NCBI GenBank assembly: GCA_026120035.1
Contig: JALRME010000011.1
Location: forward strand, 434,001 to 498,000
Direction of reading: 5' to 3'
DNA from: Coleophoma eucalyptorum
Taxonomy: Eukaryota > Ascomycota > Leotiomycetes > Helotiales > Dermateaceae
DNA length: 64,000 nt
Below are positions 1 to 64,000 of the stretch, piece by piece (the first letter of the stretch is position 1; the number at the start of each line of letters is the position of its first letter). A program made the position numbers and the translations under genes. Below the pieces are notes generated by a model. It had not been told where the DNA came from, did not search any database, and saw only the letters and a program-made list of their open reading frames with translations.

Positions 1-2462
1 CTACGAGTTCTTTATTTACTTTTCCAACGTCTGGTCTCCCAACCAAAGAGGTATACCGATATTGGGTCGGAAGTAAACCTGCTACGATCTCATCCACACA
101 ATTTAGCCTTTTTACGTTGCAGTTATATTCTTAGCAGAGCTGACAAAGAGCGCACTTCGAGGTACCTTTACTCTTCTCTTGTGAACTTGTCGCAACTTCC
201 TCGTTCGCAGGCAAGTTTGCCTGTTCAAGTTTTTTTTTCCAAAAAAAACAGGCTATACCTTCTATATTCATGCTATTTTTTGCTTTTCATAAGGTTCTTT
301 GCCAATCTATCAAGGTCTCTTCCATAGGAACTCTGCATCTAGAGACCAGAGACTCAACCGCGTCACTCCTTCCAAGCAAGGTCTCCATACTTCTCTGACG
401 ATTCCCGATCGCATATCACAGTTGATCCTCCTATCTTACAAGAAGATGATTGCACAGGAACTTGCCGAAATTCTGACTCCTCTCTTGCTTTAGGCTGCGT
501 TCGTTGCTTTGCATCCTATCGTACCCTTTGCCCCCTCCCTCCGCTTTTTCGTGATATGACATGCAAGTCCCGCTTCTTTCCCCCAACATCTCCATAGACG
601 TTGTGCCACGGTTGGTTTATTTTGATAGCATGAGATATCCCCAACCAGAGTTATAGAGATTCGGTCTTGCATTGCTACAGGGAGGCGGGGAGGAGGCTTG
701 CGTAAGCCACTGCATGAGTCTATCTTCCTAAGGATTACTTGCTTACTGTCGTCAGCCCTAGACAGTGTTAAAAATCTGTGTGTGCACAAGGCCCGAGTAG
801 TACAGTACAAACGCAAGGGAGAAGACATCGAAAATCCTGCGCCAGCTGCGACGATGAGGAGGCTCTTGCTGCAAAGCAGCGCAGTAGCAGGTAAGCGAGG
901 GTCAAAAGCGATCGCGAAGAGTTGCTAAGTAGGTAGGTAGGTATGTGGTTTAAGTCGTGCCGGAGTGGGAAATACTCGGCCCCAAGAGCTTGAGGATTGG
1001 GGAATGATCCCCCATCTCTCTCACATGTGAAGAAGCTCTTGTGTTTCTGTTACCTTCGAGACTTGAGTGAAAGTCCCAACTAGCAACTGCTCTTCCTTCC
1101 TCTCTATCTCCTATTCTATTGTCTTTTCCTTGGGATTTCTACGAAGAACATAGCTCTTCTCAATTCAGTTCCTAAGCATGAAATCGAATCCTCACTCTTC
1201 ATTATCTAGAAAACTCCAATCTGTCACTCTCTTCTTCTCTAGGCTTATACTCTCCCTCTCAGTTATCTCCTAGGGAACCCTTCCTACGACTTCCTCTCCT
1301 GCCTTATCCCAAGTTTGTCTGTTGGCATTGTCCAGATTTCTATAGTTCTTGAATCCGATGACGCCAGACACCGGAATCCCAGAACCTAAGCCCAGAAGAA
1401 GACGCGAGCTTTTCGTCCTCGTAGGAAAGTTCCTTGTCGGGTTGGAATCTACTCATGTAGGTGATGTCTTCCAAAGATGACTTTTTTTTAATATCACTTT
1501 TTCGGGATGGCAGACTTCATATTTCACATTTTTATACATCTACTTCTGCTCACGCTCACGACTTTGCCCTCGTCTGTCCCATCCTAGCTCCGAAATATCG
1601 AGATATGCGCCTCTCCCTCTCTCCCTCCTTGCTCGCCGTGATAATAAAACAATGCGAGAAAAAGGAAAGAAATATCGAGAGAGAAGTGGGGAAAAGGGAA
1701 AGGGAAAAAGCAAAATATGAGGCATCATCTCACTCCCCATGAATCATGCAAGCTAGCCAGCCGTTCAGCTTTGTTCAAAAGGATTAATTATTACTTTATA
1801 TATTATTGGGACCGCACAATAACACGGTATAGCATGCTTGCTCATGCTTCCCCCTCTTTCTTTCCACTCTGCCTCCTATCCTTTCTTCTGTCCTTCATTT
1901 CTGGAAGGAGTGACGGAGCAGTTACAAAATCTTGTGGAGGTCTCGCTTGCGCAAGCAGGAGTTTGAATATCATTTCTCCTTGCAATCTTCCTCGCCGTTT
2001 TCCATATTCTATCCTAATTTCCCCCCAGTCTAGAAATGCCGTCTGATGTGACTGAACAGCGTTGGTCATTCGGATAAAAAGAAAGAATAAATATCGGGTA
2101 AAGTATGCGCCTTGCTATGCGAAAGAAGAAGATGAGTTACAGTAAAGAAAGAAAGACCCAAGGCGGAATGGGTGGAAGAAAAAGAAGGGAAGCTGAATTA
2201 AAATCTTTAAATTAAAACAAAAGGCCAAAGAGCAGGACAGCCACGCTATTATGTGTTGGTTTCTCTTCTCTCTTCTCTTTAAGACCGTGAAATTTCGTTT
2301 GTGCATCAAGGGTATAGTGCATGTACAGAGACCAAGAACGACAAGGATAAGGGACAAGAATGCAATACAGAAAAGAAAAAGACAGCCGTTAGAACACCCA
2401 ATACCCCATAGAAACATAGAAAAACTGTTTTCAAGTAGCACAATTATAAGATAGTTGGAAAG
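1..2462. other. Intergenic region, no supported gene
   Basis: I see no recognisable coding region on either strand; open frames are short and show no familiar domain. The stretch has pyrimidine-rich and purine-rich tracts, a T-run near 230, and a short GTAG/GTAGG tandem around 929-943. A 41-codon ATG frame at 1358-1480 is open but has no recognisable features. The right end is probably the 3' flank of the TBC gene, which is transcribed leftwards and stops at 2463. Confidence 0.5.
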
Positions 2463-4981
2463 TCAAGCATCTTGTTGAGGAGGCTTTGCAGCCCTCCGCT
2501 TTCTTCTGCGGTGCAATTTCAATTCAGCTCTGGTGACTTTCATTAGTAGCTCTTCGTCCTTGACCGGGATCCAGCTGGTAAGGACTTTCATCGCATTCTC
2601 GAAATCGCTGTCGAGTAAGATCTCTCTCGTGCCGTCAATGAGTGCTGCGCTCACCGCATGAAGAATATCAAGGCCACCAGAGAAAGGGCGTTCTGGAGAC
2701 TCAGCTACTGAGAGATCCGAATCACCGAGCAACATGAAGACATCCCAGACTCGAAGTTGGGCGGGAAATGGGATGGAGTAGTTGAAGAGTGTGAGGTACC
2801 ATCGCGTACCATAAGCTGTTGGCTCAATGCAAAGCTCATCCTAAATTGATGTCAACCACGGTGGTACTAGGGCAGGTGTGGAGATTGCACTTACCAGCCT
2901 CTGAGAGACATCGTTACCATTGAGCCAGCTTTTCTGGAACTCATCGAGTGCAGCCATCAACCCAGCAAATCCAGATTGGTATAGCTTGTCGAGGCCTCGT
3001 AGTTGCCACATTCGAACCAGCATCACGAAACACTTCTCCTCATTGTAGTAGCATAGCAGAGTTGCAGCTAAAGATGCCATTCCTTGGACATAGCCGGTGA
3101 CAGGAAAATAAAGTGATAAGGCATGGAGAACACGAAATAGAAGTCGCTGGCCTCCTCGATACCGTCTCCTGAACATGATATGGCTGTTGATCGTTCTTGG
3201 AACATCGATATCGATTTGGACATCATCTGCTGAGCTCTGACCTTGAAGTCTAAAGAATGCCTCAATGATCTCTTCGTCTGTTGCACTATCGGGCCTTTTC
3301 TTTGCAGAAGTGCTGAGGAAAGAATGCCAGGCTGCGGACCGCCAACGATCGGGAATGCCTTTCCAGGTTCGTGCAATAAGCTTAGGACTTCGCGTGTTGA
3401 ATTCGAATTCCATTCCTTCGCCATCTTTGCCATTTTTCACGACCTTGGCCATTCTCCTCCATTTTTCAGCACGTTGCCATTCCTTCCTTTTCATTTCTTC
3501 AACAGCCTTTCCGCCTTCATTTTCCTCAGCAATGTCTGCTAGCCCTGGTGGTAGGGTAAGCATATCTCCAGCTTCATCCATCCATCTTCTGTCTCGGTTT
3601 CCAGGGAGTCGATTTGCTGCAGCTCGTAAATGTTGCCGGCTTATACTTCGCTTGGAACCAGTCGACATGAATGTGTTCAATGAACGAGCAGAATTCTTAC
3701 GACTTGGTGCCCTTCGAAATCCTGTTCTTGAAGTTGCTGTTGATGGAGACCGCCCAAAAGCTCGCTTTTTCCTGGGAGTGTCTGAAACCATTTGCAGAAC
3801 GGTAGATACCCGTTGAGGCGGTCTTGGCTCCTGAAATTCTTCTCCATTGGATGACTTCCGCTGTACGTTGATAAAACCATAACGATCAACATCCCCACCA
3901 CTTACATCTTCCCAGTCTTCGATTCCTCCTGCTAGCTCGTGCTCATTTCTTGCCAAGGTTTCTCGTGATGACATTCTACTTTCTGCGCGAGGAGGGCCTT
4001 CCAATGGTGGGCTCAGTAGTCCCGTAGATCTGCTTGAATTAGATCTGTGGATCTTTTATGGACTCGGAAACTTACAATGAAGATGCTTCCAGAGACTTAG
4101 TCTCTGGTAAATCCTTCAACCGATCGCCTGAAGATGGAAACCTCCCAGCATGCCAGTCATAACTTGCACTCGTTTCATACATTGACCTAACCTTTTGCGA
4201 CTCTTTGTCCAACTCATCAGGTAGAACCTTGAGGGACGGTGATGCTAGCATGGAGCAGCTTGGTTGCCTGGAAATATTTAGCATTTTCATAGTTGACAGC
4301 AGATATTCCAACATACCTTCGGCCTACATTCAGCCGCGCCTGGCTATTAACTGCCTTTTTCCCACCTAGCATCATGCTTCCTCTCTTCGAAAAGGACATT
4401 TGACTGAGGAACTCATTATCCATTAAATTTTCTGTAGGTATAGGAGTAAGAATGGGAGAGAAGTCCTGCATTGAGGATATGGCAGATTTCGGAGTCTTGG
4501 GTGTTTCTGCTCGTCTTGACATGGGCCTTTTGAATATGCTCATACTTCCAGAACCCCAACTTTCACTCTTGACCATATTTGGTGTCTGTGGCGGCGATTG
4601 TATCGACGTCGGGGATTGAGGTTGTGCCTTGTTGGGATTCGAATCGGAATTTATAGACAAACCCAACGCACCCTCCTCGGTGGTATTGGCGGAGCCATCA
4701 ACCACTGCCGTGGACGTGGTGGGCGCGAGACCGGAGTCCCTCTTCGTTTCATCCTTTTCCTCGTCGCTCGTCAACGGTCTGCGCAGTGCAGGATGTTGTT
4801 CCTCGGAAGATGTGCGCGGCAGCGCGACAGTTACAGGAATGGGAGACCTGGCGGGGAGTGTCTCTTGATAGGGTGTCGCGGAGAGGATGCTGTTCTCCTC
4901 AGGCGTTTGTTGCACGGGGCCAGTCGTCATGGTCTGGGGTTGCTGAATACCAGACTCAGTCCTGCTTAACGAAGAAGCCAT
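2463..4981 (-). CDS. TBC-domain Rab GTPase-activating protein
   Basis: This is a predicted GTPase-activating protein for a Rab GTPase, acting in vesicle traffic. Four exons (4981-4317, 4267-4076, 4029-2895, 2840-2463) join in frame to 789 residues; the three introns are 46-54 nt with GT-AG ends, the first donor reading GTATGT. The N-terminal half is Ser/Pro-rich and probably disordered. The TBC domain fills the C-terminal half. It has the arginine-finger block VPRTI near residue 563 and the glutamine-finger block GYVQGM near residue 599, so both catalytic residues of the dual-finger mechanism are kept. Downstream comes the usual hydrophobic TBC core (LTLFNYSIPFP, LRVWDVFM). The C-terminus is basic (KLHRRRKRRAAK). 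The specific Rab partner cannot be told from sequence. The start is the first ATG of the long N-terminal frame. Confidence 0.88.
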
Positions 4982-6178
4982 TCTTCATGATCGAGAGAAG
5001 ATGTAGCTTTGGGCGACAAATGACCAGTCGTGCGTCGGCGGAGATGCTGAGGCTTCGTGCGGGTCCAAAGTCAACTATACGACAGTGGTGGAGAGGTAGC
5101 AAACAGAGACGAGACAAACGGACGAGACGTCGGTAAGCGTGAACGAGTAACAAGAAGGTCAAGGAAGACGAAAAGACAAGAAAGGAAGAAAGCGGATGGA
5201 GCAGCTCTGGCAGAAGGGAAAAAAGAAAGGGCAACGTTGTTTTGATGAGGTGGCGGGCGGCGGTAATGGTGAGGAGAGGAGGGTGATGATGGTGATGATG
5301 ATGATGGCTAGTTTAGCAGCTATTAGGTGGATTTGCTGGACTGTCCCGCGCACTTGGGAAGGCTGATAGGGAAGAAAAAAAGAAGGGTAAGCTGAGGGTA
5401 GTCAAGCGTAAGGAGAAGTTTGAGTTCGACTTCCTGATTGTGGAAGTTGGTCGAGGCTTGATTCGTCTTGATCTCCAGCTCAGGCGCAAATTAACCAGCC
5501 GGTTCGAGCTTAGAACAGGCCGACTAGCAGGGCATGCTCGGCAAGGGACCGCCTACCGCCCACTTTGAGTCCAAGCTCCCGGTTGTGCGCTGTGCTCTGT
5601 GCTCTGCTGGCACCGCTGGACTGAGATTACATACATGTAGATTATTGCTCCTTCATTTATCTATCCTCCCAGAGTCTTCCGTTCGGCACAAAATTTGGTA
5701 ATCCCAATCTCTTCTTCTGCGGCTCTCGTACTGCTTCCAAATCCCCCACCCGCCCGCTGCCCACTCTACCTGGATGATCATGATTTGATTTCTTGGAGTC
5801 CACGCCGTGGCTGGAGCTCCCCTCCTCGGAACCCAGCCTGCGTTGGGAATGTGGGGGAGGCGACACCACTTTAATCCGCTGTAGTGCTTCCAGAACCCGG
5901 CTCTAATTATATCATCATCCCAGGGTCTACGAATCCATTGCCGAAATACATCTCGCACACAGCAAATCCAGGTGTCATATCATATGGGGACTTTGTCATT
6001 TCTCTATTCGAATCTCTCCGGAACGTACTATGCTATGCTAAACTGTCTGTAGTGCACTTCTTCAGACTCGGAAAATCGCTTCAAGGGTACTGTACTTTGG
6101 TTGTTTAAGCCGTCTAACGCCGCCAGATGCTCCAGTTGTCCTCCTGCCGCACACGCGATCTATGACTCAGCATCGAAC
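4982..6178. other. Intergenic region; upstream of TBC gene, downstream of DIL gene
   Basis: No gene is supported here. The left part is the leader and promoter of the leftward TBC gene and is purine-rich on the plus strand. A GAT-type trinucleotide tract lies at about 5284-5307. The right part is the 3' flank of the ankyrin/DIL gene. The open frames around 5650-5960 have no recognisable domain. Confidence 0.5.
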
Positions 6179-8832
6179 TCACAGATCTTCATTTTCCCAA
6201 TCTCTCTCCCCATACGTCGACTGTGCTCGTCCCCCAGAAAGATCCAGCTTAGCCAAAAACTCTGGTGGCACGGTGGGGATGTACTTGCGCTCGCGCTCTC
6301 TGTTCAACCCACCAAATCCAGCTCCGTAGCTTACCAGCATATCAGTGCTTGTTGGAAGCGAGAACGGCAACATAAACGCTGGGTCGAGGAGTAAGTTCTC
6401 GGGTGCGTCGTCACCATCATCCAGTAACGAATCTTCCAATGGTGGGTTCGTCGTGTTCGGTACCACTGGCTTCTTATCTGACCCGGGCGCATCAGAGGTA
6501 TCGCCATTAGCTGGCGTTCCCTTCCTTGGTGTGGGGTTTGGAGATGCCGCATTGTTCTTGCTGCGTTCTTTCCGCAGCTGTGCTTCTTTCTGTAGATTGA
6601 TCAAGTACTTCATAGCACTTTTTGGAAGGCCCTTCTCCCCAACTTCTGGTCGGTAGTGTTTCACAGCATGGATAAGTTGCTGCGGGGTGAGCCTTGTAAG
6701 CTGCTGTAAGGTTCCAACAAGTCCTTCCAGGTCATCCATCGCTAAAGAAGAAAAGCATTGCGTCCATTGCAACAATTGAATCATGGGTGCGAGATGTCGT
6801 CGAGCCGCATCCACCGTGGTCTCACCCGTGGAGGTCATAGAGCCGTTCTCATAGTGTTCCGGCTGCCGGTTGTTGGAACGTGCCCACTCCTCGAGGCTTG
6901 ATATGTTCATACGGATCTGCATGGCTTTGGTTCGCGCCAGGTATTTTCGGTTGGACATGACTCGGTTAAATAGCTCCGCGCCCAGCCAGTACAAAAGCTG
7001 TGCTAAGATCTGTGCGGTAATAACAGAGTGGATGTCGTATAAGTCCAATACGAACAATGTTGATGACAATAACGATGTGACATTGCGTGGTGAAGGCTTT
7101 GCTCTTTGTTTTGGAGACGGTGGCCTAAATCTCTTTTCCAGCGGCGCCTCTCGAACCTGGTTCTTTCTCTTAAAAATTTTCCATTCATTCTGGAACGTTA
7201 TGTCCTCGAAGCCCGGGATTGTTTCGTGGTCCAGGATAGCCGAGTCAAGAACTTTGTCCATTCTCCTCTCAGCATCTCTGATGATCAAGATGAAAATCTC
7301 GTTGATGAGCTCTGATAGTTGTTGCTGAAATTCCGTTGTGGATCCAGACAGTCCAGCGTCTTTCTTCAGATAATGCAACAGTAGTGTCGCGTTCGAAATC
7401 CAGAAAGCAAGGATGGTCATATCCCATTGATTCTTCTCCACCACGTCGTTGATCTTATCCATAGCACCAATAAGCAGCTTGGCAAGCAATTCTTGATTCG
7501 CATGGTAGTGCGCATACCGAGCGCTCAAGAAGATCATATTCGCAGGAACAGGTTTCTGGGACGGAGATCGCTGAGGTGTCATTTTGGTGATGATAATGTC
7601 GAGAATCTGGAATAACTCGCTCTCCTGGAAGACGAACATTTGGTCGTGTAAACATCTTGTCCAGTCGAATTCATGGCCTTCCTCTTCTAATTCCTCTGGA
7701 GATTCTGGCTGGTCGTCTATTCCTACGTTACCCAGATCTACTTCAAGATCTCGGGCACTTTCCATCATCATACGCCTCCGTAGCTCGTTCTCAGCCATCT
7801 CCTCTTCGAATCGATCCTGAGAAAACCCTGGATTATAGAAGTCATCCGTAACTCCCACACTTCCGATATGATATCCACTGTCATGTAGGTATCCCGAGAT
7901 CTCGCTGTCAGGAGCCACAAAATCAAAAGCCGTCCGTCCCGAGGACGATTTCACTTCTGGAGAGGCACCATGGTCTAACAATGACTTTGCGATCCCCTTG
8001 TGCCGATTCGTCATCGCCCACATCAAGGCACTCCACTGATTTCGATCCTGTTTATCGACATCGGCACCAGCATCGAGTAGTGCGTCAACCACAGCATCGT
8101 GACCCTATACATCTTGTAAGCACAATCAAAAAGGGAGTAAATCTATATGTAGGCTCACAAAGCAACTGGCATATATCAAAGGTGCCGTCCCCTCCTCATC
8201 CGGCGCATTAACATCAACGTAGCTTTTTGCATCCCCGGTCAGGAGGCGTTGTATCCGTTCCACATCGCCATTACTGGCTGCCATATTTAAAGCCTTCTGT
8301 AATATGTCCTTTTTCTCATCTTCCGAAAGTTTGCTATTAGAGATGACTGCGTTCTCGTCCTCGCTGGCAGAACCATCCCGATGTGCTGCCTGCGCCGCAA
8401 GCATCTCCATCAACCGGCTGTCGCTATCCCCAACCTTTTGGGATGTGAGGTCATCGTCGTAGCCATTGTCATCGAGAGACAGACTGTTGAATTGTAGAGG
8501 CTTCGCAAGCACCGGAGTGGTCAAGAATTGGGATTGGCCTGCATGGGATCAGTAGACGTTCCCCTCAATGATACCACATCCATCTTACCCTGCCACGCAT
8601 CGTACATCTCCGTCTCAGCAGTGAAATGAGTTGACACGCTCTTGCGATCATCTAATGACTTGGGAAGGTCATCTGGTAGTGGTCTTGGCCTCTTTACCTC
8701 CCCCTCATTCTGAAAGCCAATGTCCCCGCCATTGTCACCTATGTCCATGACCTCTGTGGGAAGGGCATGTAACCAGTATTCATCGGCTTTCGGAGTCAAG
8801 ATTTCGGGTGTCGATTCGAATATTCTCGAGCT
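6179..8832 (-). CDS. Ankyrin-repeat and dilute (DIL) domain protein; 5' end unresolved
   Basis: This is a fungal protein combining ankyrin repeats with a dilute domain, the cargo-binding fold of class V myosin tails; its role is probably in membrane traffic. Supported exons are about 8832-8589, 8538-8159 and 8104-6179, with introns of 50 and 54 nt. The donors are GTAAGA and GTGAGC. The first splice restores the run WQGQSQFLTTPVL, and the second joins YASCF to GHDAVVDALLDAGAD inside an ankyrin repeat. Ankyrin repeats lie at about 8290-7915, and the DIL-like helical region (for example YDIHSVITAQILAQLLYWLG) at about 7100-6650. A Ser/Pro/Asn-rich tail follows. The N-terminus is unclear: the first exon is open only from 8832, with a TGA just upstream, while a lysine-rich ATG frame from 8923 is one frame off. 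The stop lies inside a GTGAGT, so a short C-terminal intron is possible. Confidence 0.8.
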
Positions 8833-9321
8833 TCAACTTTTCGATAGGTTTGGCGGACTTCTCAGATTTGGAGCTTTTGATCTCCTTAATGTGTTGTTGA
8901 AGTGCATGACGGTTATTTGCCATACGCCTCCGACAGTGCGACAAGGATTAATTGTCCGTGCACGACTCGTCTTCTTTCTGGACGGACGTGAAGGCGCATC
9001 ACAGAACATATTGTGGTTTCGCTTTTGTTGCGAATTGAGAGACAGGTCTATTTTGACACAGAGGGGTTTTTCAATTTCACTTCCACTGACGATTTTTCTC
9101 TTATTCTAATGTTCTTGGATTTAATTTTTTTTTTTGGTTCATAGTGAAAGCCACTATCGAGTACTTTTGCTTCTCGGATCTTGCCTGGAGCCCGTTTGTC
9201 TTTGCTGGTCCTAGTGGACCCAGCGGATTAGGACCACACATGGCGACCACTTAGACTGTCATATATGCAAAACATACTGAGTAGTTCGGACTGATCTGAT
9301 CTCACTAATCCTCTTTCCTAC
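8833..9321. other. Short intergenic region with possible displaced N-terminus of the DIL gene
   Basis: Apart from the lysine-rich 47-codon ATG frame on the minus strand (8923 down to about 8780), which may be the frame-shifted N-terminus of the DIL gene, I see no gene. The rest should be the promoter of the DIL gene and the 3' flank of the allantoicase gene. A T-run lies at about 9125-9135. Confidence 0.4.
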
Positions 9322-10574
9322 TCAAATGTTTCTCTTGCCAAACACTCTAATTCTCTTGATTCCTCCATCGGGTATCATGACCAACTTAACGTGTGTGAAA
9401 ACCGTGTCCTTGACCAAAGACTCGAATTCGTGCTCCTGGTCTGCGCTCGTCTTGCTAGGCTCAACCACATCGGTCCATCCATCTGCCAAAGCACCAGGTT
9501 CTCCCTCTCCGGTCCAGTGAATAGCCTCAACTTTCGCCTTTTGTGGAAAGTTTCCTCTGAAGAATGCTGTGTCTACAACTAATCTTTGAATTGTTCCTGG
9601 AGTACCAAGTCGAATGACAGCCCAGTCAACATGGCCCTTGGCGCGTGATCTTGATGTCTCCCATCCATCTCCCATATCCTTACCACGTCCAGGCAAGATC
9701 AGGTTGGAGATCTTTCCGAAATGCTCATCACTGCAAGAGATTGCAATTCCACCATTGACTGCTGCAGCGAGATCAAAGATGGCCTCCTTATCCTCAGGAA
9801 AGACTGGCACTGCGTGACCGAAGAGCCTAAATCTGGCTATACCTCCATCCGGGTACATGTTGAGTCTGACGTGCGTGTAGGCCTTTGATGTTGGAACAGC
9901 CAGCTTCCAGCCAAATCGTTGCGAAGGCCCACACTCTTGCAAGCCTAGGATAGTCTCCCACTTTCCACGGCCTCCCTTCCATCCTACAACTTCTTCATCA
10001 TTTGAGCTGAAAACACCCTCAACAGAAATTGCAGGTGCATGGTTTCCAGAGAAAGCAAATGTATCAATCTCAATTCCCTCAACGATGCCGGATGCTACAC
10101 CCAGGCGTATGACGACGTAATCAAAGGGGTCAGTGTTGTGTCGTCGAGTCTCCCATCCATCATACCATGCTCCTGAGTAGACCATTTTTCCAGGCTGTCT
10201 GATAGGAGCAGCTGCTGTAAGCAGGTTGGATGCATCGGCGAACCATTCATCTGAGCAGGAGAGGACCTTGCCTCCCAAGGCAGTGCCAATCAGATCTAGG
10301 ATGGGAAAGTTAGCTGGAATAGCCACTGATTTGCTGCGAGTCTGCATTGGAACAATAACAGAAAAGGCTCAAAGATATTAGGAGCATCCCGATCGCTTGA
10401 CCATGAAGTGGCGGGGAGCCATTACGGTGTACACCAGGTAGTAGTGTCTTTCAGGTCCAGTTTCGGGAAAGGGTACTCACCAATGCATGTAGATTGGAAA
10501 GCTCCATCGATCTGATCTGAGGGAATAGCAGTTGCAGGGACCGCGTCCGTCTTGTATTCGCTTTCTACAGACAT
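9322..10574 (-). CDS. Allantoicase (allantoate amidinohydrolase, EC 3.5.3.4)
   Basis: Allantoicase hydrolyses allantoate to ureidoglycolate and urea in purine-nitrogen catabolism. Two exons (10574-10481 and 10295-9322) with a 185-nt intron (GTGAGT...CCTAG) give 355 residues, normal for the family. The splice joins STCI to DLIGTALGGK. The protein has the usual two allantoicase repeats. Repeat one carries GGKVLSCSDEWFADASNLL, GAWYDGWETRRHN and YVVIRLG. Repeat two carries GGIAISCSDEHFGKISNLI, GDGWETSRSR and WAVIRLG. Both end in a VRLNMYPDGGIARFRLFG-like block. The start at 10574 is the first in-frame ATG; the frame continues upstream only through non-ATG codons. The upstream region carries a UaY-type site and HGATAR motifs, as expected for an inducible, nitrogen-repressed purine-catabolism gene. 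In Aspergillus nidulans the orthologue is alX; in yeast it is DAL2. Confidence 0.95.
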
Positions 10575-10776
10575 GGCTAGTTGTTGAAGTTGATCTGGGC
10601 TTGATGTGTGGATCGAGACAGAGGATGGAGATGTAAGCAGTTGAGTAGAGACCAACTGAACAAGAAACAGTGGAATTTAGAGATTAACAAAGAGACTGGA
10701 AGAGAAAAAAGGAAGGAAAGGGAGAAGAATTGGCAGTTCAAAAAAGTTTGAGGTTAATGTTATGCCTCCCTCCGTA

Positions 10777-10790
10777 TCGGCCCCCTCCGA
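10777..10790. promoter_or_regulatory. UaY/Ppr1-type palindromic site (TCGG-N6-CCGA)
   Basis: The sequence is TCGG, then CCCCCT, then CCGA. This exactly fits the TCGG-N6-CCGA consensus known for UaY, the zinc binuclear cluster activator of purine-utilisation genes in Aspergillus nidulans. It sits about 200 bp upstream of the allantoicase start codon, where an activator site would be expected. Binding itself is inferred. Confidence 0.75.
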
Positions 10791-10810
10791 CAAACAATGG
10801 TGGGGTCTTC

Positions 10811-10854
10811 AGATAAAAAACCCCCCGCGATTACCTGATAAGCACACCTGATAG
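10811..10854. promoter_or_regulatory. Cluster of three HGATAR (AreA-type GATA) motifs
   Basis: AGATAA at 10811-10816, TGATAA at 10836-10841 and TGATAG at 10849-10854 all match HGATAR, the AreA/Nit2 consensus, within 44 bp and on the same strand. They lie next to the UaY-type site upstream of allantoicase. A further inverse copy (TTATCA) lies at 11244-11249. Short GATA motifs occur by chance; the clustering and the gene's function support a nitrogen-regulatory role. Confidence 0.6.
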
Positions 10855-11507
10855 TTCGAGAGACCGTGACTTTCTGCCTTGTCTACAAGGTTGAGAGGTA
10901 AGCTTGGCACAAACATGACATATTATGAAATATCTCAGAAACGATCGGGTTTTGAGATGGGCATAGGTCTACCATGTATGTATGCAAGTAATACCAGTGC
11001 CGTGGCGTTTGGTTCCGGGCCCAGACTTGAGGGGCCGCAACTCTACAAAGTTGGGAGGTTCCCGTTCTGCGGCTTGTCTTGTCGGTCATATATCTTGAGG
11101 CTTTCAAGTGGGATCAATGACGCAGACATCCTCTCGTCCTATATCGAAATCTGATAAGTGCATAGCCGGTGCGTGCGTTGCTCATTCTCTCGGCCGATGG
11201 TGCAAGAGAGAAAAGCAGCCGCTCGTGTCCAGCAGGAAATAGCTTATCAATACGCCGCCCCCATTGGTTATAGGCTAGGCTCTTTTTCGTCATGATCAAG
11301 GTTCATCAGCATAACGGAGCAAGGGTAGCTGTGCGCATTTGCAACTTATTGTTTACTGCCGACACATTTCACAATATTGCTGACGTTCACCATCATTTCC
11401 CCGCTCCTTTTATTAAAGGTACAAAAGGACGTTAACTCCTGGAAAGCTTTCCCAAAGCCATCACCCAAGGACCGAACATCCATTGCATCATCTTCGACAC
11501 AGACCTC

Positions 11508-12385
11508 ATGGCTTCAGCGACCGGTATTCCCCAAAATGTGCAGGCTGCGGCACAGAGAGGACTGGGTGAAGAAGAGCCTCTACTTGGGAGAGTGGGGGCA
11601 GCATCGCAGGAAGACGGCAAGCCATTATATCACAACTTAATCATCGGTCGGTTGCGCCTAGACTTGTTCCAAATCGCATCTCACTGACAATTTCCCAGGC
11701 ACCGCAATCCTCGGACAGGCTGGAATCCTGCTCCTCACAGCCTTAGTTTGGGCGAACCTCTTCCTCAGCCCGCTCATGCTCTTTACAGCACATCCAATCC
11801 TCAATTCCTCCGGTCTCTTCCTCATTGCCGAGGGGATAATCATTCTCCGTAAGCATTTCAAAGTAGCAGTAATTGGGAGTAGAGTTGCTGACTCTTACAT
11901 TAGAACCTACACACACCACTGAACAGAAGAGACAAGGGACTATTGCCCATGCTACTCTGAACGGGCTTGCTGCAGCGACACTGATTGCTGGGTTGGTTGT
12001 GATCGAGGTCAACAAGTTCGCACATAACGGCACGCATTTTGAGTCCCCACATGCTATTCTCGGACTTATTACCTACATCCTTCTTCTCATCCAATCTGTG
12101 GTTGGATTCACACAGTATTTCACTCCAAAGCTTTTTGGCAGCTTAGACAAAGCGAAGTCCATCTATAAATGGCATCGTCTCAGTGGATACATCGTCTTAA
12201 TCTTGATGCTAGCCACAGTAGCAGCAGCTACTCAGACTACATTTAACAAAAATGCTCTGCATATCAGACTTTGGGCAGTTCTTCTTTCTTCAGCGCTGGT
12301 GCTCGTTGGAGTTATTCCCAGAATCAAAAAGCAGAAATTTGGCTTTGGCGTCAAGGCACAGTCTAGCGGTGCCTTTGGACAGTAA
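11508..12385 (+). CDS. Cytochrome b561-type transmembrane protein
   Basis: Three exons (11508-11646, 11699-11848, 11904-12385) with introns of 52 and 55 nt join to 256 residues. After a polar N-terminal segment the protein has about six hydrophobic helices. Histidines appear where the b561 haem ligands are expected: in FTAHPILN, IAHATLNG, SPHAILGL and YKWHRLSGY. The polar loop after the second helix (PTHTTEQKRQ) and the final charged tail (RIKKQKFGFG) fit the family. Members are di-haem transmembrane electron carriers; the electron donor and membrane cannot be told. The first donor (GTCGGT) is weak, but that splice keeps the frame and the others are standard. The gene is divergent from allantoicase across about 930 bp; a purine-related role is not implied. 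Confidence 0.85.
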
Positions 12386-12588
12386 GCTTTGGCTTAGTAT
12401 GGGTGATGGAAAGATGAAGTTACGATGGGATCGGTGGGATGTCTACTCAGATTGTGGATATATTGGCTGCTCCATAAAAGTCCTTGCATGAACTGGCGTT
12501 GGTTAGCATATAGCGTTGATAAAATTACGTAATTGAAGCTGTCCTAAACATCCAGTTCACTTGCATTATTCTCTGGAACCTGTTTCTT

Positions 12589-12923
12589 ATGCCTCCGAAA
12601 CTGCCTTTACTTGACCATGTTGTGCCTTTAAGCGAGCAGCTTCCTGCCTGCTCTTGCATAAACGATGCCTACGAACCGTTCAAGAAACATGTAGATCACC
12701 TAGAGCTGCATTCAAGATGCAGGGTATTTACCACATTCTTTATATACTACATTTGGGCATATTTGCACCCCCCCCCCCCACTATATATTTTCTCGTCTAG
12801 GCAGCTTCATGGCAAGGAAAGAGGCCGTTCTCTGAAAGCGATATCCCGTCACATCTCAGAACTGCTACCGACGAGACTCTGCAAGATTTAGGAGATGGTC
12901 AAGTACATTACCAACAACGATAA
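12589..12923 (+). CDS. Candidate small two-exon hypothetical protein
   Basis: This is a weak candidate. An ATG frame at 12589-12723 (45 codons) meets a GTATTT donor. A pyrimidine-rich acceptor (TCGTCTAG, ending 12800) opens an in-frame exon 12801-12923, giving 85 residues. The proposed 77-nt intron contains a run of 12 C. I recognise no domain, signal peptide or membrane helix. It could equally be the 3' flank of the b561 gene. Confidence 0.18.
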
Positions 12924-14851
12924 GTCTATTCAAGCCATGCTATGGTGCATTTCTTTTGGGCTTGGGTGGGACCTTCTTAAGGTTAAATCATGATGAGAAC
13001 ATCTCGGGTTCTCTCAAGAACTGATATCTGGTTATCGAGCAGATGTTTATGTTGTTTGCTTTTTGCAGCCCGGGACCTGATCCGGCCCAGTCTTCCTACT
13101 GTCGTCCCCGAATTTTAGCTGTCATTTTCGTCTGCGAATTGCAATACGCAATCTGCAATTCAATGTTTTCTTGTTTTGGTGTACCTTGAATTCGTTTTCT
13201 CTGCCCTGTCTGGATGTATTGAAGGTACTACTATTATTATCTGCGGCACTGAGAAGTAGATTCCATGGCTCGTCTGAACACTCGTTTGCAACGTTGGGTT
13301 CTAGATAGATATGTTCCAATGCGTTACGAGAACCAGCCCTCCATTTGATGGCTAGCAGTCGAGATAGTTGCGAAATGAATGATTAGGTTGTAATTTACTT
13401 AGAAATGTTGTGCTTAAACCCGGAATCGACAAGCCTTGTCGTTGAGATGTGGTGACTGAGATTCCCGATTGCTCAATTGCTTAGTGTCAGGCAATGGTAG
13501 CTGGTGGTTTTCAGGGGATTATAAATGAGAAGGTGACCGAGGTGACTCATAAATATAATCAAGAGTAGACAAGAAAGTGCACAGTACTATGATATATCGA
13601 GTCATGCCGGTGACACGCAAAGTGTGGTTTTCTGACAATTTATCACTGACTACAGGTGACATAAGTAATATCAAGGCTCTGGAGCCTCGAAACACAGAAT
13701 TTTTGAAGGAGTAGCTGCATAGGGAGGTGTGCAATCATGTTGTGAAGGCCTTGATTTAAGTTGGAGGCTGCTCCTGCGACAGCTCTGATCCAGCATTATC
13801 TATTTCACCTCTAGAAGGTCATCTTGGGTTAATGTGTGAAATTGCTCTAACAAATTTTTGCTCGAACTGCGAGTGCGTGGTTATCTTGGTGACCTACAGA
13901 AAGAGTATAGTTATAAGTAACCAATAGAGCAAGGTTCACGTTATCGTGCACCGATCAACCCTCGGAATTTATAACCTGGGCTCTGATTCGACGAATATCA
14001 CTGCCAATGACTTCCCACATAAGAATGGAGAGGCTCAAAGCGTTGATGGCAATTCTCGAATGAGATTGCTTGTAGGCTTGGAGGATTCTAGTTGTACTTG
14101 CCGATCTTGGCTAGGTGCACGTTCGAGTTTGTTCATTCATTTATAAAAGAATAGACTTAAGGGCAATAACAAGGCTAGAATATTTAGGAGAGGAATACTT
14201 TTGGGAATGTTCATTCAGACAGCTTCTGCTCTTCTGAAGAATCACTGTTCTTATCTTTGACGGAATCACCATTGCCTTACCACATACAGTTAACGGTTAA
14301 CGGTTAAAAATATACGAAGTTGCTAGACTCCTTGAGGATAGATCTTGAGACAGTCGTTGGCATAATCATTCGGCATACATTTGAAGGTGTTCATGGCCGA
14401 GCTTGGATTCTGGATGGCTTGCATGTGCAGTTGGATATCGATGCTATGACAAAGATAAGGAATACTCCAGGCAATGGTTGAGATGAATGTCTTTTTGACA
14501 GACTCTACTTCTTCCATGAACATGACTTCATGAACAAATCCTTGGAGAATTCGTCTTTCTACATTCAGCAGTCATTGAGTTACTGGCTCGAATGCAGACC
14601 GAAGGATCGACTTTGCAACTGCTGCTCTGTTTGCGAGTCACGAGTATCTTCAATATCATCCTGCTCAAGGATCTCAGTGGTATGTTGCTGAATCAAGATT
14701 TCATTCAGGATATGGATGGTTCAGAGATCGCTTTCGTGTAGACAGTTCAATTGAGGTGTTCAATTGTAGCATTCGTAGCTCCTGATGTGACTATTTCCAT
14801 GCCATGTTAAACCCCAGACCCATACCCGGAAACAACAGACATAAGAATCGT
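12924..14851. other. Intergenic region, no supported gene
   Basis: I found no coding region on either strand; frames are short and without recognisable motifs. A small tandem of GTTAAC-G units lies at about 14289-14306. The right part is the 3' flank of the leftward L27 gene. Confidence 0.5.
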
Positions 14852-15494
14852 TCAAAATCCTGTAGAGAATATTAGCAAATTGATAAAATCGCCCACTCAG
14901 GTTTCAACATACTAAGAGGAGTGAAGAACCATCTGTTCTTTCCTGATGTGTATCTCTCCTCCAAAGTCTTCTTGATCGTCTTCTTGGCCTCCTCTCGCTG
15001 AGAAACCTCCTTGAAGGTATCAGCGGAAATAACACTCTTCAATCCCTCCAACTCGAGTGTGTAACGTGTTGGCATCAAGTGGTTGTAGTTGATGACCTTG
15101 ATGAATGGCTTGACCTTGCTGCGCTTGGTCTGCTTGGCCTTTGACATGCGGCGGGTGATTTGCGATGGGTAGCGCTCGATACCAGCAACCAAAGCGTGAG
15201 GGTATGGGTGGGACTTGTTTCCGCTGTCTTGAGGTTGGATGATCACGACCTGCAATTCCTCCGTCAGCATTTCCATCCCTGAATTCGTTTTCAATCCTTC
15301 TGCCAATTCGCACAGTCGCAATCGGTGTTCTCGTCGAATTCGCTGGGTGGTGGAGGTTAAAATACCTTCTTTCCTGCGTAACGTCCCCGGGTGATGATGG
15401 CGACACGGCCGACCTTAAGGACTGTATTTCAGAATGTCAGCCTCCCAGTCTAATCATTTCCCTTGAGTAGCCGTAGCTGGTACTCACACTTCAT
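14852..15494 (-). CDS. 60S ribosomal protein L27 (eL27)
   Basis: This is a component of the large cytosolic ribosomal subunit. Four exons (15494-15488, 15421-15366, 15249-14913, 14859-14852) join to 135 residues, the normal eL27 length. The first exon carries only ATG AAG T before a GTGAGT donor and the last only GATTTTGA after an ACAG acceptor. Joined, they give the expected start [20 protein letters not shown] and the expected end RWFFTPLRF. The middle exon has [18 protein letters not shown] and the basic block [16 protein letters not shown]. Introns are 66, 116 and 53 nt. If the terminal micro-exon is missed, translation reads a false tail. The identity is secure from the full-length match to the family pattern. 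Confidence 0.96.
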
Positions 15495-16273
15495 CTTGTC
15501 GGAGGTTGGTTGTCGAATTCGTTGGTCCTGAGTTGAAATTCAAGTCGCGAATATTTTCTTGTGTGCTGGAGGGTTTCGCTTGTCGATTTCGGCCTAGTGG
15601 ATCTGGTCGATTTCCCCATTATGCACGTGATACAAGTTAGAGAAAATTGGCACGCAAAATTTCCAAAGCCGGAAGTTAAAGGCACATGCTGACTAAGATC
15701 GGATCTGCCAAGGGAGCAGAGCGCCCGGGTCCGGGTTTCTTTACTAGATATTCAAACTTGTTTACCAGAACCATATGACACATTGACATTGATGCGAGGA
15801 TGTCAAGTCACTTGTTGAACCTGCCCAAGAATACATCTTGAAACAGTCTTCAGAATTGAATTTAGCAAATTTTCTAGATCTTCGTTACTTTAACACCGGG
15901 GACATTCAACCCCTCAAGTGAGCAGGGTTTAGCATATGTAATGTTCATTGGGAATCACTCGATCCGCAGGAGGACAAGAAGCTTGTCGTCACAAAATCTC
16001 CCTTGGTTGATTTTGTATTGGTAGCTTTGATCTGTGGCAGCAGCTTTGGTTGGTAGTATAGCTGTTTTCGAGCAGAATCACATAACAAAAATTAATATGC
16101 ATTGCTTGCGATCCTTTTGTCTTCTGATCATTATGTAAGAAGCATATTCAATCTCCTTAGCTATTGTACATCTGTTTGATTCAATGACCTGAGCCACTAG
16201 CCAATTTGTATTCTGCTCATCAGAGAGCTCGCAAGAGTGGTATATATTGCATATGTTACAGCGTAAAAAATCT
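15495..16273. other. Intergenic region between L27 and mitochondrial SerRS
   Basis: No gene is seen. The left part is the L27 promoter and untranslated leader; the right part is the 3' flank of the leftward seryl-tRNA synthetase gene. Confidence 0.5.
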
Positions 16274-17809
16274 CTACAGAGTCTTCTCCTTCTTCGTAAT
16301 AACCTTCTTCCCGCCCATCCATGGCCACAAAACCTCAGGGATCTTAACCTCCTGGGTTTTCTCATCCCAGCCATTCTCCAAGATCGCAGCCAAAACTCTA
16401 GGAACTGCCATAGCAGTCCCATTCACCGTGAATGGATACCCAAGTGTACCATCCTTACTACGGAGTCTAGTTGCGAGTCTTCTGGTCTGATAATCTGTAC
16501 ATATACTAGCCGAAGTGACTTCCCCATAGCCACCATCCTTGTCCTGTCGAGAGGGAAAGAAGGCTTCGATGTCTCGTTTGCGGGTTGCGGACGCACCTAA
16601 GTCAGTGCTCGGCATCTCGAGAATGCGACAGTGGAGTCCAAGGGATTTGAGGATGGTTGTTTGGATAGAGAGCATTTCATCGAAGAGTGCCGTTGCCGCA
16701 CCTTTCTCCGGTAATGACCATCCGAACATCTCTACCTTTGTAAACTCATGCACTCGATATAAGCCTTTGGTATCGACACCTCGAGCACCAGCCTCAGCTC
16801 GATACGCACGCGAGACTCCAACAACCTTCATAGGGAACTTCGACTCGTCAAATGTGATCTTTGCCTTCATTCCTGCCAGTGCAATCTCTGCCGTGCCGAC
16901 CAAACTCATTTGTGGCTTTCGGTCGACATCCTCTGCAGCTTGCGCGATATTGTAGATTTGAGTCTCCCCGTTCTGGTCTCGAGGTTGGAAGCCGCAGGCT
17001 GCTGCAACGAACCCATATACCATAGTAGGCGGGCTGACGATAGTCCAGCCATGTTCCATAGCAGTCTTGAGAGCATACTGAATTAGCGCCTGCTCCAATT
17101 GTGCCGCCTCATTTAGTAGGAAATACCACCCCCAACCTGACGTTGTTGCTGAGCCTGCAAAATCAAGGAGCGACAAGTCTTTGCCAATATCTGTGTGTGA
17201 GCGCCATGTTCGATTGGGGTCCAGTATATTTGGATGCTCGTTTATCGTGTCAACAAGAGTTGGTGTATGACCTCGAGGTGTCTCGGCGCTGGTAGAATTT
17301 GGTATCGCAGCAGCCATTTCTACGATCTCATTCATAGCAGCATCTTCCTTGGCTTGAATCAAAGATAGCTTCTCCTTCAGAACTCGTGCTATCTCCATAA
17401 TCTCCTTCTGATTGAACTTATCATACCGTATGCCGTCCCTATTCACCATGAATTTAGATGGCTTGTCTTCCTCTGGTGTATGCGCATGATTCTTCTTCAG
17501 ATTTGCTTCCACCTTCTTGATATCCTGCCTCAGTGGTAGCGCATCCTTCTGCCAACCTTGTATTTTCTCGTGGAGTTCCAAAATTCGTTCTGGGTAGGTT
17601 GCCTGCACATTGTAATTCCTGTCAAAACAATTCTGCTTAATAGCATTAGCATCGGCCCGGATCCGTTTTATGTCGATGTTTGTCTTCGGGCCAATTGCCT
17701 CGTTTGACTTCTTAAAAAGTACTGGAGATGCATGATATCTTCGTGTAGGATAACTTATCGTTCGCAATCGACATCTTAAACATTTAAAGGAGCGTTGTGA
17801 ACTGGACAT
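16274..17809 (-). CDS. Seryl-tRNA synthetase, mitochondrial
   Basis: This class II synthetase attaches serine to tRNA-Ser. It is a single exon of 511 residues. The first 40 residues are rich in Arg and Ser with no acidic residue (CLRCRLRTISYPTRRYHASP), typical of a mitochondrial targeting peptide. The N-terminal coiled-coil tRNA-binding arm covers about residues 45-170. Class II motif 2 appears as RAEAGARGVDTKGLYRVHEF followed by TKVEMF. Motif 3 appears as GYPFTVNGTAMAVPRVLAAI followed by LENGW. A serine-specific region (QTRRLATRLR) lies between them. The yeast counterpart is DIA4. The start is the first ATG and gives the targeting peptide. The leftward neighbour L27 also acts in translation, but there is no operon logic here. 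Confidence 0.95.
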   Translation of the reverse strand: MSSSQRSFKCLRCRLRTISYPTRRYHASPVLFKKSNEAIGPKTNIDIKRIRADANAIKQNCFDRNYNVQATYPERILELHEKIQGWQKDALPLRQDIKKVEANLKKNHAHTPEEDKPSKFMVNRDGIRYDKFNQKEIMEIARVLKEKLSLIQAKEDAAMNEIVEMAAAIPNSTSAETPRGHTPTLVDTINEHPNILDPNRTWRSHTDIGKDLSLLDFAGSATTSGWGWYFLLNEAAQLEQALIQYALKTAMEHGWTIVSPPTMVYGFVAAACGFQPRDQNGETQIYNIAQAAEDVDRKPQMSLVGTAEIALAGMKAKITFDESKFPMKVVGVSRAYRAEAGARGVDTKGLYRVHEFTKVEMFGWSLPEKGAATALFDEMLSIQTTILKSLGLHCRILEMPSTDLGASATRKRDIEAFFPSRQDKDGGYGEVTSASICTDYQTRRLATRLRSKDGTLGYPFTVNGTAMAVPRVLAAILENGWDEKTQEVKIPEVLWPWMGGKKVITKKEKTL

Positions 17810-18124
17810 TTTGCTTCAATGTTGTTGCTTGATGACTTTCTGAAGCTTCATTCTCGAGAGACGCGACAACACGTGAGAGCACGGTTCAATTTTAATCCGT
17901 ATAGCTCTTTCAGTTTCGTGAACTCAACCATCATCTGGAGACATGCATACCATAAAGAGTAAGTATAACTTACGCAGCAGAAAGACTACTGATTGTATCT
18001 TTCGATAACTTAGATGATCATTGAATAATTTTGGACATGCCTCTACACTTCCATATGTCATTGTTGTCAGAGCTGAGTGTCTGCTTATGTACAAAGTTGA
18101 GCATGATTTATAGTATTCTGAATT
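17810..18124. other. Intergenic region between SerRS and bicupin
   Basis: About 315 bp holding the SerRS promoter and the 3' flank of the leftward bicupin gene. I see no gene. Confidence 0.5.
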
Positions 18125-19281
18125 CTAGATAACAATGAACTTCAACTCCTCAGCCAAGTCCTTCAATTTACTCGTGTCAGAAGCCTTTCCCTCCTCGATG
18201 CTTGGCACAGCAACTCCTTCATACTTCGTACCCGTTGTGGTGAAAATCTCACCAACACCACCACCATTCGCGAACACATACACTCTAGCCCAAGGGCTCT
18301 CAACCTCAAGACTCCATTTTGAACCGGCGGGGACGAATGAAGTCTCACTGGCTGTGGTCTTTACCTCACTTCCATCGACGGTCAGCTTAAGAACACCTTC
18401 AACGGTGAATATGGCATGATGTGTCTCAGCGAACTCCACGGTCAATGCTTTCCTGTCGCCATTGAACTTGCTGCCTTGTAGCTCATATATACTGAACCTT
18501 CCATCAGTCTCTTTTCTGGTGGCCATTGGTCTAACAACAGTGTTTCCAACAATATACTTGTCACCAGCACCATCCTTGAGGTAGTAACCGCCATTTTCGC
18601 ATACACCGGGTAACTTATTCTCGCTTCCATCCCAAGGTTGAGGGTCGAATTGTGCCTTCTCGCGAACGGGAATCATGTCGAACTTCTCGGTCGCCGCCAT
18701 GAGTTTAGGGATGAGGACTTCGAATGGGTTGCGTTTGTCATTTGTGGGGAAGAGAGGACCACTGTATGGTTCACCAATAAAGCGGAAGAACTCCTCCCAT
18801 CCTCCAGGAATAATAAGACCGATGAATTCGGCATGTGCAGCATCAACCTGGTACTGATGGACCGTTCCCTGTTGTTGCATTAGTATTTGAGAATGCCTAG
18901 GATTTGTACTACTTACTGGTGGGACACTTGCGAAATCACCTGGATATAGTGATCGTGCTTTGTCATTTGCCCAAACGTTGATCTTTCCCTTCAAACATAA
19001 AAATACATCATGCGCTTCTTTGTGGAAATGGAATCCTATCGGCTGCGTTCCTCATGATTAGCTTCACTTTCTCATTTGCCCCCTGGTCTGGAGTCAATTA
19101 CCTTGTCGAAGGTTCCCCCCGTTCCAACGACTGCCATTGCATTGTCTGTCTCTTTACCAGAGACAAGCAGTCGCATAGTCGAATTTGAGGTTGGAATGGT
19201 CCATAATTCACCAGAATAACAAGGGATCACATAGGCCTGGCCAGTTTTCCCAGGAGGAGTGGAAAGAGTTTCAATAGGCAT
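18125..19281 (-). CDS. Quercetin 2,3-dioxygenase-like bicupin
   Basis: Three exons (19281-19102, 19042-18917, 18868-18125) with introns of 59 and 48 nt join to 349 residues, the usual length of fungal quercetinase-like bicupins. Splicing yields FDKPIGFHFHKEAHDVFLCL and ASVPPGTVHQYQVD. Two cupin barrels are visible. Cupin one has the metal-binding histidine pair HFH, but the residue expected to be the Glu ligand is Asp (AHDVF), with a Glu two residues after the pair. The later ligand region reads PGTVHQYQ. Cupin two (FAETHHAIFTVEG) lacks the standard HxH, as in fungal enzymes where only the first barrel holds metal. Quercetinases open the flavonol ring with loss of CO; the substrate here is inferred, not shown. 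There is no clear secretion signal. The gene is divergent from a hydrolase gene. Confidence 0.8.
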
Positions 19282-19929
19282 ATTGACAATAAGTGTCGGC
19301 TGAGTAAAAGGGGTATCTTTGTAGAGAGATCAGACTGGCGACAGAGCAAGAAAGTAGCACGTAAAAATAAAGGAACAGTAGAACACAAATTTGGCACCCA
19401 AGCTTGCGAGTTCCTGGCCTTCTATTATGTAGAATCTCTGGTCCGAAGTGGACATCTTCGACGGTGGAATGGCGGAGTGAAGCCGAACCTCGCGGGGATG
19501 TATTAGCAGGCCATCCACAAACAAAGACGGGGTTCACCCCACCATGCGGGGTATGGAAGTGGACGGCCACATAAAGCTCGAGAGAAGAAAGTCCGAGCCG
19601 GGCTTCTTGGCCTGCTTTGGAACGCCAGATGCATGAATCCCCCGGTGATGCACTCGCAATGAAGTCCGAAGCGCGAGATTGCTCGTTGCTGCTGGACAGC
19701 AAACTGCTGACGAGGCTTGAGGGAGTTCGGCTCCACATCCTCAATCCACCATCCACTCCACTTTGGAAGACCTCCAATTCGGACTCTCCGCAACACTTCC
19801 ACCACACTTCACGGACTGCCATTGAGCCTTCCCACATCATTCCGCTTATTTTATTTTGGTTTCGGTTTGCCATACTTCGTCTCGTTGCCATATCCTTTGC
19901 CTTCCTGACTTTCGTGAATTGTACAAACA
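19282..19929. promoter_or_regulatory. Shared intergenic promoter of bicupin and hydrolase genes
   Basis: This 648-bp gap separates two divergent start codons and must hold both promoters. Frames on the minus strand here are long but show no domain and run into the leader of the bicupin gene. I see no obvious regulator palindrome. Confidence 0.5.
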
Positions 19930-20892
19930 ATGGAAGCAACTCGCCAACTTCAGGAGTCGACTGGTCCAGCAATCCAGAAGATCTTGTTCCCGTGTATGAA
20001 GATATGGGGGCCGTTATTGCTTAAGAACAAAGATGCCATACTCAGCATTCCCAAAACAACGGAGACTTATGGCTCGCATCCAAGGCAGAGATTAGATATC
20101 TACCTGCCACCATCGTCACCCGAAACGGCCCCCATCTTGATCTTTGCGTATGGGGGCGGCTTAATTGGAGGTGACAAGATTGTGCCAGATATGATGATCC
20201 CCGAAGGCCTGATGTATCATAACCTCGGTACCTTCTTTGCCAACAGAGGCTTCAGGACGATAATTCCGGACTACAGAAGAGTGAACTCTTCACGTGGAGG
20301 TGAAGATGCGGTTTACCCATCCGGAGGCGAGGACATCTCGCTTGTGTTGAAGTGGCTCGAGAAGTATGTCGGAGGAAGCAAGACGGATCTGTTCTTGATG
20401 GGGAATTCGGCCGGTGGTTTACACATCTTGACGTTTCTACTTGAGCCGCTTTTCTTTGCGCAGAGGAAGTCGTTGGTAGATGGGACGAAGGGATTAGCAC
20501 TAAAAGGCTTCATCGACCTTTCCGTCCCACATCACTTCAAATCCGCAGATTCCAGCCGCCTGGACATCAACGAGCGATACTTTGGTCTGATGGCTGAGGT
20601 ACGTTGTCCCTATGGCCTTCTCAAGACTGCTATAGAATCTGGAAAATCGAGAATCGAGACCGCTGTGCCTAAGACCTTGGTTCTGCTGGATGAGTTTGAT
20701 CCTGAGGATGAGATTTCCGAGACGGTCAATGATTTTGTGGGGCTTTGGAAGAAGGGCTGGGGTGAGGAGGGTTTGAGTTTTGAGGTTATCCAGGGCCATA
20801 ACCACATCAGTCCGCCGGCGGCATTGATGAGTGGGGAGGGTGAGCAGTGGGGAGAAGATGCTGTTGAATGGATGAGGTGTGTGAGTGCATAG
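19930..20892 (+). CDS. Alpha/beta-hydrolase (esterase/lipase-like)
   Basis: Single exon, 320 residues, no signal peptide, probably cytosolic. The fold is that of the hormone-sensitive lipase-like alpha/beta-hydrolases. The oxyanion-hole strand reads FAYGGGLIGGD, with Tyr in place of the usual His of HGGG. The nucleophile elbow is GNSAGG. An acidic candidate sits in LLDEFDPEDE, and the catalytic His in GHNHISP. The substrate is unknown. Because it is divergent from a quercetinase-like gene, hydrolysis of the depside released by flavonol cleavage is a reasonable guess, but only a guess. Confidence 0.85.
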   Translation: MEATRQLQESTGPAIQKILFPCMKIWGPLLLKNKDAILSIPKTTETYGSHPRQRLDIYLPPSSPETAPILIFAYGGGLIGGDKIVPDMMIPEGLMYHNLGTFFANRGFRTIIPDYRRVNSSRGGEDAVYPSGGEDISLVLKWLEKYVGGSKTDLFLMGNSAGGLHILTFLLEPLFFAQRKSLVDGTKGLALKGFIDLSVPHHFKSADSSRLDINERYFGLMAEVRCPYGLLKTAIESGKSRIETAVPKTLVLLDEFDPEDEISETVNDFVGLWKKGWGEEGLSFEVIQGHNHISPPAALMSGEGEQWGEDAVEWMRCVSA

Positions 20893-21599
20893 AGAGATGT
20901 AGAGACTAGAAGGGTACTTTTGGTCCAAATACTAGTAACCAATAAGCTCCACAAGCCGACCAACTCCGGGTCGAGTCCTGGACGGAGTAAATATGATTCA
21001 ATGGGAGAAGTATATTATAGCTATTTCAATTCGTTTCCTCACTTCCTGTGTGTTTATCCTCATCATTGTTCTATGTCATCTAAGATATGATAGCAGATAT
21101 GTTTGTCCGACATAAAATCAAATTCACTTTCCGATAGTATACTTGGTTGCTAGAATACCCTTTGGATCTTTTCCTTTCTTTTCAAAACATTTACTCGTAT
21201 TAAAGGTACAAAAGTGAAATATTAGGCTGTTACCCCCCCCTCCCCCTTTTACCTTTAAAAGAAACATATTTAGCGAACCGAAGCGGGCACTTAGCTAGGC
21301 GATCTAGCCTAGCGAACAGAACATAGAGATTTCAAGGCCAACAACAACAGAAAAGGTCTCTTGAACCGATTGTACATACCTCTACGTTAGAAATAGATTA
21401 TAATCCAATAGTTATTATTTAGAATATACCATTTAAAGTCTACAAAATATGATCACAGGAAAGGGGGAATTGTAGCGTTTGTCGCTAAGTAGCCGACAGT
21501 CACACTAGATAGAAAACACAAGGGGGGGAAAAGGTAATTCCCAACACAATCATTCTGAACAAAAAAAAGAGAAAAAAAGAAATTGAAGAATCGTTATGA
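20893..21599. other. Intergenic region with a short palindrome
   Basis: No gene is seen. A perfect 7-bp inverted repeat (GCTAGGC / GCCTAGC, 6-nt loop) lies at 21294-21313. C-rich and G-rich runs lie near 21233 and 21525. A 17-bp block at 21198-21214 is repeated exactly at 11411-11427. This may be eroded mobile DNA, but no element can be delimited. Confidence 0.4.
21561..21578 (-). terminator. RNA polymerase III terminator for tRNA-Asn
   Basis: Read on the minus strand, T7 (21578-21572) and T8 (21568-21561) follow the tRNA 3' end by about 21 nt. A T-run is the expected Pol III stop signal. Confidence 0.75.
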
Positions 21600-21737
21600 C
21601 TCCTCCGGGTGGGCTCGAACCACCAACCTCTCGATTGCATGTGTAATAACAGTCGAACTGTAATGAATTAGAATGTGATATTCAGTTGCTGAATGATGAT
21701 GAGTGCTTACCGCGCTAGCCAATTGCGCCACGGAGGA
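21600..21737 (-). tRNA. tRNA-Asn(GUU) with a canonical intron and a second insertion
   Basis: The cloverleaf is read on the minus strand. Acceptor stem TCCTCCG/CGGAGGA is fully paired, with discriminator G as usual for tRNA-Asn. The D stem is GCGC/GCGC, the T stem GGTGG/CCACC, and the T loop TTCGAGC. The anticodon arm TTCGA/TCGAG encloses C-T-GTT-A-A, with anticodon GTT at 21650-21648. An 11-nt intron (21646-21636) sits at the canonical 37/38 site; its third-last base is G and can pair with C32, the expected anticodon-intron pair. A second insertion of 53 nt (21710-21658) separates position 26 from 27. With both removed the tRNA is 74 nt. The A box (TGGCGCAATTGG) and B box (GGTTCGAGCCC) are intact, and the insertion lies between them. 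Confidence 0.93.
21658..21710 (-). other. 53-nt spliceosomal-intron-like insertion inside tRNA-Asn
   Basis: The insert starts GTAAGC, ends TTACAG and contains CTAAT about 10 nt before the end. Those are the donor, acceptor and branch-site forms seen in this window's protein-gene introns, and 53 nt is a typical length. It also holds a perfect hairpin ATTCAG-CAA-CTGAAT (21694-21680). The position between bases 26 and 27 is not the canonical nuclear tRNA intron site. The boundary can slide by one G. Whether the spliceosome, the tRNA endonuclease or neither removes it is unknown. Confidence 0.75.
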
Positions 21738-22146
21738 TATGGATTTCTCCTGTTGTTGTTTGAACTTGCTTATACTACATTATGAAGGGATTTCATAAAT
21801 GCTCTCTTGAGCTGTGCTACCTATTCACTTAAGATTATAAGACATGCTTATATCCTCAAGATCCCTCCCCCACAATCTTCTAGTCAGAGTATTTCTCGCA
21901 TATTGTAAAGTAAAATACTGCTATCTCCTTGTTTAGCTTCATTATGAAGTCTTAAATCACTCACATTTTCACGAACAGACAAACAGAAAGGCGCGTTAAT
22001 ATTATGTTTACATTGATTACTATCCTACACAAGAAAACAGAATATATACAGAACCGTAAGTCGCTCCCTTATTCCCTTAAAAGATTCATTGTACCCATTG
22101 ATGGCTTTCAGAAGCCCAGCAGCAAAATTGTTCTCCAGCTCATTTC
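21738..22146. other. Intergenic region, AT-rich
   Basis: About 400 bp between the tRNA gene and the 3' end of the leftward membrane-protein gene. I see no gene. Confidence 0.5.
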
Positions 22147-23505
22147 TCAATTCACGGACGGAGGTTGTTCCCAGTCATGCTCAACCTTCCATGCCTCATC
22201 AGGTTTCAGGCCAATATCAACAATGTCACAATCGCGATGCCCCCACTTCTCCCTATACACACTACGACCAAATTCGATTGTCATCTGGATCCCTTTCTCA
22301 AAGCCCTCAGGATCTCTATAAAAGGGATCGCCAATGCCACCGCCTTGTCTCGCTTGCCAGGTATTTCGTTCCGAGCCGCTGTTTTTAGAGCGTTGCATGG
22401 CATCGCAGGTATCGAAGAGCTGTTTGAAGGCTGGGGAATTGAGAGTATCTTCTTCAAAAGAGTGCAGGGAGCGTGCTTTGATTTCTTCGTCGATGTTTGT
22501 GTTGGACGGCTCTGGTGCATGCGGGTCGATGAATGATGCGATGCTTCCATTCTTGCGGTATAGCACATACAGATCGTCCAAACTGCTTCCAACATCCCAG
22601 ACAAAGCCCGCCTCGCGTTCTTCTTGCGAGTAGCCACCCATGGTAAGTCGCGAGTGCATGTCGCAATCACCCATGTAGAACGGGATATGTGTGTCCCAGC
22701 CCCCTACATCTCGATACGTAGCGGTATTGACTAGTGCCAGCCGGTCATACGCAAAGAATCGAAGTGCCCACGGAGGAGTTTCAGGTCTAAAAACTGCCCT
22801 CAATTCCGTTAGAGCTCGTTGGTAAAGTGGTATGAAGGGCTCGCGATCTTCATATGAGGCAGCGACGACGTCCATGTGACTCCAAAAGTAAGCCGGGTAT
22901 TTCTCTTGGATAGCATTCCATAGATAGAAATTCTGTAGCTGTGCAAACGTGAAGAGTGTTGGAGTAATGAGCACGTTTACACCTAGCATATGTAATCGTG
23001 TGTGATTGAGAAAGAAGGGGTTCTGGAGTGACAGCAATCCTTGCTTATTTGAATCCATGACTCCTGTGTTCTCTACCACGTATATATCCTCCGGTGGCCA
23101 TCCTGCTGTGATGTAGCTTACAACAGCTTGCTGAATCAGGCGCCAATTGCGAGTAAAGCCAATAAAGAGCGGCGTCCTTTCTTGCACGTGTGGACTTGGT
23201 GGTTTGTTCCAGGATGGAATTGATGGTAGATCGGCTGCTGAATGTGCAGCAGCAGCTAAGGGGAAATTGTCGACAATAGGTGGATTCTTCGATATGGTGA
23301 TATTCTTCATAGGAGGATGCCTTGACTTTGGCAAGTTATGCTCGGTGGCGAAATGTTCGGGATGAGGGGCTGGAGACGCGATGCCTGTTAAATTTATACC
23401 TCTATGAAGATGATAGAGCGTAAAGAGTAGAGGAAGACATAGTAATGTAATAAAGAGTGGCCGTTGGCGGGCGTATATCATCCTGGCTGATGGTAGTGCT
23501 AACAT
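22147..23505 (-). CDS. Type II membrane protein, possibly a Golgi glycosyltransferase-like protein
   Basis: Single exon of 452 residues. A short N-terminal cytosolic part with basic residues is followed by one hydrophobic helix (about residues 16-34, PLFITLLCLPLLFTLYHLH) and a long lumenal domain, the layout of Golgi type II enzymes. The region before residue 110 is low-complexity. The globular part starts with PLFIGFTRNWRLIQQAVVSY, then YVVENTG, then WSHMDVVA, which looks like a GT-A nucleotide-binding fold with an acidic metal-ligand candidate. A later GDCDMHSRL block fits an acceptor-site loop. I do not recognise the exact family, so glycosyltransferase is an inference. NIT and NHT sequons fit a lumenal location. 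Confidence 0.7.
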   Translation of the reverse strand: MLALPSARMIYARQRPLFITLLCLPLLFTLYHLHRGINLTGIASPAPHPEHFATEHNLPKSRHPPMKNITISKNPPIVDNFPLAAAAHSAADLPSIPSWNKPPSPHVQERTPLFIGFTRNWRLIQQAVVSYITAGWPPEDIYVVENTGVMDSNKQGLLSLQNPFFLNHTRLHMLGVNVLITPTLFTFAQLQNFYLWNAIQEKYPAYFWSHMDVVAASYEDREPFIPLYQRALTELRAVFRPETPPWALRFFAYDRLALVNTATYRDVGGWDTHIPFYMGDCDMHSRLTMGGYSQEEREAGFVWDVGSSLDDLYVLYRKNGSIASFIDPHAPEPSNTNIDEEIKARSLHSFEEDTLNSPAFKQLFDTCDAMQRSKNSGSERNTWQARQGGGIGDPFYRDPEGFEKGIQMTIEFGRSVYREKWGHRDCDIVDIGLKPDEAWKVEHDWEQPPSVN

Positions 23506-25105
23506 ATTGGACGATCAAGGCGCATGAGGAGCTCGCGATCATCCAAGCTCGATAGGAAGCGTGATATACAGAGCAAGCAAGCCGAATAGTAGTAGAATGG
23601 CGGGGGGATTCAAAGTTCTTTGCTCCGGAGTACCTAGAGGCAAAGGCGCACACTTGGTTGCAGCACAGCAATTGGCCAAGGCCGCACCAGCAAGAAGGGG
23701 TGATCGACTTGGAAGGCTATCTCACGAGCATAGAGGAGATATCCAAATAGCGCGTGATTAGCAATACAGCGTCGAAATAACTGGCAAAAATAGCAAATTG
23801 CTCTCAAAGAGGTCGAACGAAACAACGACGATGGCAGAAAGAAGATAGAACCAAAAGAAGAAGAAGGGCAAACTGGAGCAAGGTAAGTGCAGCCTACCCT
23901 AGGTGACGTCCCAGGGGGAGAACTAGACCAATCCATACACTACCTTCGGACATACCCAACGCTCACTAAGAGAAAATTGCCTTATCTGGGAACCTGAGAC
24001 TTGACATTGACAGAACTTAACTGGAGCCCGGACAGTCATCACACTTCCAAGGCAACAGCAGGAGCACAAAGGCAATGCAGAGCACTACGCCGCACGAAGA
24101 CCCCCGGCGGGAAAGCACACGCTCTTATGACCATGCGCAGCAGTCAGAGGGTCATTCTCAATGTCATCGTGATGGACGATAAAAGGCTGGTCCTGTCTGC
24201 CCTGGTAGATTTGCACACAGAGATGACGAGTCAGAAGAAGCAGAGTGAAGCAGGTTCAACGTCAGCAGCAGCCAAATCAGACGAAATCAAACAACAATCA
24301 AGATCTGTTTTGTCGGTGGAAAGTGATGCAGCACACGGATGACGACACGACCCAACTAGCTCATGTTTGTCAAAGAGGGTCTCTGCGTTGGCGCTGGCGA
24401 ATCCACTCCATCTGGCAAGCCGGCATCCAAGGTCGTGATAAAAGAGGCAAAGAGGGAGTCCGCCCAAAGCAAGATGGGGCATGAAACATCAGACCGGCCA
24501 AAAATTCACCCATGCCAGCAAACATACAGTGCGTCGGCGACGGAGAGAGTATCGTGAAGCTTCACCATGCACAGCCACTTGCTCAGTTTCTGTTGCTCGC
24601 GAGAAGACACAACGCATCTACCCCTGGAATGGCTATGTCTCCTTAGTCCGCAGTATGTACTGTGCCTCTTATTCTGGAGATGCTGTTGTCGGATACGGAG
24701 ATGGAATAGGTTAAAGGACGGTTACAGGGCTACATGAAGAAGCAATAAGCTTGATTTCTGGGTTTTCGAGGCACAGAATACGAGGGGCGGTTGAGGTAAC
24801 GGGCATTCAATTGGTTGGCCCGGGTTGAAGATCTCGGGTGCTCTAACCTAAACCCCAGCCGATCGCTCAGCCTTGTCTCCATTTTGTAGCCGCCATATCT
24901 GCTTTTTGAGCTTTTCTCCACCGCGCAGGCACAGTAGAAGCCCTAAACAGGCAGCCAACTCGTATAGCAGGGACACCGGTGTAATTTGTACCTTCGTATC
25001 CGCATACTTGACTGCATCTCAGGCCATTTACAGGACAAGGAAGATAAGCTTTTCGTAAATCAAGTAACTTACCTTAAATCTAATCTCTAAGTACTGGGCT
25101 CCGGC
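23506..25105. other. Intergenic region, no supported gene
   Basis: This holds the promoter of the leftward membrane-protein gene (left) and the 3' flank of the Ntr1-like gene (right). Several frames of 60-110 codons are open on both strands between 24000 and 24700, but none has a recognisable domain. Confidence 0.5.
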
Positions 25106-27820
25106 TTACTTTACATTAGTCCATGCCATACCTAGTAACACATCCCGAGCATCAGCATTCTCCCAATCAATTTTGATTTCCATCTGTTCTTGACCCTTCT
25201 TGGAGAGCGCAATCAAGCTATCTCCCTTGAAATAGACTAGTGTTCCATTCTTCCCGTGTCCGGCGGCTGTCAATCTGAACAAAGGTCCAGCAGCATGCAG
25301 CACCTTCTTCTCAGGCAAGAATTGAAGTTCGTTCTCGATGCACCAGTCCTCGACTTTGTGTCTGAACGTATACTCCTCCGCAACGGGTGCAGCAACTGGT
25401 ACCGTTGGTACTGGAGGGGGTGAAGGCTTTGCGCGTGGAATTTCGCTTTCGCGAATTGGTGCCGGCAGATGAGTTGCAGCCTTGGAGCCGAGGTCAAGCG
25501 CTGTATTGATCATCTCATGACCCTTTTCAAACTCCTTCTCAATCAACTGCAGGTGTTTGATCTCGGCCGGGAAGACTTCATCCCTCCACCATTCAAACCA
25601 TTGACCGATTTCCTGGTTTGGACCAACCACGGTAAGCCACTGATGGAGCACATTATGCCACATGGGAAAGACTGTCTCAACAATGACTTGCCCTATGATA
25701 CGTGCTTTCAAGATATCTTTCCATGCAAATACGCCTTGTAATGCAGACATGAATGGTGCCTGATCGTTAGGGTCGACCTGGAAGTTCTTTGGATCTTTCA
25801 AGAACTTTGCCATACCTGGCAGAACATGGTTCATGATTAATGGAGTCCACTGATCATTGCTTGAATTAACGCAAAGTACCTCACGCCATTGTTCCAGACC
25901 AGGAATAACACCGCGATGAAAATCCCAAACATCAATGAGCTTTCGAAATTTCCTCTTGATGTCGCTAACAAGCCCCACTGAAGCTCTGGGATCGGCGTGG
26001 TGGGCAGGGAGATATTGAAGCCATGGAAATAGCCATAGGTGTGGAAGCTCATTGTGACGCTTCTTCCTAGGTTCCCACGAGGATACAGCATCATCAAGCT
26101 TGCCAACAATTGCCTGGAGCAGCTGAGATCGAACAAAGTCAGGAAGCAGTTCTTCCCAAGCCTCCAAGAGTGCTAGCATCTGGGATGGTTTGTATGCATT
26201 CCAATTCGGTATTGAGGAGATGATTTTGGGGAATATAATTTTATAAATCATGGTCTCATAAGGTGTCGTAGATTTTCCACGGCCTCGGACGCCGTGCATT
26301 GAGAAAGCATCGTGAGTGACGGTGTCAGATTTATTGGGAACTGCCCCAATGATACGTCGAATGCTGTGCAAGGTCGGTGCCATGCCATTAAGTTTGGGAT
26401 CATCCAATGGTTGCCAACCTTCAACAGCTTGTCGCAGGAAAGGATGGACTGCAGCAACAGCGATAGCCGATAGATCATCATTTGTATCCGACAATTCCAG
26501 ACTTTCTACATCCTTTAGAAGCTTGACAATAGGGTCCCACTGACCATCCGAAGAAGCCTGTGACAATCCTTGGACACTTGTAGCAAAAGTTTTAAATTGA
26601 TTGAGCTCATTTTGTTCCTGATCCAGTGCTTTCTGTTCCTGGCGTAATTGCTCGTCTATCCATTGCTTCCGTTCTTGTAGATTGATCCATTGCTGCCCAA
26701 AAGAGTCAATCTCTCTTTGTGCTCGCAATGCCAATTTCATACGTTGCTTGTGTTCCTTTTGCTCGATTGTTTCCGTGCTTGGTGTTGACGGAGCCGACAA
26801 TCCAGCTGTAGAGGTCAAAAGTTTTCGTTCGGGACCAGTCATGTCCAGAATCGAGGTATAAGACTCCGGTATATGCAATCCAGGAGCTGACTTTTTGACT
26901 TCCTCCAAAGTCTGGAATTTGGGTTTTGGAGCTCGTCTTGGTGTGCTCATCCCACTGCTAGCCCCGCTGCCTTTGGGCTTACTGCGACGAGCCTTCTTGC
27001 GTTCCTCATCTGAGTCCTCATACGTTACGCCTTTTAACTTAGCCTGCCGCTTTTCTTCTTCCTTCTCTTGCTGCGATTTCTCTCTTACAGCACCAATACC
27101 CACACCTTGTGGACGTAGTTTAACTTCAATTGGTGCAGCTCGACCTTGCCCTTCTTTGCCCAGGCCTTGACCTTGTTTGTAACCCATCTTCGCCATCTGC
27201 CTCTCAGCAAAAGAAAGTCCTTTAGGAGTCCCTTTCTGAGGGGTTTCGAACGCGCTTCGCTGTGGCACCCTGGGAGTTGCTGGCTTATCGTCATCAAAAT
27301 CGCGTAATATAGGAACACCTGCAGATGTTGGGACAAATCCGCGTCCAAGAGGAGTGCCAAAACTTGACGCTTGCTTCTTCTGCTTCGATGGAGCTGGACT
27401 TTGAAAGCCTAAACCTCTCGCGCCCAACCCGAGACCTCCATGGGGAGCCTCGGCCTCTTCCTCTTCCTCCTCTTCGTCCTCTCCAGTGTTCATATCGACA
27501 TCTTGATCAACCTCGTCGGCTTCCTCCTCAGAATCAGCTTCTTCCATCTGCTTCTGCCCCGTGCTTATGAATGCCATTCCCTTGCCACGCAAGTTCTTTT
27601 TCTTCCACTTCTTTCCTGGCCCCTCATCTTCACTCTCCGACCCAAATATACCAAGTGCTGCGCTCTCCTTAGCATCGCGTCCGGTGCGCCTCCTCTTGCG
27701 GGGATTATAGTCGGCGAACTCATCTGCATTCGGATCCGTTGATGGGTGTAGAAAATCATCGTTATCCGAGTCCGAATCCTCAGATGATGAGCCTTGAGCA
27801 AAGGCGTACATTGAAGACAT
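25106..27820 (-). CDS. G-patch spliceosome-disassembly factor (Ntr1/Spp382/TFIP11 family)
   Basis: This factor works with the DEAH helicase Prp43 to take apart the intron-lariat spliceosome. It is a single exon of 904 residues. The N-terminus is acidic and disordered, with basic patches (PRKRRR, KKWKKKNLRGK) typical of this family. The G-patch lies near residues 205-245, with SFAERQMAKMGYKQGQGLGK followed by the rest of the glycine pattern (GQGRAAPIEVKLRPQGVGIG). A coiled-coil stretch rich in Glu/Gln covers about residues 355-410. The large C-terminal part matches the GC-rich-factor-like (GCFC) helical domain, including LPHLWLFPWLQYLP. The Gly-spaced G-patch is the partner site for Prp43. The ATG at 27820 is the first of the frame. 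Confidence 0.9.
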   Translation of the reverse strand: MSSMYAFAQGSSSEDSDSDNDDFLHPSTDPNADEFADYNPRKRRRTGRDAKESAALGIFGSESEDEGPGKKWKKKNLRGKGMAFISTGQKQMEEADSEEEADEVDQDVDMNTGEDEEEEEEEAEAPHGGLGLGARGLGFQSPAPSKQKKQASSFGTPLGRGFVPTSAGVPILRDFDDDKPATPRVPQRSAFETPQKGTPKGLSFAERQMAKMGYKQGQGLGKEGQGRAAPIEVKLRPQGVGIGAVREKSQQEKEEEKRQAKLKGVTYEDSDEERKKARRSKPKGSGASSGMSTPRRAPKPKFQTLEEVKKSAPGLHIPESYTSILDMTGPERKLLTSTAGLSAPSTPSTETIEQKEHKQRMKLALRAQREIDSFGQQWINLQERKQWIDEQLRQEQKALDQEQNELNQFKTFATSVQGLSQASSDGQWDPIVKLLKDVESLELSDTNDDLSAIAVAAVHPFLRQAVEGWQPLDDPKLNGMAPTLHSIRRIIGAVPNKSDTVTHDAFSMHGVRGRGKSTTPYETMIYKIIFPKIISSIPNWNAYKPSQMLALLEAWEELLPDFVRSQLLQAIVGKLDDAVSSWEPRKKRHNELPHLWLFPWLQYLPAHHADPRASVGLVSDIKRKFRKLIDVWDFHRGVIPGLEQWREVLCVNSSNDQWTPLIMNHVLPGMAKFLKDPKNFQVDPNDQAPFMSALQGVFAWKDILKARIIGQVIVETVFPMWHNVLHQWLTVVGPNQEIGQWFEWWRDEVFPAEIKHLQLIEKEFEKGHEMINTALDLGSKAATHLPAPIRESEIPRAKPSPPPVPTVPVAAPVAEEYTFRHKVEDWCIENELQFLPEKKVLHAAGPLFRLTAAGHGKNGTLVYFKGDSLIALSKKGQEQMEIKIDWENADARDVLLGMAWTNVK

Positions 27821-28221
27821 GATGGTGGTTTAGGAGCCTAACTTTGTTTTAGAAGGCTGCTTGACGACGAAATTGAGGAGCCTTATCTTATGTAAGCCGG
27901 CAATGACATTTTTGTCAGCCTTGCTGCAAGGCTTTCTGAAGCACATGCCGGTCTTTGATGAGAACAAAATATTTTTGTTGTGCAACGTTGGAAATAGTGT
28001 TTGTTGGTCTACTTGATTGTTGAAAGTCTATGGTTGATTACTATCTCACGCTCAAACTCCTCACTACAGAGTGGTCTTCCTTATACACATGCTAAGCATA
28101 ACGTCGTGATATGTTCGTAGCCAACCTATAGCCAGCACCTCAAATATTGAAGTGCAATAGCAAAACTCCTCGAACGCCCCACTGGCAAAGAGCCGAGCCA
28201 AGCCGTCTTCCCATGCAAGAA
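27821..28221. other. Intergenic region between Ntr1-like gene and PAC1
   Basis: About 400 bp comprising the promoter of the Ntr1-like gene and the 3' flank of the leftward PAC1 gene. No gene is seen. Confidence 0.5.
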
Positions 28222-29714
28222 TCATGATGCAAAGATTCGAACGTTCAAATCTACACTTCCTGTCGCTATCACACAGCGTATGCTAACTTTGCTTGCCTCG
28301 TCCTTTTTCACACCGTTCGGAGGCGTGCCATTCTCTCCATTCGTCGCCGGTACCGGCACTTCTTTGTTGACACCTGGTGCCCATCGAAGGCAGCTGACGA
28401 AGTGTCCATGAGCATCATCTAATGTTTTGACTAGTCTCCCTTCTTGGGCAAGATCCCAGCATCGTAATGTCTTGTCATCCGAGACACTGAGGAGATACTT
28501 ACCACCAGGATGAAACACAAGACCTCTAACCCAATTGTCATGACCCATGAGTGTTTTAATAAGTGTCCCTCGCGAGTCCCAAATCCTAATACTTTTGTCT
28601 CTTGAACCCGTAGCTACGAATTCTGCGGAGCTGCTTGCTGGAGGAGCTTTCTTCAGCCCAGCAATTGTCGCAAGGTGGCCATAACTCGCGGGTGGTGCGA
28701 AAACACAACACTCGATTACATGTTCATGTCCGACCATTGTTGCTTTTGGCTCACCAGATGAAGCGTCCCAGAGTCTTGCTGTCATATCATTGCCGGCAGA
28801 GAAGAGCCACCTTCCATCAAAGGAAGGATCCACAACCCGAACCCAATCTGCATGGCCACGTATAGTCTTCACACAATATCCTGTTGAGACATCCCATATT
28901 CGTAGAGACTTATCTCGACTAGCCGACACAAGCAGATTCCCTGACGAGGGAGATCCTGCTGCTCCACTAGGCACAAATCGTACTGCAGAAACAGAATGGT
29001 CATGGCCTGGCAGGGTCCGAATATTCTTATACTCATCACTAGGATCCCAAAGCTTGATTGTCAGGTCGCTTGAACATGAGGCAAGCAGTGTGCCTCCCCT
29101 TGGACCACCAAAGTCTACATCCAGAACCGCTTTGGTGTGCCCCTTAATCGTCCTTTCCAACTCTCCAAGCTCCCAGTCCCAGATCTTGATAGTATAATCT
29201 TCTGACCCCGATGCAAGCGATGAGAAAACAGGGTGAAATGCAACGCAGGTTACAGGATCTCGATGTGATTGGAGTGTATGCCGTGCGGGTGATCGAGGAA
29301 GCCATGTGGCAGGATCTTGGTTCCGCCTTGACAGTGATGTCGGGGTTGCTGAGTCGAGTTCGCTTTGCAAAGCTGCATTCTTTGCTTCTAGTTCCATTAT
29401 CTGTGTTGTAGACTGGATCAGCAGCTGTAGCATAGAAGGATCGCCCGTAGCCAACGCACCTTCTTTTGTAGTCGCACCACACTCGTCCATTTTTTCTCCA
29501 GGAGCCCTTCATACTTCTTGCTAGTAGCTGTATCGAAGCTATCGCCAATGTTCAATTCTTCTCGTAAAGCTGTCGCACTGCTTGTAAGGTTCTGGGAGGA
29601 GAGATATGCTATGAGTGACTTGTGACTATAATCATGTTAATGCGTGCGCAAGATGCAGAATATTTGGAAGACGTACAGCTCCTCAGCTTGCCGCGATGTC
29701 AGGATCTGGCTCAT
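28222..29714 (-). CDS. PAC1: Nuclear distribution protein PAC1/LIS1 (NudF)
   Basis: LIS1 binds cytoplasmic dynein and is needed for nuclear movement along microtubules. Three exons (29714-29677, 29625-29460, 29400-28222) with introns of 51 and 59 nt join to 460 residues, the normal fungal length. The spliced N-terminus [20 protein letters not shown] forms the LisH dimerisation motif. A short coiled coil follows ([20 protein letters not shown]). Seven WD40 repeats fill the rest; for example [20 protein letters not shown] and [17 protein letters not shown] linker insertion near the end of the propeller ([15 protein letters not shown]) is usual for fungal members. The introns restore both LisH and coiled coil exactly, so the model is firm. 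Head to head with a TOG-domain gene. Confidence 0.96.
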
Positions 29715-30432
29715 GGCGAGTGTACCAGTCGATGCATGAAGCTGGCAGGAATTATCTTGTGTTTTTGCTCTGAAGAATGCGCCTGACCGCCTGCAGTGAT
29801 CTCAATGCGTTAATGTACGTATAGGTTGGTCTTGAAACTGCGGCTGAGACCTGGTAGGCAAACCTGGAAGGAATTTAGAATGATAAGAATCGATAGCAAT
29901 CAAGAGTTGCTACAGATTCAATCGAGCGTGAAATGCAGGGCCACAAATTGACATGGTGAGGGGCAAACGCGTGAATTGCTATCTCCAACAGGCGAATAAA
30001 TCATAGATCACCCTGCCGACCGAAAACGGTCACATCAACACAAGCCAGCGCATTATCGCAACCTCAGATAAACTCCACCGCAACCCGAATTCCAGAACTT
30101 CAGGAAACTTCCTACAAAAACAAGACCTGTACAAAACACGAAACGACGCGCAGAAATCGTTTTAAAACGCATTTCTACTAATACTATTCATCTCCCCTGA
30201 CTGCGCGCCTGTCCTTTCTAAATTTGCGCCATTCCCAAGAGGTATGTCTTGCCTCTGATTTCCTACTCGGAAGATTGTGCGGGATACAGAATACTGTGCT
30301 CACATGGTCTTTCACAATCTACTGATTTTGGATAATCCAAGGGCTCTGTTTCAGGCATTCAAACTGACTAGGTGCGCGCCCTTCTAGGAATTTCTGCAGG
30401 CAGACAAACGATATAATAGTCATTGAGCCACC
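29715..30432. promoter_or_regulatory. Bidirectional promoter of PAC1 and TOG-protein genes
   Basis: A 718-bp gap separates the two divergent start codons. On the plus side a GTATGT at 30242 and a CTGCAG ending at 30399 could bound a 158-nt intron in the leader of the TOG gene. I see no known factor site that I can name with confidence. Confidence 0.5.
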
Positions 30433-33282
30433 ATGGCGGAACAAGAAGAGGACTTCAGTTCCTTACCGTTACCTGATCGATTTACACACAAGGTATGAAG
30501 TGTAGTACTACGTTTGGATCCAGAGCTGATAGTATTGTCGACAGGTTTGGAAAGTCCGAAAAGCTGCTTATGAAGATGCTGCAAAACAATTCGAAGTCAC
30601 ACCCGACGAGCACGATCCAGCCTTTCGACCATTTCTAAACGACCCTAGTCTGTGGAAGGGGGCTGCAGCCGATTCCAACGTAGCCGCACAGCAAGATGGA
30701 ATTGCAGCTTTATGTGCTTTCCTCAAATTTGGTGGCAGAGAAGGATGCACAAGGTAAACACATTGTGGCGAGCTTTCAGCACTCATGCTAAATATCAAAA
30801 TTTAGGACTCGACAATATACCGTAACCCCTTTAGCAGAGAAAGGACTTGCATCAACGAGAGCTGCTACCAAAGCTTCAGCACTCGAAGCTATTCTTCTAT
30901 ATGTGGAGTTGGACACTGCTGGTCCAATCGTGGAAGAACTTCTCCCAGTCCTTTCTAACAAACAGCCAAAGGTAATTGCTGCTACCCTAGCTTCACTAAC
31001 CGCCATAATCCATAATTATGGCTGCAAGGTCGTCGACCCGAAACCTATATTGAAAGTGCTGCCAAAGGCTTTTGGACATGCAGACAAGAATGTACGAGCC
31101 GAGGCCACAAATCTTGCAGTGGAATTCTACCGATGGTTGAGAGAAGCCATGAAGCCTATGTTCTGGGGAGATCTCAAGCCAACCCAACAAACTGATATGG
31201 AGACTGCCTTCGAAAAGATAAAAGCAGAGCCTGCGCCCAAGCAGGAGCGGTTTCTCAGATCACAACAAGCAGCTATGGCTCGTGCACCACCGCCAGGGGA
31301 AGATGCAGCAGAAGAGGAGGATGAGCTGGAAGCTGAAGGTGTTGAGATTGACGCATTTGACTTGGCTGAACCACAGGATGTCTTGTCAAAGATGGCACCA
31401 GACTTTCATGAACAGCTAGCTTCGTCGAAGTGGAAGGAAAGAAAAGAGGCCCTGGAAGCACTCTTTGTGTTGCTGAACGTGCCCCGAATCAAGGATGGAG
31501 ATTATGGAGAGGTAACCAGAGGTCTGGCGAAGTCAATGAAAGACGCAAATATTGCTGTTGTCACTCAAGCGGCGCAGTGTATAGAGGTCATGGCCAAAGG
31601 AATGCGTAAACCCTTCGGCAAATATCGATCAACTGTCACTGGACCAATCATGGAGAGAATGAAGGAAAAGAAAGCTTCAGTGGCTGATGCACTGGGAGCT
31701 GCTCTGGATGGCGTCTTTCAGGCAACGTCATTATCAGAAAACCTCGAAGAAGTGCTTGAGTTCCTGAAACACAAAAATCCACAGGTCAAAGAAGGCACCA
31801 TGAAATTCCTAATCAGATGTTTGAAGACTACCAGAGAAGCCCCTGCCAAGCCCGAGGTAGCATCCATTTGCGAAGCTGCTAAAAAGCTATTAGCAGAGTC
31901 AAGCGCCCCACTACGAGAAGGAGGAGCCGAGATCCTGGGAACAGTTATGAAGATCATGGGTGAGCGTGCTATGGGACCACATCTTGAAGGTCTGGACGAG
32001 ATCAGAAAGACTAAGATCAAGGAATACTTCGAGACAGCAGAAGTGAAAGCTAAAGATAAGCCAAAGCCACCACCTGCGGCTGCCGCGCCACGAGCTGCTC
32101 CAGCAGCAGCTCCAAAGAAAGTCCTTGGGAAGAAGCCAGCTCCAAAGAAGGCTGCTCCAGCACCAAGTCCTTATGCCCAAGAAGCTCCGACTGCACCTTT
32201 GGCTCCACAACCTACTGCTAAAAGTGTATCAAAGCTTGGTGGTCCAAAGCCTGGCCTGAAGGCCCCTTTGAAAAGGACACTTGCTGGACCAGGCGGTGCT
32301 GCACCACCCTCACTTGCATCACCGCGACGACCCGTTTCACAGGCTCCACCTCCAGAGGAAGAGCCAGCTCCTGCTCCACCTCGATTGGGTCTTGGTCGTG
32401 GACTGGCAGGCCGTTCTCTTGCTGCAAAAGCTCCGACCGCAGTTCGTGAATCAGCCATGTCACCACCACCAAGCTCCGGCTTATCAGCTCTTGAGCGTGC
32501 AGAGTTGGAAGAGCTTCGTCTGGACAAAGACCGGCTTCTCCGACAGGCCGACGACATGCGACAAGAAAGATCCCGCCTCAACTCGGAGGTGCAAGAGCTA
32601 AAGAACTCTAATGCACAGCTTATAGAGGATCATACGAGGGATGTTCTCTCCATCAAAGCGAAAGAGACCCAGCTTGTGCGTGCGAGGTCTGATTGCGAGG
32701 CAGCTGAAGCTATGTGCGGCCAATTAAGACGTGAAATGGAGAGACTGAAGCGTGCTTTAACCAGTGCAGAGAGAATTAATGGACCTCCATCCGGCATGAC
32801 TAGTCCAGTTCGTGACAGCTCCGATGAGGCTGGTATTTACCGCGACACAGGCTTATATGGTGGTGGGGCTCCTAACTCATATGGAAGTCGTACTCGCATG
32901 TCCTTCAATTCTGCTCTCAGTGAAGAGAAGGAGAATGGAGTCGATTCCGTAACAGACAAGTATGGCCGAAGCAAGCTAAGCCCCGATCTTGGCATGGGTA
33001 GAAATGGGAGGACAAGTGCAGCAAGCGGCAGCGCTGGTCATATCAGTCCTGCAAGAGACCCATCGTATAGAAGTGATAGGATGAGAGATCGAGAAAGCAC
33101 TCTGGATTCGAACCGCAACAGTGGCTCGGGAGTGGAGAGTTGGAAGAGGGCAGCTGAGGTTACAAGTGCCTTGAAGGCAAAGATTGAGCAGATGAAGGTA
33201 AAGAGCTTCTACCACCAAATTCCTTTGTGCAAGCAAGTACTTATCAAACCAACAGGCTCGGCAAGGTCTCACACGGCCCTAG
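30433..33282 (+). CDS. XMAP215/Stu2/Alp14-family microtubule polymerase (TOG-domain protein)
   Basis: Proteins of this family bind tubulin through TOG domains and speed microtubule growth at plus ends and spindle poles. Four exons (30433-30492, 30545-30753, 30806-33197, 33256-33282) with introns of 52, 52 and 58 nt join to 895 residues. The start MAEQEEDFSSLPLPDRFTHK leads to TOG1 (KVWKVRKAAYEDAAKQF). TOG2 begins near residue 265 with SSKWKERKEALEALFVLL. Two TOG domains match the fungal layout. A long Ala/Pro/Lys-rich basic linker follows and should bind the microtubule lattice. A coiled coil for dimerisation lies near residues 640-745 (ALERAELEELRLDKDRLLRQ). The last exon is 9 codons including the stop and gives the end MKARQGLTRP. 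Without that splice the frame runs on to 33329. Confidence 0.93.
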
Positions 33283-36200
33283 AAATACATACTACAGCAA
33301 GTGAATCGTTGTACATAATTTGTTGTTGAGCGAGCGAGACATCCTTCATCATACCCAAGGTCTCGGTAGCATTGTTTTCTCGGTGTTGGATTCTTGGATT
33401 AACCATTGCCTATGCTATCTTTGGAAGTCAGTCGAAGTCCGTCCAAGTGGTAGACATGGACGATTTGATAGGATTGGAGTTCTTACTTCTATTGTAATCT
33501 GTGAATAGGGCATGGACACATTAAGGACTTGGGATGTTTTATGATCATGACGGATTGGGGGAGGCAAGATTGGGGTGTGGTGTAGAGCGGATAGAATTCA
33601 ATCTTGATATTTGTTCTATTATATTTGATTTTCATCCTATTTTCCTTTCCGGTTCCACTGCATGTTATATGGGATATCCGAAGGTAGGCAACAAGAAACT
33701 TCAGCTGTGAAATGTTTGTAATGCCACGCAAACGTCCACTTGCTCTTTACCATCGATATGTCATTACTGTTTCTTTCTTTGGTGAAAATATGTACTCTCC
33801 TGCTATCACTTCAGCGAAGATTTGACTGTACCTTGGATCCTATATCGAAAGAAAATCGAATCATCTAGTTCTAGAATTCCTTCCCCCACAACAGACTTAA
33901 CGATCTCCACAATTGTCATGTTGTCGTTGGCTTCTGCTTCACGTTAATCCTCCAGCTTCAAACAATCAGATCACTAAAGAAACAGGTACATATATATACT
34001 CGTTTTCATCGTTGCAGAGTTCTGGAGAAATTGAACAAGCCGACCTTTACACGGGTAATTTCAATCTTTCAACCTTTTTCTACAACTATCAGATGAACTG
34101 TGCAACTTCGGAGCCCTCCAAATCTAATTATCAGATGTCAGACGTTGAGAGGCGTTCAGATTAAGGGTCTGAAATCTGAAAGAGAACGACCAGGTTTGAA
34201 TTGGATTCTTGTAAGGGGTGGTGTTTGGGTATGACTGTTTTGATGACATGAAGAATTGTGTTGATGTTCTGTCTCTTGGGCTAAAGTTAGTTGTGCATAT
34301 GCTGTAACACCAGAGATCCTCGAATTTTCGGATAGAGGACATGGAGGGAAAATAAATAAAGATTGCTCTTAGTTGATCTTTACATTACCTGTTGCGCCAA
34401 CGTGATCACATATGTACACCTGCACATAATAAGTTAAACCGTCTCGAATCGTGTCTATATAAGATGACCAAGCTTCCAAATAAAATTCTCAATAAAGAGG
34501 TGCTTCTGATAGCAACAAAGATTCTTTCAGAGAGCCACACCTCTATGACTCTGGGTATTACACAAATAAAAGCTTGGATAAGACCGAAGACAATTTGACT
34601 GTAAGATCTTTGTGCCTGCCCGAAAATTACGCCCTTTAACTTTTGAACAATGAGGTCTCACAGCTAAGAATGGCACTTCATCCTCTATCCCAGATAACAC
34701 GCATTTTTTTTAGTAACAGAGTTAATATTCCCGTGAATGTGTAATTGTGGAATCTTGAGAATTCATATTGTTGTAAAGAATAACTGACGTTGCTCGCTTA
34801 GCAGGTATATGTTGCTACGGCGTCATTGGCTATATTTTTCCTTTTTCTATCCTATGGCATGCACTATGGTGTCATGAAGCGAGAGTTGGGATCAAAAACA
34901 TTGTCAAATATTTCCAGTGCATGCTACACTAAACAAGTACTCGAGATGTACTTAATTGGCAGGATTTTTGAATAAGGAATCTCTACTATTGAGTAATCTA
35001 GCAAGCGAGGCAGGCCGCAGGAAAACCCAAAGATTTAGTCCAACAACGTGTCTCCACCAAAAGCTAAATCGTCTGACTAGTGCTTTAGTCTCGATATGAT
35101 GCACAGCCCCGATATTCGCGGTAAAAGCGCGATGGTGTAGAAGCAGAAGAAGAAGCAAGAAGAGCGGGCGGTTCCGCTTTTCTAGCATGCATATGCATGT
35201 AGAATAGCACACGCAGCGAATTAAGGTGAGATCTCTGAGTTTGAACAGAGCTGATTCCACAAATAGAGGCAGAGGCGGGTTGTGGGGGTTGGTGGATCTG
35301 TTGCATGCACGCGGACAGTATTGGTAGCACAAAAAGCAAGGAAAGCAAAACGAGACGCATGCCACGAAATCCACTTTCCCCACGGGAAAATCAGAAGAAA
35401 AGTGTGCAGATACATATGCATGCATGTATGCATGCATGCATGAAGCTACTTTTCTTAAGAATCGAAGGTTTTGGACAAGGTGGAAGGGGGCATATATGCA
35501 TGTTGACGAAAAGAGCTGAAGTAGCTTACTGAAACATATGATCTATTCTTCTTAACAAACGATGGAATTGACTACAATCATTGGATACTTGTTCAGATGA
35601 TATGTGTAGCTTATATATATAAGGAGGGGTTTGGGAAAAGTCCTGGGCAAGAAATGAGTGGTCAAGCCGTTACGAAATAAACAGTTCAAGATCTCAACAT
35701 ATCATTTATCCAAAGATGACTATTGTAAGAACTATCGTATACTTAAACAGATGAATTGAACTTTGATCCTTTACTTTTGTTCTATTCTATACTTACTACC
35801 TTATATACATTATATTATTACATTTGTTTAGAGCGAAGACTAATAATTACTTTGTACGAGATCTCGCTTCACTTTACAGCCAACCAAACAATATTTATAT
35901 TAACTAGTATACCAGCAGCTAAAGCCAAGTTAAAGGAGCAGAGCCCTATGTAACTTATATTATATCGTATCTCATAAAACTCTAAAATAACTAGATCCCT
36001 ACTCGACGTAGGAAGTTTATGTCAAAAAATGACACTAGTGCAGAGGCTGTAGAAGCCGAGAAGTCCTAGCGAGACAAGAATCACAACAGTGACGCAAAGT
36101 TTACACAAAACATCACTCTAGTTCAATATTCTTGTAAAGTAAAGAGAAATATCTCCCTGAATATAGTGAGGATCTGAAAACACCACCGGTAAACTTTTCC

Positions 36201-37000
36201 AAGTAAAAGACTCTAAAACCAGTCACAAAGCTGAAGAAGCAAGTTACTTCATCAAAACTAGACTTCATTCATAATAGAACCAGGAAATTGCATTGATGCC
36301 TAAGTATCTACTTTACCTGTTCGATCTATGCCACTTCATATCCTCCCTAGCATAGGGCATAAAACCAGCGCAAGCCTTACTATAGTCCTACAGCCTCGCA
36401 ATATTATATTACCCCAAATTCTTAACACACGGTACTTAGAGCTCGGCAGTAACCCTCTCCCCCAGGTATATTCCACGAGCGTGCTTGTTTTTCTCAGTAC
36501 CAGATTTTGCGAGACCGGTCCGTACTCGCACGACAGGAAGTTATTGGGCGTTTTATGACACGACACACACTCAATGGAGTACCGCTAGGCAGTTGAGATG
36601 AGGTAATACAAAGCTGAGTAAGGTGCTTACGATCCTACCGTGGCTTACTTTGCGCCACCGATAGATTTAGAGGGGTAGGGCAAGACATATAGAGACAAGG
36701 TAGACAGATGTGTGTAATTATAGCCTGTGACCGTCGCGTGTCCCGATTACCAAGATGTGTCAGATAGGGCTGTTGCAGAACATGCCTGTAGGTAGGCGTG
36801 CAAATCGTGTTTTATGTAAGCTAAGATGTGGTGAGATAAGATTTGGATCGGATGGGAAGAGAATCGAGGTAGAGCTCATAGAGAAGGGAGGACATGAGAT
36901 GAAATTGCATAGCAGAGGAGTGATTATCGTAGAACAACTGAGTGCATAACCAAGTACGTACATTTGGAGTAGGGTAGACAGTTTAATTTCCTTTCACATT
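33283..37000. other. Gene-poor region, part 1 (AT-richer), no supported gene
   Basis: After the TOG gene's 3' flank I see no coding region. The stretch about 34400-36250 is richer in A and T than the genes. ATGC/GCATGC tandem units form a self-complementary tract near 35409-35441. There are no recognisable transposon proteins or terminal repeats. Short open frames lack motifs. Confidence 0.45.
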
Positions 37001-40000
37001 CATCTGCTTACAATGACCTGATTGTAAAACCATCTGAAGACATGGTTCCTGCTGAGCTGCGGGGAAAGCAGAAGTCTGTTTCCAGGGTAGTATGGACAGC
37101 GTGCCTACAGACAATCTTGGACACATACACAATGCAAGCAAGCACGATCGATATAGATGAATATAGTGACACACGAGTATGCAGGACTGAAGCTGGGGAC
37201 AGATGGCAAAGACGACCAGCATTTGAATCCTGCTGCAGGACATGCAACCATACACCTAAACCGCTCTCCACATCAGATTCCAAGACGCAAAGTTGAAAGA
37301 GATAAAATGGGTAACATCGGCTACCTTGGAGACAAAAAGAAAAGTGAACGAGTACGCAATCGAAGTCTTACGCTGCAACTTCATCCAGCGGCTCATCCTA
37401 CTTCTTTAGGTGCGTTGCATACGGAGCTTGCAGATGGACAAGCATGTCTTTCCTCAACACGGAGTCCAGCGTGAACGATTTACACAACTGCAACGCCCGG
37501 AGAACGTGGAGTTGGAGAGTGACACCACGCCCTTGCCGCCCTAGAAAAGGGAAAACCTATCAATTATTAGTAAATTGAGGCAAGAGGAAAAGTGACAACT
37601 CTCAAAAGGTCGGTTTGGAGAACTGTCTCGTGATAAGTGGATTGTACAGTCAGACGGGGCAGTCAAGGAAAAGTAGGCAGGCAGGAAGGAAGGAAGGTGA
37701 GCAGATAGAGCAGGAGGGCTAGAGTGGTTGCGAATCAGCATCGACCACATCGCAATGCGTATCTATAACGGGGTTTAGCATGACCGCAATGCTGTAACCT
37801 GGTTATTGATCTGACTGGTCTTTCGAAAGATACTGATGCTTCTGCTCCGATGACTCCATAGGCAGGTGTGAGGCTATGCGAGCAGTTCATTCTGGGTTGA
37901 ATAGCCATTTCCTTTGAACGTGGGGGTGGATCTTCGCTCGTAAGCCTTATTTTTTCTCACAGGCGTGACCAATTCCCGAGAACAGGACAGGACAGGACGA
38001 CCAAGAGCCTCTTCCCTAAGGCATGTCACCAGATTTACTCCAGATAGAGTGCCCAAAAGTTGTGGGTGTGGGCTGTCTAGCATCATCAACGCGTGTGGGC
38101 TCTAGTGGTTAACCAATTTATGATGTATCAGATTTAGAGACAACCAGGCCAGACCGTGAGCTTGCAATGGCTGGACCTTAACGGGACGGCCACTGGGCTA
38201 CTCATCATGAGGCTGTGTGCATCGCATAACGGACAATCTAGTGCAATGGCTTTACATTCCTCATCTCCAAACTGTTACTTATTTCTGATAAAATACGAGG
38301 ACATGGCGGTACATGCTTCAGCAGATATGGAGAGTGGGAGAGCAATCCCACAATCCCAAAGACAACACACATACCCGTCTCGTGCCGAGCCGGCATGATA
38401 GAATGTGGAGAGAAATGCGAGAGGAAACTGCAAGAATTACGTCTCGGGCCGGAGGGTTAGCTGCATGAACTTCTCTCAGCTTGAACTGCTTGCTGCACTC
38501 CCTGAGATTTGTTCGTGCTCTGGAAACTTTGTCGAACTCCTGCTGTGCCCTCTGCCGATGCAGACGGCAGCACTAGGTTCTTCTTGTAAGGCGAACCTTG
38601 ATAAGCTAGCTTGTAACAGACTCGCAGTAGAGCGAAGCCTTGTGGAGATGACCAAGATTATACTTGAGGCATGGAAATATAGCACTGCAAGAATAGGGGG
38701 TTTAGCGAACAAAGAAATTTCCCCGGGAATTTCGAGTCTATTTGCCCCCCCTTGATGGTCTTTGGAGATTTGCAACCGCCTCCAAACCAAAGGAAAACCC
38801 TTCGTAGAGAGGCACTATAAACTCCTGCGGAGAGTGAGATAGCCACAATGCATCAGAACGTGAGCTGCAGGTTGTGCGTGAACGCATATATGCTTGCAGG
38901 ACGGTTGGGTCACATGATCATGAGGATGTAGCTGAGGCTTTGACAACAGACAAACATTTCGCTGCACTAGGACCACCTATTGCTAAGAAGAAATAATAGC
39001 ATACGACAACCCTCCAACTCGCATGGGCCACCTAGTCGCGTTGGAGCATTCCTGCGTCTAATCTGCACTGGAAGAGAAGATGTTTGCAATGTTGTGCATA
39101 AACTCGAGCCTCGGCACAAAAAGGATCTTGTGGCCGATGAAGAAACAGCATTGGGATTTGTTTATCTTCTAGAGCTCGTCTTCGTCTTTCTAAGTGGACT
39201 TTGCTTTACGAATTGTTTTACTCCGAAGAGATGAAAGTCGGAACTCCAGGGATTGCCAAGCATTGCGCTTTCTCCGTAAGATCGCATGATGCTGAAACTG
39301 GGCTCGCAAGGGTTTGGCAGTTTTGAGATTCTTCGAGAAGGATGAGTGAGAAGGATGCCTGGAAGGAATGAGAAAAGGGAGGTTCATGGGAAGAAGAGAG
39401 TCAGCTAGTCAGCCCATTTCCTGGATTTCCCCTGAAACTCCAGTATGAAGTCTTTGGCGCCTGCTTCAGGGTCACGGCAACTTGGGCATCATTGGCGTCA
39501 AGGCTGACAGCGGCTCATGGAAGGATTCTTGTCGGCGATCTCAACTCCTGTTGTCGACCTCAATCATACTGTGTAGACTATGCTTCGTATGAGACGATCA
39601 GCGGCCCATTCAAGTCCCAATACCTCTGCTCCTTAAGGTGCCTAACAGGGGGCATTTACTTTCCAGTGCCGGGCGTGACGAAGATCTTTCCAGGCCTTGA
39701 AAAAGTGCCGGGTGCCGTGCTACAGACGCGCTGAAGCATAAATTAAGTATACTTCTAAACGCTCCATTCAGCTGTCCCTTGGCTAAACCCCCTGGTGATC
39801 CTAATAGCTTCAGACTTTGTACTGTGGCGCCACAAGAACGGGGGTATTCGTCTGTTGGTAGAGAGGTACAGAAGACGGTACGGTGCGTCACGTTACGGGT
39901 ATGCGACGTTGAGGTCAAAGAGCAGTATGAGCGCCAAAGGCACAAAGCGCAGGGCTGGTACACCAAGAAAAGATTCCTTCATTGCTGATTTCAGGCTAGG

Positions 40001-43000
40001 AAGGGCGCGAGCAAAAGAAAGCGATTTGTAACCAGTAGTGAAATTGCACGATGCTGAAGATTGAATGATCCATCCATCGCGAGACCTCCTGTTCACGTTA
40101 ACCATACGAAAGTCGAAAGTTTGATTCTGTACCTGGTGCTTCGTACTTTTATTTTTATTTATTTTTGATTCGTCGTCGAAAAACCCTTCCACATTCTTCT
40201 CTTTTGGTCTTCGGAGGCATTTGAGTTTGCCTTAAGTCGGACGTCGCCTGTCGCATGGAAGTTCAAGTCTGATGTTAATCGTCCCGTATGACATAAAAGC
40301 GTGCAGTAGTGAGTACGTACAGTACGGCGTAGACATCAAAGGCTAAGCACAAAAAGTATGGTCAACGAGCTTGCCCTGTTCCTCTGCGAACGGGCTTTGC
40401 GCACACGTGGCAATTCAATTCTGACGTTTGGTCAGTTCTTGTGTGTTTCTTACACGTCGCCCACTGCATAGGTCAATCATTGGTTGCTGTTTGGCGTCTT
40501 GTCTTGCTTCATGATCATTACTAGGCCTACGTCAGTCACCTAGCAACGAGCAAATCATCTTGCAGCAATACAATTCTTTATGGTGGGATGCGTGCCGAAA
40601 CTTCCATCCCCGTTTTGCCTCCGCGCTTCCCACTTGTCTTCTCACTCACAACAGTCATGTTTAATCACACTTGCACCTTCATTGGTATAGCAGAGCACCC
40701 CGAGATGGTGTCACCACCAAAGGAGTTCCCCACACGAATTTGAGGTGCTGCCAAGAAAGACGTTGCGGAATTTCCAAGCAGGAATGTGGTTGGATCTCCG
40801 CCTGGCTCGTGTCCGGTGTCGAAATCCAAGTATTTTGCTCCAACAGCACGGTTGAGCGACAGGGATTCATAGCAAGCTACCACCCACACCTCGCCGTTTG
40901 GTGGAAGGAAGAGAGAGACAGCAAACCCGCGCAGCTGTTCGAGCCTAGGTTACCCTTGCCGTACCCCTGATCGGCCGAGCTCTATTCATTGCCGTCATTG
41001 CTCTTGCAACATGCTTAAGCCCTTAACCCGTCCAGCGTCAGGTACGTGAAACCTGCGACCAAGATGAAGACGAAGAGAAGCTCCGCATCTTCCGAGCCAC
41101 GCGGAATCAGGATTCAAGAACAAGGACAGCTTAGGGCGATCGATGATGCGTGCTATCGCAGACTGGTCAAGAGAAGAGGGGTAAAAGAGCAGTTTGAGTG
41201 AGTATGCGAATGCGCCCCGGATGCGACCGGCAACAGGTGAGATGAGGTGAACTTTGTCGCGAAAGAATGCCCTCATAAGACGTCAAGAAAAGCATGGCGC
41301 AAGTGTTGGACTGAATTGCTTGGTAAGGTTGACATACAACAAGCAGCAGCCTAATCTAGCGTGCACGTCGTAAACACCGAGGCTTAACAAGAAATCAGGA
41401 TGATGGTGTTTGCACACTCGAAATTTGAATCAGAATCTTTTTTTCTGCACCGCTCATTCGGGCATACAAAGTACAAGGGTCCGCGCTGTACGAGACACCC
41501 ACATGGTGTGGCTCACTTCACTAAGTAGACAAGGGCAAGGACAAGGGAGGAAGGAAGGGGCCGTCTTTCTTCTGCCCATACAGAAAGTTGATCCACGAGC
41601 GAGCGCATTTCTCAGCCCCCATCAAATCGTAGCGGCGAATCCAATCTTAGAGAGATAGGGGCGGTAGCTCAGCAGACAGTGGACTGCTGCCCTACCACTC
41701 CCTGACGTGCCTGAAAGCATCATGATCAGCGTGCCCGCTACCTGGCTCCGATGACACTACCGCTACCAAATTTTGAGATTCGAGAATCTTCCTGCTTTGG
41801 GACAGGTTACCTGGTATCTTGTCGTATCCTTGAGGCCCTGCTTTGCCATGTTCTGAATAATGATGGATCCGGTGATCAAGATAGGGAAGCTGTCAGTTCA
41901 AAGCCGGCGTGAGCTGAGAGGTTAGGAAGGAAGGCTGAGAAAGGATCGATTGTAATAAAAATAAGAGCACTGTCAGTTCCGTAGGCGCCCGTTAAAAGGG
42001 AAGGAACACGCGGGTTTCCAGATTGGGTCATGCTCTGACTGCCTGCTTGCCTTTCTCTCTCTTCTGCTTTAGACGTGGAATGTTTGAGTGGAGAGTGGAG
42101 AGTGGAGAGTGGAGAGCAGCGGAATCTCTCGAGTCTTGAGTCTTGCGCGCAAGCCAAGGTTGAACAGCGAGCAGGAAAAGAACTCCACTCGAAGATAAGA
42201 CGCATGAAAGACCCTTGTGTCTTGTTTGAAACACGCCCAAGTCCCTGGTTGATGACGCGCGAGTTCGTATACAGTACAATACAGTTGTGTATTCCTGTAG
42301 CGAAGCAAGGAGACGCTTTGTTGTCCCACTTTCGATATTCTACCGAAAACATGAACCCCGTGATCCAGTCGCAACCACTGAAACTGGATCTATTATGTAT
42401 CGATATCTACCAGTCCTCTCACGTAGAACGTCCATCACGTATTTGCGCCTTCAGCCTGCCTAATTACTGCACCTCGCTATCCTACAGCAGCCTTAAGATC
42501 ATCGCAACCATCATACGACTTCGTCTTGTCCTGCCCGATCATCATTTGGCAGATCTTGCTGCCTGAATGCTATGCTGTGCAGCAGACCGCAAATAACCTC
42601 ATTTTATATTAACTATCATCCAGAATAGCCCTGCCTGAGCGCATTGGCTTGGCGGTCGTACATTATTTGTGCCTTGTATGTCCGCCATGTTGCTATTTCA
42701 GGTCTTTATTCCAACCTTCAATGGTAAAGGCGCGTAACCAAGTCCAGCTAGCTGCCCGCAACGTGCCTCATGAATACGATGCCGGAAAGGGCTCGTATGC
42801 CAGCTGTAAGGTACTTGGTCCGAATACCCTCATAGCCCTTTTCATTGACACGGTGACTTGGAAGCGGTGTGCATAAGAATCCCGTGCTGATGTCCCTTGC
42901 CATGGGATCTTAGGCCGTGATGCTCATCACGCAAATGGCAACGCGCCCATGTCTAACGCCAGAGCCCGCGCAGCAGATGATGATCTAAGCCTGTCTTCGT

Positions 43001-45241
43001 GATCCTCCTCCTAACCTGACCTGACGAGTAGTGTTTGACCCTTGTCGTGCCATGCCCTGTCCTGCCCTATCCAGTTCACGATGGCGCTCAGATATGCGAG
43101 ATGGCCCTCATCGCTGACTTGCCCTTTCTGTGTCAGACCCCATAGAACACGTATGGAAGCCATCTGCACTCTGCACTCTGCACGCTGCGCTTTGCATGGC
43201 AGGAAGACCTACCCTGGATTAGGTATACCCAATGCCTCTGCAGCATCGCTCCATTGCCCCCTGTTGTTCATCTTCCGTACAGGAGTCACAAGACCTCAGG
43301 TCGACGGTACGAGAGCGACAACAAGGCTCGGCAGGCAGTGCAGAAGTGCAGATTGGGGGGACACTGTAAAGACAGCGCTCTGAATGGACGCCGACTCAAG
43401 CGGTCTGCATTTCTGATCCTGTGCAAGAATGGAATGAGGGGGAAAGTATCATCAAGCCTCGCCGAAGACGAGGCGATCATGGTGATGTGACAGGCCCTCG
43501 TTGAATTCTTGCCAATAATGACCACCGCGATGCGATGCCTCGTAAGATTGAGATGCTTCTATGACTTGCTGCAACCTGCTACTTCTCATCATTCACCGGC
43601 CGTCTGAATCCGATCGCGGCCTTGCGACTTCACGCAGCATTGCTCACAGTCGTCAACATTACGTGCCAGTGCATACTCATATTCCTTGATCTGTCCATAT
43701 AGTTATCCTTCTTTCCCTTCACCCTACCCTTCCGGTCTCCACTAGTTGGCACCTCATACAGAATCCTCTCCCTTTGTTTCGAAGAACTCTGCAAATCATA
43801 GACAGGTTTCCAGTAACCATTCCTCAATACATACCCAGCTCCTTCCCACCACGCCTGCAGCTACTAGCGACGTACAGCTTGATTCCTTTGGCAACCAGCG
43901 TCAACCGCAAGAATCAGAAACATAGCTCTGTTTGTCGTTGACGAGAGTATTGCGAGGTCTGCCTTCGTCTATAGCACACAGCTCATCTCTCCGTTACCTT
44001 AAAAGGCGTCTTATACCAGCCTCAAACCAGAGCGTGCATCTTCAAGCCGCAGCAGGTCAGCGACAACAGTAGCAACTGTTTGTATTTTGGGCAAGGCTAC
44101 TCGAGCTCTGCAGCACCGAGAGAAACAAGAAAACGGCAGCTTACCTCCCTCCCGTACACTCTTAGCCACCTTTATTTGACATTTGGGTGCTTGGGAGGAC
44201 CTTGATCGTCTCTGCTTGCCCACATCACCGTACCATACGTAACTCCTATTTACGCGCAGCGTCAGGGTTATTCCCTGTCAGTTCGTCCGGACACCACGGT
44301 GCGAGCCAAGGTTTGGCAGTGTGGACTGTGTGGTGCGGATTGCGGATTCGAGAAGTGCTAGGGATAATAGGCGTAGGGATCTCGGGTGTAGGCACAGCAC
44401 ACACAGAAAGCGAGCAAGCGCAAAGCAAGACTCGTCAGTCCCAGCAATTGCTCGCGAAACTCCCCCGGCCCAGGAACATTATTTTACTAGGAGCAACGAA
44501 AGACTCACACCTTACCTCACCTTGCCTCAAGTCGAACACCTCCACCTCCGCAACACCAACAAAGCCTCTTCTTTTCTCCAATCCTCGCCTTGCTTGATTG
44601 CTTGCTTTGCTTCTGCACACACTACACGACTCTCGAAACACGACCTTCCTTTCTGCCAAACAAATACCAATTTCCATCCATCCATCCATCTCATCTCACG
44701 GCTGCATCTGCCCTCCTTTTCTCTCACCTCACATGGTACAGAAACGCCAATTCATTCTCTGTCTCGCGCTGCTTTTGCTCGACGCTGCCTCGAATTACAC
44801 GGCCGAATATTTCATCACATTTTCAGAATCCTGCAGGCGCGGATAATCAACTTCTGTCAGCTACAGCCGCAAATTAGATCTACACCACCACGACCAGCTT
44901 CTGTCTGCATACCTGCGACTTGACCTACACGAATTCCTTAAAGGGCGAGCTGCATATCTGCACGTCAGTTCAATCCATGCACCATCGTCTCGAGAACGAC
45001 AACTCTCGGAATTCCACTTCACTTGACGTCTTGCCAAAGCGAGAAGGCTCTTGCGGATCTGCATATTCAGTCAGACCTTCCTCCACCTCCCAACCAACCT
45101 CGACCTCTTCTGCAACCCTGTCTGCGGGCACCCAAGAAGAACATGCGCTCCATCACCGATAACTCGTTCTTCTAAATCCTCTCCTCTGCGAACACTACAA
45201 CACTGCCTCACCTGGCAATATATCAGCTGAAGCCTGTTGCA
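37001..45241. other. Gene-poor region, part 2, ending in the PLC leader
   Basis: No gene can be supported. Base composition looks balanced, unlike heavily mutated repeat DNA. Small features include a 7-bp (GTGGAGA) tandem at 42086-42116 and a hairpin at 41664-41695 (GTAG..CAGCAG / CTGCTG..CTAC). The last kilobase (44100-45241) is pyrimidine-rich on the plus strand with many short ATG frames and is probably the promoter and 5' leader of the PLC gene. The 200-codon frame at 44321-44923 shows no domain. Confidence 0.45.
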
Positions 45242-48200
45242 ATGTCCGTCACCTCCAGTCCCTCCCTCATGGCGACTCCCACCTCTTCTACCTCCTCCTT
45301 ACACACGAGTACATCGAATATCAACATGAACACTCCACATCCAACCCAATCCCTAGCTTCGAGGCGCGCAAAACCCAGCCACGTCCAGACATCATTCCTC
45401 CCTCCAATATCCTCGTCTGTACCTGCATCCGCCATCTCGGCGTCTTCCATTGCTTCAAGCTCCCGTCAGACGTCTCCAGTCATGTCACCAGAAACCACAC
45501 AGCTCCCTACTAACAATTCTTCGGTGCAAGGCTCACCAGAACCTATGCGTGGGCGGGAAAGTGAATACCTACCACCCCCATTCGAACTCCCAGAGGCTGT
45601 CGTTTCGCGGAAATCAAGTCATAGTGCTATGAGTGAGGCTATGGCAGCGAGTAAATCCCCAGGGTTGATTCGAAGGCTTTCTAATAGAGCAACTCAATTC
45701 GCCGGCCGAAGAAGGCAATCTTCAACCACAACCATGAATCGAGATCAGAGCACGGGGCCGGTGATTATGCGCCGGAGAAGTGATAGTACCAACACGGCTC
45801 CAGATGGTGTTAGAGGAGCGTTATTTGGAGATTCAGACGACGAGATGACGGAGGATTATCGAGATGAGTTGAACTCGTTACTGGGAACTGATGCAACCCG
45901 TGATTTTACCAATGGTAGCACGACCGCCTCGCTAGCAGGCTCTAATGGTCCTATTACCTCCAGTCCGAATCCTGGGCCTGTCATACCCTCAGTTTTGTTG
46001 CAAGGGACACCACTGACCAAGATTACAAAAAAGAAGAAGAAGCTCCTAACATTCGTCCTCGAAAATGAAGCTGCCAAGGTATCATGGGATAAGAATCGAC
46101 CTTCAAAGTCTTTCTATATCGACGACATCAAGGAGGTCAGAGTTGGAGCTGGCACTGAAAATTATAAGCAAGAATTCAACGTGCCAGCTTCCGAGGAATC
46201 CAGATTCTTTTCCATCCTGTATGCAGTGCCCGACAAGTCCAAGGGCAAATCTACCAAGATCATGCATCTCATCGCAAGCGATGACCAAACCTTCGATCTA
46301 TGGACGACAACCCTGGATGCCATTTCCAAACATCGTCATGATCTGATGGCCTCTCTTTCCTCATTCCATGACAAGGCTGTTCGCGCCTACTGGCGAGCTG
46401 AAATGACAAAGCAGTTTGGGGACAAGCCCCATACTGAAGATGACGAAGATATAGATTTTATCGGCGTGGAGAGATTATGCCGTAGTCTACACATTCATGG
46501 GTCATCTAACTATCTTCGTTCAAAATTCGACACTGCGGATGTCACTAGGTCTGGCCGCCTGAACTTTACCGAGTTCCAAGACTTTGTCAAGTTGATGAAG
46601 AGAAGACAGGATGTAAGAGCGCTGTACAGGGAATTGGCATCGAATGCTGAAAAGGGTGTATCTATAGAAGAGTTCCTCAGATTCTTGAAGGATGTGCAGG
46701 GTGAAGATGTTGAGTCCGATCGAGCACACTGGGAGAACGTCTTTGCAAAGTTTGTACGACGCTCAAAGTCAAAGGAGCAAGCCCAGCAGGATGTTCTCGA
46801 CCGAGAGATCCCTCGAATGAACGAGGCAGCTCTATCTAGCTATCTTATCTCCACCTTCAACGTACCGCTCACAAACCCTCCCACAGAATACACTCTTGAT
46901 CGCCCGTTGCACGAGTACTTCATTTCAAGCTCCCACAATACTTATCTCCTCGGCCGTCAGGTTGCCGGTGAGTCCAGTGTCGAGGCTTATATCTCGGCTT
47001 TGAACAAGGGATGCCGCTGTGTTGAAGTAGATTGTTGGAATGGTACCGATGGATTGCCAGTCGTGATGCATGGCCGAACACTCACTAGCCAAGTGTCCTT
47101 CCGCGATGTCATGTCCACTATCAGCAAATACGCTTTTGTCAAGTCACAATTTCCTCTTTGGATCTCCCTTGAGGTGCACTGCAACGCTGCTCAGCAAGCA
47201 ATTATGGCTAGCATCATCAAAGAGACTTGTGGATCAAAATTAGTCACTGAAGCCTTGGATGAGGGGTCTGATCAACTTCCATCTCCCTCTCAACTCATGA
47301 ATCGTATTCTTATCAAGGTTAAAAAGCCTCGTTCTTCTCAGGATGCCATAACTTCCGAACCAACCACCGGACGAACTCGTGGAACTAGCGTCAGCTCCCC
47401 ATATGTTCGCCCTCTTCAGCTCGATAATTCTACTGTCTCCGCCGGTCTCCTGCCACCGAGCCCATACGGCCCCCGGTCCAAGATGATTGCCCGTCATGAT
47501 ACCAAGGCCTCGGGCAATGACACCAACGATAGCCTGAGCAGCAGCACAAGTGATAGTGAAAGCTTAGCTGATGATATTGCCAGAGCTCGCGACAGTAACA
47601 AGCGAAACAAGACCAGCAATATCGTTCAGGTCCTTGGTGAGCTTGGTGTATACAGTGCTGGGATCAAGTTCCATGGCTTCGACACTCCTGATAGCAAAGC
47701 TTACAACCACATATACTCCTTCATGGAGCAGACCTTCCAGAAGAATACCAAGACCTCTGAAGAGAAGAACACCCTCATTCGACACAACATGCGATATCTC
47801 ATGAGAGTCTACCCTAATGGCTGGAGAGTCGCGTCCACAAACTTTGACCCTCTGATGTACTGGCGAAGAGGTGTTCAGATGGTCGCGCTGAACTGGCAGA
47901 CTTACGATTTGGGCATGCAAATGAACGATGCGATGTTCGCGTCTGGTACTGATCAATCAGGCTATGTCCTGAAGCCCCGGGAACTCCGCGAGATCAGAAT
48001 GGTTCCAAACGTCCCCGGAACTCCAATCAAGCTTGAGCGCAAGGAAGTGAACTTCTCTATTGATGTGATCTCCGCCCAACAGCTGATGCGACCAAAGGGC
48101 TTGGCACCAAACAGAAGTGTCGACCCCTATGTCGAAGTCGAAGTCTATCATGCAGATGACAAGACCAAGGAAGTCAAGGGCGTTGTAGGTGTGGGCGGAA

Positions 48201-48658
48201 CCGATGCGTCAGCAAAGGACGGATCCTCTGGCCTTGGAGCTCCGCACCGTCGCCGAACTCAAATCGTGCAAGAGAATGGATTTAATCCGATCTTTGATAA
48301 GAAATTCAACTTCAACCTCACAACTAAATTCCCAGACCTCGTTTTTGTCCGCTGGACTGTCAGATGCTCCTCGGACGGACAAAACTACAGCGATCGTGGA
48401 CTACCGCTTGCTACTTATACGGCAAAGCTTAGCAGTCTCAAACAAGGATACAGAACTCTACCTCTTTTCGATAGCAATGGGGACCAGTTCCTCTTTTCGA
48501 CACTCTTCTGCCGCATTAAGGTTGATCCAGCGACAAGCATTTATGTCAATGGCCCAGAGTCATCCGACTCTGTGGGCAAGCTCAAGAGCATTGGACGGAC
48601 TGTTTTTAACCGAACTCCAATGTCGCCGAAGTTGTCTGTTGACAGTGGCATTCAATGA
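45242..48658 (+). CDS. Phosphoinositide-specific phospholipase C (delta type)
   Basis: Cleaves phosphatidylinositol 4,5-bisphosphate into inositol trisphosphate and diacylglycerol in calcium signalling. It is a single exon of 1138 residues. The first 250 residues are Ser/Thr-rich and probably disordered. A PH-like domain follows (FYIDDIKEVRVGAGTENYKQ), then EF-hand-like helices (DTADVTRSGRLNFTEFQDFV). The catalytic X half begins at HEYFISSSHNTYLLGRQ, with catalytic His565, and has the second His610 in VMHGRTLTSQ. A spacer rich in Ser separates it from the Y half (LGVYSAGIKFHGFD, then NFDPLMYWRRGVQMVALNWQ). A C2 domain closes the protein (VDPYVEVEVYHADD). The order is standard for the fungal enzyme. 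The upstream 12 kb holds no gene, so its promoter may be long. Confidence 0.95.
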   Translation: MSVTSSPSLMATPTSSTSSLHTSTSNINMNTPHPTQSLASRRAKPSHVQTSFLPPISSSVPASAISASSIASSSRQTSPVMSPETTQLPTNNSSVQGSPEPMRGRESEYLPPPFELPEAVVSRKSSHSAMSEAMAASKSPGLIRRLSNRATQFAGRRRQSSTTTMNRDQSTGPVIMRRRSDSTNTAPDGVRGALFGDSDDEMTEDYRDELNSLLGTDATRDFTNGSTTASLAGSNGPITSSPNPGPVIPSVLLQGTPLTKITKKKKKLLTFVLENEAAKVSWDKNRPSKSFYIDDIKEVRVGAGTENYKQEFNVPASEESRFFSILYAVPDKSKGKSTKIMHLIASDDQTFDLWTTTLDAISKHRHDLMASLSSFHDKAVRAYWRAEMTKQFGDKPHTEDDEDIDFIGVERLCRSLHIHGSSNYLRSKFDTADVTRSGRLNFTEFQDFVKLMKRRQDVRALYRELASNAEKGVSIEEFLRFLKDVQGEDVESDRAHWENVFAKFVRRSKSKEQAQQDVLDREIPRMNEAALSSYLISTFNVPLTNPPTEYTLDRPLHEYFISSSHNTYLLGRQVAGESSVEAYISALNKGCRCVEVDCWNGTDGLPVVMHGRTLTSQVSFRDVMSTISKYAFVKSQFPLWISLEVHCNAAQQAIMASIIKETCGSKLVTEALDEGSDQLPSPSQLMNRILIKVKKPRSSQDAITSEPTTGRTRGTSVSSPYVRPLQLDNSTVSAGLLPPSPYGPRSKMIARHDTKASGNDTNDSLSSSTSDSESLADDIARARDSNKRNKTSNIVQVLGELGVYSAGIKFHGFDTPDSKAYNHIYSFMEQTFQKNTKTSEEKNTLIRHNMRYLMRVYPNGWRVASTNFDPLMYWRRGVQMVALNWQTYDLGMQMNDAMFASGTDQSGYVLKPRELREIRMVPNVPGTPIKLERKEVNFSIDVISAQQLMRPKGLAPNRSVDPYVEVEVYHADDKTKEVKGVVGVGGTDASAKDGSSGLGAPHRRRTQIVQENGFNPIFDKKFNFNLTTKFPDLVFVRWTVRCSSDGQNYSDRGLPLATYTAKLSSLKQGYRTLPLFDSNGDQFLFSTLFCRIKVDPATSIYVNGPESSDSVGKLKSIGRTVFNRTPMSPKLSVDSGIQ

Positions 48659-50163
48659 TCTACGAACCTTCACTTCAACTGTACAAATTCCACCGTGTAT
48701 TTCATACTTGTACTAAAACGCCCATGAATTCCGTTTTGGATCCGTTCGATTTTTCATAAGCACAATACCCCTATCGTTCATTCGTCCCTTTTTGCGTTTT
48801 GAAACCAACAGAGCGGGCGCACTTGGGGCAATCATTTTTGTTCATACCGATCAATTTGGTATTTTTTTTTTCCGGCGCACAATCAACAGAGAGGACATCA
48901 TCGGGCACAGGGATCATCATATAAAAGGACGGAAACAAAAGTGGCTCGCGCCACGTCTTGCATTTTCAGCATCATCAGTTTTGGAGGACACGGACACCAC
49001 GTACCAAACAATCACCACTACATTCGTTATAATTTTCCTTTGTTTCGACAAGAAGCAGAGACCTCCACGTCTCAATCTCCTTTGGCAACTTCTACACAAT
49101 CGTTTGATAGGGAATACCTTTGTAATTCGAGGCACGTTGGTCCTTAGAGATTCACGAAATTTCTGGTTCTGGGTGCTTGGAAACTGGTTTCCACACTTTA
49201 TTAATTATCTTCTACAAGAGCTTCGGAGTGGTTAATTTCATATCAAGGAATCTCTTTTTGGCAACAAAGCATATATCTTAGGACTCGTCCAGCGTGGTAG
49301 CGTATTTTCTCATACGTCGATCATAATCTTTGGGATGGGATTCAGGGCTCTTATTATTTCACTGGACCCTCCGGGGACCTGGTTTCTTGTCACTATTTCT
49401 TGCGTGGGAAAGGAGGAATATTTGTTTTGTTAGCTTGGGTGCCAGTCCCTGACAGCGCAAACGTCCCTTTTCGCTTACTTTCCCACCCCGTTTCTTTTCT
49501 TAATGATTGATGGATGGATCTGGTTTAGCTGGGCTATGTCTGGTTTCTTTCGTCCTTGTTATCTTTGGGATGGAATTATTTCATGTGCTTTGAGAGGTTG
49601 TTTTCAGGCCTCGGCAGGCGGGGCATGTAATACAACCCATCCTCTTTTTACGATACCGATCACCCCTTGGCTTGATCGAATTGGGGATGGGGTTTCTTTT
49701 TGGCCCTTACTATATTTTTAGGGGATAACTGGATGGATGATGGGTTGGAGAGGATGAGGAAGGTGACGTAAAAATCATTATGAACGTGTAGTTGAGATCC
49801 AATATCATCCTTTCAGGTCCCTATTTGATTGATAAATTCTTTGCATTGTGATTTTAGTGCTTCATTGGCTGTTGTTCTTGGGGTACGTGTCTCTTGGTCT
49901 ATGTCTTGAGAGCCAAAAATTCCCGTCAATGGTTCTCGTCTCTGTCTGAGTATGTTACCGCTTTAGACACTTTTAACTCAGCAATACAGAGAGGGGAGGT
50001 GGGAGTATGAGGAGAGAAGCCCACCTCTATTCAGGAACGAGATCAGTTGAAAAGTCTCACAATCAAGGATGCAATGTTCATATAGAAACCTTCTTAATTC
50101 TACATCTATCTGCCTCTAATCTATCTCTCCAAAACAAAGTTCTATCATCCCTAATCTCTCTCA
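48659..50163. other. Convergent intergenic region (PLC 3' / Urb2 3')
   Basis: Both flanking genes end here. The ORFs at 48792-49235 and 49503-49721 show no domain and lie in the 3' flank of PLC. I see no gene. Confidence 0.5.
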
Positions 50164-53100
50164 TCATGAACCCTTCCACTTTCCAAACTGCTGCCAGTCT
50201 CTGAACAAGCTCCCAAATACGGCTCGTCCACTCGAATCCAGCCCTTCACTCAGCATCCTCCTCATCTCAGGCGTCGTCGTATCAAACAATGCATACAGGC
50301 CTGGGACCATCCTTTCGCGCACCTGCGGGGCCATACGCATTTCTAGCTGCAGCTTGATATACGTCGTGAGCACGAATTGCATATGCTGCCCCGCCATCTT
50401 GCGTGCTTTCTCCGTCGCGGAGTGGAGCGCGTTGTGTGAAGATGCGCGTGTTACGGATGAGACGGATGGGTCGCAGATTTGTGTGAGGAGGCGGGTGTAG
50501 GCTGCGGAGTGCGTAGCAGTGAGGGGGTGTGATGGTGAGAGCCAGGACGGAGTGGCATAGTGCTTCAAGATTGTGTTATTGGTGTGTGGAAGCGGGGTGA
50601 AAAGGCAACGGAGCAGCGCGAGCATCACTTGAACGACGAGGTGGAAGTGCCCTTGTAGTTTTAGACGGTGCGAGGTTAGAACCGCACGCAAGAGGCGACA
50701 GAGATGTAGGTATATCGTGCTTGCCCGCCGTGGGTTCAGTGTGGGACTGTGTCGTGAGCAGAGGATGGAGATGCTGCCTAGTGTACTGTCGATATTCCAT
50801 TGAGAGAGAGCATGGCCCTGTGTCTGGTTAGATTTGCTTTCCAACCGTTGTTTAAAGCTAAACTATCTTACCTTCATCCGAAGCATCAGCTCCATCGTCT
50901 CTGCCAATAAACAGAATTGTCTGGTTGAGGTATTCTTCATCAACTCCCCACATAGTGCAGCATATACAACTGAGAGATTAAAGGAAGTAGCGTCTGCATC
51001 CTCGCGCAATATGTTCGTATCTTCACACGAGGCAATGACACCTTTGATGGCGAAAATCACATCTAGTCGTTTCAAGCCCTTCCAATCGTCTCCAAGCAAT
51101 TCTTGTACCATTGCAAGTTTCTGTGCCTCGGTTGCGCTCGTGGTCAAGATGCTTGCCATTTCGGAAATCGACCTGCGACCCGCAACTGTTGTGACATCAC
51201 CTCCTAGTTGGGATTCAAGATCTTCATATTTATACTTGGGAGGAGTATGGCTTGCCAGGAGCCCTAGCAGTCGGCTGCTAACCTCACAATGGCTCTTCTC
51301 ATGCCTTGTAGAATAAGCCTTAATATCGTCCGCGAGCTTGGCCAGTTTGCTTGCATCTGGACCGATAGCGTCCAACGCATCAACCACGCTCAGAACTTCC
51401 AAAGCGTCTGATTCCTCGTCTTGACTACCCTCCTTCCGAACTCCCTTCTTGAGTTGGTGTTGAAGTGCCTGCTGGAGTTTGCTTGACAAGACTTCGAAAT
51501 CCGCGAGATTGATAATACCCAAATCATTTAACGCTTGTGTTTTTGGCTTGAGAGCCTGCATCAAGATTTCGATCAATTTCGTTGATGTGTATTTCTTTTG
51601 CTTGCTACTCTTGGAATCTCCAGTGGCTTGGAGGTATTGCACCGCATCAGAGATATATGCCCGACTTGGTGGTTGCTCGATGTTGGAAATGACATGGCTG
51701 TTTTCATTACTTTAAAATTCTTCAATACAGGTCGAACTGTACTTACGCAAGGACCAATTGGCTGAGTACTTCCAGAAGCTCCAGGTTTACACGTTGGTTA
51801 GTTGCACTCGCCGCAAGGCTCGTGGCCAAATTCGTCAAATGTACAAATTTCATACCCTGTAGAAGGTCAGCTTCTGCATTTTAGCAGTAAGGTTTATACA
51901 AACATCATAAGCTGGGTAGCGTCGAAGAGTTTTGACAAGGAGTGACAATAATTGTGGATAGAGAGGCTCAAAATCTGCCTCAATGGATTCCATATCGGGT
52001 TCCAGCCAGCTAGACATGATATACTGTCTTTGTTTTCGGGAGAAGACCTCAATTGGAAGTTGCAGAAGTGATGGGATTACGACAGCAAAGCACTTGTTTT
52101 TCAAAAGGTTCTCGCCATCCTGTAATTCTTCAACAATTTGACCTGTATTTACATTAGTTCACGAATGTCATTGTAAGATAGCCAAAGATAGAACTTACTG
52201 ATGACTGCTTGATTGTTTTGAATATGATCACTACTCAGTAGTGAATGCCATGTCGAATAACCATCTGTTGTCGTTATTGTCTGTGGTGGTATCTTTGAAA
52301 GTATACGTATAACGGTGCTGATCAAACTGCTGAACTCAGCCGTCAATTCGGAATACAATCTATGGTTCACAGTCAGTACGAATCTTAACGCATACAGTAA
52401 ATTTGTTCTCACTCAAAGACACTCGGAGTGTAGGCGACTAGATTATGAATATATGACCACACTGAATACTCAGATTTCGTTGACCTCGAGGGATTCTTGG
52501 AAACCTCAGTCATGTCATCAGTCAAGCCTTTCAAAAGTTCCAACATTATTGGCTTGATAAGCATCTGAAGTTGGGGGAAACCTTCAGCAACAGCCCAGAT
52601 GATAGATGCAGACCTGAATTTAGCAAAGTTCTCTAACTTCTGAAACTCAATGGTGGATTGCTCTGAGCGTTTTTGGGAACGGGACTTAGTCAAGTAGGTT
52701 AGGGGAGACACATTAGTTGTCCAGAGTGCTTCCAATTCTCCGATACTTGTCATATTTGCCCACTCTAGCGATCTGGGAATAATGTCCCAACAACGCCATC
52801 GATATTTGGAAGCCATCTTCCGGAATGGTTCAGATCCTTCGGCGAATTTGTCGAATATAATATGGTAGATACGCAACCCAATAGCATCGGCTACCTCCTC
52901 GCGGGTTACTGAACCAGCAATAGCCTGGAGGATGACACAAGCAACAGGCAGGTTGTCGTTAGACTGCTCCTCAAGCCAGTCAAGAATTTGCATTATCTGC
53001 TGGATCGTCAAAGAAGACTCAAAGAGCTTCTTCAGTTCACGACTCAAAGCGTCGTCCTCCCAAGCACTCAAACGAAGTTGCTCTCCACCCTGTCTCTTGT

Positions 53101-54760
53101 CACATTCCACGAGTTGATGGAACCAGTGTCTCAAGAAACCCGTCAGATCTCTTGCTTTCGAAAACTCACACATCAGCGGAACCAGAACCTTGTTTACAAT
53201 CTGTGCTTGCAGTTCTAGCCATGAATCCTTGAAAGATGCACTTGTGATCTCCGTTAAGACCTTCTCAAGAACGTTGCTCTCCTCGTCGGGAATCAGGAAA
53301 ATGTTTGCATCGAGCTGTATGAGGGCAGCCAAAAGTTCCCAATCGGCTTTTTCTGTGGGCGCTGAATATTTCAAGGTTGCCGTGATGGATTTTAGGACAG
53401 GCAGCTCCAATTCCACCTTATGGTTAATGGCAATCTGTATCATTGTCGATAGTGCTGCAGTCGAGATTTCTGTCTTATCCGATGGCAAAGGCTCGATAAG
53501 AGTGGTGAAGACTTTCTTGAGCCAGGCCTCATCTTGTGAACGGCGTCGTCGGGTATTGTGTGGTTGTAATGATCGAATAGCAATATCGAATAGGAGTGGC
53601 GCAAATTCTGGCTTAAACAACACCGATGCTCTCGTCAAATCACGGAGAACGTCAGGCTCATGACTATGCTCCTCATTTTGTTTGGGAGCTACAACGGTCG
53701 GGCCACTGATTGTTGGCTTTGCAGGTAAAATTATATTTCGTGCAACCAGTTTCTCAAGTTCTGGAACCAAAGTAATTGACACCGAATCTGGCTTTTTCAG
53801 TACAAGCAACAATGATAAAAGTGGTCGAGTGGAGTAGAGTGCAAATTGTATCGTTTCGTCTCCAGGTGCATGTAGCTCCCAAATTTTGATTCCGCAAGAG
53901 AGCCAATCTTGCGATAATTTTGTATCTGCTTGTCCATTTATCAAAATCGCTGAGTTTAGGGCAAGCCAAGATCCCAATATTTTGGCTGATTCCTCTGCCG
54001 AGGTCCTGATAACTGATCTGATGTATTCTGCAGAAAGGGTATTGATCTGGATGCCATCTGCATCTACGAGCGAGTCTTGTGTGAAATACAAGAGGGAATC
54101 CATAGCGGCGTACACAGCGCTCAGGAGTTCTACCTGCGTATTCTTGGTTGGCTCATTCCCTCGTACGATCACCTCTCCTGAGCGCTTCCGTTTCTTCGAA
54201 GTCTTAGGACTCTCTTGGATTGTCGAGCTCGAGTCTGAAGCAATTTCAATTGGTGTATGTGTCGTATCGGTCATGTTCAAGATCTCCTCCAAAGTTCGCT
54301 GCAATATGGTCATGAACTTTCTCTCGTTGAGCATGCGCGCGACACTTGGCAAAGGAATCTGCTGAATAACGTATCGAAAGATTTTCCAAGCTGAGGCATT
54401 CTTCCTGTTATGGCATCAGTCACCAGGCAAGAACAGAGGCGCTAGGAATATAACTTACCTGGCAATGGCATCTTTCGGCAACTGTAACTTCTTCAACAGC
54501 CATCTCAGCAGCCATTCTTCTCGACCATGTAAAGCAGATGCAACTGTTGTTTGTCCATCGGAAGACCCAAGACTTCTGCTGCTTAGCTCATCGAGAGTAA
54601 CACCTATGAATCTCGCAGCCTCTACTAGTTGGTCCTCGAAAGGTGCAGCATCTTTTTCGAGTTGAACGAGCTTTTCCTGCGCAGCACGAGATTTGGACGC
54701 CTGAGATAAATACATCAGCATTATGCACTACCGCAAGAGCACTAAAAGACAACGTACCAT
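50164..54760 (-). CDS. Urb2/Npa2-family nucleolar 27S pre-rRNA processing protein
   Basis: A large helical nucleolar protein needed for 60S subunit assembly. Eight exons are proposed: 54760-54758, 54700-54459, 54404-52413, 52359-52199, 52142-51904, 51856-51747, 51697-50872 and 50817-50164, summing to 1408 codons in frame. The first exon is only the ATG. The intron following it is 57 nt and the others are 47-56 nt. Splices restore MASKSRAAQEKLVQLEKD, KNASAWKIFRYVIQQIPLPS and ISQIVEELQDGENLLKNK. The identity rests on the C-terminal domain (about residues 1190-1408), whose sequence (LRAVLTSHRLKLQGHFHLVV, then QHMQFVLTTYIKLQLEMRM, RERMVPGLYALFDTTTPEMR) matches the Urb2/Npa2 C-terminal family. The exon 5/6 donor (GTTTGT) is the weakest junction. 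Divergent from Mic10. Confidence 0.85.
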
Positions 54761-55075
54761 GGCAAGTAAAACAGTTCACAAATTCTTGTTAAGAAAATCC
54801 AAGAACCTCACCTTGAATGCAGCACAAAAAAACGTCGTCAATTCTTCCGCCTCGCCGGCAGAAAAATAGCAGCTAACTGTGATTGGCCAAAGCTCGTCAC
54901 CGCTCTGGGTATGAATTCCAGCCGGATAGCAAAGCCCAGGTCAAGGCTCAAAACAGCCAGCCAGCCAGCAAACACCGCCCTGTCCGATTGTTGATCTACT
55001 ACATCTTCAGGTGCGTTACCAAGGTTGTGTATGGATCAATTGAGTCCTAATGAGTCTATCTAGTCTTTCGAAATC
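54761..55075. promoter_or_regulatory. Compact bidirectional promoter of Urb2-like and Mic10 genes
   Basis: Only 315 bp separate the two divergent start codons. I see no regulatory site I can name. Confidence 0.5.
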
Positions 55076-55430
55076 ATGCCTGAAACCACCATCTCACCAC
55101 CCGCGGTCGCGCGACAAAGCAAGCCAGTCAGTGAAGCTCTGCTGAACGAGAAGGTATTAACCTCTCCTGCCCTCCCCCTTACTCTGTTGAAGATACAAGA
55201 GATACTAACTGCATATGCCTCAATTTCAGTGGGACCACTGCCTCTCTTCACTGCTCATCCGATCATCACTCGGTCTCGGCTTCGGCGTTGTGTTCTCAGT
55301 GCTCCTGTTCAAGCGAAGAGCTTGGCCTGCCTTTATCGGTGCTGGATTCGGTGCTGGAAGAGCTTATGAGGAATGTAACTCTTCGTTTATGCGCACAGGA
55401 AAGGAGGGTATCAGGGTACAGAGACCATGA
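55076..55430 (+). CDS. MICOS complex subunit Mic10
   Basis: Mic10 bends the inner mitochondrial membrane at cristae junctions. Two exons (55076-55153, 55230-55430) with a 76-nt intron (GTATTA...TTTCAG) join to 92 residues, the normal size. The spliced N-terminal part reads LLNEKWDHCLSSLLIRSSLG. Two membrane helices follow, near residues 38-53 and 57-71, joined by the positive loop KRRAWP, giving a hairpin. Each helix carries a glycine oligomerisation motif (GLGFG and GAGFGAG), the hallmark of Mic10. The end YEECNSSF fits the family. The gene is divergent from the Urb2-like gene. Confidence 0.94.
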
Positions 55431-57134
55431 GGTGCTTGATGGCTTGGAATTATGGGGTTGAGGGGGGTTTGATGGACCGTGGATGTTTCTTGAGGCATGG
55501 TTAAAATGCATGATAGAGCAGGTCTGTGTATAAAAGAGTAATCATGGGATGGCATATGTTCAATCCGGATTCTGATGTATTTGCGTGATGTGAGTGTGCT
55601 GGGGCAGAGTGGGAAAGATTGAGACGGTTATGCTCTGATAGTATTGGCATTGTTACGGACAGGCATTCTCCCCTCCAAGATCCTCGAGGTCCTCGAGGTT
55701 TCCAAATAATATTCATTCCAGGATTTCCTCATGAATAGGTGTAGATCAAGAGTATTGGAGTGGCTAGAAGCCAAAACATGGAAACAGACTGTCGAAAGGA
55801 TAGTAAGAAGCGTTAAGAGTCATTTGATCCCAGTGTCATCTCGATATCATAACCTTACCTTCCCAAAAGGCTAGGGGAAGAAATGGGAAAATAAGGAAGG
55901 TAGGTAGAAAAATATAATACTCCATGGACAGCTCAGAAAACCTGCCTTACTAACAAACCCTGCAAACCAAAACGAGCCTTTGATCAGCCAACATCAAAAA
56001 AAGTAAGCAGCATAATACCTGAGCAGCTACTTTAACTTACGAGAGTTTGATAGTAGATGCTAGAGAAATTAAGCCCGATCCGTACATTAGCAAACCTAAA
56101 TACCCGGTGACTGTGAAGTCCAGCCTTCGGAAAGTCCAGCATAACTCTGCTAGCACTGACCCATTTAATGCTCTTTCTAGCACAGTCCCGGACAACGGTA
56201 ACCTCAATCTATCTTCCACAGGCTAAGTTTAGTGATTTCTCTAAATGCCGTCCTTCCCTCGGCGGTTCCAGGGGCTGTCGAATAAACCAGCCGAGGAGGA
56301 CCCAAGGTTCAAGAATCAAGAGCTTACCTTACCTGAGTTAGAGAGAGCCAACCACCCCGTCCATCTAACTATCTACCCATCTATCTGTATAAGATCCCTA
56401 GCCCTTACCACAACCGCCGTCGTTGAGAATTTCTTTTGTTGCAAGTCGCAGTTTCTAGCGTTGCAGGACCACTACTATCGGTCTTACGTACTGGCGACGG
56501 GATTTACATGAGGGAAGTATGGTAGGATTTTTCTTATTTTAATGGCTGGGTACAGTAAAAGATCATGAGTGAGCATAGATTGTTTGATAGTACAGCTATA
56601 TAAGAGTAGTAATCGATATAATCAAGTTCTTTCCTCCCCTACTTCTTTTGATCTCTAATCTTATATGGGACGGTGATGTTTGGAGTCATGAAGAATACGA
56701 TTGTCGTCGGGCGGTGATATGTATGTTAGCGAGTCCAGAAACACATTTCAAGAAAATGCTGAGAAATCCTCATGGGTATTTTACGGAGAGAGGTCAAGGG
56801 ATTGTTTAGTGATAGGTCAGGTAGTGTGCATTGCCGGTTGCAGCGAGACGCGTATACACACAGCCGATTGATAAGTCTGGATTGAACGACGGACTCTGGT
56901 TCTGACATTGGCAGCTATGATACGACACAGCCAAAACTTTAAGTTGTTGTACTCTCGGCCAGACCTTGATCACAAGACCAATGCATCAACCAATCTTATG
57001 TCCGCCGGCTGCAAAGAAAGCGATGCACGACAATAGTCGAAAGTACTGTGAGCGCTGGTAGGAGTCATTCGATACTGCTCCTCCTCAGTACCTCCGCATG
57101 TTTACAATCGCGCTCACACGCATATTCCTTGACC
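55431..57134. other. Intergenic region, no supported gene
   Basis: The 3' flanks of Mic10 and of the small membrane-protein gene. Short frames on both strands carry no recognisable motif. No repeat family is evident. Confidence 0.45.
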
Positions 57135-57593
57135 CTAACATTCCTCGTCCACATCTCCATTCCCCTCAAACCTATACCTATTCGGAAGCGTGCTGCCAGG
57201 CGTGGTGCCCACAAGGGCCAGCCTTTCGCCAACACCACGTCTAAACTCCTTATGCTCACCATGATAGCCTCCCACTAACATGTCCTGCTTATACCTTCTT
57301 TCCTCAATCTCAGTGTATCCTCTCTCAAATATACAACCGCCACCTCGTAACAACCATAATATAGTTTCCAGCAGCACCACAAACACCCAGATTAGGATCA
57401 AGATCGAGGTTATTATCGCGACAACCAGAAGGCCGATTTCGAAGGGTGTGTATTGGAATCCTAATCCGTCTGTGATGCGTAGTGTCGAGATGGATGTGTT
57501 TGGCGACACGAGATGTGACCGTGGGGAGATGGGTGAGAGCTCGCTGGGCTTCGTGTAGAGGTCAGCCGGAAGGGCAAACTTTCCTTTGGCCAT
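57135..57593 (-). CDS. Small single-pass membrane protein of unknown function
   Basis: An intact ATG frame of 152 residues with no intron. Its features are a polar N-terminal part (about residues 1-50), a long hydrophobic segment near residues 51-82 (EIGLLVVAIITSILILIWVF, then VVLLETILWLL), and a charged C-terminal tail with RYKQD and EEC at the end. The hydrophobic segment is long enough for one helix, or two in a tight hairpin. I do not recognise the family. No cleavable signal peptide is obvious because the hydrophobic stretch is internal. Codon quality looks coding, but with no homology evidence available it is moderately supported. Confidence 0.55.
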   Translation of the reverse strand: MAKGKFALPADLYTKPSELSPISPRSHLVSPNTSISTLRITDGLGFQYTPFEIGLLVVAIITSILILIWVFVVLLETILWLLRGGGCIFERGYTEIEERRYKQDMLVGGYHGEHKEFRRGVGERLALVGTTPGSTLPNRYRFEGNGDVDEEC

Positions 57594-60500
57594 GACTTAT
57601 GATGTTTGCTTTATGGCAAGCTTCTGCTGTTTTAAACCTGAACGCCTGTTCGCAAGCTTGGAGACCTTGACCGACAGAGATGGATGATCTGTGTCTTTAT
57701 AATTTAATGCTGGATGGTTCTTAGGGATGGTACTCTATTTCTAGGGATAAATGCATCGGATGAACTGAGGCTCCAGCCCTGTAGCTGCTGTATAATTGTG
57801 GCTGCGGGTGGTTCCTTCCATGCAACACTTAGAAACCTCGTGATCATCAGCTGAGGCATGTGGCTCCTGAGCTGAGGTCTCAGCTATGCACTGGAAGTTT
57901 TTGTCTTTCCTACTCCCACCTAAACCTTCTCGACCTAGGAAACATCTCGAGGCATTGCCAGGAGACCGAATTGCAGTAGCAGCATCGCAAAGTCGCAGGA
58001 TGCTCGACACAGTCCAAATTTCCATGGCCTGCAAGGACCCAGATATCGAGTTGTGTCAATACGCACAAGTATCGACCTGAGCTACTTTTTGGGGGCCAGT
58101 TTATTTTCTGGTTAAATAAAAAGCTGAACCTATGTATATAGAACGGACTCGTGAAGAATCACGCGCCAGAGAATCTTACTCAGCTTGTCACTTGACAGCA
58201 TGTGGCGTCCACATCATCTGAGGCTGGAGAACGGTTGTACATGTTCTCCAAATGTTGAGAAAATCATCAAGTGCTCAAAGTTACGACTCTCACATCTCGA
58301 ACTGGGAAGCCGCTAGACTTGTTGCCAAGCACTTTGCCTTGGTTGGTATAATCTTCCACCTCATGGAATTGCGGATGAGTAGAGTCGAACTCAAGCGTTT
58401 GATCGATGGGTCAAGATGGAAACACAGAGCAGATCTTTTCATCAATCCTATTGCTATTTTGGTACCAAAAACCTGATCCGTAGATCATCAATACATTCAG
58501 ATCAGCAGAGACGATCAAAGAGATTAGGGTTTGTACAAACGCAAACATCATCCCTTGTCCGCTACTCAGCAGCAAGGCACCTAGACTCTGTACCAGATCG
58601 GCATGGTCGCCACTCCTTGATACACGGCAGTTATCTTGGACGAGAAAACCTGACCAACAAGCCCTACAACTGTTGATGAGGACAAGAGAATAAGAGATGG
58701 TCGCGTTTCAGTGGTGTTCTAGAAGCGCAATAGAAAGTTGTCAAAGGTGGTCTCTCCTCAGAGCTGAGCTAGGGTGTTTGTGGTGTTCTCGTCCGCAACC
58801 CCTATTCGCAGCATTCCCTTTCACTTTTCTCGATCCACTGGCAGAATCCACTTGTCGCGTGGCAATTTGAGGTGGGAGGGTCATATGTCCCCTGGAAGTA
58901 ATTTGCCTACCGGCCGCAAGAAGCGTGACTCTGCTATTCTGGCGAGCTTTTTGAGGCCCGTGAGTCTTTCGATGGACGTGCAATGGGTGGTTGATGGCGA
59001 CAGAAGACAAGATTATCTGCACAGACTATTGAAACGAGAATGACAAGCGAAATGATGGTAGGGAGCAGATCTGTTCGAGCTTGTTGGGGAGGAAGGGATG
59101 TTCGCGACTGAATTAAGAACGGATGTGAAGAAAAAAGGCTCCGAACGAGGGCGGAGAATGAGTGGTAGAGTGGTAGCAAAGGAGCTCAAACGGACGATCG
59201 TGCTTCATGAACTTCTCGAAGCACAGGAGAGGATGTTCCCGTGGTGGGATGCTCCTGATGCGCACGACTTGAGACGAGTCGGAGATAGAGGCAACTCTCG
59301 GCGATGTACTTCTGCCATTGGTCCCTGTGAGCGACGGGGGGTTCTTGTTTCACGGTGGCCGCATTTTATGCAAGGGGGGGCTGAGCAGTTGCTGCTGTTG
59401 GTGCAGCACAAAATCGCGAGGTATGGTAGTGGTATGAACAACCAATATCGGGTGGCTGAGAAAGTGAGGCTACTCTGAGAAACTGACGAAAGAAAGTCTG
59501 AAGAAAAAGAAAGGCAACAAACTGTTGTTTTGCTGTCGTCTTCCAACCTCCCCGACTTCCGAGTCTTGCCAGCCACATCCAGAGGGGTGGTATCTTGCAG
59601 GCACCTGTACGCACCTCATCGTCGCTTCGGACCAGCCTGGTTGGTTCCTTCCAGGTACGACCCAGGCGCAACGGGTGCGGTAGTGGAGTGGGCTGCATGA
59701 GAAAAGTGAGAAGTGAGTACTCACCCAAGCGCATTTTACGTCCCGTTGGTTTTTACTCTGACTAAGCGCCGTCTTTTTGTCAGGAATTTTGAGATTGATT
59801 GGGCGGCCGTGACCAACTTGTTGAAAGGAGCCGGAGGGGACAGTAGTGCGTTCTTGATCTGAATTTTGGAGCCGAATCACGATGGTCGCAGATAGGGTGC
59901 TAGATAGTAGTTGGTGGCCAGCGCATTAGATTCGGGTGCTGGCTGGCCGGCTGGTTGTTGTAGAGTACACTACATACTACGCTTATTACTGCTACGACGA
60001 CGACTACTCTTACCACCGTAAGCCGGCCAGGTCAGGGAGTCTCGAGTCTCGAGTCTCGTTTCCCGCCCTGAAGGATGATTAAGCATCGGGACAACAGCGA
60101 GTGATAGGGAAGCTTGTTGGATGCAACATTGGCCATTCAGGTGGTCAGAAACCATAACATGCGTTCTTTCGCAACTGTGTTCCAAAGGGAAAGGGATCTT
60201 CATGAGCCCCGAAGGCAATGCCAAATCCCAATTCCAATCCGAATTCCAATCCCAATCCAATCCAAAAAAGAATGAACATTCACCCAAAGGATAGAGTGAA
60301 ACCCGTCAATATTCAATAAAGACCTTCTCGTCTAATGTTTTGTTTCCTATGCCGTACGCAGTATTCTAACCAGAATTCATTAATTCTGGGGTCTGTCGCG
60401 GTGCAAGTGCAGGCATCTGGACCCTACTAGCAAGGATGCGGCAGTAAAGCTCCGTCTTCTAATTCCCCACCCCTGCTTCTTGGCTGCTGGACCGAATGCA

Positions 60501-61426
60501 GAACAGACAAGCAACCAGCTCTCACGCTCATTCACTCACACACTCTCACACTCTCTCGCCGCCGCCGCTCTCCACTCCACTCAATTCGACTCAGGTTCAA
60601 GAGAGCTACCCGAACTACACACGCCTCTAGTCCCTGCTCGTCCTCGTCGCTCTATTCTACCCTTCCTTACCTTATTACTTTCCGCCCGTGGGCTCAATCT
60701 CCAATCTTCCCTTTCTCCATCAACAACCACTCAACCCACTACCACCACCACACTTCTACAGTAAATTCCCTTCCGACGCAACAGCCGTCTAATCTACCAT
60801 TTCTCATCTGTGGCGAGACATCATTTTGTCGAGATTACTCCTACGCTCGACCACCCGACCTGATATCCTTCCTTCTGTTGATACCATATTCCGATCGTGC
60901 TTCGCAAACTCCAATTTCTTTCCTGCCTACACCATCACCGCCACTTAACAGCCTTCATCTGCTGTTCGTCCCTCCATCACGAAACGACGCCTCTCCGCTG
61001 CCCGTAGCAGTGTGCGGACAGTCCTTTCGGATACACGCGACGCTTTAAGAGGATTGGGAAGTTGACCAACAGTCTTGTTGATTTGGTGAGTGGCCTGGCC
61101 GAACAACTGCACCAACCACCATCATAGCGAAACCTGAAACATGGATAAGCTCTATGGTGGCAATCACCTAAAGTTTATTATCGTTGGTCATTGAGCATCA
61201 TAGTGGATATCCTGACGGCTGCAATTGATGCCGTTTGTGTTCTCCTCGTTGATGTTCGATGCTTCCAAATCCAACCCACATCCGATGCCTCCCAAATTGC
61301 CTACTGTCAATTCGACGCTAACCGTAGATCACCTCAGACTTGCCAACTTCAATCTCGCATCGCAAACATCAGCAACCACCTCTTCCTTTTCAACCACTTT
61401 TACACAAGTCGATCAAATCCGACATC
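57594..61426. other. Long intergenic region; right part is the G-alpha leader
   Basis: I see no gene from 57594 to about 60450. Minor repeats are a GAGTCTC tandem at about 60038-60058 and CCAATCC-type repeats around 60224-60262. From 60480 the plus strand is pyrimidine-rich and is probably the promoter and 5' leader of the G-alpha gene. It has a candidate leader-intron donor (GTGAGT at 61086) and upstream open frames at 61141-61194 and 61228-61473. Confidence 0.45.
61141..61194 (+). other. Upstream ORF 1 in the G-alpha leader
   Basis: An 18-codon frame (MDKLYGGNHLKFIIVGH, then stop) lies 233 nt before the G-alpha start codon. If it is in the mature leader it could lower translation of the main frame. 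A possible leader intron starting at 61086 could remove it. Confidence 0.35.
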
Positions 61427-61473
61427 ATGGGTTGTGGAATGAGCTCAGAAGAGAAGGAGGGCAAGGCCCGTAA
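61228..61473 (+). other. Upstream ORF 2 overlapping the G-alpha start codon
   Basis: An 82-codon ATG frame starts 199 nt before the G-alpha ATG (61427) in another reading frame and ends 47 nt inside the coding sequence. Ribosomes using it would bypass the main start. It may be spliced out; the peptide has no recognisable domain. Confidence 0.35.
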
Positions 61474-62775
61474 CGAGGAGATTGAGAATCAATTGAAGAG
61501 AGATAAGATGCTTCAACGAAACGAGATCAAGATGCTTCTTCTTGGTCAGTAACTTCTTCACAGCCGCGCGCTCGTTTTTGAAGCATGTTTAACGCTTGTG
61601 CAGGTGCTGGAGAGTCCGGAAAGTCAACGATTTTGAAGCAGATGAAATTGATTCACGAAGGTGGTTACTCCCGCGATGAGCGTGAATCGTTCAAGGAGAT
61701 TATTTTCTCCAACACCGTCCAATCTATGCGAGTCATCCTCGAGGCTATGGAGTCGCTCGAGCTTCCACTTGATGTAAGTGCGCATTTGTTTTTTTGTGAT
61801 GGGACTGGGACCAGTATCACGACTGCTTGAGATTTTTCCTTCTGCAGTCGTCAAAACTTGGCCAGATTCCATCAACATCCACATCCTTTGTACTGACAAA
61901 TTTATCAGGACCAACGCGCTGAGTACCATGTCCAAACTATTTTCATGCAACCGCAACAAATCGAAGGCGATAACTTGCCACCTGAGGTTGGAAGTGCTAT
62001 CGCTGCTCTTTGGAGAGATGCTGGTGTTACTGCTTGTTTCCAACGATCAAGAGAGTACCAATTAAACGATTCAGCACGATAGTACGTTTGTCACTGACCA
62101 ACTCTGTTCTCTGCTGACTTTCCTAGCTACTTTGATAACATCGAGCGCATCGCTCAACCTGACTACATGCCAAACGACCAAGATGTCCTCCGCTCCCGTG
62201 TCAAGACCACTGGTATCACCGAGACAACCTTCATTATCGGCGATCTCACATATAGAATGTTCGATGTTGGAGGACAAAGATCTGAGCGTAAGAAGTGGAT
62301 TCACTGCTTCGAGAACGTTACCACCATTCTCTTCCTTGTCGCCATTTCCGAGTACGATCAACTTCTGTTCGAAGACGAGACGGTCAACCGTATGCAAGAA
62401 GCGCTTACTTTGTTCGATTCCATCTGCAACTCCCGATGGTTTATCAAGACCTCCATCATTTTGTTCTTGAACAAGATTGATCGTTTCAAGGAGAAGCTTC
62501 CAGTTTCCCCAATGAAGAACTACTTCCCTGATTACGAAGGTGGTGAGGACTATGGATTGGCATGCGACTACATCCTCAACCGATTCGTCAGCTTGAATCA
62601 ACACGAGACCAAGCAAATTTATACTCACTTTACTTGTGCAACTGACACCACTCAAATCCGCTTCGTCATGGCTGCTGTCAATGGTAAGTTCATCAATACA
62701 GTAGTTCTTGGCCTTTACTAACACTTTCCAGATATCATAATCCAAGAGAACTTACGTCTTTGCGGTCTCATCTAA
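61427..62775 (+). CDS. Heterotrimeric G-protein alpha subunit, group I
   Basis: A Gi-like alpha subunit that relays signals from surface receptors to cAMP and MAP-kinase pathways. Five exons (61427-61544, 61604-61773, 61909-62081, 62127-62683, 62732-62775) join to 353 residues, the standard length of this group. Key residues are all in place. MGC at the start gives a myristoylated Gly2 and palmitoylated Cys3. The P-loop is GAGESGKS (residues 40-47). The switch arginine is R178 (RVKTTGI). DVGGQ ends at the catalytic Q204. NKID and TCATDTT bind the guanine ring. The C-terminus is CGLI with Cys350, the pertussis-toxin position. Counterparts are GNA-1 in Neurospora, FadA in Aspergillus and BCG1 in Botrytis. 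The leader upstream carries overlapping open frames. Confidence 0.97.
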
Positions 62776-63740
62776 TCAACCAGCATCTGCATGTTGACTG
62801 CAGACGGACCACGAGGAGCATTTCTTACGGAATCTAATCAATTGGCGTTTTTTCAAAGATCGGTGGTTCTTTTTATTATACCAGCACCTGCGCATCGCAC
62901 CTCTCGAGACCTACAACCCTATTTCGGTAACCAGGAATGTTGGGAACTATAACCTGGGTGTTTGAGGAGGTTGTACATTGCATTCTCAAGCAGGCTCTGC
63001 ACTTCTTGTACTTGTTCTCCCTCGTTCCGATACTTATTTCTTTTCTCTTCTTTTTGCTTAGTACTATCCGTCGGAGTTTCGAGATTTTCCTTAACGCATG
63101 ACATGTTCCTTATTGTGAGTTGTAATATGAACGAGCTGCGCAAGACCAAAAACTTGCAGGCGCTTTCCTTTCTCTGGGAAGAATATCCAGAGGGAGGCAT
63201 TGAGGACAAGGGGAGGGGGTTGTATGAGTGAGGAGAGTGTTCCTGGAGGATAACAAAAGATATATTTCATGATTCTCAACTGTTAGCTACCTTTTTCGCA
63301 TTCATTCCTCTCAGATAGAAAATTCTGGCGACTCTAGGTAGCTGAACGAAGGTTGTACCATAGACATGATGCTGAAGAATGTGTGACAACTCGTTGAGAT
63401 ACCAGATAAAACAGCACTTCCAGAATGTGGCTACAGAACTACCTTGAACATCATAGCCTGGCCTTGTGCCTTAGAATCTTGTAGGATGAATTGCGCCTCA
63501 CTCAATAAGTGTCCCGCACCTGATCTTTGCTGATCATTCAAACAACCCCTCGCATACCTAATTCATGTCTTGCTTCCTAATCTTGGCTTTTCGTCCCTCG
63601 CCTATCAACTCGTCTCGCGTCACCAGCCTCCTACTTACCAAGCTACTGAACTACACCTCCAAAACATCACCGGACTCCAAGTATCCGTCAACGCTGATAT
63701 CGTATCTCTAGCTGACCTCAGAAATGCGCCCCAAGATAAA
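62776..63740. other. Intergenic region after the G-alpha gene
   Basis: The 3' flank of G-alpha. A minus-strand frame at 62919-63209 is open but has no recognisable motif. From 63534 the plus strand is open in the frame of the partial CDS that follows, without an ATG before 63741. Confidence 0.45.
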
Positions 63741-64000
63741 ATGCTCCTACCTAGTCTCCATCCCTTCTATCTCATTTACTTCTGCTTCTTATCCCTCGCT
63801 TCAATAGTCACCGCTCTCATCACCCTACCTGTCATCCCACAGCTTACCAACGAGAGTATCCTCGCTCGGGAGCGGATTAAGGTGTGCAGGGAGAGGTGCG
63901 CTTGTGACTTGGAGACGGCGGTTGGGGCTGCGCGGGAAGAGAAGTCTGGAGATGAGGCTGTGAATGTGAATGCGAATGTGGAGAGGGCTGGAGGAGACGG
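63741..64000 (+). CDS. Partial hypothetical protein, cut by the window end
   Basis: An ATG frame runs off the right edge. It begins MLLPSLHPFYLIYFCFLSLA and continues into a Ser/Val/Ile-rich stretch, so the N-terminus is hydrophobic (about 20-30 residues), like a signal anchor or membrane helix. A charged Glu/Arg-rich part follows (ESILARERIKVCRERCACDL). The same frame is open for 69 more codons upstream (from 63534) without an ATG, so an upstream exon is possible. I do not recognise a family. Confidence 0.35.
   Translation, partial: MLLPSLHPFYLIYFCFLSLASIVTALITLPVIPQLTNESILARERIKVCRERCACDLETAVGAAREEKSGDEAVNVNANVERAGGD

Follow-up and report, generated by a model that had tools for sequence, protein, structure and literature searches.

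mRNA-type introns occur in the U6 snRNA genes of fission yeast and other fungi and are thought, in the account given in PMC10484740, to have originated by reverse splicing. Fungal U3 snoRNA genes also carry spliceosomal introns, which according to PMC5832005 lie mostly near the 5′ end and have ordinary splice signals. With these fungal introns there is a precedent for a Pol III transcript losing an intron to the spliceosome. For tRNA genes, the paper describing tRNAscan-SE 2.0 gives a limit of one intron in eukaryotes (PMC8450103), and a 2014 review (PMC4090602) calls non-canonical eukaryotic tRNA introns rare. The same review describes tRNA introns outside position 37/38 in Cyanidioschyzon merolae and nucleomorphs, with two or three introns in some genes.

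The locus considered here is a tRNA-Asn(GUU) gene on the minus strand of the window, which is the whole stretch of 64,000 nucleotides that was analysed (434001-498000 of contig C4; the genome searched comprises 45.26 Mb in 101 contigs). A protein encoded in the window is 94% identical over 85% of its length to a Coleophoma cylindrospora protein and 73% identical to one from Phlyctema vagabunda; the fungus is therefore probably a leotiomycete near Coleophoma (Helotiales, Dermateaceae). The tRNA gene carries an insert between tRNA positions 26 and 27. Like the U6 introns, this insert is of mRNA type, with GT, branch and AG, and lies in the gene for a short Pol III RNA; U6 differs in that it belongs to the spliceosome and is interrupted close to its catalytic site, whereas the interrupted RNA here, a tRNA, has an internal promoter and the inserts occur in several families. 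The U3 introns (Canzler et al. 2017) are similar in that they interrupt a structured non-coding RNA and have ordinary splice signals, but U3 is a snoRNA, and even paralogues are described there as differing in whether they have the intron; here every one of the five tRNA-Asn copies found carries the insert. The introns of C. merolae and nucleomorphs are described in the review as linked to a bulge-helix-bulge or of unknown mode, and can be as short as 3 nt; here the inserts are about 54 nt long, have splice-site and branch signals, and show no bulge-helix-bulge at 26/27. Compared with canonical 37/38 introns they are at another position, are longer, and lack an outer helix at the junction.

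The interrupted tRNA-Asn genes

The features of the window gene are as follows, with the evidence in brackets.

21600..21737, minus strand: tRNA-Asn(GUU) gene, three exons, 138 bases (sequence and ARAGORN)
21711..21737, minus strand: exon 1, tRNA positions 1-26 (sequence and ARAGORN)
21719..21730, minus strand: presumed A box, in exon 1 (placed by inspection against the consensus)
21658..21710, minus strand: 53-nt spliceosomal-type intron at 26/27 (sequence, ARAGORN, intron matrix and alignment of copies)
21705..21710, minus strand: 5′ splice site GTAAGC (identical hexamer in 4/26 mRNA introns)
21667..21671, minus strand: branch-site motif CTAAT, stopping 9 nt short of the intron's 3′ end (intron matrix)
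21658..21660, minus strand: 3′ splice site CAG (CAG in 12/26 mRNA introns)
21647..21657, minus strand: exon 2, positions 27-37, anticodon GTT (sequence and ARAGORN)
21636..21646, minus strand: 11-nt canonical intron TTACACATGCA at 37/38, in which the G at -3 pairs with C32
21600..21635, minus strand: exon 3, positions 38-73, with G73 at 21600 (sequence and ARAGORN)
21612..21621, minus strand: presumed B box, in exon 3 (placed by inspection against the consensus)
21572..21578, minus strand: likely Pol III terminator, seven T, 22 nt 3′ of the gene

The 53-nt insert (21710-21658, minus strand) starts with GTAAGC and ends with CTAATTCATTACAG. An earlier note on this DNA had described a minus-strand cloverleaf that appears after removal of two inserts, one a canonical 11-nt intron with a C32-G pair and the other resembling a spliceosomal intron, with GTAAGC at its start and CTAAT near its end. 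This is borne out: with both inserts deleted ARAGORN calls a 74-nt tRNA-Asn(gtt), C32 does face the G at -3, and the 53-nt insert is exactly as described. Given the unspliced genomic sequence of the gene, ARAGORN with default settings calls no tRNA, and when introns are allowed it reports the wrong anticodon (att). Sliding the 26/27 junction by one base to 25/26 leaves the product unchanged; GT..AG is obtained only at 26/27. Rfam scans of the window did not list a tRNA at 21600-21737, and their matches to preQ1-II, NsiR4 and mir-297 were under the family cut-offs and were taken as chance.

A count of tRNA-Asn(GUU) genes, which the note had proposed, gave five nuclear copies including that of the window.

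C4 455600-455737: the window gene, insert at 26/27 and 11-nt intron at 37/38
C32 302338-302465: insert at 26/27, without a 37/38 intron
C35 1136252-1136378 (first C35 copy): insert at 26/27, without a 37/38 intron
C35 1137368-1137506 (second C35 copy): insert at 26/27 and 11-nt intron at 37/38
C46 146065-146192: insert at 26/27, without a 37/38 intron

In all five the insert lies at the identical base and is 53 or 54 nt long. The joined exons are called as tRNA-Asn(gtt) by ARAGORN in every copy, and G73 is found in each by inspection. Since they sit at 26/27 and not at 37/38, the long inserts are not canonical nuclear tRNA introns. The 11-nt introns of the window gene and the second C35 copy do belong to that class, by their position at 37/38 and by having C32 opposite G at -3 in both carriers. 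Two early searches for Asn genes did not pick up the three copies that lack an intron at 37/38. The first of these was found by ARAGORN allowing introns, and the others with a D-arm pattern (up to three mismatches), which matched the genome 13 times (control 2), its five exact matches being the tRNA-Asn genes. A joined-exon DNA query aligned to these copies with no 37/38 intron in two blocks (27-74 and 4/5-27), the break falling at an identical base in all three.

Comparison of the inserts with mRNA introns

As a reference, 26 mRNA introns were obtained by spliced protein alignment from four tubulin-like genes and a G-alpha gene, five of the 26 coming from one weak alignment (C18, score 591). 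They are 45-135 nt long with a median of 54, and the resemblance in length remarked on in the earlier note holds, both for the 53-nt window insert and for the tRNA-Asn inserts together (53-54 nt). Their 5′ sites are GTAAGT (7), GTAAGC (4), GTACGT (3), GTATGT (2) and ten others, and their 3′ sites are TAG (13), CAG (12) and AAG (1). The best branch motif, selected by likeness to CTRAY, is CTRAY in 23/26 and ends 7-21 nt before the 3′ end. Among the five tRNA-Asn inserts the 5′ site is GTAAGC in four and GTATGT in one, both of which occur in the reference set; the branch motif is CTAAT in four and CTAAG in one, and stops 9 or 11 nt short of the 3′ end; and the 3′ site is CAG in all. The CTAAG belongs to the C46 insert, and a branch motif ending in G occurs in 0/26 of the mRNA introns, the motifs of which were chosen by their likeness to CTRAY.

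Matrix scores are 20.3 for the window insert, 17.9 for the second C35 copy, 21.4 for the first C35 copy, 21.5 for C32 and 17.2 for C46, compared with 14.6-23.8 for the mRNA introns. These scores are reached by 2, 2, 1, 1 and 4, respectively, of 127,892 54-nt segments of the window, and each by 0/20,000 mononucleotide shuffles. The window contains seven GT..AG segments of 53-54 nt that score at least 17.2, one of which is the tRNA-Asn insert; by inspection, five of the other six are located where a long open frame on their strand ends, which is the position expected of genuine mRNA introns.

When the five inserts are aligned, 11/14 signal columns are invariant, compared with 10/42 of the remaining columns (p 4e-4). 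At sites other than the signals, inserts from genes with and without a 37/38 intron agree at 17-19 of 38-39 sites, and those of the window gene and the second C35 copy at 22/38. With the signals largely invariant and the rest diverged, the insertion is taken to be old, and the part that has been kept is what the spliceosome reads. The five copies share descent, and therefore count as one insertion kept through duplications.

Inserts of this kind are also present in other genes. A tRNA family search listed 63 matches, of which 61 are full-length and two lack the start of the model. Both of the partial matches, C11 590345-590402 (model 9-63) and C9 112468-112550 (model 8-63), hold an mRNA-like insert. 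The corresponding genes, together with a U6 gene, are listed here.

C11 590283-590410: tRNA-Lys(UUU), 54-nt insert at 9/10, without an anticodon-loop intron
C9 112460-112614, minus strand: probable tRNA-Leu(UAG), 57-nt insert at 7/8 and 19-nt anticodon-loop intron
C33 149600-149930: U6 gene, 54-nt spliceosomal-type intron at 149694-149747, between ACGATAC and AGAGAAG

The tRNA-Lys insert (GTAAGC...TACTAAC...ATCAG) has a matrix score of 22.7. After its deletion the gene is identical at every base to the tRNA-Lys(UUU) of C9 (367761 on) less the 10-nt anticodon-loop intron of the latter. That C9 gene, the second of the two tRNA-Lys(UUU) genes seen, in which there is no insert at 9/10 and the anticodon-loop intron is the only one, is taken as the empty site because of this exact match. 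The tRNA-Leu insert (GTAAGT...ACTAAC...ACTAG) scores 22.3, and once it and the 19-nt anticodon-loop intron are taken out, ARAGORN reports tRNA-Leu(tag), whose acceptor stem contains two G-U pairs. ARAGORN is permissive in such tests, calling some tRNA after 275/3240 deletions near the Lys insert and 68/3240 near the Leu insert, of which one and three, respectively, are of GT..AG type. The Lys case therefore rests on its paralogue, and the C9 locus 112460-112614 is described as probably a tRNA-Leu(UAG) with a spliceosomal-type insert at 7/8. A removal scan of 1408 intron-like segments, covering the window and all loci retrieved (overlapping), gave 35 rows in which a tRNA was called. The five Asn genes account for 26, Lys for two and Leu for two; the remaining five are trivial and were discarded, since they come from a tRNA-Thr and a mitochondrial tRNA-Pro in which nothing needs to be removed. 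Three positions in three tRNA families make a single chance insertion unlikely. Judged by 5′ site, branch motif at the usual distance, YAG and length, the five tRNA-Asn inserts would be classed as U2-type introns.

The U6 insert (GTAAGT...CTAAC...ACACAG, matrix score 22.3) adjoins the ACAGAGA box. In the U6 family search 47/3141 candidates were scored, and among these the C33 gene is the one match over the family cut-off. High-confidence alignment to the Rfam U6 model starts only at AGAGAAG, and with the exons joined the score of a local alignment against the consensus of the family rises from 100 to 124. Neither the U6 gene nor any of the five tRNA-Asn genes has a run of four T in its spliceosomal-type insert; TTTT is present in the Leu insert, and such runs are found in 8/26 mRNA introns. 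A weak second U6 match (26.2 bits) lies on C64.

A genome pattern consisting of an A box followed by GTAAG gave 14 matches (control 14), four of them tRNA-Asn. The other ten were rejected as tRNAs interrupted at 26/27, since they have no matching acceptor strand; one resembles a tRNA-Cys with an anticodon-loop intron. An A-box-like sequence followed at the 26/27 distance by GTATG was matched eight times (control 3), by one C35 tRNA-Asn and seven others.

Alternative explanations

The earlier note had offered three possibilities for the 53-nt insert: removal by the spliceosome, removal by the tRNA endonuclease, or no removal, in which case the gene would be dead. From the sequence, the first appears the best supported. 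The second would make the insert a non-canonical tRNA intron whose GT..AG look is accidental. Endonuclease-cut introns of this type are reported for red algae, nucleomorphs and archaea, and the non-canonical and multiple introns of C. merolae and nucleomorphs mentioned above (PMC4090602) favour this possibility. Some pairing is also available at the slid 25/26 junction, where two of the three outer pairs are possible in all five copies and the first central pair in four; of the four central pairs, three can form in the window copy, one in each of the two C35 copies, two in C32 and one in C46. However, a complete bulge-helix-bulge, strict or relaxed, is found neither at 26/27 nor at 25/26 in any of the five tRNA-Asn copies, which is the set that the test covered, and at 26/27 the outer helix has 0/3 pairs in all of them. 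As evidence against the endonuclease this test is weak, for the strict motif is not matched by the 37/38 introns either, although those introns retain the outer helix (3/3) and the pair between 32 and -3. What is conserved in the Asn inserts is GT, CTAA and CAG, and not pairing, and like signals mark the inserts at other positions in tRNA-Lys, tRNA-Leu and U6. The earlier note had also pointed to a 6-bp hairpin, ATTCAG..CTGAAT; it is present in the window insert, but is absent from the predicted folds of the other four precursors. The minimum-energy folds of the Asn precursors and of the joined exons are not plain cloverleaves, and were given no weight. We regard cutting of the 26/27 insert by the endonuclease as improbable.

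We consider it very unlikely that the interrupted Asn genes are dead and that the cell is supplied by an uninterrupted tRNA-Asn gene which escaped detection. Such a gene could be overlooked, in that ARAGORN with default settings is blind to the five interrupted genes. The tRNA census is also incomplete: the family search scored 63/1762 candidates, and its listed matches include none of the five. Against this, two joined-exon and four pattern searches of the genome found no uninterrupted nuclear tRNA-Asn. An anticodon-arm pattern (up to three mismatches) gave 12 matches (control 24), comprising the three copies without a 37/38 intron, where CAG precedes the exon, and nine whose matched letters are unlike tRNA-Asn; no uninterrupted tRNA-Asn was recognised among them. 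Nor was an uninterrupted nuclear one among the ten matches (control 12) to a loop-to-T-arm pattern. Three of these are the same copies and one is the mitochondrial tRNA-Asn (C56); a tRNA-Arg gene with an intron in its anticodon loop accounts for another, and in the last five, otherwise unexplained, ARAGORN found no tRNA. A search of viral and prokaryote contigs for the exon-intron junctions gave no match, which is uninformative for fungi. The earlier note had reasoned that an intact, uninterrupted set of tRNA-Asn genes elsewhere would make the window copy a pseudogene; instead, the five nuclear copies found are all interrupted and none is intact.

The exons themselves point the same way. The acceptor stems of the three distinct exon sets are TCCTCCG, TCTCCCG and TCCGCTA, each with its own complement, and the T stem differs as well. 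Over the three variants 63/63 stem cells are paired and 6/21 pairs are altered on both sides, while six slid controls for paired changes gave 0 in all. The first C35, C32 and C46 copies have identical exons (74/74), and their inserts agree at 45/53, 43/53 and 45/54 sites. Paired stem changes, and constant exons beside diverged inserts, are not what decay leaves. A run of T6 or T7 follows each of the five genes, at +5, +5, +5, +14 and +22. Because the joined exons give tRNA-Asn(gtt) and the acceptor and T stems show paired changes, it is concluded, as far as DNA can indicate, that the five genes are maintained and are not dead copies.

Least credible of all is that the inserts are spliced only within longer Pol II transcripts across the tRNA genes, with the tRNAs as by-products: the full mRNA-type signals of the insert would suit this, as would a long open frame with many homologues (22147-23514) some 410 bp upstream of the window gene on the same strand, but the five Asn loci lie on four contigs with the insert at an identical tRNA position, the flanks that can be aligned between gene types end near the gene, and T runs are present 3′ of each gene.

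Proposed processing and significance

We consider it very probable that this genome has spliceosomal introns in Pol III tRNA genes, gained repeatedly, and that its supply of tRNA-Asn is spliceosome-dependent. On this view RNA polymerase III would transcribe five functional nuclear genes for tRNA-Asn(GUU), the window locus among them. Each pre-tRNA would contain a 53-54 nt U2-type spliceosomal intron at 26/27, which the nuclear spliceosome would remove via a lariat. The 11-nt intron at 37/38 that is also present in the window gene and the second C35 copy would be taken out by the tRNA endonuclease and ligase; in the other three copies the spliceosomal intron would be the sole intron. The transcription, the lariat and the order of the two splicing steps are what we infer from the genes as they stand. 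The tRNA-Lys(UUU) gene, at 9/10, and probably that of tRNA-Leu(UAG), at 7/8, would be built alike, which implies that such introns entered the tRNA genes of this lineage more than once. The searches turned up no uninterrupted nuclear tRNA-Asn gene, and the spliceosome would therefore be needed to make cytosolic tRNA-Asn. It is likely that all of it is made via the spliceosome, and partly also via the endonuclease, and that tRNA introns were gained repeatedly (Asn 26/27, Lys 9/10, Leu 7/8).

A literature search, with most subscription papers and all preprints outside its scope, found no earlier description of nuclear tRNA genes with spliceosomal introns. The class of intron is known; as far as was searched, its placement in tRNA genes would be new, as would the reliance of tRNA-Asn on it and what looks like repeated gain. 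If the reading is true, two splicing systems act on one RNA, the spliceosome is able to handle a Pol III tRNA precursor, and translation is tied directly to spliceosome function. The tRNA genes would then form a record of intron gain, for which the tRNA-Lys pair provides a clean setting, with a filled and an empty site in otherwise identical mature sequence. There is also a consequence for annotation. ARAGORN by default misses all five Asn genes, and misnames them when introns are allowed; the family search lists none of them, and gives Lys and Leu only as matches without the model start. Other fungal genomes may conceal tRNAs likewise.

Some further observations were made. About 40 nt upstream, the three Asn copies without a 37/38 intron share GGTTCAGATGG...TTCAAATCCA, which is B-box-like, and flank homology reaches further between pairs of these copies. 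The paralogues of tRNA-Lys CUU and of tRNA-Ser AGA have anticodon-loop introns that differ widely in length and sequence. A tRNA-Ala at C50:145760-145935 is nearly identical to the mitochondrial tRNA-Ala of C56; either it is a nuclear copy of mitochondrial DNA, or C50 is a second mitochondrial contig. Within the window, about 3.4 kb from the tRNA gene, an open frame on the minus strand (25106-27829) has G-patch, TIP_N and GCFC domains, presumably the make-up of the spliceosome-disassembly factor TFIP11/Ntr1; its closeness to the tRNA-Asn gene is probably a coincidence.
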